64,000 nt of DNA from Solirubrobacterales bacterium 67-14 (GTDB lineage Bacteria; Actinomycetota; Thermoleophilia; Solirubrobacterales; 70-9), in contig MKST01000002.1 of NCBI GenBank assembly GCA_001897355.1, positions 138,516 through 202,515 on the forward strand, given 5' to 3'. A program made the position numbers and the translations under genes. Positions 1 through 64,000 of this stretch are shown here, in pieces (the stretch's first letter is position 1; each line of letters begins with the position of its first letter). The notes beneath the pieces were generated by a model. It was given only the letters and a program-made list of their open reading frames with translations. It did not search any database and was not told the DNA's origin.

Positions 1-1
1 G

Positions 2-622
2 GTCCAGCTCAAGAACATCCAGCGCGACGTCGGCATCACTTTCGTCTACGTGACGCACGACCAGGAGGAAGCGCTCACCATGAGCGACCGGATCGCGGTC
101 ATGAACGCCGGCCACATCGAGCAGTGCGCCGACCCGGAGACGGTCTATGACCGCCCGAGCACGACTTTTGTCGCCGGCTTCATCGGCGTCTCCAACCTGA
201 TGCCGGCCGTGGTCAAGGGCTCGAATGAGATCGAGATCGCCGATGGCCCGACCGTTCCGAGCAAGGATGCCGGACAATTCTCGACCGGCGAGAAGTGCTT
301 CGCCGTGGTCCGTCCCGAGAAGCTGACCGTCTCCCTGCCGGAGAACGCACCGGGCGACCAGCCCGGAGTGGACGGCATCGTCGAGAGCTCGCTTTACCTC
401 GGGACCTCGACCCAGATGGCGATCCGGGTCGCCGAGGACGTGCAGATGACCGTGCTCGTTCCGAACGCCTCCGAAGACGCCCGCCAGCATCTGCCGGGCG
501 GCGGCGCGAAGGTCCGCCTCAACTGGCTGCCCGAGCACATGCACCTCGTCGCCGAGTCCGAAGCGGACCAGCCGGCCGATGACCAAACGCCCACCGAAAC
601 CGTCACCGAAGGAGTGAACTAA
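2..622 (+). CDS. potA: Spermidine/putrescine-type ABC transporter ATP-binding protein, C-terminal part (5' truncated by window edge)
   Basis: VTHDQEEALTMSDRIAVMNAGHIEQ H-loop region plus TOBE-like C-terminus; directly followed by PotD/PotB/PotC-like genes. Confidence 0.88.
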   Translation, partial: VQLKNIQRDVGITFVYVTHDQEEALTMSDRIAVMNAGHIEQCADPETVYDRPSTTFVAGFIGVSNLMPAVVKGSNEIEIADGPTVPSKDAGQFSTGEKCFAVVRPEKLTVSLPENAPGDQPGVDGIVESSLYLGTSTQMAIRVAEDVQMTVLVPNASEDARQHLPGGGAKVRLNWLPEHMHLVAESEADQPADDQTPTETVTEGVN

Positions 623-1779
623 TGCCCGTCAAGAAGATGAAGCGCGCCCGACTTTTGATCGTCGCCGTACTGGCCCTCGCGGCCTCCATGGTCCTCGTCG
701 CCTGCGGCGGCGGTGGTGGTGGCCTGAGCGGCTCCGACAACTCTGATGTGACGACCGCGACCGGCGGCGACCCGACCGGTTCGCTGAACATCTCGAACTG
801 GCCGCTCTACATCGACGGGCAGACGATCAAGAACTTCCAGAACGAGACCGGCATCAAGACCACCTACACCGAAGACGTCAACGACAACAACGAGTTCTTC
901 GGCAAGGTCCAGCCGCTGCTCAGCCAGGGCGACTCGGGCGGCCGCTCGATCATCATCGTGACCGACTGGATGGCCCAGAAGATGTATGACCTCGGCTACA
1001 TCCAGAACCTCGACAAGGCGAAGATCCCGACCGTCGAGAAGAACCTCATCCCCAGCCTCCAGCACCCGTCCTTCGACCCGGACCGCAAGTACAGCGTGCC
1101 GTGGCAGTCGGGCATGACCGGGCTGGTCGTCCGCAAGGACCTCGCGCCGGACGTGAAGTCAATCAATGACCTCTTCGACCCGAAGTACAAGGGCAAGGTC
1201 ACGATGCTGACCGAGATGCGGGACACCGTGCCGCTGGTCATGGCCGCCGACGGGATCGACCCGCCCGACGCGACCAAGCAGGACTGGCTCGACACGATCG
1301 ACAAGATCAAGAAGGCCAGCGACAGCGGCCAGATCCGCCGCTTCACCGGCAACGACTACATCCAGGACATGGCCAAGGGCGACGTGGTCGCCGCGATCGG
1401 CTGGTCGGGAGACGCGGTTCAGGCCGAGTCGGACAACCCGAACCTGCAGTACGTCCAGCCGGAACAGGGCTGCTCGCTCTGGTCCGACAACATGCTGATC
1501 CCGGTCGGGGCGCCCAACCCGGCCGCCGCCTACAAGTTCATGGACTACGTCTACGAGCCGAAGAACCAGGCCAAGATCACCGCGTACGTGAACTACGTCA
1601 GCCCGGTCAAGGGCGTCAAGGAGATCCTCCAGAAACAGGATCCCGACATCGCCAACAACCAGCTGATCTTCCCCAGCGAGGCCTACACGAAGAACTGCTT
1701 CAACCAGGTTTCGCCGCCCGGCGACGAGGCCGACCAGCAGGAAGTCGAGCAGGCCTTCCAGGATGTCGTCACCGGCTGA
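622..1779 (+). CDS. potD: Polyamine ABC transporter substrate-binding lipoprotein (PotD-like)
   Basis: Lipobox LVAC; NISNWPLYID...WQSGMTGLVVRKD typical PotD family; overlaps the stop of the ATPase gene. Confidence 0.87.
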   Translation: MPVKKMKRARLLIVAVLALAASMVLVACGGGGGGLSGSDNSDVTTATGGDPTGSLNISNWPLYIDGQTIKNFQNETGIKTTYTEDVNDNNEFFGKVQPLLSQGDSGGRSIIIVTDWMAQKMYDLGYIQNLDKAKIPTVEKNLIPSLQHPSFDPDRKYSVPWQSGMTGLVVRKDLAPDVKSINDLFDPKYKGKVTMLTEMRDTVPLVMAADGIDPPDATKQDWLDTIDKIKKASDSGQIRRFTGNDYIQDMAKGDVVAAIGWSGDAVQAESDNPNLQYVQPEQGCSLWSDNMLIPVGAPNPAAAYKFMDYVYEPKNQAKITAYVNYVSPVKGVKEILQKQDPDIANNQLIFPSEAYTKNCFNQVSPPGDEADQQEVEQAFQDVVTG

Positions 1780-1845
1780 TCCAACCGGAACGAACCGAGT
1801 GAGAAAGGGCGCTGACGAACCGATGACCAAGGTGAGGAGACACCA

Positions 1846-2715
1846 ATGACATCGGTTCGTCGGCGCCTGGTCCCCTATGGGCTGCTCGCCCCCGGCCTGA
1901 TCTGGCTGATCGTCTTCTTCGTGATCCCCATGTACTACATGGGGGAGCTTTCGCTGAAGACCGGCACGATCGAGACCGGTTACCAGATGAGCTGGGCGTT
2001 CAGCAACTACACGGACGCCATTTCGCAGTACAGCACCCAGTTCTTCCGGGCCTTCTACTACGCGGGCGTGGCGACCGTGCTCTGCCTGCTGATCGGATAC
2101 CCGTTGGCCTACGCGATCGCCTTCAAGGCGGGGCGCTGGAAGAACCTGATGCTCTTCGCGGTGGTCGCGCCGTTCTTCACCACCTACCTGATCCGGACGA
2201 TCGCCTGGAAGACGATCCTCGATGACTCGAGCCCGGCGGTCAGCGTCCTCAAGACGCTCCACCTGGTCCCCCAGGACGGCCGGGTGCTGGCCACCTCGGC
2301 GGCCGTGATCGCCGGCCTCACCTACAACTTCCTGCCCTTCATGGTGCTGCCGCTCTTCGCCGCGCTGGAGCGGCTGGACCGCCGGCTGCTGGAGGCCGGC
2401 AAGGATCTCTACGCCTCGGCGACCCAGACCTTCCTCAAGGTCACCCTGCCGATCACCATGCCGGGCATCGTCGCCGGCGTGCTGCTCACCTTCATCCCGG
2501 CGGCCGGCGACTACGTCAACGCGACCTTCCTCGGCGGCACCAACCAGGCGATGATCGGCAACGTGATCCAGTCGAAGTACCTGGTCGTCCGTGACTACTC
2601 CGAGGCGGCGGCCCTGTCCTTCACCTTGATGGCGATCATCCTGGTCGCCCTGATCATCTACATCAAGTTCGCCGGCACGGGAGCGCTCATGGGAGACGAG
2701 GAGGAAGCCGAATGA
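1846..2715 (+). CDS. potB: Polyamine ABC transporter permease (PotB-like)
   Basis: Multi-TM protein with EAA-type loop (EAGKDLYASATQTFLKVTLPITMPGI). Confidence 0.87.
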   Translation: MTSVRRRLVPYGLLAPGLIWLIVFFVIPMYYMGELSLKTGTIETGYQMSWAFSNYTDAISQYSTQFFRAFYYAGVATVLCLLIGYPLAYAIAFKAGRWKNLMLFAVVAPFFTTYLIRTIAWKTILDDSSPAVSVLKTLHLVPQDGRVLATSAAVIAGLTYNFLPFMVLPLFAALERLDRRLLEAGKDLYASATQTFLKVTLPITMPGIVAGVLLTFIPAAGDYVNATFLGGTNQAMIGNVIQSKYLVVRDYSEAAALSFTLMAIILVALIIYIKFAGTGALMGDEEEAE

Positions 2716-3563
2716 AGGCCTGGCGCTGGCTGCGCGAAAACGCCGTGATGATCGCCGGCATCCTGGCGCTGCTCTACATGCTGACGCCGATCTTCGTCAT
2801 CGCGCTCTTCTCCTTCAACGACCCGACCGGGCGCTACAACTTCGAGTGGGTCGGTTTCACCACCCAGTACTGGGCCCACCCCTTCGCGATCACCGAACTG
2901 ACCGATGCGCTGCTGGTCAGCATCCGGCTGGCTTTCTTCACCGCGATCGGCGCCACCATCCTCGGCACCCTGATCGCGATCGCCCTGGTCCGCTACCAGT
3001 TCTTCGGCCGGCGGGCCGCCAACTTGTTGATCGTGATCCCGATGGCCACCCCGGAAGTCGTGATCGGCGCTTCCCTGCTCTCGTTCTTCCTCACGCTCGA
3101 CGTATTCAAGCTCGGTTTCCAGACGCTGCTGATCGCCCACATCATGTTCTCGGTCAGCTTCGTGGTGATCGTGGTCAGGTCCCGCCTGATCGGCTTCGAC
3201 CGTCGACTCGAAGAAGCCGCGCAGGACTTGGGGGCCAACGCCCTCACCACCTTCCGCAAGGTGACCCTCCCCCTGATCGCCCCCGGTGTGGTCTCGGCCG
3301 CGCTGCTCTCTTTCGCCCTCTCGATCGACGACTTCGTGATCTCGAACTTCAACTCCGGCTCGACCGTCACCTTCCCGCTCTACATCTTCGGCGCCAACCA
3401 GCGGGGCATCCCGGTTCAGGTCAACGTGATCGCGACCATGCTCTTCGCGGTGACCGTGATCGCGATGCTGGTCGTCATCATCCAGCAGCGGCGAGCCGAA
3501 AAGGCCTCGGCGATGCGACCCGAAGAGATCGCCAACAAGCCAGCGATGTCACTGCCTGTTTGA
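2712..3563 (+). CDS. potC: Polyamine ABC transporter permease (PotC-like)
   Basis: EAAQDLGANALTTFRKVTLPLIAPGV loop; 4-bp overlap with potB. Confidence 0.87.
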   Translation: MKAWRWLRENAVMIAGILALLYMLTPIFVIALFSFNDPTGRYNFEWVGFTTQYWAHPFAITELTDALLVSIRLAFFTAIGATILGTLIAIALVRYQFFGRRAANLLIVIPMATPEVVIGASLLSFFLTLDVFKLGFQTLLIAHIMFSVSFVVIVVRSRLIGFDRRLEEAAQDLGANALTTFRKVTLPLIAPGVVSAALLSFALSIDDFVISNFNSGSTVTFPLYIFGANQRGIPVQVNVIATMLFAVTVIAMLVVIIQQRRAEKASAMRPEEIANKPAMSLPV

Positions 3564-3670
3564 CCCGGGCATTGGTGGCGGGGGCCGGTGGGGCTCCCTC
3601 CTCGGCCCGAAACGTCGTCGGGAACCCCACCGGCCCCCGCTCTCAGTTTCGGGACGCTTAGGCTTGGGGT

Positions 3671-5137
3671 ATGGGATATGAGACGCGTTGCCTGATCGGT
3701 GGAGAGTTGGTCGAGGGAGCAGGCGCTTCGATCGAGGTCGAGAACCCGGCTTCCGAGGAGATCGTGGCCAAGGTTGGTTCCGCCTCGCTTGAGCAGCTCG
3801 ACCTGGCCGTCGAGAAGGCGACCGCGGCAAAGTCTTCCTGGGGCAGGATGCCGGCGGTCGACCGGGCTCCCCTGCTGCACGGGATCGCGACCGCGCTGCG
3901 GGAGAAGACCGATGAGCTAGCCCTGCTGATGACCACCGAGATCGGCCGGCCGTTGACTGAATCGGCCGACGAGGTCGAGTGGTGCGCGGCCTGCTTCGAC
4001 TACTACGCCGAGGTGGCTCGCTCCGAGATCGGCCGGGTGATCCCGCCGATCGAGGCCTCGCAGTTCTCGGTCGTGGTCAAAGAGCCCCATGGCGTGGTCG
4101 GCTGCATCGTGCCCTGGAACTTCCCTCTGCTGCTGCTGATCTGGAAGCTCGCCCCGGCACTGGCAGCCGGCAACACGGTGGTCGCCAAGCCCTCCGAGCT
4201 GACCCCGCTCTCGACCCTCGCGATCGCCGACGCCTTCGCCGGACTTCCCGCCGGCACCGTGAACCTGCTCGCCGGGGCCGGTGAGATCGGGGCTGCGATC
4301 TCCGGCCATCCCGGGATCGATTGCGTCGCCTTCACCGGCTCGGTCGCCACCGGCCAGAAGGTCGGCATGGCGGCCGCGGCCCGCAACGCGCGCGTCAACC
4401 TCGAGATGGGCGGCAAGGATCCCTTCATCGTCTGTGACGACATCGGCGTGGACGGCCTCCAGGTTGCGGCCGAAGGCGGCGCCTGGGCGGCCTACCTCAA
4501 TGCCGGCCAGGTCTGCACTTCATCCGAGCGTTTCTACGTGATGGAGTCGATCTTCGACGAGTACGTCGATGCCTTCGTCCAGCACACGAGGTCACTGGTG
4601 ATCGGCGACCCGCTCGAGCCGGGCACCGACCTGGGGCCGATGGTCTCCGCCGCCCAGCGAGGCAAGGCGCTCGGTCAGGTCGAGGAAGCGGTCGCGGCCG
4701 GCGCCGAGCTGCTCACCGGCGGCGGCAACGCCGGCTTCGAGCAGGGCCACTACCTGGAACCCTGCGTACTGACCGGAGTGCCGGCCGAAGCCGATCTGCT
4801 GCGCGAGGAGACTTTCGGACCGGTCGCCCCGATCGTGCCGGTCAAGGACCTCGACGAGGCGATCGCCCTCGCCAACGGGCTCGACTTCGGCCTCGGCGCG
4901 AACATCTACACGCGGGACCTGAAGCGGGCGATCCGCTGCGTCAAGGAGGTCCGGGCCGGCTCGGTCTGGATCAACGACCCGCTGACCGACAACGACGCCG
5001 GGCCGTTCGGCGGTTTCAAGAACTCCGGCATCGGCCGTGAGCTCGGGACCGAGGGACTCGACGCCTTCCGCGAGGCGAAGCACGCCCACATCGACACGGA
5101 GATCGAGGTCAAGGAGTGGTGGTACCCCTACGGGTGA
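3671..5137 (+). CDS. NAD-dependent aldehyde dehydrogenase (betaine/aminobutyraldehyde dehydrogenase-like)
   Basis: VPWNFPLLLLIWKLAPALAAGNTVVAKPSE, FTGSVATGQKV, NLEMGGKDP, GQVCTSSER motifs. Confidence 0.9.
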   Translation: MGYETRCLIGGELVEGAGASIEVENPASEEIVAKVGSASLEQLDLAVEKATAAKSSWGRMPAVDRAPLLHGIATALREKTDELALLMTTEIGRPLTESADEVEWCAACFDYYAEVARSEIGRVIPPIEASQFSVVVKEPHGVVGCIVPWNFPLLLLIWKLAPALAAGNTVVAKPSELTPLSTLAIADAFAGLPAGTVNLLAGAGEIGAAISGHPGIDCVAFTGSVATGQKVGMAAAARNARVNLEMGGKDPFIVCDDIGVDGLQVAAEGGAWAAYLNAGQVCTSSERFYVMESIFDEYVDAFVQHTRSLVIGDPLEPGTDLGPMVSAAQRGKALGQVEEAVAAGAELLTGGGNAGFEQGHYLEPCVLTGVPAEADLLREETFGPVAPIVPVKDLDEAIALANGLDFGLGANIYTRDLKRAIRCVKEVRAGSVWINDPLTDNDAGPFGGFKNSGIGRELGTEGLDAFREAKHAHIDTEIEVKEWWYPYG

Positions 5138-5719
5138 TCAGGAGGTGGTGCCGGTCGTCCCGGTGGCGCCGGTAGCCCCGGATGCCCCGGTCGTGCCGGC
5201 TTCGGCCCCGCTGCTGCCGCAGGCCTTGAAGCCGAACCCGTCGGCCAGCTGGAAGTACTCACCGGCCAGAACCGACGCCTTCTTGCCGGCCGCGATCATG
5301 GTCTCCTTGTCGCCGGAAGCGATCGCATCGGCCGCCTTCTTGGCGACATCGACCCGCTGGCGCCCCAGGGCGATGATCTGATCGACCGTGGCCTGGTCCG
5401 AGGCCGGGGCGGTCAACTGCTCCAGTTCGTCCAGCATCGCCGTGACATCCGCGGCCTGGTCTTCGAAATCCTGCGCGGCCGCCTCAAGGTCGCTGCCCTT
5501 CAAGGCCTGGTTGAACTGGTTCTCCAGGGTTGCGGAGTTGGCGCTGTACTGGGCGCAGACGGCATCGGCCTTGGTGATGTAGTCGGCCTTGCTCAGATCC
5601 TCGTCGTCGGAGCCGCCGCCGCAGCCCGCCAGGAGGAGAGCGACGACCATCAGGACGGCACCGGAACCCCGGCGGGCACGGGATGCGCGGATCAGGCGGC
5701 TTTCCAACTCGACTTTCAC
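5138..5719 (-). CDS. Hypothetical lipoprotein
   Basis: Signal with lipobox LLLAGC; GTG start with TAGGCT-N8 upstream. Confidence 0.7.
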   Translation of the reverse strand: MKVELESRLIRASRARRGSGAVLMVVALLLAGCGGGSDDEDLSKADYITKADAVCAQYSANSATLENQFNQALKGSDLEAAAQDFEDQAADVTAMLDELEQLTAPASDQATVDQIIALGRQRVDVAKKAADAIASGDKETMIAAGKKASVLAGEYFQLADGFGFKACGSSGAEAGTTGASGATGATGTTGTTS

Positions 5720-5760
5720 CGCAGCGCAGCCTATCGGGGGTATCGGTGATCCGCGTCACC

Positions 5761-5920
5761 AGAAGGTGTGGCCAAGACTCTGTCCTCGGTCCGGGGCCGT
5801 GTGCCGGCGGACTGCTTCGCACAAGGGCAACGCCGGGCCACCAGCCCGTCTTGCACCCTTGCGCTTGCATCCCACCGGCACACGGCCCCAGCCCTTCGGG
5901 ACGTCTTGGCCACACCTTCT
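5761..5920. repeat. Long imperfect inverted repeat (~80-bp arms, outer 18 bp perfect)
   Basis: AGAAGGTGTGGCCAAGAC (5761-5778) vs GTCTTGGCCACACCTTCT (5903-5920); inner GGGGCCGTGTGCCGG/CCGGCACACGGCCCC. Confidence 0.9.
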
Positions 5921-5931
5921 AGACTCGTGCC

Positions 5932-7395
5932 ATGCCTTCCGATCAGGATCACACGCCTTACGTTGATGCCCTGCTCGAATTCGCCCAGGGCGACCCCGGC
6001 AGGTTCAACGTGCCGGGGCATCAGGGGGGCATCGGGGCCGATGCGCGCCTCCACCTGCTGGTCGGCCAGACCGGACTCTCGGATGACGTCCCGGCCCTGA
6101 TCGAGGGCATCGACGTCGGTGATCCGAATCCGTTCCAGGAAGCCCAGAAGCTGGCCGCGGCCGCCTGGGGGGCGAAGCGGACCTGGTTCCTGATCAACGG
6201 CGCCTCCCAGGGCAACCAGGCGATGTGCCTCGCCGTCGCCCACATGGGAGGCGAGCTGGTGGTCCAGCGCAACGTCCACTCGTCGGTGATCGACGGCATG
6301 ATCATGGCCGGGCTGAAACCGACCTTTGCCGCCCCGGAGATCGACCCCGACCTCGGGGTCGCCCACTGCCTCACCCCGGAGGCACTGGCCGAGGCGCTCG
6401 ACCGCTGCCCCGACGCCGCCGCCGCGGTCGTCGTCTCACCTACCTATTTCGGTGCCTGCGCCGACATTCCGGCGCTGGCCGAGGTCGCCCACGGCCGCGG
6501 CGTGCCCCTGGTCGCCGACGAGGCCTGGGGAGCCCACCTCCACTTCCACCCCGACCTGCCCCCCAGCGCGATCGAGAGTGGCGCCGACCTGGTCATCTCC
6601 TCGACCCACAAGATCGTCGGCAGCCTGACCCAGTCGGCGATGATCCACCTCGCCACGGACCGCTTCGACGAATCGATCATCGACCGCTGCATCTCGATGA
6701 CCGAGTCGACCAGCCCGAACTCGCTGCTCTGCGGCTCACTCGACGCGGCCCGCCGCCAGGCCGCGGTCGACGGCGAGCGCCTGCTCGGCGAAACGATCCG
6801 AGTGCTCGCCGACGCCCGCGAGGAGATCAGGTCCATTCCGGGCCTCGACGTGCTCGACGAACGGTTGCTGGAAAGGCAGAGCGTGGCCGGTTGGGATCCC
6901 CTGCGCCTGACCGTCGACGTGCGCGGCACCGGCAGCACCGGCTACCACATCGCGGAACTGGCCCGAGACCTGGCCGGGGTCAACCTCGAACTGGCCTCGG
7001 ACACGGTCGCGGTGGCGGTCTTCGGCATGGGCACCGGCACCCCGCCGCGGGCCCGTCGCCTGATCGACGGGATCCTCACCGCCCTCGAGGCGATCGAGGC
7101 CGAGCCCTTCAAGGAGAAGCCCGAGTTCGCCCCGCCGCCGCCCTGGGGCGACCCGGCCATGACCCCGCGCGATGCCTTTCTCGGCAAGCAAGAGGTGGTT
7201 CCGTTCGCCGAGGCGGAAGGCCGGATCGCGGCCGAGCCGCTGGCCACCTACCCGCCCGGCATCCCCAACGTGCTCCCCGGCGAAAGGCTGACCCGCGAGA
7301 CCCTCGAGTACATCACCGACTCGGTCGACCACGGCGGCTACGTGCGCGGCGCCGCGGACCGGGAGCTGACCACGCTCCGGGTCATCGCCGAGTGA
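5932..7395 (+). CDS. Orn/Lys/Arg decarboxylase-type PLP enzyme
   Basis: FNVPGHQGG...FLINGASQGNQAM...VADEAWGAHLHFHPDLPPSA...STHKIVGSLTQSAMIH PLP lysine motif. Confidence 0.88.
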   Translation: MPSDQDHTPYVDALLEFAQGDPGRFNVPGHQGGIGADARLHLLVGQTGLSDDVPALIEGIDVGDPNPFQEAQKLAAAAWGAKRTWFLINGASQGNQAMCLAVAHMGGELVVQRNVHSSVIDGMIMAGLKPTFAAPEIDPDLGVAHCLTPEALAEALDRCPDAAAAVVVSPTYFGACADIPALAEVAHGRGVPLVADEAWGAHLHFHPDLPPSAIESGADLVISSTHKIVGSLTQSAMIHLATDRFDESIIDRCISMTESTSPNSLLCGSLDAARRQAAVDGERLLGETIRVLADAREEIRSIPGLDVLDERLLERQSVAGWDPLRLTVDVRGTGSTGYHIAELARDLAGVNLELASDTVAVAVFGMGTGTPPRARRLIDGILTALEAIEAEPFKEKPEFAPPPPWGDPAMTPRDAFLGKQEVVPFAEAEGRIAAEPLATYPPGIPNVLPGERLTRETLEYITDSVDHGGYVRGAADRELTTLRVIAE

Positions 7396-7447
7396 GCGAC
7401 CGTCTCCCCGGATGAGCCGCCGTCGTGACCCTGCTCCTTTGACCCAC

Positions 7448-7492
7448 CGAGATTGAGTTCAATCGCAAATAGAGCGAATGAACTCAATCTCG
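7448..7492. terminator. Perfect 14-bp inverted repeat in a convergent intergenic gap (bidirectional terminator candidate)
   Basis: CGAGATTGAGTTCA / TGAACTCAATCTCG, 17-nt spacer. Confidence 0.55.
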
Positions 7493-7514
7493 ATGCCGTC
7501 CCGCTGCGGTGTTT

Positions 7515-7907
7515 CTACTCGGTCCGGCCCGGGTCGCCTTCGATCAGTTCGATCCGGTAGCCGTCGGGATCACGGACGAAGCAGAGCCGGGAGCCGCCTT
7601 CGCTGACCGTGTAGGGCGGCTTCTCGGGCGCGATCCCCTCACCCGCCAGCCGTTCGAGCGTGGCGTCTAGGTTGTCGACCAGGAAGGCGATGTGGCCGTA
7701 GCCGGTGCCGATCTCATAGGGCTCTTCCTGGTCGTAGTTGAAGGTCAGCTCCAGTCGCGGGCCGTCGCCCTCGTGGCCCATGTAGACGTTGACCGCCTCG
7801 TCGCCGATCGGCAGCCGGTGATGTTCCTTCAGGCCGAGCTTCTCGTAGAAGGCGATCGACTCGTCGAGGTCGAAGACGCGGTAACAGGTGTGAATCAGGG
7901 ATGACAT
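7515..7907 (-). CDS. gloA: Lactoylglutathione lyase / glyoxalase I family protein
   Basis: HTCYRVFDLDESIAFYEKLGLKE...VRDPDGYRIELIE. Confidence 0.88.
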   Translation of the reverse strand: MSSLIHTCYRVFDLDESIAFYEKLGLKEHHRLPIGDEAVNVYMGHEGDGPRLELTFNYDQEEPYEIGTGYGHIAFLVDNLDATLERLAGEGIAPEKPPYTVSEGGSRLCFVRDPDGYRIELIEGDPGRTE

Positions 7908-7961
7908 GGTCCAACCGTATCCGCTCGCGGCAACCGCTACACCGGGTGCGACCCGGAAACC

Positions 7962-9131
7962 TCAGCGCTTGATCCGGAACACGCGCCGCACCGGTGACCG
8001 GTCCACGTTGCCCGCCTTGTCCACCGCCCGCACGCGGAAGACATGCCGCCCCTTCGTGAGGCGACGATAGACCTTCGGCGACGCGCAGCGACGGAAACGC
8101 CGACCGTCGATCGAGCAACGGAAGCTACCGGCCTCGTTCGACCGGAACCGGAAAGCCACGGAGCGGCGGCCCAGCCGTTTCATCGAGATCAGCCTGGTTT
8201 TCGGGGCGACCTTGTCCTTGGGCGTCGGGCAGAGAGAGGGATCGGTCTCACAGGTCGGATCAGGCGGGCAGAGGCTCTGGTCGGTCTCGCAGCTCGGCTC
8301 CGGTGGACAGAGCGACGGGTCGGTCTCACAAGTCGGCTCCGGCGGTGGGTCGCAGTCGACCGGCTGGACCGGGTCGAGGAAGGCGTCGGCGATCGCCGCG
8401 TTGCCGGCCGCGTTGGCGTGGATCGAATCGGCCAGGAACGACCCGTTGGCATCGAGGAATGCCTGGTACGGATCGGCGACGACCGCGCCGTATTTCGAGC
8501 CAGCCTGCCGGACGATGTCGTTGACCCCGGTCGAAACCTCGACCGCGCACTGGTCAGGGATCAGGTTGGCGCCGAACAGCATCAGGTCGATGTGCTGCTG
8601 GTCCTCGGGCGAGATCCCCGATCCGTCCCATCTGAACGGGTTGTAATAGGACATCAAGCCGAAGAACTCATCGCCCGGGTCGTTGTCGAGGGCGTTTCGG
8701 ATCTGGGCGACGAGATCGTCGTAGCTCGCCTGCCATGCCGCGCAGCCGCTCGGTTCGCCGAAGCAGGGATCGTCGGCGCCCAGCGCGTCGTTCGCGCCGA
8801 TCGCGAGGGTCACCGCCTTGGTGTCGTCCGGATCGTTGATCGCGGCCAGCGCCTGCGGCAGCTGCTCCGCCTTGAGGCCGGCGAGCACCTGGCCGGCCTG
8901 GGCCAGCGCTACGTGCTCGTCAGCGCCCAGTGTCTCGCCGAAGCCGGGAAAGCTTCCGTACCCGCCGAAAAGGAGATCGGGATACATCGATGCACCACCG
9001 CTGGAGGAACTGGTCGATGACGAATCGCCGAGCGAGACGTACGAGTCCGCCGACGCCGCAGCCGCGGTGCCCAGCGAACAGAGAATCGTGGCAGCGAGAG
9101 CCGCGAGGACTGACTTGAAATTGACTGGCAT
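7962..9131 (-). CDS. Secreted SGNH/GDSL-type hydrolase with Cys-containing repeat linker and basic C-terminal domain
   Basis: Signal peptide; YVSLGDSSS, IGANDAL, DSIHANAAGN motifs; CETDPSLCPPEP repeats; start at the second ATG after an AGGGGGATGG RBS. Confidence 0.75.
   Translation of the reverse strand: MPVNFKSVLAALAATILCSLGTAAAASADSYVSLGDSSSTSSSSGGASMYPDLLFGGYGSFPGFGETLGADEHVALAQAGQVLAGLKAEQLPQALAAINDPDDTKAVTLAIGANDALGADDPCFGEPSGCAAWQASYDDLVAQIRNALDNDPGDEFFGLMSYYNPFRWDGSGISPEDQQHIDLMLFGANLIPDQCAVEVSTGVNDIVRQAGSKYGAVVADPYQAFLDANGSFLADSIHANAAGNAAIADAFLDPVQPVDCDPPPEPTCETDPSLCPPEPSCETDQSLCPPDPTCETDPSLCPTPKDKVAPKTRLISMKRLGRRSVAFRFRSNEAGSFRCSIDGRRFRRCASPKVYRRLTKGRHVFRVRAVDKAGNVDRSPVRRVFRIKR
8226..8342. 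repeat. 3 x 39-bp in-frame tandem repeat (13-aa Cys-containing unit)
   Basis: Three consecutive ~39-bp units, e.g. cgggcagaggctctggtcggtctcgcagctcggctccgg. Confidence 0.8.
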
Positions 9132-9226
9132 GGATTCCATCCCCCTGCGGATGAACGAGTTGCGAGTGTCGAAAGAGGCGATTCTAGCCGGAGGAGACCG
9201 TGGAGCTACTCATCTAGGGTGAGGTC

Positions 9227-10294
9227 ATGAGCACGTACGAGCGAGTTGCGGAGCTGCCCCTGGAAGTCGAGTCGTGGTCCATGGAAGGGCTGGCGATCCG
9301 GCCCGCCCCGGATTTCGAGCGCCTGACCACGGTCATCCGGGTCGAAGGCGGAGGGCTGACCGGGCTCGGCGAGGACATCACCTACGAGGCACTCGACCAG
9401 ATCGCCCTGCAGGACGCCGGGCCGACCCATGACCTCACCGGGGTGAAGACGGTCGGCGAGTTCTGCGACCTGATCGGCAGCCTCGACCTCTTCCCCGGCC
9501 CGCCCGAACGTGAGGTCTCACGTCTCTACCGCCGCTGGGCCTTCGAGTCGGCGGCGCTCGACCTCGCCCTCTGGCAGGCCGGCACCTCGCTGGCCGCGTT
9601 CCTCGGCCGCCCCCTCAACCCGCTCACCTTCGTCGCCTCGATGGGCCTGGCCGGCGGACCAGGCGGGACCGAATCGGACGTGGGCCGCCTACGGGCGAAG
9701 CTCGACCGGTACCCGGAGCTTAAGTTCAAGCTCGACCCTTCACTCGACTGGGGCCAGGAGCTGATCGACGAACTGGTCGCGACCGGCGCGGTGAACACGC
9801 TCGACCTGAAGGGCCAGTACAAAGGCACGGTCGTCGACATCGAAACGGACCCGGAGCTATACCGGCGCCTGCTGACCTCTTTCCCCGATGCCTGGATCGA
9901 GGATCCGGACCTGACCCCGGAGACCCGCGAAGCGCTGAAGGACGACTGGCGCCGGGTGACCTGGGATGCCCCGATCCATTCGGTCGACGACATCGCGGCG
10001 CTTGAGCACAAGCCAACCGTGATCAACATCAAGCCCTCCCGCATGGGCGGCCTGAAATCCACCTTCGACGCCTACGACTACTGCGAGGCCGAGGGAATCG
10101 GCGCCTACGGCGGCGGCCAGTGGGAGCTCGGGGTCGGCCGCGACCAGATCCAGTACCTGGCGGCGCTCTTTCATCCCGACACCCCGAACGACACCGCCCC
10201 GGTTGGCTACAACGCCGCCGAACCCGAGCCGGGACTTCCGACGAGCCCGATGGAGGTGCCCGGAAACGGCTTCGGAAAGCCGGATGGGAGTTAG
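9227..10294 (+). CDS. Enolase-superfamily protein (o-succinylbenzoate synthase / muconate-lactonizing-like)
   Basis: FKLDPSLDWG, DAWIEDPDLTPE, INIKPSRMGGLK, GAYGGGQWELGVGRDQIQ. Confidence 0.75.
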   Translation: MSTYERVAELPLEVESWSMEGLAIRPAPDFERLTTVIRVEGGGLTGLGEDITYEALDQIALQDAGPTHDLTGVKTVGEFCDLIGSLDLFPGPPEREVSRLYRRWAFESAALDLALWQAGTSLAAFLGRPLNPLTFVASMGLAGGPGGTESDVGRLRAKLDRYPELKFKLDPSLDWGQELIDELVATGAVNTLDLKGQYKGTVVDIETDPELYRRLLTSFPDAWIEDPDLTPETREALKDDWRRVTWDAPIHSVDDIAALEHKPTVINIKPSRMGGLKSTFDAYDYCEAEGIGAYGGGQWELGVGRDQIQYLAALFHPDTPNDTAPVGYNAAEPEPGLPTSPMEVPGNGFGKPDGS

Positions 10295-10389
10295 AGGCAT
10301 CTAACTCCGATTGCGGCCAGCCAAAGCCGTGAGGTGCGCTAGGTTGGGGTCGGCGACCTGAATCGACCCCCTCACGAACGGAGCAGATC

Positions 10390-10923
10390 ATGGCCAACAA
10401 GAAGAGTTTCGGTAAGGCACTCAACGAGCAGATCTCGAACGAGTTCGCCGCTTCGCAGCAGTACGTGGCGATGGCCGTCTACTACGACAGCGAGACCCTG
10501 CCCCGGCTGGCCTCGTTCTTCTACCGGCAGGCGCTGGAGGAACGTGAGCACGCGATGATGATGATCCAGTACCTGCTCGACGTCGACGAGGAGATCGAGG
10601 TCCCCGACATCAAGTCGCAGCCGACCAAGTACGAGGACGGGATCACCCCGGTCAAGGAAGCCCTGGCCCAGGAAGAGCGCGTCTCGAACGAGATCTTCAG
10701 CCTCTTCGAGTTGGCCCGCGAGATCAAGGACTACCGGGCCGAGCACTTCATGCAGTGGTTCGTCAAGGAGCAGGTCGAGGAAGTCGCCCTGATGGGTGAC
10801 CTGCTCAACGTGGTCGAGCGCTCGAAGGAGAACCTGCTCTTGGCCGAGGAGTACATCGCCCGCGAAGGCCTTGGTGAGGAAGGCGACGACCCGACCGCCC
10901 CGCCCCCGGCCGGCGGGCACTGA
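10390..10923 (+). CDS. Ferritin
   Basis: NEQISNEFAASQQYVAMAVYYD...EEREHAMMMIQYLLD...HFMQWFVKEQVEE. Confidence 0.93.
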   Translation: MANKKSFGKALNEQISNEFAASQQYVAMAVYYDSETLPRLASFFYRQALEEREHAMMMIQYLLDVDEEIEVPDIKSQPTKYEDGITPVKEALAQEERVSNEIFSLFELAREIKDYRAEHFMQWFVKEQVEEVALMGDLLNVVERSKENLLLAEEYIAREGLGEEGDDPTAPPPAGGH

Positions 10924-11043
10924 GCGACCGGCCGGCCGCGTTGAAGTCGGCTCCCCGATCCTGCGGTATCCTCGGCTGAGGAGGGACCGGCAGGACCGGT
11001 CTACATGGGAGACGGGCGGGGAGCCCGACAGGAGGAGTTGCAT

Positions 11044-13356
11044 ATGTCAGTTGTTGTTCGTTCTTGGCCGGCGCGGCTTTGCGTGCTGGCGGCCGCGGCA
11101 CTTTGCCTACTGGCGGCAACCGCCAGGGCGCAGGCGGCCGACCCGGCGGTGTTCGACGTTGGCGCCGCGTCTTCAAACATCAATCCGGATGGGCCCCAGT
11201 ACGTCGGTGGTTACGGCTATCTCCAGGGACCGACCAAGGCCACCCACGACGATCTCGAAGCCCGTGCCTTCGTGGTCGGCAACGGTGACAAGGCGCTCGC
11301 CTTCGTCTCGGTCGACCTGGTCGGCTGGTTCGCCGCCTACGACGGAGTCAACGCTCCGTACGGAATCGACGCGACCCGTCAGAAGATCGCCGATGCCCTC
11401 GTCGCCCGGGGCTACGACGTCGGCCGCGAGTCGGTGATCATTTCCAGCACCCACGTCCACGCGGCACCGACCGTGGTCGGCATCTGGGGCACGATCGATC
11501 CGAACTATCTGAAGAAGGTCAGCGACGCCGCCGTTTCGGCTGCCACCACCGCGGCCGACCAGACGAAGCCATCGGAGATCTGGACCGGCGTCGGCGATGT
11601 CAGGTCGTTTATCTGGCAGAACGGCCAGGGCACCAACCACCCCGACGGTTTCGCCACCGACAACAAGCTGCCGATTCTCTGGGCCCGTGATCCCGACACC
11701 GGGGCCACCAACGCTCTCTACGCAAACGTTCCCAACCACGCCGACCAGTACCAGGCCGATGACAACGACCTGGAGATGTCGGCCGACTGGCCGGGCTACG
11801 TCCGTCGCAAACTGGACGCCATGAACGGCGGCACGGCCGTCCTCGCCCAGGGCACCCTGGGCCGCCAGGAGCCTCCGGGCAGCGTCACCGCCTACAGCGA
11901 AGTCGAGGCACAGGGCGAGATCGTCGCCAACGAGATCCAGCGGACAATGGCCAAGGCCACGCCGCTGACCGACAACACGATCGCGGCCAACGAGCAGTCG
12001 ATGCAGATCGTCGCCGACAACGAGGATCTGCTTTTGGCGATCAATTTCAATCCGACCACCGGCTCCCAGGCGGCGACGGGATTCTGCATCGAGCTCTACC
12101 AGAAATGCACGATCCCGCGTTCGAAGCAGGCGCCGTACTTCGGGCCAGGCCCCGATGACGACACCAAGACGATCGGGACCTCCGTGGAAGCGGCCCGGAT
12201 CGGCGATGTCGCCTTCGCGACCAATCCCGGCGAGGCGTTCCCGGAGGTAAACTGGGCGATCCGCGACAGCGTCACCGCGCCCAGGCAGGTCAACGTGATC
12301 GCCCAGGCCGGCGACATGCTTGGCTACTACTACGACCGCGACGATTACACGAGCCAGCAGTTCGGTTCGAGTGACTTCGAGGATTACAACGTCGGGCCGG
12401 ACCTGGCCCAGGCCAACGCCGACAAGGCGATCGCCGCGCTCGGCCAGATCGGGTTCGCAACCACGCCCAAGACGGTGCACGCCCCGTTCGACAGCAGCGT
12501 CCCGGCCAAGCCCGGCGTGCAGTGGTACCCGGACGAGTACGAGTCGACCGATCCCACGTTCAACATCCTCGGCTCGGCCGCGAAGTCGCAGGACGGCACG
12601 GCGCCGGTGCCGACCGAGATCACCTGGGATTTCGGTGACGACACCACCGGCACCACGGCCGTCGGCGAGCGGTTCGACCACACCTTCCCTGGCCCCGGCA
12701 CCTATGAGGTGACCGCGACCGTGGAGAGCAACTCACAGACCCGCACCTGGACCGACACGATCACCGTCGACCCGCCCCTGACGGCCACGGCGTCGCTGGC
12801 CAGCCGGGCCTGGGACGGTGCGCGGCTCTCGGTCTCGACCCAGGGTGGCCAGGGTGACCTGGTCGCCGCCCGCTGGACCTGCCAGGACGGCACCGAGACC
12901 ACCGGCCTCAGCGTCACCTGCGATTCGGCCAGCGCCGGCACGGCGAAGGTGACCGCGGTCGACGGCGCCGGCAACACCGCGACCGCCTCGGTCGAGGTCA
13001 GCAAGGCACCGCCGAAGCCGGCCGCCAAGCTGAAGATCGTCAGGGCGAAGGTGAAGCCCGGCAAGGTCAAGCGCGGCAAGGCCGCGAAGCTCTCGATCAC
13101 GGTGAAGAACACCGGCACCGCGGGAGCGACCAGCGCCAAGGTCTGCGTCAAGGTGCCCGGCAAGGCCAAGAAGGGCGTCAAGGCGAAGCCCGCCTGCCGC
13201 AAGATCGGCAAGCTCGCCGCCGGCAAGAGCCGCACCGTGAAGATCAAGTTGAAGACCACGAAGAAGGCCAAGCGCAAGGTGAAGCCCAAGGTCGTCTTCA
13301 GCGCCAAGGGCGTCAAGACCGTCAAGAAGACGGTGACGCTCCGCACCAAGCGCTAG
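11044..13356 (+). CDS. Secreted neutral/alkaline ceramidase-like protein with PKD-like and basic CARDB-like C-terminal domains
   Basis: GAASSNINPDGPQYVGGYGY, SSTHVHAAPTVVG, NHADQ; TWDFGDDTTGTT PKD; signal peptide; RBS aggagg before the ATG at 11044. Confidence 0.75.
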   Translation: MSVVVRSWPARLCVLAAAALCLLAATARAQAADPAVFDVGAASSNINPDGPQYVGGYGYLQGPTKATHDDLEARAFVVGNGDKALAFVSVDLVGWFAAYDGVNAPYGIDATRQKIADALVARGYDVGRESVIISSTHVHAAPTVVGIWGTIDPNYLKKVSDAAVSAATTAADQTKPSEIWTGVGDVRSFIWQNGQGTNHPDGFATDNKLPILWARDPDTGATNALYANVPNHADQYQADDNDLEMSADWPGYVRRKLDAMNGGTAVLAQGTLGRQEPPGSVTAYSEVEAQGEIVANEIQRTMAKATPLTDNTIAANEQSMQIVADNEDLLLAINFNPTTGSQAATGFCIELYQKCTIPRSKQAPYFGPGPDDDTKTIGTSVEAARIGDVAFATNPGEAFPEVNWAIRDSVTAPRQVNVIAQAGDMLGYYYDRDDYTSQQFGSSDFEDYNVGPDLAQANADKAIAALGQIGFATTPKTVHAPFDSSVPAKPGVQWYPDEYESTDPTFNILGSAAKSQDGTAPVPTEITWDFGDDTTGTTAVGERFDHTFPGPGTYEVTATVESNSQTRTWTDTITVDPPLTATASLASRAWDGARLSVSTQGGQGDLVAARWTCQDGTETTGLSVTCDSASAGTAKVTAVDGAGNTATASVEVSKAPPKPAAKLKIVRAKVKPGKVKRGKAAKLSITVKNTGTAGATSAKVCVKVPGKAKKGVKAKPACRKIGKLAAGKSRTVKIKLKTTKKAKRKVKPKVVFSAKGVKTVKKTVTLRTKR

Positions 13357-13373
13357 CCAGCGCCACGCCGTGT

Positions 13374-13424
13374 GACGGTGACGCAGGTCATGCGTCGATA
13401 CGACTCATGACCTGCGTCACCGTC
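13374..13424. terminator. Perfect 19-bp inverted repeat in a convergent intergenic gap
   Basis: GACGGTGACGCAGGTCATG / CATGACCTGCGTCACCGTC, 13-nt spacer. Confidence 0.55.
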
Positions 13425-13434
13425 GGTGCTCGGC

Positions 13435-13998
13435 CTACTCGCGCAGGGTCTCGAGGGCGCCGGACCACTTGGCCAGGGAGTCCAGCATCCCGGCGACGCT
13501 TCGCTCGTGTTGCTCGTTGCCCTGGAAGTCCCCCTCCTCGTCGATCAGGCCGGCCACCCCGGGAATCGGCACCATCTCCGGCACCGGCATCACCGAGAGC
13601 TGGGTCAGCGTGGGCTTGAGCACTTGGACGGCGCGGGCCCCGGCCCAGACACCGCCGTAGCTGACGAAGGAGCAGGGCTTGTAGGCCCACTCGTGGTAGA
13701 GGTAGTCGAGCGCGTTCTTGAGCGCCGGGGCGGGGGTCGCGTTGTACTCGGGGGTGACGAAGACGAAGGCGTCGGCCCGGTCGACGATCGCGCTCCAGTT
13801 CTTCGTGTGCTCCTGCGTGTACTCGCGGCGACCCGGCATGTTCGGCTCGTCCATGAAGGGCAGGTCCAGCTCCTTCAGGTCGGCTACTTCAACCTGGAAA
13901 CGGCCGTCGGCTTCGGCGATCGGGGTGAACCAGTTGGCGACCGGTTCACCGACCCGGCCGGGACGGACGCTGGCGATGACGACGAGGAGATTGATCAT
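13435..13998 (-). CDS. NADPH-dependent FMN reductase family protein
   Basis: LLVVIASVRPGRVGEPVANWF...DAFVFVTPEYNATPAPALKNALDYLYHEW. Confidence 0.88.
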   Translation of the reverse strand: MINLLVVIASVRPGRVGEPVANWFTPIAEADGRFQVEVADLKELDLPFMDEPNMPGRREYTQEHTKNWSAIVDRADAFVFVTPEYNATPAPALKNALDYLYHEWAYKPCSFVSYGGVWAGARAVQVLKPTLTQLSVMPVPEMVPIPGVAGLIDEEGDFQGNEQHERSVAGMLDSLAKWSGALETLRE

Positions 13999-14050
13999 GG
14001 TCCGACCCTAGACGTTGCGGACCTCTAATACCCTTGCCCGGTTACCGGCC

Positions 14051-15502
14051 ATGGACCAGCGCAACCGACCCAAGAGCGAAGAGAGGATAGATCCAGATGA
14101 CTTGGAGACCGCCCTTCGGGTGATCGGCGAGCTCGACCGGCTCCCGGTCGAACATCCCGATTCGATCACGCTCCAGCAGGCCGCTGCCGGCCTCTACAAG
14201 TCGGTCAAGATCCGGCGACGGCAGGAAAAGCGACGGCAGGTGCTCGAACACGACGCCGAGATCACCGCCCGCACGGCTACCGCCGCCCCCGGCCGAATCG
14301 ACGACGAGACCGAGGGGCTACCGCTGGTCTCGACGGCCAAGGGAGCGACGGCGGGCACCCTGATCGAACCGCGGGCCTGTTACATCTGCAAGCAGAGCTT
14401 CCGGGTGGTCGACGCCTTCTACCATCAGCTCTGTCCGGACTGTGCGGCCTTCAACCACGCCCGGCGCGATGCCCGCACCGACCTGACCGGCAAACGAGCG
14501 CTGCTGACCGGCGGCCGGGCCAAGATCGGCATGTACATCGCCTTGCGGCTGTTGCGGGACGGGGCCGACACCACGATCACCACCCGCTTCCCGAATGATG
14601 CGGTCCGCCGGTTCCGGGCGATGGAGGATTCCGAGGAGTGGTTCGACCGGCTCCACATCGTCGGGATCGACCTGCGGGATCCCGGCCAGGTGGTCGACCT
14701 GGCCGATTCGGTCGCGGCGAAGGGGCCGCTGGACATCCTGATCAACAACGCCTGCCAGACCGTCCGCCGCACCCCGGAGGCCTATGCCCCGCTGATCCAG
14801 GCCGAGCTGGAGGAGCTCGAACCGGGTCCGATGCCGGACATCGAGACCTTCGACCGCCACGGCGACCACCAGCTCGCCCTGGCTTCCGCTCCCTCGCACT
14901 GGGCGCCGACGCCGCATGCGATCACGGCGATGGCCCTGACCGCCGGCTCGGCCGACTTCGATCTGGTCGATTCCGGCCGGGCGATCGATGCCGGCGGCCT
15001 GGTTCCCGACGTGGTCGACACCAACAGCTGGATCCAGACGGTCAGCGAGGTCGACCCGATCGAACTGCTCGAGGTCCAGCTCTGCAACATGACCGCGCCC
15101 TTCATCCTGATCGGGCGCCTGCGGAAGGCGATGTCCGGCTCACCGGCCCGCCGGACGTACGTGGTCAACGTCTCGGCGATGGAAGGCCAGTTCTCACGGG
15201 GCTACAAGGGGCCGGGGCATCCTCACACCAACATGGCCAAGGCGGCGCTCAACATGCTGACCCGGACCAGCGCCCAGGAGATGCTGGAGGCCGACGGCAT
15301 CCTGATGACCGCGGTCGACACCGGCTGGATCACCGACGAGCGGCCCCACCCGATGAAGAAGCGCCTGGCCGACGACGGCTTCCACGCCCCGCTCGACCTG
15401 GTCGACGGCGCCGCCCGGGTCTACGACCCGATCATCCGTGGGGAACAAGGCGAGGACGTCCACGGCGTCTTCCTCAAGGACTACAAGCCCTCGCCCTGGT
15501 AG
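14051..15502 (+). CDS. SDR family oxidoreductase with N-terminal CxxC...CxxC zinc-ribbon-like segment
   Basis: CYICKQSFRVVDAFYHQLCPDCAAFNHARR followed by KRALLTGGRAKIGMYIALRLL Rossmann fold. Confidence 0.8.
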   Translation: MDQRNRPKSEERIDPDDLETALRVIGELDRLPVEHPDSITLQQAAAGLYKSVKIRRRQEKRRQVLEHDAEITARTATAAPGRIDDETEGLPLVSTAKGATAGTLIEPRACYICKQSFRVVDAFYHQLCPDCAAFNHARRDARTDLTGKRALLTGGRAKIGMYIALRLLRDGADTTITTRFPNDAVRRFRAMEDSEEWFDRLHIVGIDLRDPGQVVDLADSVAAKGPLDILINNACQTVRRTPEAYAPLIQAELEELEPGPMPDIETFDRHGDHQLALASAPSHWAPTPHAITAMALTAGSADFDLVDSGRAIDAGGLVPDVVDTNSWIQTVSEVDPIELLEVQLCNMTAPFILIGRLRKAMSGSPARRTYVVNVSAMEGQFSRGYKGPGHPHTNMAKAALNMLTRTSAQEMLEADGILMTAVDTGWITDERPHPMKKRLADDGFHAPLDLVDGAARVYDPIIRGEQGEDVHGVFLKDYKPSPW

Positions 15503-15505
15503 CGC

Positions 15506-16798
15506 TTAGCGCCGATGACGGCCGGCCACCTTCTTCAGCAGCACCTTGCGTGCGATCACGCCGCTGCCGCCGAGCTTCGCCGGCAGGCCCTTGCGCCTCG
15601 CCTTGGCGACCAGCGATCCGCCCTTCTTGGTCAGACGAACCTTGACCGTCTTTCGCTTGCCCCCGGCCACCGAGAAGCTCGCCTTGCCCAGCGTGACGGT
15701 CTTACGCTTGCCCCGGCGTGCGGCGAGCGATGCCGTCCCGGCGCATCGGGCTCCGCCTCCGCAGGTGAGTTTCAAGAAGGCGGCACGTCCTTTCACCTTG
15801 ACCAGCCGGGCCACCTTGGCCTTCGTGTCCTTCCGCGTGACCGTGAACTTCAGCACCCCCTGGGTCTGCCTGTCGGGGAACCGCAGGGTGCCGGCCGCGT
15901 AGAGCTTGCCGGCCGAGTCGACGCCGAGGCCGGCGGCGTCGATGATCGGCAGCGTGGCCTTGGCGACGAAGCCGCCGGTCGGCGTGAACTCGTCGATCGA
16001 GGCCTGCTGCCCGTAGCCCGGGGTGCTGAGCACGAAGACGTTGCCGTCCGGGGCCACCGTTACGTCTCTCGGCGCGAACATCTGCCCGGCCTTGCTGCCT
16101 TCGCTCCCCCAGCTTCCGAGGAAGGTCCCGTCGAGGCGGAACCGGTCGACCTGGAAGTTGCCGCTGTCGACCACGTACATGCTGTTGTTGCCCAAGGCGA
16201 CATCGGTCGGGTACTGCATCTGGCCCGGTCCGACGCCGCCCGATCCGATGAAGGGCCCGGTGCTGCCGTCGGGCTTGAGGGTTGCCACGTCGTTGCCGGC
16301 GTAGTCGGCCACCCAGAGCTTCCCGTCGGGGGCCATCGCCATGCCACGCGGGGAGAACTGCTCGGTCGGCTGGAAGTGGGTCACTTCGCCGTCGGTCGGC
16401 ACGATCCTGACCCAGCCATCGGCCTCACCGGGGTCGGTGCGGCTGAAGTAGACGGTGGTACCGGCGACCAAGACGCTCTGGTAGGTGTCGTACGGGTTGT
16501 CCCAGGTATTGATCTCGGTGTCGAAGGTGCCGTTCAGGTCGTAGATCTGGAGGTTGGAACCCCAGGGGATCAGGACTTCACCCCCGGACTCGGTCATGTT
16601 CACGGTCAGGTCGCTCCAGCCGCCGCTGTTCTCGTTGACGTCCTTCCAGCGAGTGATCTCCTTGAAGCCCCCGAGGGGACCGGCGGAGGCGACCGGGACA
16701 TTCGCCGAGAAGAGGGCGACCAGCAGCATCAAAGTGATGCCGAAGACCGCAGCTGCTCCCCTGGCCCAACCGAGCAGAACTGCGTTATTCACCTGCAC
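15506..16798 (-). CDS. Secreted NHL-repeat beta-propeller protein with basic C-terminus
   Basis: PRGMAMAPDGKLWVADYAGN, PTDVALGNNSMYVVDSGNFQVDRF; Lys/Arg-rich tail; GTG start. Confidence 0.75.
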   Translation of the reverse strand: MQVNNAVLLGWARGAAAVFGITLMLLVALFSANVPVASAGPLGGFKEITRWKDVNENSGGWSDLTVNMTESGGEVLIPWGSNLQIYDLNGTFDTEINTWDNPYDTYQSVLVAGTTVYFSRTDPGEADGWVRIVPTDGEVTHFQPTEQFSPRGMAMAPDGKLWVADYAGNDVATLKPDGSTGPFIGSGGVGPGQMQYPTDVALGNNSMYVVDSGNFQVDRFRLDGTFLGSWGSEGSKAGQMFAPRDVTVAPDGNVFVLSTPGYGQQASIDEFTPTGGFVAKATLPIIDAAGLGVDSAGKLYAAGTLRFPDRQTQGVLKFTVTRKDTKAKVARLVKVKGRAAFLKLTCGGGARCAGTASLAARRGKRKTVTLGKASFSVAGGKRKTVKVRLTKKGGSLVAKARRKGLPAKLGGSGVIARKVLLKKVAGRHRR

Positions 16799-16877
16799 GC
16801 GGGCGATCGTAACACCAGATTTACCGAGGGATGGCGGGTATGAGTCTCGCCTGTGACACCTCGCCAGGATCCGGCAG

Positions 16878-17579
16878 CTACGGGAGCCGCTTCGGCGGGA
16901 ACTCCCTCTGGTCCGGGTAGAAATCGGTCAGATCGGCGCCACGGAACTGCTCGCCCAGGCTGAGGTTGCAGACGCCGTCACCGGAGGCGAGTTCGAGCAG
17001 GAAGCCTTCGAGCGCGGCCTCCTGGTATCGCGGCCGCGGCGCTCCTGCCAGATACCGGACATGGCCCGGGTAACCCTTCACTCCGTCGGCCGGTCCCTTG
17101 ACCAGATAGGCGACGGCCTGCCGGCCGGCCAGCGAGGTGAGCTTTGCCTCCCGGTGCGGCGGCGGGAAGGAGCAGCCGAGCTCGACTTCGACCAGGGACG
17201 GCATCGACGAGGTCGTCGAGCCGGCCCGGAGGCGCTGTCCGTTCGCCAGCACGGAACTCACCTCGATCGGGATGATGTCCGTCTCGACCCGGCCGGGGGA
17301 TCCGTCTGCCCGGATCGCGGTCAGACCCGAGCGCGGCGTGCCGATCGTCCCACGAACCACCAGGTTGGAGGTCCGGGCGATCGCCCGGGGGCCTCTCATC
17401 GGCTGGTAGTCGTAGGTACATCCGACGATCGGCTCCTTCGTCTCCGACCTGGAGACGGGCACCACGGGCTCTGACTCGTCGCCCCCACAACCCCCGACGA
17501 TCAAGACGGAAAAGCCGATCCCAGCCAAACAACCCAACCAAGCAACCCGTCTAAGCAGAAGATTCAAGGCCATACCCAA
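16878..17579 (-). CDS. Hypothetical lipoprotein
   Basis: Lipobox-like IVGGC near the N-terminus. Confidence 0.6.
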   Translation of the reverse strand: MGMALNLLLRRVAWLGCLAGIGFSVLIVGGCGGDESEPVVPVSRSETKEPIVGCTYDYQPMRGPRAIARTSNLVVRGTIGTPRSGLTAIRADGSPGRVETDIIPIEVSSVLANGQRLRAGSTTSSMPSLVEVELGCSFPPPHREAKLTSLAGRQAVAYLVKGPADGVKGYPGHVRYLAGAPRPRYQEAALEGFLLELASGDGVCNLSLGEQFRGADLTDFYPDQREFPPKRLP

Positions 17580-17662
17580 ACTACGAACAAAAGACCAAAT
17601 CGATCACAAGCAAGCCGCTAGCTTCGTCAAGGGTCAAGCGAAGAACCGAAAGCGGACATGCA

Positions 17663-17781
17663 CAAACGCCGTCAGCCGTGCGCTGGCAAGGAGTGAGTGA
17701 GGAGGCGCGGCGGGCGTGCTGGAAGTACGTTCGCAAGCCTTCGAACGAACGACGCCGCCAGCGTGCGGCTGACGGCGTTTG
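17663..17781. repeat. ~119-nt hairpin with 25-nt arms (2 mismatches)
   Basis: CAAACGCCGTCAGCCGTGCGCTGGC vs RC GCCAGCGTGCGGCTGACGGCGTTTG. Confidence 0.75.
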
Positions 17782-17804
17782 GGCGTCCGCGACGCCACAA
17801 GCAA

Positions 17805-17878
17805 CGGGAGCGACGGGACTTGAACCCGCGGCCTCTGGCGTGACAGGCCAGCGCTCTAACCAACTGAGCTACGCCCCC
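17805..17878 (-). tRNA. tRNA-Asp(GTC)
   Basis: RC GGGGGCGTAGCTCAGTTGGTTAGAGCGCTGGCCTGTCACGCCAGAGGCCGCGGGTTCAAGTCCCGTCGCTCCCG; cloverleaf with GTC anticodon. Confidence 0.95.
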
Positions 17879-17965
17879 GTGAGGCGATCGGTCGAAACCG
17901 ACCGGGCGGGCATTATCGCAGTCTCGCTCGAATGGCGGCAGCCGACCCTCCCCGCAACCGGTTCC

Positions 17966-18004
17966 GGGGGCGATCGCCCACCAAATCGGTGGGTAAACGC
18001 CCCC
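17966..18004. repeat. Dispersed palindromic repeat, copy 1 (see also 56546-56584)
   Basis: TTCCGGGGGCGATCGCCCACCAAATCGGTGGGTAAACGCCCCC. Confidence 0.8.
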
Positions 18005-18048
18005 AGTTGCCGGGCCGGACTCGACGTTCGGGTTTTAGACTGGCGGCC

Positions 18049-18900
18049 ATGAGACTCGTCACCTACGCATCAGACCGGGGCCCGCGGGCCGGAGTCCAGA
18101 CCGATAAAGGCGTGATCGACGCCTGGGATCTGATCCGGGACGAGGGCGGTTCGAGCCTGAAGGAGCTACTCGCCTCGGGCCGTTTGGACGAAGTCCGAGC
18201 GGCGTTCGAGACCGGTGGCGGCGAGCCGCTCATGCTCGGCCCGGGCGGGATCCTCACCCCGATCCCCGACCCGGACAAGATCATCTGCATCGGGCTCAAC
18301 TACCGGGCTCATGCGGAGGAGACGGGCATGGACCCGCCCAAGGCTCCGACCATCTTCGGCAAGTACCGCAATGCGCTGGTCCCGGACGGTGCGACGGTCA
18401 CCCTGCCGGCGGCCAGCCGCAAGGTGGATTACGAGGCCGAGGTGGCTTTCGTGATCGGGCGGCGGGCCGGCGAGGTGAGTGTCGAGGATGCCCTCGACCA
18501 CGTCGCGGGCTACACCCTGCTCAATGACCTTTCGGCCCGTGACCTGCAGGGCCTGACCATGCAGTGGATGGCCGGCAAGGTGTTCGACGGTGCCGCGCCC
18601 TGCGGCCCGGCCCTGGTCACCCCGGACGAGGCCGGGCCCCACGACGGCATCGGCATCGCCATGCATGTCAACGGCGAGCAGCGCCAGAGCTCGAACACGG
18701 GCGATCTGATCTTCTCGATCCCGGAACTGGTCTCCACCCTCTCCACCTGGATGACGCTCGAACCGGGCGACATCATCGCCACCGGCACCCCTTCCGGCGT
18801 CGGCCTCGCGATGGACCCAAGGACCTGGCTCGAGGACGGCGACGAACTGCTCGTCAGCTCACCGCAGCTGGGTGAGCTGAAGACCAAGGTTTCCCGATAA
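18049..18900 (+). CDS. Fumarylacetoacetate hydrolase family protein
   Basis: IICIGLNYRAHAEETGMDPPKAPTIFGKY...VDYEAEVAFVIGR...ATGTPSGVGLAM. Confidence 0.9.
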   Translation: MRLVTYASDRGPRAGVQTDKGVIDAWDLIRDEGGSSLKELLASGRLDEVRAAFETGGGEPLMLGPGGILTPIPDPDKIICIGLNYRAHAEETGMDPPKAPTIFGKYRNALVPDGATVTLPAASRKVDYEAEVAFVIGRRAGEVSVEDALDHVAGYTLLNDLSARDLQGLTMQWMAGKVFDGAAPCGPALVTPDEAGPHDGIGIAMHVNGEQRQSSNTGDLIFSIPELVSTLSTWMTLEPGDIIATGTPSGVGLAMDPRTWLEDGDELLVSSPQLGELKTKVSR

Positions 18901-18912
18901 CCAGAACTCGGG

Positions 18913-20127
18913 CTAAGGGCGCTTCGCGCCGGCGAGTTCGTTTCTGACCATCGGGAGGTCGGCCGAGAGCGGGGCGCTCGGCGTGACGCTCGAGGCCGAG
19001 GCGCCGACCGGTCGGCTGCGCCGATGGGCGGCCGACCAGCGGACCCGGACCGGCCGGACCTTCATCAGGCGATTCCAGGTTTGGGTTCCGACCACGCCGT
19101 CGGCGGTCAGGCCGCGGTTCGCCTGGAAGCGACGGACCGCCCGGTAGGTGGCCTGGTTGAAGATCCCGGTCGGCTCCATCGAATTGCCGAGCGCGATCAG
19201 GTGCTGTTGCAGCCAGACCACCTGGTCACCGCGGTCACCGCGATCCAGCGAGACGTGGCCGGAGTAGGCCCGGTAGCGCGGAATCCGGTTGACCGCCTTG
19301 CCCAGGGCGGTCCATTCGGACGAGTTCGTTTCCTGCCAGGACCACCAGCTCGGGGCGGTGCCGTAGTTGAGCATGAAGCGGCGGAAGGCGAGCAGTTCCC
19401 GGCTGCCCGGGTTCTCGTAGGTCTGCCCGACCGGGTAGATCCGCCGTTTGTAGATGCTGTTCTGCTCCCAGGTGATCTCGAGCGAAGTCCGGACCGGATC
19501 TCCGATCGTGTGCCAGTAGACCTGCGGCACGTTCGCGGTCGCGGCGCCCGGGCCGAGGAAGACGGAGTAGGGGAAGGCGGGGTGGTAGTGGACGTAGGGG
19601 AAAGTCGAAAGCCCGAGCGGGAAACGATTCCCGACCAGGGCGCGAAGCTTGCGGATGTACCAGTCGGCCGCCGCGTACTTGCCTTCGTACTCGGCCTCGG
19701 CGTCGATCACGAAGCAGTCGGCGCCGCGACGCTTGGCCGCGGCCGAGACTTTCGCTTCGGCGATCGGGCGCTTGCCGTAGACGTACTGCCAGCCACAGAC
19801 CTTCAGTCCCGCCCGGTGGAGACGGGTGGTCAGGTTCCGGTTGAACTGGCTCCAGGTGCCGTCGCCGTCACCGGACTTGATGTAAAGCGCGCCGATCTTC
19901 GCCTGCCTGGCCTGGCGGATGATCGACCTGAGGTTGCCGCCGTTCGACTGGTCGACGTACCAGATCCACATTCCCGGTCGGGCGAACGGGTTCGCGCCGG
20001 CACGGGTCGATGGCGCGGGGATCGAGAGGGCCGCCTCGGCCTTTGGCAGGCTCGACTGGGATGTGATGAAGAGCACCGGCAACAGCAGGGCAAGCAGCCC
20101 GGCTCGCCGGCAGGAAGTCTTTGTCAT
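18913..20127 (-). CDS. Secreted protein with C-terminal peptidoglycan-binding (PG_binding_1) domain
   Basis: Signal peptide from the ATG at 20127; GDQVVWLQQHLIALGNSMEPTGIFNQATYRAVRRFQANRGLTADGVVGTQTWNRLM. Confidence 0.75.
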   Translation of the reverse strand: MTKTSCRRAGLLALLLPVLFITSQSSLPKAEAALSIPAPSTRAGANPFARPGMWIWYVDQSNGGNLRSIIRQARQAKIGALYIKSGDGDGTWSQFNRNLTTRLHRAGLKVCGWQYVYGKRPIAEAKVSAAAKRRGADCFVIDAEAEYEGKYAAADWYIRKLRALVGNRFPLGLSTFPYVHYHPAFPYSVFLGPGAATANVPQVYWHTIGDPVRTSLEITWEQNSIYKRRIYPVGQTYENPGSRELLAFRRFMLNYGTAPSWWSWQETNSSEWTALGKAVNRIPRYRAYSGHVSLDRGDRGDQVVWLQQHLIALGNSMEPTGIFNQATYRAVRRFQANRGLTADGVVGTQTWNRLMKVRPVRVRWSAAHRRSRPVGASASSVTPSAPLSADLPMVRNELAGAKRP

Positions 20128-20269
20128 CAGGTTCTGGAACACGGTAAGAGCCAGTTCGGAGCGGGTGGCACTCGGCCGTTCCCCGTTTCCGGGCGCCCCG
20201 ACTCCGGAACCAGCGTCGCATGAGGCCGCTTGGACGAGACCCTTTCGGGCCTCGCCGGCAAGGTTTATT

Positions 20270-20596
20270 TCAGCCCTCCGCCGACTCACCCACCGCGAGC
20301 CAGATCACGCCGACGGCGATCAGCCCGATCGCGACCGTCCGTCCCGCGGTCACCGACTCCCCGAGCCAGGCGATGCCGAGCAGGGCGGTGCCCACTGCCC
20401 CGATGCCGACCCAGACCGCGTACCCGGTGCCGACCGGCAGCGCTCGCAGGGCCAGGCCGAGCAACGCGGCGCTGGCCAGGTAGACAGGCACGAAGACAGC
20501 GGTCGGGGCCAACCGGCTGAACCCATGTGATTCCTTCAGGGCGAGCGCCCACACGACTTCGAGCAGGCCGGCAATCAAAAGCAGAATCCAGGACAT
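20270..20596 (-). CDS. gdx: SMR-family exporter, SugE/Gdx (guanidinium) type
   Basis: [29 protein letters not shown]...[29 protein letters not shown]. Confidence 0.9.
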
Positions 20597-20625
20597 GATG
20601 GTCTCCTGACGTAGGTGCGAATGAA

Positions 20626-20667
20626 CCTGCGTCGTCGTCCTTGCCGGGTACGGCGCGTCTCGTCCGG
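20626..20667 (-). promoter_or_regulatory. Guanidine-III (mini-ykkC-III) riboswitch
   Basis: RC CCGGACGAGACGCGCCGTACCCGGCAAGGACGACGACGCAGG closely resembles the remembered guanidine-III sequence CCGGACGAGGUGCGCCGUACCCGGUCAGGACAAGACGGCGC; 30 nt upstream of gdx. Confidence 0.83.
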
Positions 20668-20804
20668 GATCCTGAGGATCGACTTCCAGCTTAGGCGAAC
20701 CGGGGCCGCTCGGCCAGCAGCGTGACGAACGACACAGAAATGCCGATCCCCTGTAGCCTCACGGGTAGGGAGAAGTTCAATTTTCTGTTAGGGAGGAATC
20801 AAGG

Positions 20805-23279
20805 ATGCGTCGTTACGCCGTTTTGCTGGTCGCTCTGCTCGCCGGGGCACTGCTTGCCAGCGGGTTCACCACTGCCGCTTCGGCCAAGAAGAAGCAAAAG
20901 GCCGTCAAGCCGACGGTCAAGGTCCTGAACGCCAAGGCGAACCAGCTCGCCAAGGGCAAGGTCAAGCTTCGGGTCAAGGCCAACAAGGGTGCTCGGGTCC
21001 GGATCTCGGCCACGACCTACACCTTCGATACGGGCAACCAGACCCTGTTCAAGGCCCGCAAGGTCAAGCTGGGCAAGAAGCGCAGCAAGATCGTCACCGT
21101 GAAGATGGCCAGCGCCGTCAAGCCCGCCGTCAACAGCTGCCAGCTGCGCAAGCTGACGGTCAAGGCTAAGAACGGGAAGCGCAAGGCGAGCCGCACCCAG
21201 ACCGTCACGCGTGACCCGGCCGACTGTCAGCCCTCCACCGTCGACCTGAGCCGAGCCGACGACTGCGACTTCATCGCCAAGCCGAAGGAAGGCACCTGCC
21301 TGATGCCCTTCCCCGACGACTACTACACGGTCGACGACCCGTCCAGCCCGACCGGCAAGCGGATCCGCCTGACCGATGCGGCGATGCCGAAGAACCGTTA
21401 CGGCAAGCCGATCTCGGCCGCCAACTACGGCTACTCGGACGGCTTCAGCCAGGGCCAGGGAATCGTCGTGCGAGTCCCGGGACTCGACTCGATCGAGGCG
21501 GTCGACGCCAATGGCATGGTGCCGATCAACCACATCGGCGAGTACGCGAAGCCCGACCAGAAGGCCGTGATCATCAACGCCGACACCGGTGAGCGCCAGC
21601 CGATCTGGGTCAATGCCGACTCGAACGCGAGCGTGGACCGGCTCCGGGTGCTCGAGATCCATCCGGCCAAGAACTTCGATGCCGGAAGCCATTACATCGT
21701 TGCCCTGCGCAACCTCACCGACAAGAACGGCACTGCGCTCAAGGCACCGGATGCCTTCCGCTACTACCGCGACCAGATCAAGTCGGGCAAGCCGGAGATC
21801 GAAGGCCGTCGGGCCCACTTCGAGCAGATCTTCAAGGACCTGAAGAAGGCCGGCATCAAGCGAGGTGACCTCTACCTCGCCTGGGACTTCACCACGGCCA
21901 GCAACGAGAACAACTACAAGCGCGTGCTCAGCATGCGCGACCGGGCCTTCGCCGAGCTGGGCGACGACAAGATGGGCGACCAGATCGTCCAGGGTCACGC
22001 GCCGGACTTCCAGATCGACTCGGTGACCAACTACACCGCGGGCCAGAACTCGCAGATCGCCCGCAAGATCGTCGGCTCCTACACGGTGCCTTGTTTCCTG
22101 GCCCCGGACTGCGGCCCGGGCAGCACCATGGACCTCGACTCGAAGGGCCTGCCGACCGAGCACGGCACCTACGAGGCCAACATGGTCTGCATCATCCCGC
22201 GGGTCGGCCTCGACGGGCCGAATCCGGTCAAGACCCGGCCGATGGTCTTCGGCCACGGCCTCTTCGGTGATGCCTCGGGCGTCGACGGCGGCCCCAACCC
22301 GCCCCTGGCCCAGCACGGCATGACGATCTGCGCCACCGACGAGATCGGCATGTCGAACAAGGACGTCGGCCAGGTGATGACCAGCGCGCTGGCCGACCTG
22401 TCGCACTTCGACGTGCTGACCGACCGCCTCGCCCAGGCCATCCTCAACGAGCTCTACCTGGCCCGGCTGATGTACCACCCGCAGGGTCTCGGTAAGGACC
22501 CCGCCTTCCAGGACGGCGACGGGACGACACCCGGCGAGTCGGTGATCAAGACCGACCACGTCTACTACATGGGGGCCAGCCAGGGAGGGATCCTCGGCGG
22601 CGCCCTGACCGCGGTTTCGCCCGATTTCGTCCAGTCCTCATTGCTGGTCGGCGCGATGAACTACTCGATCCTGCTGCCGCGCTCGATCGACTTCGACCTC
22701 TACGGGGCGCTGCTCTACGGCGCCTACCGGACCGAGATCGAGCATCCGCTGCTCTTCCAGCTGATGCAGATGCTCTGGGACCGCAGCGAGCCGAACGGCT
22801 ACGCCCATGTGATGACCGACAACCCGCCGCCGAACACCCCGAAGCACCGGGTGACCCTGCAGATCGCGCTCGGCGACCACCAGGTCTCCAACTACGCGTC
22901 CGAGGTCATGGCCCGGACCCTCGGCATGAAGACGAATCCGGTGCCGGTCGACGAAGGTCGCTGGCCGAACTACGACGTGCTGTGGAACGTGCCGCGGCTG
23001 ACCGCCGGTGACTTCCCCTACCACGGCAACAACATCATCTACTTCGACGGCGGCCCGCCGCGAACCGATCCGGGCAACCCGTCGAAGACCATCGGCACCG
23101 ACCCGGCACCGTTCGAGAACCTGCCGAACCGGGTCGCGCAGGATCCGCACGGAGCGCCGGGCGGGGCCAGCGTGGCGGTCGCCCTGACCTCCAGCTTCCT
23201 GCAGCCGAACGGCTACATCGACGATGTCTGCTCGCCGAAGGCCTGTTACGGCGACGCCTGGGACGGCAGCCTGCCGTAA
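20805..23279 (+). CDS. Large secreted alpha/beta-hydrolase-like protein with basic N-terminal domain
   Basis: Signal peptide, RBS gggaggaatcaagg; Lys/Arg-rich 22-140; GASQGGILGG nucleophile-elbow-like motif. Confidence 0.7.
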   Translation: MRRYAVLLVALLAGALLASGFTTAASAKKKQKAVKPTVKVLNAKANQLAKGKVKLRVKANKGARVRISATTYTFDTGNQTLFKARKVKLGKKRSKIVTVKMASAVKPAVNSCQLRKLTVKAKNGKRKASRTQTVTRDPADCQPSTVDLSRADDCDFIAKPKEGTCLMPFPDDYYTVDDPSSPTGKRIRLTDAAMPKNRYGKPISAANYGYSDGFSQGQGIVVRVPGLDSIEAVDANGMVPINHIGEYAKPDQKAVIINADTGERQPIWVNADSNASVDRLRVLEIHPAKNFDAGSHYIVALRNLTDKNGTALKAPDAFRYYRDQIKSGKPEIEGRRAHFEQIFKDLKKAGIKRGDLYLAWDFTTASNENNYKRVLSMRDRAFAELGDDKMGDQIVQGHAPDFQIDSVTNYTAGQNSQIARKIVGSYTVPCFLAPDCGPGSTMDLDSKGLPTEHGTYEANMVCIIPRVGLDGPNPVKTRPMVFGHGLFGDASGVDGGPNPPLAQHGMTICATDEIGMSNKDVGQVMTSALADLSHFDVLTDRLAQAILNELYLARLMYHPQGLGKDPAFQDGDGTTPGESVIKTDHVYYMGASQGGILGGALTAVSPDFVQSSLLVGAMNYSILLPRSIDFDLYGALLYGAYRTEIEHPLLFQLMQMLWDRSEPNGYAHVMTDNPPPNTPKHRVTLQIALGDHQVSNYASEVMARTLGMKTNPVPVDEGRWPNYDVLWNVPRLTAGDFPYHGNNIIYFDGGPPRTDPGNPSKTIGTDPAPFENLPNRVAQDPHGAPGGASVAVALTSSFLQPNGYIDDVCSPKACYGDAWDGSLP

Positions 23280-23307
23280 CGGGGAAGCCATCTCCGAGCA
23301 TCCTCAG

Positions 23308-23340
23308 AAAGCCCCGGCGCGGAAACGCCCGGGGCTTTTC
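23308..23340 (+). terminator. Intrinsic terminator
   Basis: AAAGCCCCGG...CCGGGGCTTTTC stem with T-rich tail. Confidence 0.7.
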
Positions 23341-23357
23341 TGTTGCCCGGATAGCCG

Positions 23358-24593
23358 CTAGGGGACCGGGCGGTAGATCATCCGGTTGCCGAGCAGTTCG
23401 GAAACCGTGACCAGTTTGTAGCCACGCTGGCGGAGGCCGCGGATCGCGCCGGCCAGCGCGTCAACCGTGCCTCCGCGCGGGCCGCCGCCGTCGTGCATCA
23501 GGACGATCGAGCCGGGCCGCACGTCATGCAGGATGGTCGAACGGATCGAGGCCGAACCGGGCAGCTTCCAGTCGGTGGTGTCGACATCCCAGTTGATGAC
23601 CTTCATCCCGTTCTTGCGGGCCGAGTCCTTGAGCGACGAACTGACTGCCCCGTAGGGCGGGCGGAAGAGGCAGGGACGGAAACGGGTGACCTGTGTGATC
23701 GTCCTGCTGGCGTGACGGATATTGGAACCGGAGGGCAGCAGGTCGTGGTCGTAGCTGTGGTTCCCGATCTCGTGGCCGAGGGCGAGTACGCGACGGGCGT
23801 ATGAGGGGTAGCGGGCGACCTGCTGGCCGAGCTCGAAGAAGGTCGCCCGGACCTTGAAGCGCTTCAGGACATGCAGGACCTGGGGCGTGTAGTCGCTGGG
23901 GCCGTCGTCGAAGGTGAGGGCGACCCGTTTGCTGCCCCGGGGGCCGTTGGTCACGAACTCGCCGTTGCCGCCGGTGCAGCCGACCACCCGTACCGGGCGC
24001 AGGTCGTAGACGGCGCGGCGTTTCGCCGGGAAGTAGTCGAGGCACTCGTCGACCGGCCGGGCCATGGGGCCGCCCTGCGGGCACTTGCCGGAGTGGTCGG
24101 CGACCCGCCAGGCGTACTTGCCGACGGGCAGGCCGGCATCCCGCGGGTCGAAGGTGGCGACCAGCTTCAGCTCACCGACTTTCTTGACCTCGGCCCGGAT
24201 CACTTTGCTGGAGCGCACCTGCCCGGTTTCCGAGGTCCGGGAGACCCCGAGCACCTGGTAGGTGCGGGTCCGCCCGCCGAGGCAGATCCGCACGATCGTG
24301 GTGCCGCCCCGCGGGTTCATCTGCAGGCAGAGGTAGCGGTGGTTGCCACGCACGAAATCGGGCCGACGGTCGAGCTTGCCCATGTTGACCTTCTGGGTGG
24401 TACCGACCTGGAAGATCAGCGACTTCCCCTTCTGGATCAGCCCCGCGGACTGGATCGGGTTCTGACCGGCGCTGCTGGCGTTCGACGGGATCAGGAATAC
24501 CAGCCCCGCAACCAGCAGGAAGAAAGCGAGCAGCGCGAGCTGCTGGCGAAACCGATTCGCCGACCTGAGGGCGCCTGTCGACCGGTCCACCAT
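23358..24593 (-). CDS. Polysaccharide deacetylase (NodB) family protein
   Basis: VALTFDDGPSDYTPQVLHVLKRFKVRATFF...HEIGNHSYDHDLL...RPPYGAV. Confidence 0.92.
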   Translation of the reverse strand: MVDRSTGALRSANRFRQQLALLAFFLLVAGLVFLIPSNASSAGQNPIQSAGLIQKGKSLIFQVGTTQKVNMGKLDRRPDFVRGNHRYLCLQMNPRGGTTIVRICLGGRTRTYQVLGVSRTSETGQVRSSKVIRAEVKKVGELKLVATFDPRDAGLPVGKYAWRVADHSGKCPQGGPMARPVDECLDYFPAKRRAVYDLRPVRVVGCTGGNGEFVTNGPRGSKRVALTFDDGPSDYTPQVLHVLKRFKVRATFFELGQQVARYPSYARRVLALGHEIGNHSYDHDLLPSGSNIRHASRTITQVTRFRPCLFRPPYGAVSSSLKDSARKNGMKVINWDVDTTDWKLPGSASIRSTILHDVRPGSIVLMHDGGGPRGGTVDALAGAIRGLRQRGYKLVTVSELLGNRMIYRPVP

Positions 24594-24649
24594 CGACATG
24601 CGAGTATAGGCGGGCGGTCGGGTCTCGACCCTTCCGCTTCCTCGCACCG

Positions 24650-24973
24650 ATGAATCCGTCGACAGCCCTGAAGTCCGCTCTCGTGATGTTCCTCCTCGTC
24701 GCTGTTCTAGCGGTGCTGCTCGCGGTCGCTTTGCCGAAGTCGTTCTTCGAGGACTGGGGCTGGCTCTCAGGCCCGGCCGCCTTGCTCCTGTGTGCCTTCG
24801 GCACGGCCCGGGTTCTCGGCCTGCCGGTGGCACGCACCCTGTTCGGGGTGGTGATCGCCGGCGTCCCGGGCCTGCTCGGGGTGGTGACCGGGGTTCACTG
24901 GCTTGGCACCTTGCTAGCGGTGGTCGCCTTCGCGGTCTGGTGCGGCTTCGGCCCGGAACCCCGCCGGCTCTGA
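24650..24973 (+). CDS. Hypothetical small membrane protein
   Basis: Three hydrophobic segments; opposite orientation to neighbours. Confidence 0.6.
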   Translation: MNPSTALKSALVMFLLVAVLAVLLAVALPKSFFEDWGWLSGPAALLLCAFGTARVLGLPVARTLFGVVIAGVPGLLGVVTGVHWLGTLLAVVAFAVWCGFGPEPRRL

Positions 24974-24974
24974 G

Positions 24975-25949
24975 TCAGTTCCCGGCCGGCACCGGCGGCA
25001 GCAACAGCTCGGCGAAAACCGCCTTGTGGTCCGAGCCGGGCAGGCCGATCACGTCGTATTGCGAGAAGGAGATGCCCTTCTCGGCCAGCACGTGGTCGAT
25101 CGTCACCGGCGGTGGAAACTGGATCGTCGAGGGCCAGGTCGGCACCAGTCCGTCGCCGACCACTTCCGCGGCATCCCGGTAGCCGGTGTCGATCAACCGG
25201 CGCAGGTTGGCATGGTCCAGGGTCGCGTTGAAGTCCCCGGCCAGGACGATCGGGACGCTGGCGCTGAATGCCGGCGGCAGGGCGTCGAAATCACGTTCCC
25301 ACAGGTGCACGTCCGATCGGTGGATCGGCGCCGTGGGATGGACCGCGACGACTTCGAGCGGGATCGAATCCGGCACCTGGACATCGGCCCGTGGCTGTTC
25401 CTTGACCGGCAGCGGCTCCCGGCGGACCAGCGGCCAGCGGGACCAGATCCCGTTCCCGAACTTCTCGCTGAAGCTCATGACCTGATGCGGGTAGGACGAT
25501 CCCAGCCCGGCCTGGTTCAACGCCCGTGCTTTCTCCCTGGTCAATTCCTGCAAGAAGACCAGGTCGGCCTGCCTCGTCTGGGCCTCGTCGACCACGGCCC
25601 TGGTATTGGCCTTCGACTTGGCCAGGTTGAAGGTCAGCACCCGCACCGGCCGCGAACCCGGTGCGGATTCCGGGCCGCCGATCGCCCGGGGCAGCACGGC
25701 CAAGGCCAGGGCAAGGACGGCGATCCCGAGGAAGCCCGCGGCCAGCCAGCGCCGGCAGAGTACGACCGCGAGCAGCGCCAGCAGGGACAGCATCAGCACA
25801 TAGGGCGTGTAGGCCAGCAGTTGGACCAGCGGGTATCCCCGCTCGAACCCGCCGATCCGGAATATCGCCCAGACCAGGAAGAAGCCGGCCAGAAACCAGC
25901 AGATGCCAGAAACCCAGACCCGCCGGGAAGCTTGTTCGGTGCCCGCCAA
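24975..25949 (-). CDS. Endonuclease/exonuclease/phosphatase family protein with N-terminal TM region
   Basis: VRVLTFNLAKSKAN...DLVFLQE...VLAGDFNATLDH...IDHVLAEKG...GSDHKAVFAEL. Confidence 0.85.
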   Translation of the reverse strand: MAGTEQASRRVWVSGICWFLAGFFLVWAIFRIGGFERGYPLVQLLAYTPYVLMLSLLALLAVVLCRRWLAAGFLGIAVLALALAVLPRAIGGPESAPGSRPVRVLTFNLAKSKANTRAVVDEAQTRQADLVFLQELTREKARALNQAGLGSSYPHQVMSFSEKFGNGIWSRWPLVRREPLPVKEQPRADVQVPDSIPLEVVAVHPTAPIHRSDVHLWERDFDALPPAFSASVPIVLAGDFNATLDHANLRRLIDTGYRDAAEVVGDGLVPTWPSTIQFPPPVTIDHVLAEKGISFSQYDVIGLPGSDHKAVFAELLLPPVPAGN

Positions 25950-26143
25950 GACGGAGATTATCCCGGCCGGACGGAACCCGTGACCAGTGACATCCCGGCC
26001 GAATACGACCGGCGTCCGCGGGACGGGGATACATCTACGACCCCGAGTTCGACGAGTGGTTCAATCTCAACGCCTTCAAGCACAAACCAGGCAAGATCAC
26101 CCTTCCGAAGGGCTGTCCCTAGTAGGACGCTGGGACGTCCGGG

Positions 26144-26188
26144 ATGGGCGGTACTGGGCTCGAACCAGTGACCCCCTGCGTGTAAAGC
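26144..26188. repeat. attL: 45-bp direct repeat (3' half of tRNA-Val)
   Basis: ATGGGCGGTACTGGGCTCGAACCAGTGACCCCCTGCGTGTAAAGC, identical to 31713-31757. Confidence 0.95.
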
Positions 26189-26390
26189 CGTCCTGGTAGG
26201 CAGAGGATGAGTCAGAAGAGATCAGTTTCCCACCGTAGAGCCAAGTTGAGTCAGCTTGAGTCGGTTTGGCTCGGCCTGAGTTGGCCTGGGTTGGTACATC
26301 TCGCGGTACATCGGGAGCCGATCGACCGACGGGGCGTAACGGCAGGGAGCGTCGAAACCCATTCAGTCAAACCAGAAGGGCGGTTTGACC

Positions 26391-27758
26391 ATGGAAGCGA
26401 GTTCGGAGCCGAGAGGCGCGTTGGTTGTATACGAGACCAAGGGCGGGGAACCCCGCTACAGGGCCAAGTGGCGGGATCGGACCGGCAGGCAGTGCTCGCC
26501 GACCATCGGCCCCGCGTGGCTGACCAGGAAAGAAGAGCGATGGGTCCGGCGGTCGGGGCGTCCCGACTCGGGCTTCTACGACGAGCAGCGGGCCTATCTC
26601 AGGATGGCCGAGCTGATCGCCGAGCACGACGCGGCCCTGCCGCAACCGGGCGACCCGGAGTCGGTGCCCTTCGAGGAGTTGGCCGAAGCCTGGTTGGAGT
26701 TCCTCTCCCACGGTGGCCGGGCCAAGCCCTCGACCCTGCACGACTACCGGACGATGCTCGCCCACCCCGGCCCCTGCGCGCGAGGGGGCCGCGAGCGCAA
26801 GGCCCGCATCATGCGCGAGTTCGCCAGAAGGAACGCAACCGCGATCACGACCGGCGAAGTGGCGGCCTTCCTGGACCGACTCGTGGTCGAGGGCCTCAAG
26901 GCGCGGAACGTGAACCGGCACCGCCAGGCCCTTCACGCCGTCTTCGCCTTCGGCATGAGACCGGGCACCTACGGCCTGGCGAAGAACCCGGTCTCCGACA
27001 CCGAGAAGCAGCGCGAGGACGGTCCAGCAGCGATCGACGCCTTCACGACCGAGGAGCTGGCAGCGATCGAACGGGTGGCAAGGGAGGGGTCGCACCGCGC
27101 GCGCCCTAACGGTTGGTACGGCCCAGCAGTGCACGAAGAGTGGCAGCGGATGAACGACCAAGACGCGGCGATCGTCAAACTGGCCGCCTACACCGGACTC
27201 CGGCAGGGCGAGCTACGAGCGCTCAGATGGAGACATGTGTTCCTGGGCGAGCAGCGCCTGTCGGTCGAGGAGGCAATCTCAGGTGACGAGTTCTCCACCA
27301 CCAAGAGCAGAAGGGTGAGATCGGTGCCCTTGACCGAAGCCGCCTGCGACCTGATGGTCGGGCTGCGTCGCCGAGGCCGATGGCTCAGCGACGAGGATCT
27401 GCTCTTCTGCACCAACGACGGAACCCCGCTCAACGCCTCGGCGCTCCGCAGGAGGTTCAAGCAGGCTCAGCGGAAGGCCGGGGTTCGGGTGCGCCGCTTC
27501 CACGATTTACGCCACACCTTCGGCTCGATCGCGGTGCGCCGGTTCGATCCAGTGACGGTCCAGCGACTGATGGGCCACGCCAACTTGAAGACGACCGAGC
27601 GATACCTCCACAGCCGACCACGCGCCGATGATGCCACTCGACTCGCAGAGGCCTTTGCCTCAGACGTAGAGCCCAGTCCTAAACCAACCCAGCCCGGACC
27701 CACTTCGCGCAACGGTCGTACGTCGAGGTTCCGGTTGAGGGTGAAGCTCGGACCTTGA
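26391..27758 (+). CDS. int: Tyrosine-type site-specific integrase
   Basis: GLRQGELRALRW, HDLRHTFGS, MGHANLKTTERYLH (R...HxxR...H...Y). Confidence 0.95.
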   Translation: MEASSEPRGALVVYETKGGEPRYRAKWRDRTGRQCSPTIGPAWLTRKEERWVRRSGRPDSGFYDEQRAYLRMAELIAEHDAALPQPGDPESVPFEELAEAWLEFLSHGGRAKPSTLHDYRTMLAHPGPCARGGRERKARIMREFARRNATAITTGEVAAFLDRLVVEGLKARNVNRHRQALHAVFAFGMRPGTYGLAKNPVSDTEKQREDGPAAIDAFTTEELAAIERVAREGSHRARPNGWYGPAVHEEWQRMNDQDAAIVKLAAYTGLRQGELRALRWRHVFLGEQRLSVEEAISGDEFSTTKSRRVRSVPLTEAACDLMVGLRRRGRWLSDEDLLFCTNDGTPLNASALRRRFKQAQRKAGVRVRRFHDLRHTFGSIAVRRFDPVTVQRLMGHANLKTTERYLHSRPRADDATRLAEAFASDVEPSPKPTQPGPTSRNGRTSRFRLRVKLGP

Positions 27759-27762
27759 GTGA

Positions 27763-28620
27763 CTACGCGGTTGCGATCCGATCAATGAAGGCCTGAACTG
27801 TGTCAACTGCGGTCTCTACGTCGGTTGGACTCATATGCAACTCTTCGGCGAGCGCGGCATAACCTTCGCGCCAACTCGGCTGGGCGACCAGCCGAGGGGG
27901 CCACGTCTGACCGCCCCTGGCCGTGAAGACCTGCTCGCATGCTTGCCGTGCCGTCGGCAGGTCGGCCTCCAGAGCCTCCAGCAGCTGAAGATCAACGAGG
28001 TCACGGAACCTGGGGTTCTCGTAGCCATCGGGGTATTCCTCGGTGACAGCATGAAGTTTCTGGGCGATCTGCCACCGCGTATCGAGAACCAGAACCGTCT
28101 CCGGCCCGTCGAGCCCAACCGCATCAAGCGGCAAACCTGGGATGGCCGTGAACTTCTCATGGCCGGTCTCCGCGGGCGAGATCTCCAATTGTGGCGAGGA
28201 AAGAACTCGACCGGCGAATATGACTTGCACCTTGACTTTCCTGAATTCAGCCCGACGGGGAAGACTGGTGATCTCACCCCGCCTGAAAGAGAAGCCCTCG
28301 TAAGGAGCCGCCAGCCCTTCATCGAGCAAATCTGCGAGTTGGTCCGCGTCGCCGCGCAGCACCAGGTCGATGTCGTTGGTGGCCCGGGCTTGTCCCCGCA
28401 TCCTCAGCTCCATCGCGATCCCGCCTTTGGTGGCAAACGCAGCCCGGCCTTCCGGGCCGACGACCCGCGCCAATGCGCCCGCAATCATCATCGCGGCGAT
28501 CCGTAGATTCAAGCGGCTGACCGGATAGCCCGAGTCTTTCTGCCATTGGGTGATGAGCTGCTCCAGGCGAGCCTTCGTTTTCGGGCGCTTCGGACGAGCG
28601 GCTGGATCGCCGGTGTTCAT
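27763..28620 (-). CDS. abiEii: AbiEii-type nucleotidyltransferase toxin
   Basis: FATKGGIAMELRMRGQARATNDIDLVL (G-G-x-A-L / DxDL pattern), R..W..AQKLHAVTEEYPDGYENPRFRDLVDL. Confidence 0.85.
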   Translation of the reverse strand: MNTGDPAARPKRPKTKARLEQLITQWQKDSGYPVSRLNLRIAAMMIAGALARVVGPEGRAAFATKGGIAMELRMRGQARATNDIDLVLRGDADQLADLLDEGLAAPYEGFSFRRGEITSLPRRAEFRKVKVQVIFAGRVLSSPQLEISPAETGHEKFTAIPGLPLDAVGLDGPETVLVLDTRWQIAQKLHAVTEEYPDGYENPRFRDLVDLQLLEALEADLPTARQACEQVFTARGGQTWPPRLVAQPSWREGYAALAEELHMSPTDVETAVDTVQAFIDRIATA

Positions 28621-29192
28621 GCTCGCCCAGTTGGTATCCGACCCAGATCAAGGTCTTGATTCAGCCGGTCGGCAACGGCAGAACTCAGCAAGCCTTTTTC
28701 ACGGCCCCGCCGCACGGCTTGCTCGATCAGATCGAGACCGAGATGGTCGGCAGCGCATTCACGAATCGCCCGTTCCAGGGAGACGATTGGAATCCCCTCG
28801 ATCGCGGTCACCTCGGCCTCATCCAGATCCTCACGATGGATCACATAAGCCTTCGGCACTTGCCGTTGCGGTCTATGCTCCCGCGGCACCGTGACATGAA
28901 TCTTCGCGGGGTTTACGTCACTCACATCCCAGAGATCTAGCGCCGTGGCATGGCTCAAGACGCCGCGTACTCCCGCCGGCCATAGTGCCGCCTCCATATA
29001 CCCGGCAAACGGACCGGGCGGAAGGAAAGGGATTCGGTAGACCCCCTGGCTAACTCTTTCGAGCCGACCGCGCCGCGCCATCTGCGCGACGGTGTTGTCC
29101 GCATACCCGACAGCACGAGCATCTGCCAGGGTGAAAAATCCATGCTGATCAGCAGCAAGCTCAGCCAGCTCTGCGAAGCGATCGGTCGGCAT
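28617..29192 (-). CDS. abiEi: AbiEi-type antitoxin / winged-HTH regulator
   Basis: ADQHGFFTLADARAVGYADNTVAQMARRGRLERVSQGVYRIPFLPP...LSHATALDLWDVSD; ATGA overlap with abiEii. Confidence 0.85.
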   Translation of the reverse strand: MPTDRFAELAELAADQHGFFTLADARAVGYADNTVAQMARRGRLERVSQGVYRIPFLPPGPFAGYMEAALWPAGVRGVLSHATALDLWDVSDVNPAKIHVTVPREHRPQRQVPKAYVIHREDLDEAEVTAIEGIPIVSLERAIRECAADHLGLDLIEQAVRRGREKGLLSSAVADRLNQDLDLGRIPTGRA

Positions 29193-29226
29193 GCGCTCAG
29201 AATAGCGCATTTTGTCCCTTTTCAAG

Positions 29227-29239
29227 CACACATTGTGTG
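29227..29239. promoter_or_regulatory. Palindromic operator candidate upstream of abiEi
   Basis: CACACA-T-TGTGTG immediately upstream of a -35-like CTTGAA and TATTCT-N6-ATG. Confidence 0.5.
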
Positions 29240-29295
29240 AGTGGTCGAAGTCGCCACCGGTCACGAAACCGAGGATCCGCCGCTACGATGGACCG

Positions 29296-29484
29296 ATGGT
29301 GGCCAGGAAACAACCAAGCGACGCCAATCCGTTCCCGCCCCACCTTGACGTAGTGCCGCTCGATGAGGAGCCCCTGAGCCCCGAGGACGAAGCGATGATT
29401 CAAGAAGGCCGGGACGACATCAAGGCGGGCCGGACCGTGAGCCTGGAAGAGGCCGAGGCGTGGCTCCGCGAATCCCCAAAGTGA
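29296..29484 (+). CDS. Small antitoxin-like protein (62 aa)
   Basis: EDEAMIQEGRDDIKAGRTVSLEEAEAWLRESPK resembles the tail of RelB/ParD-type antitoxins; TACGAT-N6-ATG. Confidence 0.5.
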   Translation: MVARKQPSDANPFPPHLDVVPLDEEPLSPEDEAMIQEGRDDIKAGRTVSLEEAEAWLRESPK

Positions 29485-29613
29485 ACGGCGGCTCCGGGTC
29501 GGGACTGGCGGGTCATCTTCGATCGAGATCCTGAAGCCCATCTCATGACGATCTTCACGATCTCCCACGCGGCCGAGCCTACGAACGGTAGCCACGCCAT
29601 GCCACCAATCTGA
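29485..29613 (+). pseudogene. Possible RelE/ParE-like toxin remnant lacking its N-terminus
   Basis: In-frame RDWRVIFDRDPEAHLMTIFTISHAAEPTNG with no start or N-terminal half, immediately after the antitoxin-like gene. Confidence 0.35.
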
Positions 29614-29750
29614 TGGCATGGCGCGCCGCTTCACGGGAGGGGATTTGTCCCTTTCCAGACCGACTTTTCCCCAGCACCATCCCCTTCCCACACAGTATCA
29701 CCAGAACGTATGTTCGATCTAGCGATCCAAGTGGTGCTGTTTTGACCCAA

Positions 29751-29785
29751 TTGCCTTACCAGCACCATTTGTGTATAGTGGTGCC
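29751..29785 (+). promoter_or_regulatory. Leaderless promoter of the HTH/GIY-YIG operon
   Basis: TTGCCT (29751-29756)-N17-TATAGT (29774-29779)-N6-ATG (29786). Confidence 0.7.
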
Positions 29786-30424
29786 ATGAAAAGCAATCCC
29801 GAGAAATCAGCACCAGTTGCCGACGCGGTTCGCGAAGCGAGAGAGCGCGAAGGTCTCACAGTCCGCGAGCTATCCCGTCGAGCCGGCATTTCCCACACAC
29901 AGATCAGTCGACTCGAATCCGGCGAGGTGAGCAAACCCTCGCGAGAGATACTGGTCGCTCTGGGCCGAGGCCTCGATCGGAACCCGATCCCCCTGTTGAT
30001 CCTCGCCGGCTACTACGACGAAGAAGAGGCCGTTGAAGCCTTGAAACCAATGTTCAGGGAGGACGCCGAGTTGCCCGAGGCGTGGCCCGACGGGGGCGTT
30101 TGGACCGTCGACGAAGCCAACGAGTTTCTATTCGATCCAGATCTCGGCCATGACATCGAAGAACTGAAAGGGCTCGCCGCAGACGTTTTTTCGGTACCCG
30201 AAACCGACGAGACCCTTTGGGATCCTTCGTATCTACTCGCAGCTGCCCGCGGAGACGACGCTTGGCACCTCCAACGCTTCATGGCCACCTGGCGCTACCT
30301 AGATTCTGAACTCCGGGCACGGTGGCTTGACTACGGTCTCAAACTACGCAAGATCGCTGACCTCGACTACCGGGTTGACGCTGACCTCGACCGCCGGGAC
30401 AAGGCGGGGGAGCAGGATGCTTGA
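29786..30424 (+). CDS. XRE-family HTH regulator with ~140-aa uncharacterised C-terminal extension
   Basis: REREGLTVRELSRRAGISHTQISRLESGEVSKPSREILVALGRGL. Confidence 0.85.
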   Translation: MKSNPEKSAPVADAVREAREREGLTVRELSRRAGISHTQISRLESGEVSKPSREILVALGRGLDRNPIPLLILAGYYDEEEAVEALKPMFREDAELPEAWPDGGVWTVDEANEFLFDPDLGHDIEELKGLAADVFSVPETDETLWDPSYLLAAARGDDAWHLQRFMATWRYLDSELRARWLDYGLKLRKIADLDYRVDADLDRRDKAGEQDA

Positions 30425-30896
30425 GCCACGCGAAATGGGATTCGAAGGGTACGTCCCCCTTCGGGCGCTTCCACGCGGATGCCAGGAGGTGCCCCCCGAG
30501 GGTGGCGTTTATTGCGTCCTCGCAGAGAACCCCAAACCCGAGTTTGCCGACACGAGTACCGGTGGATGGTTCAAGGGGCGCAATCCCTCCGTTGACCTGA
30601 ATCAACTCGAAGCTAAGTGGGTCAATGACACGTCGACCCTCTACATCGGGAAGGCCAAGTCCCTGCGGAAACGGATCGACCAGTTCGCCAGGTTCGGCCG
30701 GGGCGAGCCGATCGGCCACTGGGGCGGTCGCTACTTGTGGCAACTGACCAACCCAGACGTTCTCCAAATCGCCTGGAAGATCGATCCGAACCCAGCACAG
30801 GCAGAGATCGACCTCATTTCAGGCTTCATCGACGTCTACGGCACTCTCCCATTCGCAAATCTGAACCGGCCCCGCAGAGCTGGGAGACCAGCGTGA
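30417..30896 (+). CDS. GIY-YIG superfamily nuclease-like protein
   Basis: GVYCVL ... LYIGKAKSLRKRIDQF ... AEIDLISGFIDVYGTLPFANLN retains GIY, YIG, R, E and N positions; overlaps the XRE stop (ATGCTTGA). Confidence 0.7.
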   Translation: MLEPREMGFEGYVPLRALPRGCQEVPPEGGVYCVLAENPKPEFADTSTGGWFKGRNPSVDLNQLEAKWVNDTSTLYIGKAKSLRKRIDQFARFGRGEPIGHWGGRYLWQLTNPDVLQIAWKIDPNPAQAEIDLISGFIDVYGTLPFANLNRPRRAGRPA

Positions 30897-31249
30897 CCCC
30901 GCAGATAGAGCTGCCGATCCAGTTCAAGGCCCATGCGGTCGAGCGGTACCGGGACCATCTGCGCCCAGCGCTTTCCGTGAAGGACGCCGAAGTTGACCTT
31001 CAAAGGATTGCTGCCCATGCTCGGGTTTGGTGGCAAGCGCCTCAATGGCTCGGCGGGTCCAGTCGCCAGGACGTCACGATGTTCCTAACCGTCGCCGATG
31101 CCGCATTCCCCTTGGCACCATCCGAGGATGGGACATGCCTCATAGCGTTGACGTGCCGGGTTCGCGGTTCGTTGAGCGCGAGCGTCAGGGAAAGTCGAAA
31201 TCGAAAACGCCGTGCCTGCCAGGACGATCGCAGATCGGTAAACCATTGA
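30893..31249 (+). CDS. Small hypothetical protein (HAVERYRDHLRP motif)
   Basis: GTGA overlap with the GIY-YIG gene; FKAHAVERYRDHLRPALSVKDAEVDLQRI. Confidence 0.65.
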   Translation: MTPQIELPIQFKAHAVERYRDHLRPALSVKDAEVDLQRIAAHARVWWQAPQWLGGSSRQDVTMFLTVADAAFPLAPSEDGTCLIALTCRVRGSLSASVRESRNRKRRACQDDRRSVNH

Positions 31250-31521
31250 CTACCTGGGGATGGATTGCCACCGCTGTTGTCGTGCTAGTAGTCGGTGGTT
31301 GGTTCAGCAGACTGCTCAGCCCTTACCCGGAGGACGACAAGTACCCGAAAGCCGGAACAATTGGTGAGAAGGCAACTCACATCGCGCTTCAACCCCTTGT
31401 TTCTGGCATCGGCTTAATGGGGTTTCTGCTGGTGGTTGCTGGTACCGCCATCCGGTTGATGGTCTGGGCCATCGGCCTTGCTTTTGCCTGGTACTTCATC
31501 TCGGAGATCTTTGGCCTCTAG
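31246..31521 (+). CDS. Small hypothetical membrane protein (2-3 TM)
   Basis: TTGA overlap with the upstream gene; WGWIATAVVVLVVGGWF and LMGFLLVVAGTAIRLMVWAIGLAFAWYFI segments; start codon uncertain. Confidence 0.55.
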   Translation: MTTWGWIATAVVVLVVGGWFSRLLSPYPEDDKYPKAGTIGEKATHIALQPLVSGIGLMGFLLVVAGTAIRLMVWAIGLAFAWYFISEIFGL

Positions 31522-31712
31522 CGTGAAGGCGTTGGCGTCCCGGGCCTCTTCGGGATAGCCGCTTGACCTTTCGCTCAGTTCATGGGATCTACCGTTGGTC
31601 GATCCCTCCGACCCGCCGCGGTACATTCAGCGGTACATCGAAAGCGCCGTGCCGCTGAGTGCGCGACCCGCGAAAGGCGCGTTCTCAGCAGCAGAGGCGA
31701 GAATCAGACTGA

Positions 31713-31757
31713 ATGGGCGGTACTGGGCTCGAACCAGTGACCCCCTGCGTGTAAAGC
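31713..31757. repeat. attR: 45-bp direct repeat within tRNA-Val
   Basis: Identical to 26144-26188. Confidence 0.95.
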
Positions 31758-31786
31758 AGGTGCTCTTCCAACTGAGCTAACCGCCC
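31714..31786 (-). tRNA. tRNA-Val(TAC), integration target
   Basis: RC GGGCGGTTAGCTCAGTTGGAAGAGCACCTGCTTTACACGCAGGGGGTCACTGGTTCGAGCCCAGTACCGCCCA. Confidence 0.95.
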
Positions 31787-31882
31787 GGGTGGTTGAGGAC
31801 GCGAGGGCAACCTCAAACCGGAGATCGGGATTATGCCCGCTCCGGCTGGATCGCCGCAGGCCGGCGGACGAACCTACCTCAG

Positions 31883-33088
31883 TCAGCCAGGCTCAGAGCA
31901 GGTGAGCTGGTCCGCGGTGATCGGGACGACCCCCGTGGGTGGCGTCGGAGCCTTGACCTTCGGAGGCTTCTTGCCGCTCTTCACGTAAGCGTTGAAGAAG
32001 CGGGCGACCGCAGTGCGCTGGGCGAGGACCGAGGCAGTCGGGTCGAGGTTGCCGATGATGATCGGGTAGAGCGAGGCGAAGGGCCAGTCCGGCTTGCGCT
32101 CGGCAATCTGCGGAGCCAGTACCTGGAAGTCGCTGAACGAGAGATGCTTCGCCCCGGCCAGTTGCCAGCCGAGCTTCGGCTTGGCGGCGTGGCCGAAGTA
32201 GCGGCATGACTTGTCCAACGGCAGGACCGAACCGAGCCCGTCCTGGGAGGTGAAGAGCAGGTACGGCTTCCGGCTCTTCGCACTCAGCGGCCAATCCCCG
32301 AACAGCGAGCCATCGAGGTCGGCCGACGCCCGGAATCGCTTGTCGACCAAGGCGACGCGGCTCGCGGTGGCGCCACCCAGAGAGTGCCCGAAGATGCCGA
32401 TCCGCTTCGGGTCGATCCGCTTCTTCAGCCAGGATTTCTTCTTCCGGTCCTGCTTCAACAGCCAGGTGGTCACGAAGCGGACATCCCGGGTCCGCATGTT
32501 GACCAGCTTGACCAGCTCCGGCTCCTCGATCGCCTTCGAGGCGAGCGGGCTGCCGTAGGCACCATCGACCACCTCGCCGTCGGGGAACTCGACCGCGAAG
32601 GCGTCACCGGTGTGGTCGATCGAGGCGACCATGAACCCGCGGCTGGCCAGGTCGTTGACCAGCGAGGTGTAGACCGCGCGATCAGCGGTGTAGGCATGGG
32701 AGAAGACGACCAGCGGCAGCGCCTTCCGGGTCACCGGCCCGCCGAGACAGGCCCGGGTGTCGATGTCGACCGGCCCGTCGAGGTTCAGATAAGAGAGGAG
32801 CCGTTCGGCGGTGCCGTCCGGAAGGTACGGCGCCTTGCGGCAGGCACCGGCGCCGCGCTTCCTGGGATAGGTGACCTGGACCATCAGCCGTCGCTTGCCG
32901 GCCTGGTCGAACCCGGCCGGACGGGACCGGTCGGTCAGTTGGAACGATCGGGTGCCGATCTTCGCCTTGCCGGTCAGTTTGGGGATCTCCAGTTTCAGGG
33001 TCTCCTCAGCGTGTGCGGCGTTCGCAAACGCCCCCGCGGCCAACAGCGCCCCGGTCAGTAGCCCAGCCAACGTTCTCCTCGTTCCCAT
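31883..33088 (-). CDS. Secreted alpha/beta hydrolase (PAF-acetylhydrolase/chlorophyllase-like)
   Basis: PLVVFSHAYTADRAVYTSLVNDLASRGFMVASIDHTGDAF...IGIFGHSLGGATASRVAL. Confidence 0.8.
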   Translation of the reverse strand: MGTRRTLAGLLTGALLAAGAFANAAHAEETLKLEIPKLTGKAKIGTRSFQLTDRSRPAGFDQAGKRRLMVQVTYPRKRGAGACRKAPYLPDGTAERLLSYLNLDGPVDIDTRACLGGPVTRKALPLVVFSHAYTADRAVYTSLVNDLASRGFMVASIDHTGDAFAVEFPDGEVVDGAYGSPLASKAIEEPELVKLVNMRTRDVRFVTTWLLKQDRKKKSWLKKRIDPKRIGIFGHSLGGATASRVALVDKRFRASADLDGSLFGDWPLSAKSRKPYLLFTSQDGLGSVLPLDKSCRYFGHAAKPKLGWQLAGAKHLSFSDFQVLAPQIAERKPDWPFASLYPIIIGNLDPTASVLAQRTAVARFFNAYVKSGKKPPKVKAPTPPTGVVPITADQLTCSEPG

Positions 33089-33139
33089 GGTGACCAAGGT
33101 AACAGGCACCTTCGCCCCCAGTTTCGGTGACGCGGGCGC

Positions 33140-33964
33140 TCAGGCGGCTGGGACCGGCACGTCGGCGGCACTCATCTGGTCGGCAGGCCGGGCCAAGGAT
33201 CCATACCGCCGGCGGACGACCACGATCCAGACGATCCCCCCGACCACCATCGCCACGCTTTCCAGCTGGGCCTGGGTCAGGCCGAGGAAGACATCGACGT
33301 TACGCCGCAGGAACTCGACCAGGAAACGCTCCACGCCCGCATAGATCAGGTAGATCGCGAAGAGGATGCCGAGCCGGAAACGGTTCCTGAGCCGCCAGAG
33401 GATGAAAGCGCCGAGGCCCATGGTCAGGGTTTCGTAGACCGGGGTCGGGTGGACCGTCACGCCGGGCGGGGTCGGCACCGTGCCGTCCGGATAACCCATC
33501 GCCCAGGGACCGTGCCAGGGCTTGCCGTAGTCGCCGTCTCCGGAAAGCTGGCAGCCGATCCGGCCGACCGCGTAACCGGCAGCCAGGGCCGGGGCCGCCG
33601 CGTCGAGCAGCCAGAGGTTGAGGAACTTCCGCCACCAGGCCCAGAGGATCACCCCCAAGGCACCGCCGAGCGCACCGCCGTACCAGGTCAGGCCGGAGCC
33701 GGAGAAGATGTTGCCAAAGAGGTCGTCCTTGACGTCGGCATAGTTGTCGACGATGAAGTAGAGCCGGGCTCCGATCAGGCCGCCGATCAGTGCGGCGAAG
33801 ACCATTTCGTAGGCCCAGTCGGGCGGCTTGCCGATCTCCTCGAGCCGCATGTGCACGATCCAGCCGGAAACGATGAACGCGGCGGCGAACATCAGACCGA
33901 AGGTCTGCAGGGTTATCGGGCCAACCGAGATCTCCGGAATCACATCCGCAAGGCTACCTGTCAC
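33140..33964 (-). CDS. lgt: Prolipoprotein diacylglyceryl transferase
   Basis: GLIGARLYFIVDNY...SGLTWYGGALGG...AGYAVGRIGCQLSGDGDYG...HPTPVYETL. Confidence 0.93.
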   Translation of the reverse strand: MTGSLADVIPEISVGPITLQTFGLMFAAAFIVSGWIVHMRLEEIGKPPDWAYEMVFAALIGGLIGARLYFIVDNYADVKDDLFGNIFSGSGLTWYGGALGGALGVILWAWWRKFLNLWLLDAAAPALAAGYAVGRIGCQLSGDGDYGKPWHGPWAMGYPDGTVPTPPGVTVHPTPVYETLTMGLGAFILWRLRNRFRLGILFAIYLIYAGVERFLVEFLRRNVDVFLGLTQAQLESVAMVVGGIVWIVVVRRRYGSLARPADQMSAADVPVPAA

Positions 33965-33990
33965 TCGCGCTGGGAATCATGCCCCGGCAC

Positions 33991-34020
33991 GAGGAAGCCC
34001 GGCCTGGGCCGGGCTTCCTC
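33991..34020. terminator. Perfect 14-bp stem-loop downstream of the penicillin-acylase-like gene
   Basis: GAGGAAGCCCGGCC-TG-GGCCGGGCTTCCTC. Confidence 0.65.
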
Positions 34021-34046
34021 GTGGTCAGCGGTGGTTTTGAGTGCCT

Positions 34047-37000
34047 CTACCGGGGCACCTTGATGCCGGTACGCGCGGTTCTGATCCCGGAGTTGGTCGA
34101 CGTGACCGTGAACTTCACCTTTCCGGAGCCACCCGCCCTGCGCTTCGCCTTGAGTTTGATCGTGGCGGTCTTCGCCGCACCGGCGGCGATCGAGCCGAGC
34201 GACTTGCAGCCCGTCGGCCGGACGTTCCGGATCTTGCCTGACAGGCCGGCACAGACCCGGACACCCTTGGCCGCTGTCCCTCCCGTGTTTCGAACCGTCA
34301 CCTTGACCTTCGTGGCCTTGCCCCGCCTGACCTTGATCGCCTTGGGAGCGACCCGGGCAACCCGGAGGGAGGGTTGCCCGGCGGGCCGCTCGCTGAATAC
34401 GGCCGTGACTTCGCGGTCACCACCAATCGTGACCTGACAGGTGGCCGTGCCGCTGCAGCCGCCGCCGGACCAGCCCGTGAAGCCGGATCCTGGATCCGGG
34501 TTCGCGGTCAAGGTCACTACGGTGCCGTCGTCGAGGGCATTCGAGCAGCTGCTTCCGCAGTCGATCCCGCCCACGTCGCTGGTCACCTTCCCGGCACCGA
34601 TCTTGTGCACGGTCAGGTTGTGCTTGTCGGGCGGGATCGCATCGAAGGTCGCCGTGACGGTGGTGGCGCCTTCGATCGTCGTCTCGCAGTCGGCGGTGCC
34701 GGAGCAGCCGCCGCCGGCCCAGCCGGTGAAGGTCGAGCCGGCCTCCGGGTCGGCGCTGAGCACGACGGTCTGACCGGATTCGAAATCGGCCTCGCAGGTA
34801 GCGCCGCAATCGATCCTGGCCGGGTCGCTGCTCACGGTGCCGTCGCCAGTCCCGTCCTTCTGCACCGTAAGTGCGAACTCATTCGACAGGTCGCTCAACG
34901 GGACCGCCGGCGAGAGCTTGTCCTCGTCGACGTCACCCGGAGTCCATGGCAGCGAGATCCACTGGTCATCCGAGAAGGACTGTGTCTGGTCCTCGTAGAA
35001 GGGCGACGTGGTGTCTTCGGACTGCGAGTAGGTGAGCAGCCCCCTGGCCTGCGGCCCGTCCTGGGAGAGCTTGGTGAACATGACGATGCTGGAGCCGCTG
35101 GAGACCTGGGACTTGGGCGAACTGCCGCTGTCGTAATTCGATGAGATCAGCGCGTAGCAGTTGCCCCCCTCGTTGCATCCCGGGATCGGGATCTGTGTGC
35201 TGCGGCTCGCATACTGCACATCGCCGAAACTCGCGTCGAGCGGGATTCCCCGGTTGGTGAGGTCGGTCACCGCGGTCGCCAAGGCGGTCCGGCTGCCGGA
35301 CAGGCTCGTGTTGAGAGTGTTCGGCGTGTAGACAGGGTTGGCCGCCGTCCAGGGGTTCACCCAGAACGAGGCATTCGTAGTGGGGGCGCTCGCCCACCAC
35401 CGGTTGAACAGCCAGCCGCCTTCGTCGTCGATCGAGGCGGTCGCGTTGTAATCGTCGAGGATCGAGCAGGCGGCGCTGACGTCTACGCCGTTGATGATGC
35501 CGCCCGAATTGTCGATCGCGTCATGACAGATCGCCCGGAGCCCCGGCAACGTCCGCTCGGCCGGCATCGAGCGATACGCGGTCCAAGAATCCTGCAGCGA
35601 ATCCAGCGAAAAGCCTTGGGCCGCGCCGAGGCCGTCGGTCGGGTTGCCGCCGTTGAAGGCCCCCATCCGCTGGTTGACCATGTCGATCCCGGTCTGCATG
35701 CGCATGCCCGGGTTCTGGATCTCACCTCCCATCGCCCGTGAGTATCCGACCAGCGGGGCGCTCGGATTCGCCAGCCAATGCGAGTTGTTCGAGTTGCCGA
35801 CGAAGTCGTGGCGCACCAGCTTCGGCTGGCTCGTGGCCGGCAGCAGACCAGGCACGACCGCACCCGGGCTCTGGCCGAGCTTGCAGGCTCCCACCGAGCC
35901 GTCGAAGGGGCCGCTGACGGCCTTGGTCGGGCTCAGGTTGCAGGATCCATCGAGATACGAGTTGGGCAGGTCGGGAGTCACGGCGTACTCGATGTAGAAC
36001 GCAGTGCCTCGGTCGTCGGCGCCGATCGTGTTGACCCACGGCACTCCCTGGATCCTCCGTTCGGAATCGATCAGCTCGTGTGCGTTGTCAGCCTGGCCCA
36101 TCTCCAGCCACTGATCGACCATGCGCACATTGCTCGCGTTCGCATCGAGGAACGCGGTCGCGGTACTGGTCGTCCAGGCGGGGCTCGAGAGGATCGGGCC
36201 GTACTGGCTGGAATAGAGACGGCGCGTGCGGTCGACCAGCACGCCGCCTTCCAGGGACTTCACCGTCACATCGGTCGTCGACATCGGCACCGATTGGCCG
36301 TCGACCATGTAGCGAGTCGGATCGGCCGGGTCCAGTTGCAGGCGCCAGCTGGTGGTAGTGGCGTTGGTCGACACGGTGTGGGTCCAGCCCACGTGCTGGT
36401 TGTGGCCGATGTGGATGATCGCCGGTGCTCCCCAGAGGCTGGCCCCGATCACGTGATACTGGCCGGGCACGTCGATGTGGGATTCCCAGAATCGCTCGCT
36501 GCCGACCCACGGAAAGTGGGGGTTGGCGATGACGAGCCCGGAACCGTCGGCGCTGTCGTCCTCGCCGATCGCGAGGCCGTTGGAACCCAGTTCGGGGCCG
36601 GGGACGTCCGGTTCGCCGGCCGGCGTCACGCCCGCACCGCCGCCTCCACCGCCGACCGGGGGCTGTGCCGTCGCGATCTGCGACACCCTGGCGTTGGTGC
36701 CCTGAAGCATCGTCGCCTGGTACAAGCGCCGCCAGACGTCGGTCGCCGTGATCGGCCTCACCCAGGAAGCATCCGCGCAGCGCGGGTCGGTGATGCCTTC
36801 GGCACCGCCGATGTCGGAGAGGTACTTGTTATAGCCGGCCGCGAACCCTTCGGCCATCCGCTTGGCGGTCTCCGAGGGCCCTTGCGGATATGGCTCCGCC
36901 AGCATGTCCTCGAGCGTGTGGTCGTCGATCAACGACTGCCAGAAGAAGTCCTGGTTCAGGTTGCTGTTGCCGCTGCCGGGGCCGAGGTTTCTGGAGCGCT

Positions 37001-37223
37001 CCGCCGATACGGTCATGTACCGCTCGGCAAGCGTGCAGATGCCGTCCTGGGCCTGCGCGTATCCACTGCCGAACCCGGCACTGGACAGCGTCGACGCCTG
37101 GATGTTCGCCATCCCACCGGTGGTGCGGGTGAGCGTCACGTCATAGGCGCTGGCTCCGCCGACAAAAACCAGTAGGCCAAAACAGGCGCAAAGCAGACTC
37201 ACGAATGAGCGAAACCCCATCAT
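34047..37223 (-). CDS. Secreted penicillin acylase family (Ntn-hydrolase) protein with two InlB B-repeat-like domains and CARDB-like tail
   Basis: AQDGICTLAERYMTVSAERSRNLG...NSNNSHWLAN...; paired GWAGGGCSGTADC / GWSGGGCSGTATC repeats; RBS ggagggg. Confidence 0.8.
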   Translation of the reverse strand: MMGFRSFVSLLCACFGLLVFVGGASAYDVTLTRTTGGMANIQASTLSSAGFGSGYAQAQDGICTLAERYMTVSAERSRNLGPGSGNSNLNQDFFWQSLIDDHTLEDMLAEPYPQGPSETAKRMAEGFAAGYNKYLSDIGGAEGITDPRCADASWVRPITATDVWRRLYQATMLQGTNARVSQIATAQPPVGGGGGGAGVTPAGEPDVPGPELGSNGLAIGEDDSADGSGLVIANPHFPWVGSERFWESHIDVPGQYHVIGASLWGAPAIIHIGHNQHVGWTHTVSTNATTTSWRLQLDPADPTRYMVDGQSVPMSTTDVTVKSLEGGVLVDRTRRLYSSQYGPILSSPAWTTSTATAFLDANASNVRMVDQWLEMGQADNAHELIDSERRIQGVPWVNTIGADDRGTAFYIEYAVTPDLPNSYLDGSCNLSPTKAVSGPFDGSVGACKLGQSPGAVVPGLLPATSQPKLVRHDFVGNSNNSHWLANPSAPLVGYSRAMGGEIQNPGMRMQTGIDMVNQRMGAFNGGNPTDGLGAAQGFSLDSLQDSWTAYRSMPAERTLPGLRAICHDAIDNSGGIINGVDVSAACSILDDYNATASIDDEGGWLFNRWWASAPTTNASFWVNPWTAANPVYTPNTLNTSLSGSRTALATAVTDLTNRGIPLDASFGDVQYASRSTQIPIPGCNEGGNCYALISSNYDSGSSPKSQVSSGSSIVMFTKLSQDGPQARGLLTYSQSEDTTSPFYEDQTQSFSDDQWISLPWTPGDVDEDKLSPAVPLSDLSNEFALTVQKDGTGDGTVSSDPARIDCGATCEADFESGQTVVLSADPEAGSTFTGWAGGGCSGTADCETTIEGATTVTATFDAIPPDKHNLTVHKIGAGKVTSDVGGIDCGSSCSNALDDGTVVTLTANPDPGSGFTGWSGGGCSGTATCQVTIGGDREVTAVFSERPAGQPSLRVARVAPKAIKVRRGKATKVKVTVRNTGGTAAKGVRVCAGLSGKIRNVRPTGCKSLGSIAAGAAKTATIKLKAKRRAGGSGKVKFTVTSTNSGIRTARTGIKVPR

Positions 37224-37401
37224 TTTCCCCTCCAACTGCCTCGAGATTTCCGCGCGCCAGATGCGCCCGGAACTTCCACGGACATTCTTTGCCGCGGGCC
37301 GAAGGCATGTCAATGTCCGTCCGGAATAGACTTGGCAGGGCTTCGGTGTCGGGTTGAACCAGTGCCCGGTTCGGCGGGAACGGCGGAGAACTACTGTCGA
37401 G

Positions 37402-37473
37402 TAGCCCCGGCGGGAGTCGAACCCGCGCTTCCAGGTTGAAAACCTGGCGTGCTAACCGTTACACCACGGGGCC
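37402..37473 (-). tRNA. tRNA-Glu(TTC)
   Basis: RC GGCCCCGTGGTGTAACGGTTAGCACGCCAGGTTTTCAACCTGGAAGCGCGGGTTCGACTCCCGCCGGGGCTA. Confidence 0.94.
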
Positions 37474-37532
37474 GCGCGGCGGACATTCTCTCAGGATCGG
37501 CGCTCAGCTGACCTCCCGATTCATCGAAAGCT

Positions 37533-37561
37533 GGAAAGTTGGCAACTATTGCCAACTTTCC
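37533..37561. terminator. Perfect 13-bp stem-loop downstream of argF
   Basis: GGAAAGTTGGCAA-CTA-TTGCCAACTTTCC. Confidence 0.6.
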
Positions 37562-37582
37562 TTACTTCGAGGGTGGCCCCGG

Positions 37583-38533
37583 TCAGGCGGCGAGCAGGTA
37601 CTCGAGCAGGGCCTTCTGGGCGTGGAGGCGATTCTCGGCCTGGTCCCAGACCGCGCTGCGCTCGCCGTAGAGCACGTCGGCGGTGATCTCCTCCCCGGGA
37701 TGGGCCGGCAGACAGTGCATGACGATCGTCTCCTGCTTCGCATGCGAGAGCAGGTGGCCGTCGATCCGGAAGGGCGCGAGGTCGGCCCGGCGCTGCTCGG
37801 CGGTTTCCTCGTCACCCATGCTGACCCAGACGTCGCCGTAGATCGCGTCGGCCCCGCTGACCGCTTCGACCGGGTCGTCGGTCAGCTTCGCCGGCACCTC
37901 GGCCTCGAGCTGATAGCCGACAGGGGCCGCGACCACGACCTCGACCCCGGTCAGTGACCCGGCCACCGCCAGCGAGCGGGCGACGTTGTTGCCGTCCCCG
38001 ACGTAGGCGATCTTGAGACCGTTGATATCACCGAAGCGCTGCTTCAAGGTCTGCAGGTCGGCCAGGGCCTGGCAGGGGTGGTACATCGGGGTGAGCGCGT
38101 TGACCACCGGCACGCTCGCGTTCTCGGCCAGGGTGACCACGTTCTCATGCGAGCCGGAACGGATCACGATGCCCGAGACGAAGCGGGAGAGCACCCGGGC
38201 GGTGTCCTCGACCGACTCGCCGCGGGAGAGCTGCATCTCGTCGCCTCGCAACACGACCGGGTGGCCGCCGAGCTCGACCACGCCGACCTCGAAGGAGATC
38301 CGGGTGCGGGTCGAGGGCTTCTCGAAGATCAACGCCACCGACTTGCCGGCCAGCGCCGAATCGCCGCTCGAGGGACGGCCCGCCTTCAACTCTTCTGCCC
38401 GGTCGAGCAGGCTGACCAGCCGTCCACCGGAAATCTCGTAGCCGTCTATGTAGTGCCGAGGGCGCGCTTCGCTCAAGAGGGGAATACTACGCCCGCTTTC
38501 AGCCTGAGATAGTGGTGGGTCCAATGTCTGCAA
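37583..38533 (-). CDS. argF: Ornithine carbamoyltransferase (start uncertain; TTG near 38477 possible)
   Basis: FEKPSTRTRISFEVGVVELGGH, MYHPCQALADLQT, HCLPAHPGEEI. Confidence 0.92.
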   Translation of the reverse strand: MQTLDPPLSQAESGRSIPLLSEARPRHYIDGYEISGGRLVSLLDRAEELKAGRPSSGDSALAGKSVALIFEKPSTRTRISFEVGVVELGGHPVVLRGDEMQLSRGESVEDTARVLSRFVSGIVIRSGSHENVVTLAENASVPVVNALTPMYHPCQALADLQTLKQRFGDINGLKIAYVGDGNNVARSLAVAGSLTGVEVVVAAPVGYQLEAEVPAKLTDDPVEAVSGADAIYGDVWVSMGDEETAEQRRADLAPFRIDGHLLSHAKQETIVMHCLPAHPGEEITADVLYGERSAVWDQAENRLHAQKALLEYLLAA

Positions 38534-39954
38534 CTGAGCCCACCACCCCCACCCGCCTGCGCCGCGGCGAAACCTTCGAAGGCGAGATCGAGACCCTGGC
38601 CTACGGCGGCCGAGGGATCGCCCGTCCCGGTGGGTACGTGGTCTTCGTCAACGGCGGTCTCCCCGGTGATGTGGTCCGGGCCGAGGTAACCAAGTCAAAG
38701 CGCGGCTACGCGGAAGCAAACGCGACCGAGCTGGTCACTCCGGCCCCCGGCCGGCTGCCGGAGATCGACCTCCATCAGGACGAACCATGCCCCGGCGCCG
38801 CCTGGCAGGCGCTCGACTACGAAAAGCAGCTCGCTTTCAAGGAGGCTCAGGTCGCCGACGCCCTGACCCGGATCGGCAAGCTCGGTGACGTCAACATCGA
38901 TCCCGTGGTCGCGGCCGACGAGCAGTGGCGCTACCGCAACAAGGTCGAATACTCCTTCGGTGAGCAGGACGGCGAGTTGGTCCTCGGCTTCCATCCCCGC
39001 GGCCGCTGGGATGAGGTGCTCGACATCGAGGACTGCCACCTCTCCTCCGAGGCAACCAACCACGCCCGGAACGAAGTGCTCGCCTGGGCCCGGTCCGAGG
39101 GCCTCAACGCCTACGACCCGCACGACCATCGCGGCACCCTCCGCAACCTGGTGGTCCGCGAGGGCCGCCGTACCGGCCAGGTCCAGACCCGCCTGGTCAC
39201 TTCTAGGGCCGAGTTCCCCCGTCCGCCGGTGGACCTCCACACGGTCATCGACGGACCCTCCGGTTCGACCTCCGGCCCGACCGGCGTGCTGGGCGAGGAG
39301 TTCCTGCGCGAGCGGATCTTCGACCTCGACATCGAGCTCTCCCACGACGCCTTCTTCCAGACCAACACCGAGATGGCCGAGAAGCTCTACGGGCTGGCCG
39401 CCGAGTACGCCGGGCTGACCGGGACCGAGAAGCTCTTCGACCTCTACTGCGGGGTCGGCACGATCGGGCTTTCGATGGCCCGCGAGGCCGGCCAGGTTTG
39501 GGGGCTGGAGATCGTGCCCGAAGCGATCGAGAACGCGAAGCGGAACGCCAAGGCGAACGGCATCACCAACGCCCGTTTCGTCGCCGCCAACGCCCGTACC
39601 GGGATGCGGCCGCTGATCGAGCAGGCCGGCCGGCCCGACGTGGTCACGATCGACCCGCCGCGGGCCGGGCTCTCGGCCAAGATCGTGCGCCGCCTGATCG
39701 AGTGCGAGGCCAGGAGGATCGTCTACATCTCCTGCAACCCGACCACGCTCGCCCCGAATGCGGCCCAGCTGGTCGAGGCCGGCTATAGGCTGACCCGGGT
39801 GAGACCGGTCGACATGTTCCCCCAGACCCCCCACATCGAATGCGTCGCCCAGTTCGATCTGGTCGGCGAGGTCAAGTACGTCGAATCCCCCAGCGAGCGC
39901 AAGCGTCGCGAAAGAGAAGAGCGGCGCGATGCCGCGAAGGAGGCAGACCAGTGA
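38512..39954 (+). CDS. rlmD: 23S rRNA (uracil-C5)-methyltransferase RlmD/TrmA-like with TRAM domain
   Basis: GETFEGEIETLAYGGRGIAR TRAM; LFDLYCGVGTIGLSMA; DPPRAGL; YISCNPTTLAPNA. Confidence 0.87.
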   Translation: MVGPMSATEPTTPTRLRRGETFEGEIETLAYGGRGIARPGGYVVFVNGGLPGDVVRAEVTKSKRGYAEANATELVTPAPGRLPEIDLHQDEPCPGAAWQALDYEKQLAFKEAQVADALTRIGKLGDVNIDPVVAADEQWRYRNKVEYSFGEQDGELVLGFHPRGRWDEVLDIEDCHLSSEATNHARNEVLAWARSEGLNAYDPHDHRGTLRNLVVREGRRTGQVQTRLVTSRAEFPRPPVDLHTVIDGPSGSTSGPTGVLGEEFLRERIFDLDIELSHDAFFQTNTEMAEKLYGLAAEYAGLTGTEKLFDLYCGVGTIGLSMAREAGQVWGLEIVPEAIENAKRNAKANGITNARFVAANARTGMRPLIEQAGRPDVVTIDPPRAGLSAKIVRRLIECEARRIVYISCNPTTLAPNAAQLVEAGYRLTRVRPVDMFPQTPHIECVAQFDLVGEVKYVESPSERKRREREERRDAAKEADQ

Positions 39955-40745
39955 GCCGTCCCGACCAGAAGCGCGCCTTCGGAGTTGCCGCCGGATTGCC
40001 GGAAGAGGTCTGCGAACCGCTGGCCACCGCCTGCGAGGAAGCCGGTTACGCCTCGATCTGGGCCAACGACCACCCTATGGCCAAGGGGCTCGAGACCCTG
40101 GCCGCCTTCTCCCGGGGGGCGGAAGGGATCGAGCTGGGGGTCGCCGTGATCGCCCTCGACCGCCAGGACCCGGCCGAGATCGCCGCCGACATCGAACGGC
40201 TCGGCCTGAACCCCTCACGTCTCTGGATCGGGGTCGGCGCCGGGTTCACGAAGAAGCCGCTGACCTTCATGACCGAGCAGATCGGCGTGCTCCGCGAAAA
40301 GCTGCCCGGTATCCGCGTGATCATGGCCGCGATGGGGCCAAAGATGTGCGCCCTGGCCGGGGCCGAGTACGACGGTGCCTTCTTCAACTGGATGACCCCC
40401 GAGTTCGCGGCCGGCGCCCGGACCAAGGTCGAGGAGGGCGCGGCCGACGCGGGCCACGATGCTCCCCCGGTCTTCGGATACGTGCGGACCGCGGTCGGCG
40501 AGGACGCCGGCGAGCGGCTGGCCAAGGAGGAATCCTTCTACCGTGATCTGCACAAGGGTTACCGGGACCATTTCGCCCGGCTGGGCGAGCCCGAGGGCAC
40601 GGTCGGCGTGGCCGCTGCCGACTCGGCCGAGGCCCAGCAGAAGCTGGCCGCCTACGACGCCCTCGACGTGATCGTGGTCCGCGGCCTCGCCTCGGCCCGG
40701 GTCGAGCCGATGGTCGAGCTGGCCCGCGCTGCCGCCCCTGCCTGA
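39951..40745 (+). CDS. LLM class F420/FMN-dependent oxidoreductase
   Basis: ACEEAGYASIWANDHPMAKGLETLAAFSRG...LGLNPSRLWIGVGAGF; GTGA overlap with rlmD. Confidence 0.8.
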   Translation: MSRPDQKRAFGVAAGLPEEVCEPLATACEEAGYASIWANDHPMAKGLETLAAFSRGAEGIELGVAVIALDRQDPAEIAADIERLGLNPSRLWIGVGAGFTKKPLTFMTEQIGVLREKLPGIRVIMAAMGPKMCALAGAEYDGAFFNWMTPEFAAGARTKVEEGAADAGHDAPPVFGYVRTAVGEDAGERLAKEESFYRDLHKGYRDHFARLGEPEGTVGVAAADSAEAQQKLAAYDALDVIVVRGLASARVEPMVELARAAAPA

Positions 40746-40804
40746 GCGCTGCGCGATCCGCACAGAACCCGCCGGTGATGCCAGTTTGATTGGATTCCCG
40801 TCCG

Positions 40805-41404
40805 ATGTCGCAGGCACCTGACGCCCCCGAAGGCGAAGTCACCGAGTCCGAGATGGCCCCCGCGCCCCGGGAGCATCAAACCCCGGCCGCGATGATCGGC
40901 TGGTCGATCTTCGCCAGCCGCTGGATCCAGGCTCCGCTTTACATCGGTCTGATCCTCGCCCAGGCCGTCTACGTGGTGAAGTTCTGGAAGCAGCTGGTCC
41001 ACCTGATCACCGACTTCGGCCATTTCGACGAGAACGAAGTCATGCTGATCGTGCTCGGCCTGGTCGACGTGGTGATGATCGCCAACCTGCTGATCATGGT
41101 GATCATCGGTGGCTACGAGACTTTCGTCTCCCGGATCAAGCAGGTCTCGGACCATCCGGACCAGCCGGAGTGGCTTTCGCATGTCAACGCCAATGTGCTC
41201 AAGGTGAAGCTGGCGATGGCGATCGTCGGCATCTCCTCGATCCATCTCCTCAAGACCTTCATCGAGTACGGAACCGAGAACACCGGGCTCACCGAGAACG
41301 AAGTGATGTGGCAGACCATCATCCACGTGGTCTTCGTCGCCTCCGCGGTCGGCCTGGCCTACATCGACCGGTACCTCTCACCCCAGCACGACGCCGGCCC
41401 CTGA
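40805..41404 (+). CDS. UPF0114/YqhA family membrane protein
   Basis: ASRWIQAPLYIGLILAQAVYVVKFWKQLVHL...LIMVIIGGYETFVS...SSIHLLKTF. Confidence 0.85.
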   Translation: MSQAPDAPEGEVTESEMAPAPREHQTPAAMIGWSIFASRWIQAPLYIGLILAQAVYVVKFWKQLVHLITDFGHFDENEVMLIVLGLVDVVMIANLLIMVIIGGYETFVSRIKQVSDHPDQPEWLSHVNANVLKVKLAMAIVGISSIHLLKTFIEYGTENTGLTENEVMWQTIIHVVFVASAVGLAYIDRYLSPQHDAGP

Positions 41405-41435
41405 CCGAACCGGTTTGATCGGCGACCACCCCGGT

Positions 41436-41475
41436 TAGATGAGTATTTCCACGATCCCGTGGAAATACTCATCTA
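41436..41475. repeat. Perfect 18-bp palindrome (4-nt loop); repeat family also at 45423-45460, half-copy at 9199-9216
   Basis: TAGATGAGTATTTCCACG-ATCC-CGTGGAAATACTCATCTA. Confidence 0.9.
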
Positions 41476-41485
41476 GAGTCCGGGC

Positions 41486-41905
41486 ATGCCCGATTACGAA
41501 GACACCCCCGCCACCCCGAAGCCCGGCTACAAGCAGGTCAAGGTCGGAGACGTCGAGGATTCCGCCAAGGCCCACGGGCTCGGTGAGATCCAAGAAGCCC
41601 GCTTCGCCACGGGCGACCTCGAAACCACTCAGGTGGGGGTGACCTGGTTCCGCATGCACCCGGACCAGCGCCAGCCCTTCGGCCACCACCACGACGAGGC
41701 CGAGGAGGTCTACTTCGTGGTCTCCGGCTCCGGCCGGGTCAAGCTCGACGAGGAGATCGTCGAGCTGGCCGAAGGTGACCTGCTGAGGGTCGCCCCCGAG
41801 GTGACCCGCTGCTTTGAAGCCGGTCCCGAGGGGATGGTCTACTTCGCCACCGGCCAGCACATGTCCGGCGACGGCGACATCAAGCCGGGCTGGTGGACCG
41901 ACTAA
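41486..41905 (+). CDS. Cupin domain protein
   Basis: HPDQRQPFGHHHDEAEEVYFVVSGSGRVKLDEEIVELAEGDLLRVAPEVTR. Confidence 0.85.
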   Translation: MPDYEDTPATPKPGYKQVKVGDVEDSAKAHGLGEIQEARFATGDLETTQVGVTWFRMHPDQRQPFGHHHDEAEEVYFVVSGSGRVKLDEEIVELAEGDLLRVAPEVTRCFEAGPEGMVYFATGQHMSGDGDIKPGWWTD

Positions 41906-41935
41906 GCAGCCCGTCGGTCACTGAGCCGGTACTCC

Positions 41936-41967
41936 AAGGTGCTCGCCGGCGTTCCGGCGAGCACCTT
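41936..41967 (+). terminator. Intrinsic terminator
   Basis: AAGGTGCTCGCCGG-CGTT-CCGGCGAGCACCTTTCTCTC. Confidence 0.75.
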
Positions 41968-41975
41968 TCTCTCAG

Positions 41976-42374
41976 CTAGGAAGCTGCGATGGCGATGATC
42001 CAGACGATCGTCCCGATCGCTCCGAGCACCAACGAAATGATGGCGAGGATCCAGCCGGCCTTGGCCATTCCCTCGCCCCCGATGTTGGGATTCGAGGCAA
42101 TTTCCTTCTTGGCCTGGGAACCAAGGACCAGGGCGATGATGCCGAGGATGATCGCGATGATGCTGCCGAAGATGAAGAAGCCACAGATGGAGACGACGAC
42201 GCCGAGGATGCCGAGCACCATGGACGCGATCCCCTTGCCAGAGTTCGGCTTCTTAGGCTGCATCGCTCCGGGCTGAGGCGCCTGCGGAGGCGGTGGGGGT
42301 GGTGGTGCTCCGCCAGGCGAACCGGTGGGTACTCCGCTCAATTTTGACTCCCTCTCTCGTGGACTGTGACACAC
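41976..42374 (-). CDS. DUF4190-like small membrane protein with Pro-rich N-terminus
   Basis: GKGIASMVLGILGVVVSICGFFIFGSIIAIILGIIALVLGSQAKKEI. Confidence 0.7.
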   Translation of the reverse strand: MCHSPRERESKLSGVPTGSPGGAPPPPPPPQAPQPGAMQPKKPNSGKGIASMVLGILGVVVSICGFFIFGSIIAIILGIIALVLGSQAKKEIASNPNIGGEGMAKAGWILAIISLVLGAIGTIVWIIAIAAS

Positions 42375-42444
42375 GGAAATCCGGCAGATGACTGGCGCCG
42401 GACCAAACTAGACGGCAAGATAGCAGCGATTCGACCGGCCGCGG

Positions 42445-42885
42445 CTAGGCGCCGTAGAACTCCTGCTGTTTCATCGTCGCGTTCACATCGATCGACGCCC
42501 AGATCGCCATGCCTCCCCAGATCAGGACGCCAAAGCACCATCCGAAGAGCGTGATGATCCCCAGGGTGAGCGTAAGCACGATGTTGACGATCGTGATCAC
42601 CAGGAAGACGGTGCCGAAATCGGTCTTCACGCCGGCGTAGAGATGCCCGGCGCCCGGGAAGAGGATGCTGAGGAAGATGGCCAGCCCGGTCGACTTCGGC
42701 TCCCGGTAGGCAACGACCGCTACCGGCTGGCCGGGCACGACGGCCGGCGGTGGCGTGGCTCCGGCGGCGGCGTGAAAATGCTCGGTCCAGGCGTTGCCGT
42801 CCCAGTAGCGTTGCTGCCCGCTTCCGCCCGGGTCTGGGTACCAGCCGGCCGGCACGTTCGGCTGGCTGTCTTCAGGCTCGTTCAC
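42445..42885 (-). CDS. DUF2510 / TM2-like membrane protein
   Basis: AGWYPDPGGSGQQRYWDGNAWTEHF; SIL FPGAGHLYAGVKTDFG. Confidence 0.75.
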   Translation of the reverse strand: MNEPEDSQPNVPAGWYPDPGGSGQQRYWDGNAWTEHFHAAAGATPPPAVVPGQPVAVVAYREPKSTGLAIFLSILFPGAGHLYAGVKTDFGTVFLVITIVNIVLTLTLGIITLFGWCFGVLIWGGMAIWASIDVNATMKQQEFYGA

Positions 42886-42949
42886 TCAAAGTTCCCTTCA
42901 TGGACGGAGACCGCGCGAACACAGTCTGGACGGTGGCATACTAGCGCGA

Positions 42950-43438
42950 ATGTGCGTGGATTCTGACGGGACGATTGCCCACGAACCGGTGGTCTGGCCA
43001 CCGCCGAGCGAGCCTCCCGCCGCTGCCTACGTGGCGAGCCCGCCGCTGCCGGATCGGGTCACCGGTTTGACGCTCATCGCGGTCGGCGCGTCGCCTTTTG
43101 CGACCGCTCTGCTGATGCGGGCCGTCGGCTTGGACGGCAACCTCCCGTCGGGCTGCATCGTCCAGCGACTGACCGGCCTCCCCTGCCCGGTATGCGGGGC
43201 CACCCGCGCTTTCCTCCACGCATCCGCCGGCGATCCTGGCTTCCTCCACTACAACGGCTTCTGGGTGCTGGTCGCGCTTGGCTTGATCCTGGCCGGCCTG
43301 GCCGTGATCGCCACCCGGGCCTCCCTCAAAGGGTTCTGGAGCCGATGGAACCGGCTCCCCGTCTATCTCGTGGTCGGCCTGTTGGCCAGCGGCTGGGTGT
43401 GGGCCTTCGTGAACCGGGCCACGATCGTCACCACCTAG
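42950..43438 (+). CDS. DUF2752 family membrane protein
   Basis: LTGLPCPVCGATRAFLHASAGDPGFLHYNGFWVL. Confidence 0.8.
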   Translation: MCVDSDGTIAHEPVVWPPPSEPPAAAYVASPPLPDRVTGLTLIAVGASPFATALLMRAVGLDGNLPSGCIVQRLTGLPCPVCGATRAFLHASAGDPGFLHYNGFWVLVALGLILAGLAVIATRASLKGFWSRWNRLPVYLVVGLLASGWVWAFVNRATIVTT

Positions 43439-43442
43439 GCCT

Positions 43443-43826
43443 CTAACTGGTCGAAATTCCGATCGCCACGACCAAGACCAGATAGCCGATGCCGCAGAGC
43501 AGATAGAGGCTGCCCAGCACCGTCCCGATGATCCCCGTGATGTAGCCGACCTGGGCCTGGGTCTCCCCGTCGGCCCCGGGGGTCATCGCCAGCAGGTTCT
43601 TCGCCTGTTTGGCGAAGACCAGGGCCAAGATGCTGCAGACCAGGGGGCAGACCGTCAGGCCACAGATGCCCAGGATCATCGAGGTGGTGGCCTTGCTCCG
43701 GCCCTCAGGGTTGAGCGGGACGGTGACCGTCGCGTAGGTTGGCTGGACCGGCTGTTGCTGAGGAGCAGGCTGCTCGCCCGGCGGCGGAGGTGGCGGCTGG
43801 GGTGGCTCGGGCGGCTGGTCGCTCAC
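43443..43826 (-). CDS. DUF4190-like small membrane protein with Pro/Gln-rich N-terminus
   Basis: KATTSMILGICGLTVCPLVCSILALVFAKQAKNL; GTG start with TACGCT-N6 upstream. Confidence 0.7.
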   Translation of the reverse strand: MSDQPPEPPQPPPPPPGEQPAPQQQPVQPTYATVTVPLNPEGRSKATTSMILGICGLTVCPLVCSILALVFAKQAKNLLAMTPGADGETQAQVGYITGIIGTVLGSLYLLCGIGYLVLVVAIGISTS

Positions 43827-43848
43827 GCGCGAAGCGTACAGGCAAGGG

Positions 43849-45300
<1,452 letters not shown>

Positions 45301-45422
45301 TTACCTGGAGGGCGGGTCGGACCCCGCCCGACCTACTTTCTCAGTACGGCGGGAGGTTGTCTATCCCGCGAGGTTCAACTCGCTAGGCCATAGCGCTTGC
45401 AAATCGAACCTATTGGCTGCGC

Positions 45423-45460
45423 TGGATGAGTAGTTCCACGGGATCGTGGAACTCCCGATC
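45423..45460. repeat. Degenerate copy of the 41436-41475 palindrome
   Basis: TGGATGAGTAGTTCCACG-GGAT-CGTGGAACTCCCGATC. Confidence 0.7.
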
Positions 45461-45466
45461 AGGCCT

Positions 45467-45865
45467 CTAGTCGATCATCACGCCGTCGTTGGCGAAGCTG
45501 AACGCCAGGAATACCCCGATCAGCAGGAGCACGGCGATCGCGAGCAGCACCAGCCCGGCCGCGACGCCGCCGAGGATCGCGCCCAGCTGGGCTTCGAAGA
45601 GACGCCGGTCCGTGATCCCGCGACGCACGTCGACCCATCCGATCGATCCGAGGAAAGCCGCGATCAGGCCGGCAGTCACACCGAAGAAGGGAAACAGCAG
45701 CCAGAGGCTGCCGATTTCGTCGAGCGTATCGGCGCTCACCGCCATGAACACCGCCAGGGCGACCACGTTCGCCATCGCAAAAGCCCCGAGGAGCAGGGCG
45801 GCCAGGGCCTTGCCGTTGGCGTGCCCCACTTTGGGACCGACGATCGGATGCTCAAGCGTCGACAT
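45467..45865 (-). CDS. Hypothetical membrane protein
   Basis: 4 TM segments; TAGAAT-N6-ATG. Confidence 0.6.
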   Translation of the reverse strand: MSTLEHPIVGPKVGHANGKALAALLLGAFAMANVVALAVFMAVSADTLDEIGSLWLLFPFFGVTAGLIAAFLGSIGWVDVRRGITDRRLFEAQLGAILGGVAAGLVLLAIAVLLLIGVFLAFSFANDGVMID

Positions 45866-45918
45866 GCCCGGATTCTAAGGTGAAACGGGAGCCTTGGCGA
45901 AGGTTCGGTGAGGTTGAA

Positions 45919-45943
45919 GAAGTGGTCCGTATATGACCACTTC
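45919..45943. terminator. Perfect 9-bp stem-loop
   Basis: GAAGTGGTC-CGTATAT-GACCACTTC between converging/adjacent minus-strand genes. Confidence 0.45.
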
Positions 45944-45976
45944 CCAGATCTCGATCGGGCAGCCCGCCGGACCGGG

Positions 45977-46582
45977 CTAGTACGGGGGAAGGTCGTCGTG
46001 CCAGCGGCCGAGCGTGCGGAAGGACCGCCAGAAACGACGCTTGGCGGTCTCCTCGTCGAGGGCGCCGTCGATGTCCGGGGTGAAGAGCGCGTCGCAGGCG
46101 GGGGTGAAGGCCTGGATCTCGCCTTCGCGGGGTTCGAGCACCCGGGCCAGGGGCAGGGCCAGGTCATTGATCGTCTCCAGGGCCGGGTCGCCCATCACCA
46201 CGACGATCCTCGGTTGCACGATGTTGAACTCGTCGGCCAGGCGGGCGACGCATTCGGGGTCGGCCTGAGTCGGATCCTCGACCGGGCACTTGGCGCAGAC
46301 CGTGCCGTAGATCACGGTCGGGTCGATGGTCAGGCGCTTGAAGGACTTCATCAGGGCATTGCCGGCACGACCGTAGAAGGCGACCCCCTCCTCCACCTCG
46401 GCGGTGGTCGGTGCGAACTTGACCAGCATGATGTCGGCCTGGGGATGGCCGGAGCCGAGCACCGGCATCACCTTGGTGCTCAGGCAGGCATCACAGCCCT
46501 GCAGGTCCCGGCTGAGCTGGTTCAGCTCGCGGATCGCACGTTCCAGATACTTCTCTTTGATCTCGTTGTCGGTCGCAGGCAT
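45977..46582 (-). CDS. Uracil-DNA glycosylase-like (family 4-like fold) protein with diverged active-site motif
   Basis: CDACLSTKVMPVLGSGHPQADIMLVKFAPTTAEVEEGVAFYGRAGNALMKSF. Confidence 0.7.
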   Translation of the reverse strand: MPATDNEIKEKYLERAIRELNQLSRDLQGCDACLSTKVMPVLGSGHPQADIMLVKFAPTTAEVEEGVAFYGRAGNALMKSFKRLTIDPTVIYGTVCAKCPVEDPTQADPECVARLADEFNIVQPRIVVVMGDPALETINDLALPLARVLEPREGEIQAFTPACDALFTPDIDGALDEETAKRRFWRSFRTLGRWHDDLPPY

Positions 46583-46650
46583 CGCTGATGCTTTATTAGA
46601 CGCTTCCGGCGACCCTCCTGCCGGATCCCGGTGATCGCCGGGTCCGTGCA

Positions 46651-48624
46651 TCAGCTCTTGCCTGCTGCACGTTTTGGCCCACCGGGCTCGCCACCGTTCC
46701 GGCTCCGCTTCGGAGCCCGGGACTTGCGGCGGCCGCCCTTGACCGCGCGGGGATCCTCGACCTCGCGCTTGGCCGCCTTGGGCCGGCCGGTGGTCTGGAT
46801 GAACTTGAGCGCCTGGACGTAGACCAGGTTCTTGTGGCGACGGGTGATCTCCGCTTCCCGCATCGACTCGAGGAACTCCTCCGGCCCGTCGAAATCGTGC
46901 AACCGGTTGCGCACCGCCCCGAGCCCCTGGGCGACGTGGCTGTCGGAGCCGGCGGCCGGGATGATGTTGTACTTGCGGGCGAAGCGCTCGGCCTCCTCGT
47001 TGAAGGACGAGATCGCGACCCGCGGGTTGAAGACCTCCATCAGGTCGATGTCCTCGACGATCTCCAGCAGGTTCTCGTAGTCGGGAACCGAGTGCAGGCG
47101 GTCGAAGGGATGCGGCACGTAGACCAGCCCCCCCTGCCGCTTGATCTCCTTGATCGTGTCGGCCATGGAAGTCCCCTTCGGGATCTTCTCCTTGAGGAAG
47201 AGGCCGATCACCTCGCCGGCGTCGCCGGTCATCACCTCTTCGGCGACGATGATCTTGAAGTCGTCCATCTCCTCCACGACCTCAGCCGCCTCCTGGGCGC
47301 CGGAGACCTCGTTGTGGTCGGTCACCGCGATCGCCCCGAAACCCCGGTCGCGCGCGGTCTCGATCAGCACCTTGACCGGCGTCGCACAGTCGCTGGAGTG
47401 GTCGGTGTGCATGTGCAGGTCGACGTCGATCAGCGGCCGCTCACGGAGCTTCTTGCGCAGCGCCTCGTTGCCGGTCGGGTCGTGACGACGGGCGACCAGC
47501 CGCTCGTAGATCTCCTCGAACCTCGCGGCGACCTCGGGCCAGGTCTCGACCTCGAATCCGCGGCCTTCGTCGCGGAAGCCGTCGCGCAGCTTGCGGTCCT
47601 CGCCGAGTCGCTGGATCTGGCCAGCCAGGGTCACCGGGTCACCGGCCGGGAAGAGCAGGCCACGCTGGCCGTCGCCGACCAGTTCGACGTAGCGGCCGAT
47701 CGTGGTGGTCACCGGCACGGCGCCGGAAGCGATCGCCTGGCGCACCGCGGCCTGGTCCGGGCGAGGCCCGTTCGAGGCGGCGACGAAGACATCGGAATGC
47801 GAAAGCAGGTCGGCCAGCGAAGCCTGGTCGGGGCCGATCACCTTGATCCGGTCGCGGACCTGCCGGGCGACCCGGAACTGGACCGCGCCGGGTTCGTCGG
47901 CGTAGATCGTCGCGGTCCATTCGAGTTCGGTCGGCAGGCGCCTGAGCGCCCGCAGGAAGAGCCGCAGCGCGCCTGCCTCCTCCCGTTCGGAGAAGGCGAT
48001 CTTGAGCGGCGGTTCGTCGGTCTGCGCGGGGGCGATGGGGGCGATGCCCGGATGGGTGATCTCGTAGGAGCCGGGGAAGTAGCGGTTGAGCAGCTTGGCC
48101 GAGGTGCGCGAGGAGGCGGTGCGCGCGTCTAGCCGGCCGAAGAAGATCTCCAGCAGCGGGCGCGCGAACTGGGTCGCGAACGGCCGCTCCTCGGTCTCGT
48201 GGAAAGTGCCGACGTTGAGCGAGAAGGAATGCCTCAGCGCGGTCGAGGAGAACCCGGGCACGAAGGGGTCGTGGACGTGGACGATGTCGAAGCGGCCCGA
48301 GCCGAGCAGGGCTTCGACCCGGTTGCCCATGTCGACCGAAACCGGCGCCTGGCGCTTGCCGGCCCGCGGGATCTTCACCCCTCCGCCCATCGAGAGCACC
48401 CGGGGCTCCTCGCCCGGGCGGAAGAGGGCGTCGGGGTCATCGGCCAGTTCGGCCAGAACCGACTTGGTTTCGGTGACGCCGCCACGGCCACCGGAAGGGG
48501 CCGCGATCACCACCGAATGACCGCGCCGGGCCAGCTCTTCGCTGGCCCGGCGCGTGTACTCGTTCAGTCCACCCCGTTCAGACGCGGGGAACGGGGTGAA
48601 CTGGACTATCGAAAGAGGAGCCAA
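46651..48624 (-). CDS. GT4-like glycosyltransferase fused to a PHP phosphoesterase domain
   Basis: FTPFPASERGGLNEYTRRASEELARRGH GT4 N-term; PHP motifs HMHTDHS, VTDHNEVSG, HPFDR, GSDSH. Confidence 0.85.
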   Translation of the reverse strand: MAPLSIVQFTPFPASERGGLNEYTRRASEELARRGHSVVIAAPSGGRGGVTETKSVLAELADDPDALFRPGEEPRVLSMGGGVKIPRAGKRQAPVSVDMGNRVEALLGSGRFDIVHVHDPFVPGFSSTALRHSFSLNVGTFHETEERPFATQFARPLLEIFFGRLDARTASSRTSAKLLNRYFPGSYEITHPGIAPIAPAQTDEPPLKIAFSEREEAGALRLFLRALRRLPTELEWTATIYADEPGAVQFRVARQVRDRIKVIGPDQASLADLLSHSDVFVAASNGPRPDQAAVRQAIASGAVPVTTTIGRYVELVGDGQRGLLFPAGDPVTLAGQIQRLGEDRKLRDGFRDEGRGFEVETWPEVAARFEEIYERLVARRHDPTGNEALRKKLRERPLIDVDLHMHTDHSSDCATPVKVLIETARDRGFGAIAVTDHNEVSGAQEAAEVVEEMDDFKIIVAEEVMTGDAGEVIGLFLKEKIPKGTSMADTIKEIKRQGGLVYVPHPFDRLHSVPDYENLLEIVEDIDLMEVFNPRVAISSFNEEAERFARKYNIIPAAGSDSHVAQGLGAVRNRLHDFDGPEEFLESMREAEITRRHKNLVYVQALKFIQTTGRPKAAKREVEDPRAVKGGRRKSRAPKRSRNGGEPGGPKRAAGKS

Positions 48625-49824
48625 TCAGGCTTCGGACTTGGAGTCCTCGGCCGTCTCGGCCACCGGCTTGGTGCCGGAAAGCGGGGACTTGCCGCGGGCG
48701 TACTCGCTGATGAAGTCCTCGGTCTGCTGACGCGCCTCGGCGTCGGGCCGCTGGTTGTGCGGGGACTTCATGAGGTACGAGGACGGGCCGTCGAGCTGGC
48801 CGGCGATGCCGTTGTTGAGGGCCAGCTTGACCAGGCGCACCGCGTCGATCACGACGCCGGCCGAGTTCGGCGAGTCCCAGACCTCGAGCTTGAGCTCGAC
48901 GTTCAGCGGGACGTCACCGAAGGACTTGCCCTCGAGGCGGATGTGGGCCCACTTGCGGTCAGTCAGCCACGGCACGTAGTCCGAGGGACCGACGTGGACG
49001 TCGCGGTCCTCGAGCTCGGTGCCCATGATCGAGGTGACGGCGTTGGTCTTCGAGATCTTCTTCGAGTCGAGGCGCTCGCGCTCGAGCATGTTGAAGAAGT
49101 CCATGTTGCCGCCGACGTTGAGCTGCGAGGTGTGCTGCATCTCGACACCACGCTCGTGGAAGAGCCGGGCGAGCTGACGGTGGACGATGGTCGCGCCGAC
49201 CTGGGACTTGATGTCGTCACCGATGATCGGCAGGCCGGCCTTCTTGAAGCGGTCGTCCCAGTAGTCCTGGCTGGCGATGAAGACCGGCAGGCAGTTGACG
49301 AAGCCGACACCGGCGGTGAGGGCCTGCTCGACGTACCACTTGACGGCCTCTTCCGAGCCGACCGGCAGGTAGCAGACCAGCACGTCGGTCTTGGTGTCCT
49401 TGAGGATCTGGACGATGTCGGCGGTCGGGCCCGGGGCCGGGGTGATGACCTGCTTGAGGTACTTGCCGAGGCCGTCGTGGGTCATGCCGCGCTCAACGGT
49501 GACACCGAGGTCGGGCACGTCGGCGAACTTGATCGTGTCGTTCTGGCCGGACCACATCGCCTCGGAGAGATCCTTGCCGACCTTCTCCTGGTCGATGTCG
49601 AAGGCCGCCACGAACTCGATGTCGTTGACGTGGTATCCGCCGAGGTCGACGTGCATCAGGCCGGGTACCTGGTCCGAAGGATCGGCGTCCTTGTAGTACT
49701 GGACCCCCTGGATGAACGAGTTGGCGCAGTTGCCGACGCCGACGATGGCTACGCGAACCTTGTCGTCTCCGCCACGGCTGGCGCCGTTGCCGTTTCCGTT
49801 GGTCGAAAGTCCGTTATCAGTCAT
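48625..49824 (-). CDS. ino1: Inositol-3-phosphate synthase
   Basis: [62 protein letters not shown]. Confidence 0.93.
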
Positions 49825-49993
49825 GGGTAAGCGAAAGTCTCCTGTGGGTGGGATGGCATCTCTTGCCGAATCGGGACTCCGGAACCGGGCGAGGAAGAGG
49901 AGCTCTCTCTGGGCACGCCTCATCCGGGCACGGGGCCGGATCGACCCCTAATGACACCACAAATCGAGATCGGTTACAGGTTTGCGGCCAGAT

Positions 49994-50650
49994 TTAGTCG
50001 CTGGCGGCCGCGGCGTCGAGCTTCTTCAGCTCGGTCCGGACATGCCAGACCCGTTGAAGCGTGGTGATCGCGGTCAGCGCCGCCATCACGTAGATCGCGA
50101 TCGGCAGCAGGTCGAAACCTGAAATCACTTCTTCGCCGCCCAGCACGAGGCCGGCCGAAAGCAGGACCACCCTCACCGGGCGGGTCGCGATGCCGACCTT
50201 GCACTCGACCCCGAGCGCCTCGGCCCGGGCCCGGGTGTAGCTGACCATCAGCGACCCGAGCACGACCAGCACGCACATCGCCGCGGCCACGTTCTCACCG
50301 CGGTCGGCGAACTGCCAGGCCACAGCCGCCAGCACCACGCCCTCCTCGATCCGGTCGAGGGTGGAGTCGAGGAAGGCTCCGAACAGGGTTCCCTTGCCCG
50401 ACATCCGCGAGTAGCGGCCGTCCAGCGTGTCCATGACCGAGCCGATGATGAAAGCGAGGCCGGCGAAGAAGAAATCTCCGTGCAGCACCAGGCCGGCGGC
50501 GATCAGGTTGCCGACCAGCCCCATCATCGAAATCGCGTTCGGGGTCAGGCGCGACTGGATCAGGGCATTGCGGGCCTGCTCCCGGAATTCCTGGGCGGGC
50601 CGGCGCTGGCCGCTTTGACCACCCTCCGGGGGGCCGGACGAAGACTCCAT
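49994..50650 (-). CDS. CDP-alcohol phosphatidyltransferase (phosphatidylinositol(-phosphate) synthase-like)
   Basis: DTLDGRYSRMSGKGTLFGAFLDSTLD signature. Confidence 0.85.
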   Translation of the reverse strand: MESSSGPPEGGQSGQRRPAQEFREQARNALIQSRLTPNAISMMGLVGNLIAAGLVLHGDFFFAGLAFIIGSVMDTLDGRYSRMSGKGTLFGAFLDSTLDRIEEGVVLAAVAWQFADRGENVAAAMCVLVVLGSLMVSYTRARAEALGVECKVGIATRPVRVVLLSAGLVLGGEEVISGFDLLPIAIYVMAALTAITTLQRVWHVRTELKKLDAAAASD

Positions 50651-50668
50651 ACCGGGCAGGTTATTCCC

Positions 50669-52276
50669 TCATCGCTCGGGGCGACAGTCGCGGTCGGAGC
50701 CGAACCGGGCACCCGGACTGAAATCGGCGGCGACCTCGAGCGGGCCGGGGCGGTCGAGTGTGACCCGGGTCCAGTCGCCGCGGCCCGGCTCGACACAGCC
50801 GAATCCCCCCTTGACCCGCCAGTACGGGGTCGAGCGGATCCGCACCTCGAAGGCGCCGGCGATCGGCGAGGCGACGGTGAACCCGTCGGTGTCGAGTTCG
50901 GTCAGACGGGCGGGGCGCGAAACCATCGGCCGGGCGCCAAGCACCTTGAACAATCGCCACTGGCCCCCGACCGGGATCTCTTTGAGGAATGGGAGCCCAG
51001 CCTGGATCAGGGCCGCCTCCTTCTCGCCCGCGTAGTCGAGCTTGGCGTTCGGCAGGGCGACGTAACCGACCGCGAGTCGGTCCAGCCATTTCCGATAGCG
51101 GTTGGGGCCGAGCCGGTCGGCGTAGAAGAGCGGGTTCAGGTTGCGATCGGTCTGCCGTTCCCAGCCCCGGGCGAGCGGGAACTCGGGAGCGGCCCGGGCG
51201 GATTCCCAATGCGAGGCCACGGGCACCACTTCGACCCGGGCCGGTTCCCGGGCCAGACGGGGCTCGAGCGCCTCCGCCAGCGGCTTGTAGAAGGCCTGGC
51301 TCACGGCCGGTTCGTCCTCGACCAGTTCGAGATCGCGGACCACCGGGCCGGTCTGCCACCAGACGATGGTCGGCAAGAGCAGGACCAGCGCCACCCGGCG
51401 CGACAGCTTCGGCGTGAGTGGCTCGGCGGCGAGCGCGCAGAGCAGGACCGGCCCGAGCAGCAGGGCACCCAGCCGGTTGACGTTGCCGCCCATCGGCGTG
51501 CTGAGGACGAAGGAGGCGACCAGGGCGCCGGCGTAGACCAGCAGGCCGACCCGGACCAGCCGCTGGCTCGGTGGGACCATCGCCGCACTGACCAGGGTCA
51601 GGCCGATCGCCGGGATGAAGCTGGAAGCCACGTATGGCTCGTCACCGCCACCCGGGAAGAGCAGGGCGACCACGCCGGCGACCAGGAAGGAGATCCCCGC
51701 CAGTTCGAGCCCACGGCGGTCGGGGCGCTCGGCGAGGAAATGGGCGAAGCCGAGACAGGCGAGGAACAGTGCCGCGACCGGACTGGCCAGACCGACCGAG
51801 CCGGCCAAGATCAGGGCGGGGATGCGCTGTCCGCGTTGCGAGGCAAAGACCGCCGCCATCGCCAGCAGGACGCCGAGGGCGAACGTGAGCCGGCCGGAGA
51901 AGAGGCTGATCGTCGCGGCGAAGGCGAACCAGATCGCCCCGGCCTGGGCCCGCTCCCCCCACTCACGACGGACGATCAAGGTGAAGAGGACCACGGTGCC
52001 GATCACCGCCAGCGAACCCATCACGCGGAACCCGAGCCAGGCGCCGAGCGGCGGCGAGAGCAGCGAATACGTAGGCAGATAGTGACCGGCGAACCAGTAG
52101 TTGTTCCAGACGGTCGGCCCGGAAAGCTCGAAAAGCTCGGTGCGGAAGGTCTGGGCGGCGTGGTCGGCGCTGTGGGGCGCCATGACCAGGTAGACGACCG
52201 CGAGGCCGACCACCACCAACAGCGGTGCCGCGAGGAACCCCCACGAGGCAGAATTGGCCAGGGAACGGAGCTTCAA
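50669..52276 (-). CDS. Polytopic membrane protein (GT-C-like glycosyltransferase candidate)
   Basis: Many TM segments, C-terminal soluble domain; TTG start inferred just after the upstream gene's stop. Confidence 0.6.
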   Translation of the reverse strand: MKLRSLANSASWGFLAAPLLVVVGLAVVYLVMAPHSADHAAQTFRTELFELSGPTVWNNYWFAGHYLPTYSLLSPPLGAWLGFRVMGSLAVIGTVVLFTLIVRREWGERAQAGAIWFAFAATISLFSGRLTFALGVLLAMAAVFASQRGQRIPALILAGSVGLASPVAALFLACLGFAHFLAERPDRRGLELAGISFLVAGVVALLFPGGGDEPYVASSFIPAIGLTLVSAAMVPPSQRLVRVGLLVYAGALVASFVLSTPMGGNVNRLGALLLGPVLLCALAAEPLTPKLSRRVALVLLLPTIVWWQTGPVVRDLELVEDEPAVSQAFYKPLAEALEPRLAREPARVEVVPVASHWESARAAPEFPLARGWERQTDRNLNPLFYADRLGPNRYRKWLDRLAVGYVALPNAKLDYAGEKEAALIQAGLPFLKEIPVGGQWRLFKVLGARPMVSRPARLTELDTDGFTVASPIAGAFEVRIRSTPYWRVKGGFGCVEPGRGDWTRVTLDRPGPLEVAADFSPGARFGSDRDCRPER

Positions 52277-52287
52277 GGCAACCGCCC

Positions 52288-53070
52288 CTAGGCCTCGGCC
52301 CGTTGCCGCTCCGCTTCGCGGCTCCAGGCCCAGGTTTCGGGTTTGATCTCGGCCAGCACGCGGGAGGCGATCAGGAATGAGCAGAGGGCCACCGTCCAGC
52401 CCAGCACCGCGTCGAGCCAGTAATGGTTGGCGGTGACCACGGTGACCCAGGCGACCAGCAGCGGCCAGCCGGCCCAGAAGGCCCGCGCGAACCAGTTCTT
52501 GCAGACCATGAAGCCGGTCCCGCCGATCATCAGCGCCACCGCGCAGTGCATCGAGGGCACCGCGGCGAAGGGGTTGATGAAGAGCTTGGCCAGGGCGGAA
52601 TCGTGGTTGACGCTTGACTGGGCATTGACCGTGTCGATGAAGCCATACTCCGGATACATCCGCGGCGGTGCGGTCGGGAAACCGATGTACCCGATCAAGG
52701 CGATGCCCATCGAGACGAAGAGCATGTTGCGGAAGAAGTAGTAGTAGTCGTTGCGGAACAGGTACATCCAGATCAGGAAGCTCAGGGCAACCGTGAACTG
52801 GCTGTTCAGGTAGATCGTGTTGGCGAAGTCGATCAGCCAATCGAAACTATGCAGGGCGCTCTGGAGGCCCGGCTCGAAAAAGAGCCCGAGCGTGCGTTCG
52901 GTGTCGATCACCCGCTCGCCGTTGGCGAAGGCGACGTTGGCCCGTCCGTCCGCGAGTCCACGCGCCAACTCGTAAACCGTGTCGGCGAGTACGTAGAGCA
53001 GAAGCTGACGGAAGAGATCCGGCCAGCCGCGGGGAAGCCAATTCCCGATCCGGACAATCAGCGCGGGCAT
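52288..53070 (-). CDS. PAP2-superfamily / inositolphosphotransferase (Aur1/Ipt1)-like membrane protein
   Basis: FPTAPPRMYPEYGFIDTVN; VPSMHCAVALMIGG; NHYWLDAVLGW PAP2 motifs; ATG after TAGACT-N8. Confidence 0.82.
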   Translation of the reverse strand: MPALIVRIGNWLPRGWPDLFRQLLLYVLADTVYELARGLADGRANVAFANGERVIDTERTLGLFFEPGLQSALHSFDWLIDFANTIYLNSQFTVALSFLIWMYLFRNDYYYFFRNMLFVSMGIALIGYIGFPTAPPRMYPEYGFIDTVNAQSSVNHDSALAKLFINPFAAVPSMHCAVALMIGGTGFMVCKNWFARAFWAGWPLLVAWVTVVTANHYWLDAVLGWTVALCSFLIASRVLAEIKPETWAWSREAERQRAEA

Positions 53071-53139
53071 GACCGCCCAGTCTAGTGGCGTGCACAGATT
53101 TCTCTCAGCGAGGCTGGGATAGGCTCCGGCTTCCCAGCG

Positions 53140-54075
53140 ATGGAGCCCGAACCGCAACCCCAGGAACCCCCCGGCGACGGGCGCACGATCGCCTGCCTCG
53201 GCGAGGCGATCGTCGACCTGATCTGCGAACGGAACCTGGCCGAGGGCGAGGCGCCCGGATCCTTCGTCCCCTGGGCCGGCGGTGCCCTGGCCAACGTCGC
53301 GGTCGCCGTCGCCAGATCCGGCTTGCCGGCCGCCCTGGTCGGTGGCGTCGGCGCGGACGGCTGGGGCAGCCGGCTGGCCCGGGGCCTGGAGGAAGAAGGT
53401 GTTTCGACCGAGTGGCTGGCCATCCTCGAGGGGGTCGACACACCGGTGGCGCTGGTCGAGTTCGGTCCCGACAACGAGCCTTTCTTCCAGGTTTACGGCG
53501 AGCACATCGGCCCGACCATGGCCGCCACCTCGGGCTTTCTCGAAAGGGCGATCACCGCTTCCCAGGCGTTGGTGGTCGGCTCCAACACGATGGTCGGCGA
53601 AACCGAGCGCGAAGTGACCAGGCAGGCGATCGGGCTGGCCCGCGCAGCCGGCTTGCCGGTCCTGCTGGACCCGAACCACCGGCCGAACCGGTGGCGGGGC
53701 GATGACCCGGCCCGCGAACGTTCGCGCGAGCTCGTGGCGGCAGCCACGGTGGTCAAGCTAAACCGGTCCGAGGCCGAACTGATCACCGGGATCCGCGAGC
53801 CGCTGGAAGCTGCCCGGGCGCTGGTCGGCCTGGGGCCGCAGTTGGTGGTGGTGACCGACGGTGAGGGCGAGGTGGTCACCGCCGGCGCGGCCGAGGCAAG
53901 GCATCAGCCACAGGTGGTCGAGACGGTGAGCCCGCTGGGGGCCGGCGACGCCTTCATGGGCGGGCTGGCCGCCGGCCTGGCCAGATTGGGCTGGGATCTT
54001 TCCCGGGTGGGCGAGGTGCTGCCGGAGGCCGCCACCGCGGCGGCTTCGGTCTGCGGCCGTTGGGGAGCACAGTAG
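53140..54075 (+). CDS. PfkB family carbohydrate kinase
   Basis: IACLGEAIVDLICERN; GGALANVAVAVARSGLPAALVGGVG; VSPLGAGDAFMGGLAAGL. Confidence 0.92.
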   Translation: MEPEPQPQEPPGDGRTIACLGEAIVDLICERNLAEGEAPGSFVPWAGGALANVAVAVARSGLPAALVGGVGADGWGSRLARGLEEEGVSTEWLAILEGVDTPVALVEFGPDNEPFFQVYGEHIGPTMAATSGFLERAITASQALVVGSNTMVGETEREVTRQAIGLARAAGLPVLLDPNHRPNRWRGDDPARERSRELVAAATVVKLNRSEAELITGIREPLEAARALVGLGPQLVVVTDGEGEVVTAGAAEARHQPQVVETVSPLGAGDAFMGGLAAGLARLGWDLSRVGEVLPEAATAAASVCGRWGAQ

Positions 54076-54078
54076 ACC

Positions 54079-54780
54079 GTGGCGGCTGTCTGGCAGCCAA
54101 AGGTGGCCAAGGCGGACTGGAAACGGCCGACCCGGGCCCGGGTCCGGGCGATCCGGGACCGGCTGCGGGAGATGTACGGCCGACCGGTCAACCTGCCCCA
54201 CCGGCAGCCGATCGACGAACTGGTCCGCACCATCCTGTCCCAGGCGACCTCCGACGCCAACCGCGACCGGGCCTTCGCCGGGCTGAAGGAGCGGTTCGAG
54301 GACTGGGAGGCGGTCCGTGACGCACCGGAAGCCGAAGTCGAGGAGGCGATCCGGCCCGGCGGGCTGAGCCGGCAGAAGGCCCCGCGGATCCAGGCGGTCC
54401 TGAGGGAGATCGAGGATCTCGACCTGGGCTGGCTCGAGCACGCCGACCGGGTCGAGGCGATGGAGTTCCTGACCGGGCTGCCCGGGGTCGGCCGCAAGAC
54501 CGCCGCCTGCGTTCAGGTCTTCACCTGGAACCGGCCCGAGATACCGGTCGACGTGCATGTGTTCCGGATCGGCGGACGCCTCGGTCTCTTCCGGCCGAAC
54601 GCTTCCTTCGAGGAAGCCCACGACGAGGTGCTGGCCCTGGTCAACCCCGAGGACTCCTACGAGTTCCACATGAACCTGATCCGCCACGGGCGCACCCTGT
54701 GCCGTCCGAAACCGCTTTGTGGGGAGTGCGCGCTGCGCCGGATGTGCCCCTACGGACGCGGACCGGGGTCAGACAAGTAA
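54079..54780 (+). CDS. nth: Endonuclease III-like HhH-GPD DNA glycosylase with 4Fe-4S motif
   Basis: LPGVGRKTAACVQVF...VDVHVFRIGGRLGL; C-terminal CxxxxxLCGECALRRMC cluster. Confidence 0.87.
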   Translation: MAAVWQPKVAKADWKRPTRARVRAIRDRLREMYGRPVNLPHRQPIDELVRTILSQATSDANRDRAFAGLKERFEDWEAVRDAPEAEVEEAIRPGGLSRQKAPRIQAVLREIEDLDLGWLEHADRVEAMEFLTGLPGVGRKTAACVQVFTWNRPEIPVDVHVFRIGGRLGLFRPNASFEEAHDEVLALVNPEDSYEFHMNLIRHGRTLCRPKPLCGECALRRMCPYGRGPGSDK

Positions 54781-54825
54781 TATTCCCGCCGTCCGGCGCA
54801 CAGTCCGTTTTTGCGCCTCTATGCC

Positions 54826-55233
54826 ATGAACAAGAAGCCTTTCGTCATATTCGGTCTCGTCCTCGTCCTGCTGGTCGTGGTCATCCCGTTCTGGGCCTTC
54901 CATCGCGACGGCGACGTCGCCGACAATGAAGGCGTGCCTCCCGAGAACACCCCGGGCAAGCAGCTCTTCCAGACCAACTGCGGCAACTGCCACACGCTCT
55001 ACGCCGCGGGCACCGACGGCGATTACGGCCCGAACCTCGATCAGAAGCTCTCCCCGGCCGGCGCGCCGACCGACAAGACCGCGATCGAGGGGATCAAGAC
55101 CCAGGTCATGACCGCCCTTGAAGAGGGCGCCGACAGCCCGGACGTGCCGGGCCGCATGCCGGCCGGCATCGTGACCGGCACGGTCGCCGAAGAGATCGCC
55201 AACTTCGTCGCGCACTACGCCGGCGAGGGTTGA
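54826..55233 (+). CDS. Membrane-anchored c-type cytochrome
   Basis: N-terminal TM; CGNCH heme motif; distal MPAG. Confidence 0.88.
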   Translation: MNKKPFVIFGLVLVLLVVVIPFWAFHRDGDVADNEGVPPENTPGKQLFQTNCGNCHTLYAAGTDGDYGPNLDQKLSPAGAPTDKTAIEGIKTQVMTALEEGADSPDVPGRMPAGIVTGTVAEEIANFVAHYAGEG

Positions 55234-55335
55234 TCCGCAGCTTCCGGCGCTGAGCCGGGTTTATCCTCCTGACAGCGGTCGGGGAACCCCAGATGACGCG
55301 TTGCCGCGTCACGCCCCGGGCCAAAAGGAGAGAAC

Positions 55336-56481
55336 TTGATGTCGAGATCGAAGAACCGCGTGGTTTTCGCCCTGCTGGCGATCTTCGCGCTGACGGCCGT
55401 GGTGGCCGGACCGGCCCAGGCCAAACGGAAGCACAAGCCAAAGAAGCCGAACACCGCGAAGGTGATGACCCGGAACCTGTACCTGGGCGCCGACCTGACC
55501 CCGGCGATCAACGCGACCAGCACCGATGACTTCATCGACAAGAACGGCCAGATCCTGCGGGATGTAGACACCAACGACTTCCCGGTCCGGGCGAAGGGGC
55601 TGGCGGGCGAGATCAAGCAGGTCAGCCCAGACCTGGTCGGCCTGCAGGAAGTCGCCCTTTGGCGCACCGGCCCGGTCAACCTCGCTGCCGCGACCGGCGC
55701 CGAGAAGACCGCGACCACGGTCCACATCGACTACCTGAAGGACCTGATGGCTCAGCTCAACAAGGGCAAGAAGCGCTACCGGGTGGTCAGGGTCCAGCAG
55801 GAGTTCGATTTCGAGGCACCCGCCGACTACAACGGCGTGGCCGGTGACGGCAACCTGCCCGGGATCAACTCGAACGGCGAGATCGACGGCCGCCTGACCA
55901 TGCGGGACGTGATCCTGGCCAAGGTCGGCGCCGGCATCCGGACCAAGAACCTCAAGTCCGCGAACTACAAGACCCTGTACACGCCGACGATCTCGGGGAT
56001 CCCGGTGACGGTACAGCGAGGCTGGCTCTCGGCCGACGTGAAGGTCCGCAAGGGCAAGTGGTTCCGTTTCGTCGACACCCACTTCGAAGCCTTCGGCGCC
56101 CCGGATATCCGGGAGGCCCAGGCCAAGGAACTGCTGGCCAAGGGCGGCCCGCTCCGCAGTGGCAGCATGCCGGCGGTATTGGTCGGGGATCTGAACTCGG
56201 ATGACAAGACAGTCTCCGCCGATGACGCGCTCGCCTATGACGCGCTGAAGAAGGGCGGCATGGTCGAGCGGGGGGTCACGGGCAAGATGACCTGGGGCGT
56301 CAACGCCGGGATCATCACCGCCGGCGCACCGACGGACTGGAGCCAGCGCATCGACCACGTGATGACCAACCGGCCGAAATCGGTCAAGAGGCTCGCTGCC
56401 GGGGTCACCGGCACCAAACCGGCGAACGGCCTCTGGGATTCCGACCACCGGGGAGTTTGGTCGAAGCTGAAAATGCCCTAG
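55336..56481 (+). CDS. Secreted endonuclease/exonuclease/phosphatase family protein
   Basis: Signal peptide; VMTRNLYLGADL; VGLQEVALW; VLVGDLNS; QRIDHVM; WDSDHRGVWSKL. Confidence 0.85.
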   Translation: MMSRSKNRVVFALLAIFALTAVVAGPAQAKRKHKPKKPNTAKVMTRNLYLGADLTPAINATSTDDFIDKNGQILRDVDTNDFPVRAKGLAGEIKQVSPDLVGLQEVALWRTGPVNLAAATGAEKTATTVHIDYLKDLMAQLNKGKKRYRVVRVQQEFDFEAPADYNGVAGDGNLPGINSNGEIDGRLTMRDVILAKVGAGIRTKNLKSANYKTLYTPTISGIPVTVQRGWLSADVKVRKGKWFRFVDTHFEAFGAPDIREAQAKELLAKGGPLRSGSMPAVLVGDLNSDDKTVSADDALAYDALKKGGMVERGVTGKMTWGVNAGIITAGAPTDWSQRIDHVMTNRPKSVKRLAAGVTGTKPANGLWDSDHRGVWSKLKMP

Positions 56482-56545
56482 CCGGTTCCGCTGGGCCCGG
56501 CGCCCTATAACGCAGCTTCCGAACCCGGAACCCACCCCCAATTCC

Positions 56546-56584
56546 GGGGGCGATCACCCACCGATTACGTGGGCGATCGCCCCC
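56546..56584. repeat. Dispersed palindromic repeat, copy 2
   Basis: GGGGGCGATCACCCAC-CGATTAC-GTGGGCGATCGCCCCC. Confidence 0.85.
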
Positions 56585-56628
56585 GGTTTGCTTTTGGGAG
56601 CCGAGAAATCGCTGGAAATGAGGCTTGT

Positions 56629-56657
56629 TTGACGTTTCGTAAGAAATCTGACACAAT
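56629..56657 (+). promoter_or_regulatory. dnaK promoter candidate
   Basis: TTGACG-N17-CACAAT upstream of dnaK; ACTTAGATTT just downstream (shared with clpB as ACTAAGATTT). Confidence 0.55.
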
Positions 56658-56726
56658 CCCACTTAGATTTATGGATATCGGCCGTACCCTCATCCGGCCG
56701 CGAAACACCCAAACAGGAGAAACACA

Positions 56727-58624
<1,898 letters not shown>

Positions 58625-58628
<4 letters not shown>

Positions 58629-59236
58629 CCCAGGAGCCGGAAGAGCGGGCGGTCCAGCCCGAGGTGGAAGAGGTCGTCGACGCCGAAGTGGTGTCGGCGA
58701 CCGACCCTGCCCCGGAGGCTGAGGAGTCGGCCGAAGCCAGTGTCGAGCAGGACCTGAACGCACTGGTCGAGGAGGCCCGCAGCCAGCGGGACGAGTACCT
58801 GCAGCTGGCCCAGCGGACCAAGGCGGATTTCGACAATTACCGCAAGCGGATGGCGGCCGAAAGCCAGGCCCAGGTCGAGCGGGGCCGGCTCGAGGTCGTC
58901 TCCGGATTGATCGAAGCGGTCGACAACCTCGAACGGGTGCTTGAGGCGGCCGGCATCGAACGGTCCGCCGCCCTCGGTGGCGAGATTCCGACCGAGGCCC
59001 CGGTCGCCGAACAGGGCGTGATCGTCGCCTACCGGGACCTGACCACGGTGCTGAAGAAGGCCGGGGTCGAGGCCTTCGACTCGAACGGCCAACCCTTCGA
59101 TCCGAACCTCCACGAGGCGCTCCAGGCCCTACCGGCCGAAGGCGTCGGATCAGGTGTGGTCATCGAGGAAATGCAGAAGGGCTACCGCGCCGGGGAGAAC
59201 GTGATCCGTCACGCCCGCGTCGTGGTGAGTCAGTGA
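58625..59236 (+). CDS. grpE: Nucleotide exchange factor GrpE
   Basis: [16 protein letters not shown]...DNLERVLEA...[17 protein letters not shown]; overlaps dnaK. Confidence 0.95.
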
Positions 59237-59258
59237 ATGAAGAGAAAGTGAACGCCGG

Positions 59259-60386
59259 ATGGCGAAAGACCTCTATGAAGTGCTCGGTGTCAGCAAGAAG
59301 GCATCGCAGGAAGAGATAAAGAAAGCCCACCGCAAGCTGGTGCGGCAGTACCACCCCGATCGCAACCCGGACGACAAGCAGGCCGAGGACAAGTTCAAGG
59401 AGATCCAGGCCGCCTACGACGTGCTCGGCGACGAAGAGAAGCGCAAGGAGTACGACTCCGGCGGCGGCATGTTCGGGAGCTTCGGCCAGGGCGGCAGCCC
59501 GTTCGGCCAGGCCGGTGGCCAGGGCAACCCCTTCGGCCAGGGTGCCCAGGGCGGCTTCGGTGACATCTTCTCGACGATCTTCAGTCGGGGCGGCGGCGAA
59601 GCGGCCGGCCCGGAAAGGGGCCGCGACCTCGAGACCGACACCCGCATCTCGTTCGACGATGCGATGAACGGCACCCAGCTCACGGTCACGATCCCGAAAT
59701 CGGAGCGCTGCCCGACCTGCTCCGGTTCCGGGGCCGAACCCGGCACCAGCCCAGAGACCTGCCCCCGCTGCGGCGGTCGCGGCGTCGAGGCACAGGGCCA
59801 GGGGTTCTTCTCGATCAGCCAGCCTTGCCCGCAGTGCCAGGGCACCGGCCAGATCATCCCCAACCCCTGCCACACCTGCGGCGGCTCCGGCCTGACCCAT
59901 CAGACCAAGCGCTACAAGGTCAACATCCCGGCCGGGGTCAAGGACGGCACCCGGATCAGGGTCGCCGGCAAGGGCGAGGCGGGACTCCGGGGCGCTCCGT
60001 CGGGCGACCTCTACGTGACGATCCAGGTCGCGCCGTCACCGGTCTTCAAGCGACTCGACGACGGCAACCTCGAAGTCGAGGTCCCGATCTCGGTTACCGA
60101 GGCGATGCGGGGCGGCACGATCGAGGTGCCGACCCTCTCCGGGACCAAGCGGATCCGGGTACAGCCCGGCACCAGCAACGGGGCGATCCAGCGGCTGCGC
60201 GGCGAAGGACCGCCGAATACGGGCGGCAAGGGTCGTGGCGACATCCGCTACCGGTTGAATGTGGTGATCCCGAAGGAGCTGACAGATGACCAGCGCCGGG
60301 CCGTCGACCAGCTGGCCGAGGCGATGAACGGCGATGACCCCCGGGCCGAGCTGCTGCGGCGGGCGAAGGCGGGCGGAGGGTCCTGA
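59259..60386 (+). CDS. dnaJ: Chaperone DnaJ
   Basis: DLYEVLGVSKKASQEEIKKAHRKLVRQYHPDRNP; four CxxCxGxG repeats. Confidence 0.97.
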   Translation: MAKDLYEVLGVSKKASQEEIKKAHRKLVRQYHPDRNPDDKQAEDKFKEIQAAYDVLGDEEKRKEYDSGGGMFGSFGQGGSPFGQAGGQGNPFGQGAQGGFGDIFSTIFSRGGGEAAGPERGRDLETDTRISFDDAMNGTQLTVTIPKSERCPTCSGSGAEPGTSPETCPRCGGRGVEAQGQGFFSISQPCPQCQGTGQIIPNPCHTCGGSGLTHQTKRYKVNIPAGVKDGTRIRVAGKGEAGLRGAPSGDLYVTIQVAPSPVFKRLDDGNLEVEVPISVTEAMRGGTIEVPTLSGTKRIRVQPGTSNGAIQRLRGEGPPNTGGKGRGDIRYRLNVVIPKELTDDQRRAVDQLAEAMNGDDPRAELLRRAKAGGGS

Positions 60387-60823
60387 TGGCTGACCGGCGG
60401 CAGACCCGGCTGGAGATGACGGTCGACAAGGACCGCGGCGTCTTCATGATCTCGGTCGCTGCCGAGCTGGCCGAGATGCACCCCCAGACACTGAGGATCT
60501 ACGAAGCGCGGGGGCTGATAACCCCCAAGCGTTCGCCCAAGAACACCAGGCTTTACTCGAAGCGGGACGTCGAACGCCTGAAGCGGATCCAGCAGATGAC
60601 CAACGAGGAAGGGCTCAACCTGGCCGGGGTCGAGACCGTCCTCGAGATGGAGGCCCGGGTCGAGGCGATGCGAAACGAGCTCGAAGCGATGCGCGCCCGC
60701 ACCCGCGAGCTCGAGGAGCAACTGGATTCGGAGATGACTCGCCTGCGCACCGAGATCGTTCCCTACGGCGCCTACGAACCCGACCCTCCGGTCGAGATCC
60801 CCGTCCACCGGCCGGAGGACTGA
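60386..60823 (+). CDS. hspR: HspR, MerR-family heat-shock repressor
   Basis: FMISVAAELAEMHPQTLRIYEARGLITPKRSPKNTRLYSKRDVERLKRIQ in dnaK operon. Confidence 0.93.
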   Translation: MADRRQTRLEMTVDKDRGVFMISVAAELAEMHPQTLRIYEARGLITPKRSPKNTRLYSKRDVERLKRIQQMTNEEGLNLAGVETVLEMEARVEAMRNELEAMRARTRELEEQLDSEMTRLRTEIVPYGAYEPDPPVEIPVHRPED

Positions 60824-60915
60824 TCCACTCTTCCCGGCCCGGGATTGCCGACCGATTCGGCCGTATCTCCTTTTCCAGAGCCGAGTACGACCTAAGTGAG
60901 TTTGACTAAGATTTC

Positions 60916-60951
60916 TTGACATTCTTTGGTTGATCACCTACAATTTGTCTC
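60916..60951 (+). promoter_or_regulatory. Consensus leaderless promoter of clpB
   Basis: TTGACA (60916-60921)-N17-TACAAT (60939-60944)-N7-GTG (60952). Confidence 0.8.
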
Positions 60952-63522
60952 GTGCAACCAGACAGATTTACAGTGAAATCCCAGGAAGCGATCCAGACCG
61001 CGCAGCGTCTGGCTGCCGCTTCGAAGAACCCCGAAATTACGCCTGCCCACCTGCTCGTCGCCCTGCTCGAACAGGAAGAGGGGCTGGTGCCCGCCGTGCT
61101 GAACAAGCTCGGTGCCGACCTTTCGTCGATCAGGAACCGCGCGCGTCAGGCGATGAGCGACCTCCCCACCCTGGGCGAAGGCGCAAGCGCCGACCCGCGA
61201 CCCTCCTCCGCCCTCTCCGACGTGCTGCGCCGGTCCGAAGGCGAGATGGCCCAGATGGGCGACGAGTACCTCTCGACCGAGCACATGCTGCTCGCGATCG
61301 CGGACTCCAGGTCCGCCCTCGCGGAGATGGTGCCGGACCGCGACTCACTCTCGAAGGCGATCGTTGAGGTGCGCGGACCCCACAAGGTCACTTCGCCCAA
61401 CCCCGAGGACCAGGTCCAGGCACTGGAGAAGTTCGGCCAGGACCTGACCGCGGCCGCCGCCGAAGGCAAGCTCGACCCGGTGATTGGCCGCGACGAGGAA
61501 GTCCGCCGGGTCATCCAGGTGCTTTCCCGACGGACCAAGAACAACCCGGTCCTGATCGGCGAGCCCGGGGTCGGCAAGACCGCGATCGTCGAGGGTCTCG
61601 CGCAGCGCATCGTCTCCGGTGACGTGCCGGAGAGCCTGCGAGACCGGCGCGTGATCGCGCTCGACATCGGCGCCCTGCTGGCCGGATCCAAGTACCGCGG
61701 CGAGTTCGAAGAGCGGCTCAAGGCTGTGTTGACCGAAGTCGAGGACGCCGAAGGCCAGATCGTGCTCTTCCTCGACGAGCTTCACACCATCGTCGGAGCC
61801 GGCGCCGCCGAAGGCGCGGTCGACGCCGCCAACCTGCTCAAGCCAATGCTGGCCCGCGGCCAGCTGCGGGCGGTCGGCGCGACCACGCTTGACGAGTACC
61901 GCCAGCACATCGAAAAGGACGCAGCCCTCGAGCGGCGCTTCCAGCCGGTCCTGGTCGACGAGCCCGACGTGTCGGACACGATCGCGATCCTGCGCGGTCT
62001 GAAGGAACGCTACGAGGTGCACCACGGCGTGCGAATCGCCGACTCGGCGATCATCGCCGCCGCGACCCTGTCCGAGCGTTACATCGCCGACCGCTTCCTG
62101 CCCGACAAGGCAATCGACCTGATTGACGAGTCGGCCTCGCGGCTGAAAATCGAGATCGACTCGATGCCAACCGAGATCGACGAGGTCGAGCGGCGCATCC
62201 AGCAGCTCGAGATCGAACGCGAAGCCCTCAAGGCCGAGACCGACGAAGCCTCGCGCGGCCGCCTCGACGCACTCGAGGAAGAACTGGCCGAACTGAACGA
62301 GAAGTCGAGCGCGATGAAGGCCCGCTGGCAGACCGAGAAGGGCCTGATCGAGCAGATCAAGGATGCGAAAGCACGTCACGAAGAAGCCAGCCGCGAGGCC
62401 GAACGGGCCGAGCGCGACGCCGACCTGGAGAGGGCGGCGAGGCTCCGCTACAGCGAGATCCCCGAGCTCGAGAAACAGGTGGCAGACGCCGAAGCGAGGC
62501 TGACCGAACTGCAGGCCGAAGGTGGCACGATGCTGACCGAGGAAGTGACCGAACAGGACGTGGCCGAAGTGGTCGCGAAGTGGACCGGTATCCCCGTGAC
62601 CCGCCTGATGGAAGGCGAGGTCGAGAAGCTGGTCCAGATGGAGGAGCGCCTCCACGACCGGGTGATCGGTCAGGACGAGGCGGTCTCCGCGGTGGCCAAC
62701 GCGCTCCGTCGTTCCCGGGCCGGCCTTTCCGATCCGGACCGGCCGATCGGTTCGTTCCTCTTCCTAGGCCCGACCGGGGTCGGCAAGACCGAGCTGGCCA
62801 AATCACTGGCCGAGTTCATGTTCGACACCGAGCAGGCAATCGTGCGGCTCGACATGTCCGAGTACATGGAGAAGCACACCGTGGCCCGGCTGATCGGGGC
62901 ACCCCCCGGATACGTCGGCTACGAAGAAGGTGGACAGCTGACCGAAGCGGTCCGCCGCCGGCCCTACGCCGTGGTCCTGCTCGACGAGATCGAGAAGGCC
63001 CACCCGGACGTCTTCAACACGCTGCTCCAGCTGATGGACGATGGGCGCCTGACCGACGGCCAGGGCCGCACGGTCAGCTTCGCCAACACGGTGCTGATCA
63101 TGACCTCGAACGTCGGCTCGCAGGAAATCGCCGGCGAGACCGTTGACGAGCGGATCCGCGAACGGGTGACCGAAGTCCTGGAGACCACGTTCAAGCCGGA
63201 GTTCCTCAACCGGATCGACGACACGGTGATCTTCCATCGCCTCTCGAAGGAAGACATCGGGAAGATCGTCGAGATCCAGGTCGAGAACCTGACCCGGCGG
63301 GTCGCCGAACGCGACATCGAGATCGAGCTGACCGACGACGCGCGGACCCTGCTCGGCAACCTCGGCTACGACCCGACCTACGGCGCCAGGCCGCTGAAGC
63401 GAGTGGTCCAGAAGCAACTGGTCGACAAGCTGGCGCTGAAGATCCTCGAAGGCGAATTCACCGAAGGCGACTCGGTCCAGATCGACGCGGCCGACGGCGA
63501 ACTCACCTTCGCAAAGCGCTGA
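60952..63522 (+). CDS. clpB: ATP-dependent chaperone ClpB
   Basis: Two AAA+ modules: [13 protein letters not shown] and [17 protein letters not shown], middle coiled coil. Confidence 0.97.
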
Positions 63523-63631
63523 CCATTAACCGCTCCTTTACTTCCTCTTTTGGGTTCCCGTATTACCCTGTGACGCCCGCAAAGGGTCCAGGGAGATCCA
63601 CTTCATAAGCGGGAAACCGGCTTACGACTCG

Positions 63632-64000
63632 ATGCATCAGGAACCAAACGACAACTGGCAGGACTACCGGGAGCCTCCGGGCGGACTGTTCTGGCCGATC
63701 AAGCGGCTGGGATGGTTCCTGGAGAAATACGTTCTCTGGCCGATCGGCGATTCCTTCCGGCGGTTCACGAATGCCTTCCGCTACCGCAGCCCCTTCGCCT
63801 ACATCGGCGCCACCTTGATGGTGACCGTGACCGCCGGCGCGGTCGCCGCTGCGGTCTATTTCTACAACGAAGGCAAGGACGACTCGCCGGTGGTGGCCAA
63901 CACCGCGATCCCGACCGAGACGATCGCGCCCTCGGTCCCCACCCCGACCCAGACCCCGACCACGGTCGAGGACACCACCCCGAACTCCGGCAACGGCGAC
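63632..64000 (+). CDS. Hypothetical single-pass membrane protein (3' truncated by window edge)
   Basis: MHQEPNDNWQDYREPPGGLFWPIKRLGWFLEKYVLWP...TLMVTVTAGAVAAAVYFY then Pro/Thr-rich segment, open to window end. Confidence 0.6.
   Translation, partial: MHQEPNDNWQDYREPPGGLFWPIKRLGWFLEKYVLWPIGDSFRRFTNAFRYRSPFAYIGATLMVTVTAGAVAAAVYFYNEGKDDSPVVANTAIPTETIAPSVPTPTQTPTTVEDTTPNSGNGD

Follow-up and report, generated by a model that had tools for sequence, protein, structure and literature searches.

Four overlapping genes (positions 29786-31521) follow a single promoter in the window, by which we mean the whole 64-kb stretch of DNA analyzed here (Table 1). Their end-to-start overlaps (ATGCTTGA, GTGA and TTGA) and the promoter are as the original prediction had described them. 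The promoter, which agrees at 9 of 12 positions, is the sole sigma-70-like match in 29550-31750 (mean in shuffles, 0.3), and its -10 hexamer ends 6 bases upstream of the gene 1 ATG. Because this position puts the transcription start about at that ATG, the operon mRNA is probably leaderless, starting about at 29786.

Repeats lie over the promoter. A 12-nt inverted repeat (92%) consists of CAAGTGGTGCTG (29728-29739) and CAGCACCATTTG (29760-29771), the second arm being placed between the -35 and -10 hexamers. A further copy, CAGCACCAGTTG (29808-29819), is found within gene 1, and there is a half-site at 29777-29784. The heptamer AGCACCA has 16 matches in the window, four of which fall within 143 bp at the operon promoter. 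The repeats have the appearance expected for the operator of an XRE autorepressor, and we refer to them as operator-like, a candidate operator.

Table 1. Features of the tRNA-Val element and of the operon that it carries
Feature	Position	Strand	Description
Left attachment site	26144..26188	.	45-bp copy of tRNA-Val 3' part; perfect direct repeat
Tyrosine integrase	26385..27758	+	457 aa; Pfam Phage_integrase, 1.6e-28
AbiEii/AbiEi pair	27763..29264	-	PADLOC AbiEii, 5.7e-67; AbiEi, 1.9e-66
Probable small toxin-antitoxin remnant	29296..29611	+	Sequence inspection
Operator-like repeats	29728..29819	.	Over promoter
Promoter	29751..29779	+	TTGCCT-N17-TATAGT
Gene 1	29786..30424	+	212 aa; ATG at 29786
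Gene 2	30417..30896	+	159 aa
Gene 3	30893..31249	+	118 aa; GTG start
Gene 4	31246..31521	+	91 aa; TTG start
Right attachment site	31713..31757	.	Inside intact tRNA-Val gene; perfect 45-bp direct repeat
Intact tRNA-Val gene	31714..31786	-	

The tRNA-Val element and its exchanged cargo

The operon had been placed in a tRNA-Val island, and this island is delimited by the perfect 45-bp repeats. They enclose an element of 5.57 kb with an integrase, an AbiEii/AbiEi pair, a toxin-antitoxin (TA) remnant and the four-gene operon. Having both an integrase and a direct repeat of the 3' part of the tRNA, it is a tRNA-integrated mobile element. The AbiEii/AbiEi pair is defense cargo of the same element, separate from the four-gene operon. 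The remnant, as judged by sequence inspection, has an antitoxin-like 62-aa ORF (29296-29484) followed by a C-terminal toxin-like fragment. A Pfam search of 29296-29611 gave no match; the region is probably a decayed RelBE-like pair.

A related element is present at the same tRNA-Val in a congener, G304. DNA identity between the two elements is 80.6% for the stretch of left end and integrase, 79% for the remnant, which the G304 element has kept (29479-29716 against L223 4676-4920), and 83% for the right end. The G304 integrase is 82% identical to that of the window over 348 aa, and its reading frame is broken beyond. The slot between the remnant and the right end contains the four-gene operon and nothing else in the window; in G304 it contains no such operon and encodes a 297-aa protein (L223:5079-5972). 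The N-terminal part of this protein matches the PADLOC candidate PDC-S60 (1.7e-15), the phage-defense role of which is itself a prediction.

Inserts at the tRNA-Val(TAC) site differ across the genus (window 26144-31757; L220, L221, L222 and L223). When the joined flanks were used as a query, no clean empty site was found in the genus, and differing inserts separate the left flank from the tRNA. In another genome, G059, the attachment sequence occurs three times in a row, two of the copies flanking an AbiE pair. Elements thus integrate repeatedly at the tRNA-Val site, a hotspot in this genus, and exchange their cargo there, some of which is known or predicted defense.

The four proteins and their relatives

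Gene 1 encodes an XRE/Cro-type helix-turn-helix (HTH) protein (Pfam HTH_31, 1.2e-11; HTH_3, 1.6e-11) with a long C-terminal region beyond the HTH. These matches, together with the operator-like repeats, agree with its earlier description as an HTH regulator with a long extension. In PADLOC 2023 it has HTH-type matches only, such as capH (4e-10). The long gene-1 type is present in 3 of 232 genomes of the order (that of the window, G011 and G333, the last two having the only full-length relatives), and a survey of 289 genomes of the class gave no further convincing case; other XRE matches in the order are mostly HTH-only. Gene 3 follows the long gene-1 type in all three genomes. The order is XRE, GIY-YIG, gene 3 and gene 4 in the window, XRE and gene 3 without GIY-YIG in G333, and, in G011, XRE and GIY-YIG in a single reading frame followed by gene 3. 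Judged by these gene orders, the recurring part is XRE plus gene 3, which a GIY-YIG domain joins in two of the three cases. In G011, gene 3 is followed after about 240 bp by a 49-bp tRNA-His fragment (96%), which suggests an old element; no integrase was found beside this fragment.

Gene 2 scores below the cut-off of the Pfam GIY-YIG profile (14.4 bits, E 0.048, cut-off 22.6). It has the motifs GVY30-32 and YIG76-78, catalytic R86 and E130, and a conserved N148, and in the family alignment 71-72 of 72 homologues retain Y32, Y76, R86, E130 and N148. The AlphaFold2 model (pLDDT 93.9) is a compact soluble single domain with a GIY-YIG fold; its top five PDB matches include three GIY-YIG proteins, 2lwf, UvrC 1yd6 and R.Eco29kI, with weak Foldseek E values (about 0.05-0.25, including 0.048 and 0.065). 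Because of the 72-sequence alignment and this confident model, and despite the sub-cut-off Pfam score, gene 2 is taken to be a real GIY-YIG protein with the predicted fold and the catalytic set intact, as had been proposed from its motifs.

A scan of 85,462 genomes found 196 relatives of gene 2, from which 80 loci were kept, and plasmids yielded 26 more. They come from Bacteroidota, Pseudomonadota, Actinomycetota, Planctomycetota, Bacillota and other phyla, and the family appears to be unnamed; we found no published activity for it among open-licence papers. In the gene-2 tree, the window and G011 copies are placed neither as sisters nor as separate, which is compatible with XRE and GIY-YIG having come together either once or twice. 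A phage origin was considered for genes 2 and 3 and rejected: neither has relatives in IMG/VR, and phage records gave one gene-2 match, in an unannotated 7.6-kb 'phage' record.

Relatives of gene 2 elsewhere include some that neighbor restriction genes. An Mrr_cat endonuclease lies on the same strand and at most 19 bp away in 8 of the 80 gene-2 loci, and nowhere else within them. A ninth such case, G142, is from the same order as the window. The Mrr_cat-linked copies occupy several separate branches of the gene-2 tree. Two-gene pairs of GIY-YIG and Mrr_cat are seen in several phyla (L074, L103, L116, L120, L124, L135, L137, L139 and L004), and we found no paper naming this pairing. Gene-2 relatives are also contained in type I restriction-modification (R-M) loci (L092, L107 and L125), and about 16 loci, chiefly of related Bacteroidota, have a WYL regulator within 470 bp. 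Four of the Bacteroidota loci (L069, L071, L072 and L073) are overlapping operons of a WYL regulator, a 155-aa membrane protein and a GIY-YIG protein that carries a 107-aa N-terminal domain of no recognised kind. The gene-2 domain is fused to RhuM (L119), to HARE-HTH (L111 and kin) and to XRE (G011). The RhuM fusion is an Arthrobacter protein (L119:2891-4465), whose RhuM part corresponds to PADLOC PDC-S05.

Short membrane proteins adjoin gene 2 in low-GC loci more often than expected from control ORFs (11 of 44 vs 8 of 108), an excess that is only suggestive, many of the loci being related. No convincing relative of gene 1 or gene 3 adjoins gene 2 in the 80 loci. The majority of homologues in GC-rich genomes look solitary, where gene calls were mechanical and apparently solitary copies may hide missed partners.

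Gene 3 encodes a small basic protein with the pattern HAxxRY...TCLxRG. In keeping with the original prediction, which recognised no family for it, there is no match of note in Pfam, NCBIfam, PADLOC or PHROG, and a PDB profile search gave no match. Its codon-usage support is weak; it is nevertheless considered a genuine gene because homologues exist. Of the 232 genomes of the order, 33 have such homologues, in varied settings; outside the order they are scarce (7 of 398 genomes of the phylum, most of the seven being from the order). The family is undescribed and nearly confined to the order. Gene 3 occurs together with a GIY-YIG gene in only two of the genomes that bear it, and many copies stand alone in the chromosome. 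The genome of the window itself has a second, solitary paralogue (G000:C11:501354-501671, L046). The closest relative, 47% identical, is in the congener G290, where it overlaps the end of a VWA-domain gene (L048:2589-4204). Some relatives have a prophage-like setting or a relaxase as neighbor (L055 and L056). The single-sequence structure model is poor (pLDDT 54), and the predicted order of elements is helix, helix, strands, helix. An assignment of gene 3 to DUF4258 or another RelE-like toxin family was not adopted, profile comparison with DUF4258 having given a probability of 15% over the N-terminal HAxxR motif only.

The gene 4 product has two hydrophobic stretches, an N-terminal one and a long C-terminal one, because of which the predicted two to three membrane segments, and its assignment as a small membrane protein, are plausible. 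No convincing relative was found in the 232 genomes of the order, among which gene 4 is an apparent orphan. The proposal that the four genes form one system did not hold up when their co-occurrence elsewhere was checked: the set is not conserved as a system, gene 4 being an orphan, and gene 3 is mostly found without a GIY-YIG gene. What recurs is the pair of XRE and gene 3.

A proposed defense cassette and its rivals

We read the operon as a cassette directed against phages or plasmids and carried as cargo by a small tRNA-Val integrative element, with a probability of roughly one half. This reading draws on the variable slot, the intact catalytic set of gene 2, the Mrr and type I R-M neighbors, the DNA-binding fusions and the operator-like repeats. 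AbiE in the window element, the swap for a PDC-S60 protein in G304, the WYL neighbors, the linkage of gene 3 to the long XRE type in three of three genomes and the published use of GIY-YIG nucleases in defense also count in its favor. The solitude of gene 2 in GC-rich genomes, the separateness of gene 3, the orphan state of gene 4, the predicted nature of the PDC-S60 role and the weak Foldseek E values count against it. The earlier suggestion of an anti-phage or addiction module stands in part: its defense-like context is borne out by the Mrr, type I R-M and WYL neighbors and by the PDC-S60 swap, and nothing specific to addiction was found.

In such a cassette, gene 1 would repress the operon, as the operator-like repeats suggest, and repression may be lifted upon infection or when the element enters a cell. 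Gene 2, given its catalytic residues and neighborhoods, might cut foreign DNA, its action being type IV-like and dependent on modification or structure. Its specificity could come from gene 1 or gene 3 as a partner, as may be surmised from their linkage and from the one fused XRE-GIY-YIG relative. Gene 3 might bind nucleic acid or gene 2, and the hydrophobicity of gene 4 is consistent with its tethering the complex to the membrane or sensing the membrane. A fuller proposal is that of a new anti-phage system with several components: the XRE autoregulator and gene 3 would direct the GIY-YIG nuclease against DNA that comes in, acting at the membrane or close to it, other branches of the family being paired with Mrr, WYL and small membrane proteins. 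We hold this only tentatively.

The four genes may instead be loose accessory cargo, independent genes that share a slot and are co-translated with no joint function, gene 2 being the sole active part. The orphan state of gene 4, the mostly separate occurrence of the gene-3 and gene-2 families and the frequent solitude of gene 2 are what one would expect of such cargo. Three strict overlaps under a single promoter are not, and neither is the gene 1-gene 3 linkage in three of three genomes with the long XRE type, nor the fusion of genes 1 and 2 in one of them; we consider loose cargo somewhat unlikely. An addiction module is also unlikely. Gene 3 or gene 2 would be its toxin, and gene 1 would act both as autorepressor and as an antitoxin of XRE type, the pair serving to retain the element. 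The helix-strand order and HAxxR motif of gene 3 recall RelE-like and DUF4258 proteins, G333 has XRE and gene 3 alone, the promoter has operator-like repeats, and the TA remnant and AbiE show that the element gathers such genes. However, gene 3 is found alone, with no XRE partner, in many genomes, which is odd for a toxin; the resemblance to DUF4258 is confined to the weak N-terminal match described above; and gene 1 exceeds the usual size of XRE antitoxins.

Finally, the operon could serve the element itself, gene 1 being the element repressor and the GIY-YIG protein and gene 3 acting in excision, transfer or homing. The operon adjoins an attachment site, GIY-YIG domains are frequent in homing enzymes, and the prophage-like and relaxase settings of some gene-3 relatives point the same way. 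The G304 element, however, has the same integrase and ends and lacks the operon, and gene 2 has no IMG/VR relatives and a single, unannotated phage record; a housekeeping role thus seems very improbable.

If gene 2 restricts phage DNA, then an unnamed multi-phylum GIY-YIG family would be a defense nuclease family with testable members and with Mrr, WYL and type I R-M as its recurring partners. At the tRNA-Val site one cargo has naturally taken the place of another between related mini-elements, and comparison of the inserts there provides a short list of further candidate defense genes in a little-studied actinobacterial order.

Comparison with known systems

No named system was known to have this set of genes, and genes 2-4 indeed have no match among the named anti-phage systems in the PADLOC profiles (the copy used being that of 2023). 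GIY-YIG serves in defense in the wH-GIY-YIG enzymes (PMC11037411), CMoRE (PMC12923530) and SNIPE (PMC13190303). The wH-GIY-YIG proteins Ahi29725I and Apa233I are type IV restriction endonucleases (PMC11037411). The operon resembles them in combining GIY-YIG with a DNA-binding HTH module and in its restriction context. In those enzymes, however, a winged helix is fused to the nuclease, whereas the operon has a separate XRE-type HTH gene, fused in G011 only, with no winged helix and no sign of 6mA reading.

CMoRE (PD-T4-3) is one protein with a C-terminal modification-sensing domain and a GIYxY motif (PMC12923530), and shares with the operon a nuclease of GIY-YIG type for which restriction of foreign DNA has been proposed. 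Its third tyrosine is missing from gene 2, which has V34 (tyrosine occurs there in 0 of 72 homologues), and so is the C-terminal sensing domain, gene 2 being a 159-aa single domain within an operon. SNIPE is a single polypeptide, TM-DUF4041-GIY-YIG (PMC13190303). A GIY-YIG nuclease with a membrane component is common to both, but DUF4041 is absent from all four operon proteins, and the anchor that SNIPE has in the nuclease polypeptide would correspond in the operon to a separate orphan membrane gene, gene 4, beside a gene 2 product modeled as soluble.

The operon is also like AbiE and type II TA modules in being small, in having a DNA-binding protein as candidate autoregulator and in residing on a mobile element; type II modules have a toxin of known family next to its antitoxin, and no toxin family was recognised in genes 2-4. 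Mrr-type loci are related through the nine in which gene-2 homologues directly adjoin Mrr_cat, and the window operon differs from them in having no Mrr gene. The operon is best read as XRE-autoregulated, type IV-like GIY-YIG restriction cargo, which would work like the wH-GIY-YIG, CMoRE and SNIPE precedents and not be one of them, the GIY-YIG domain being the one defining feature that it has in common with each.
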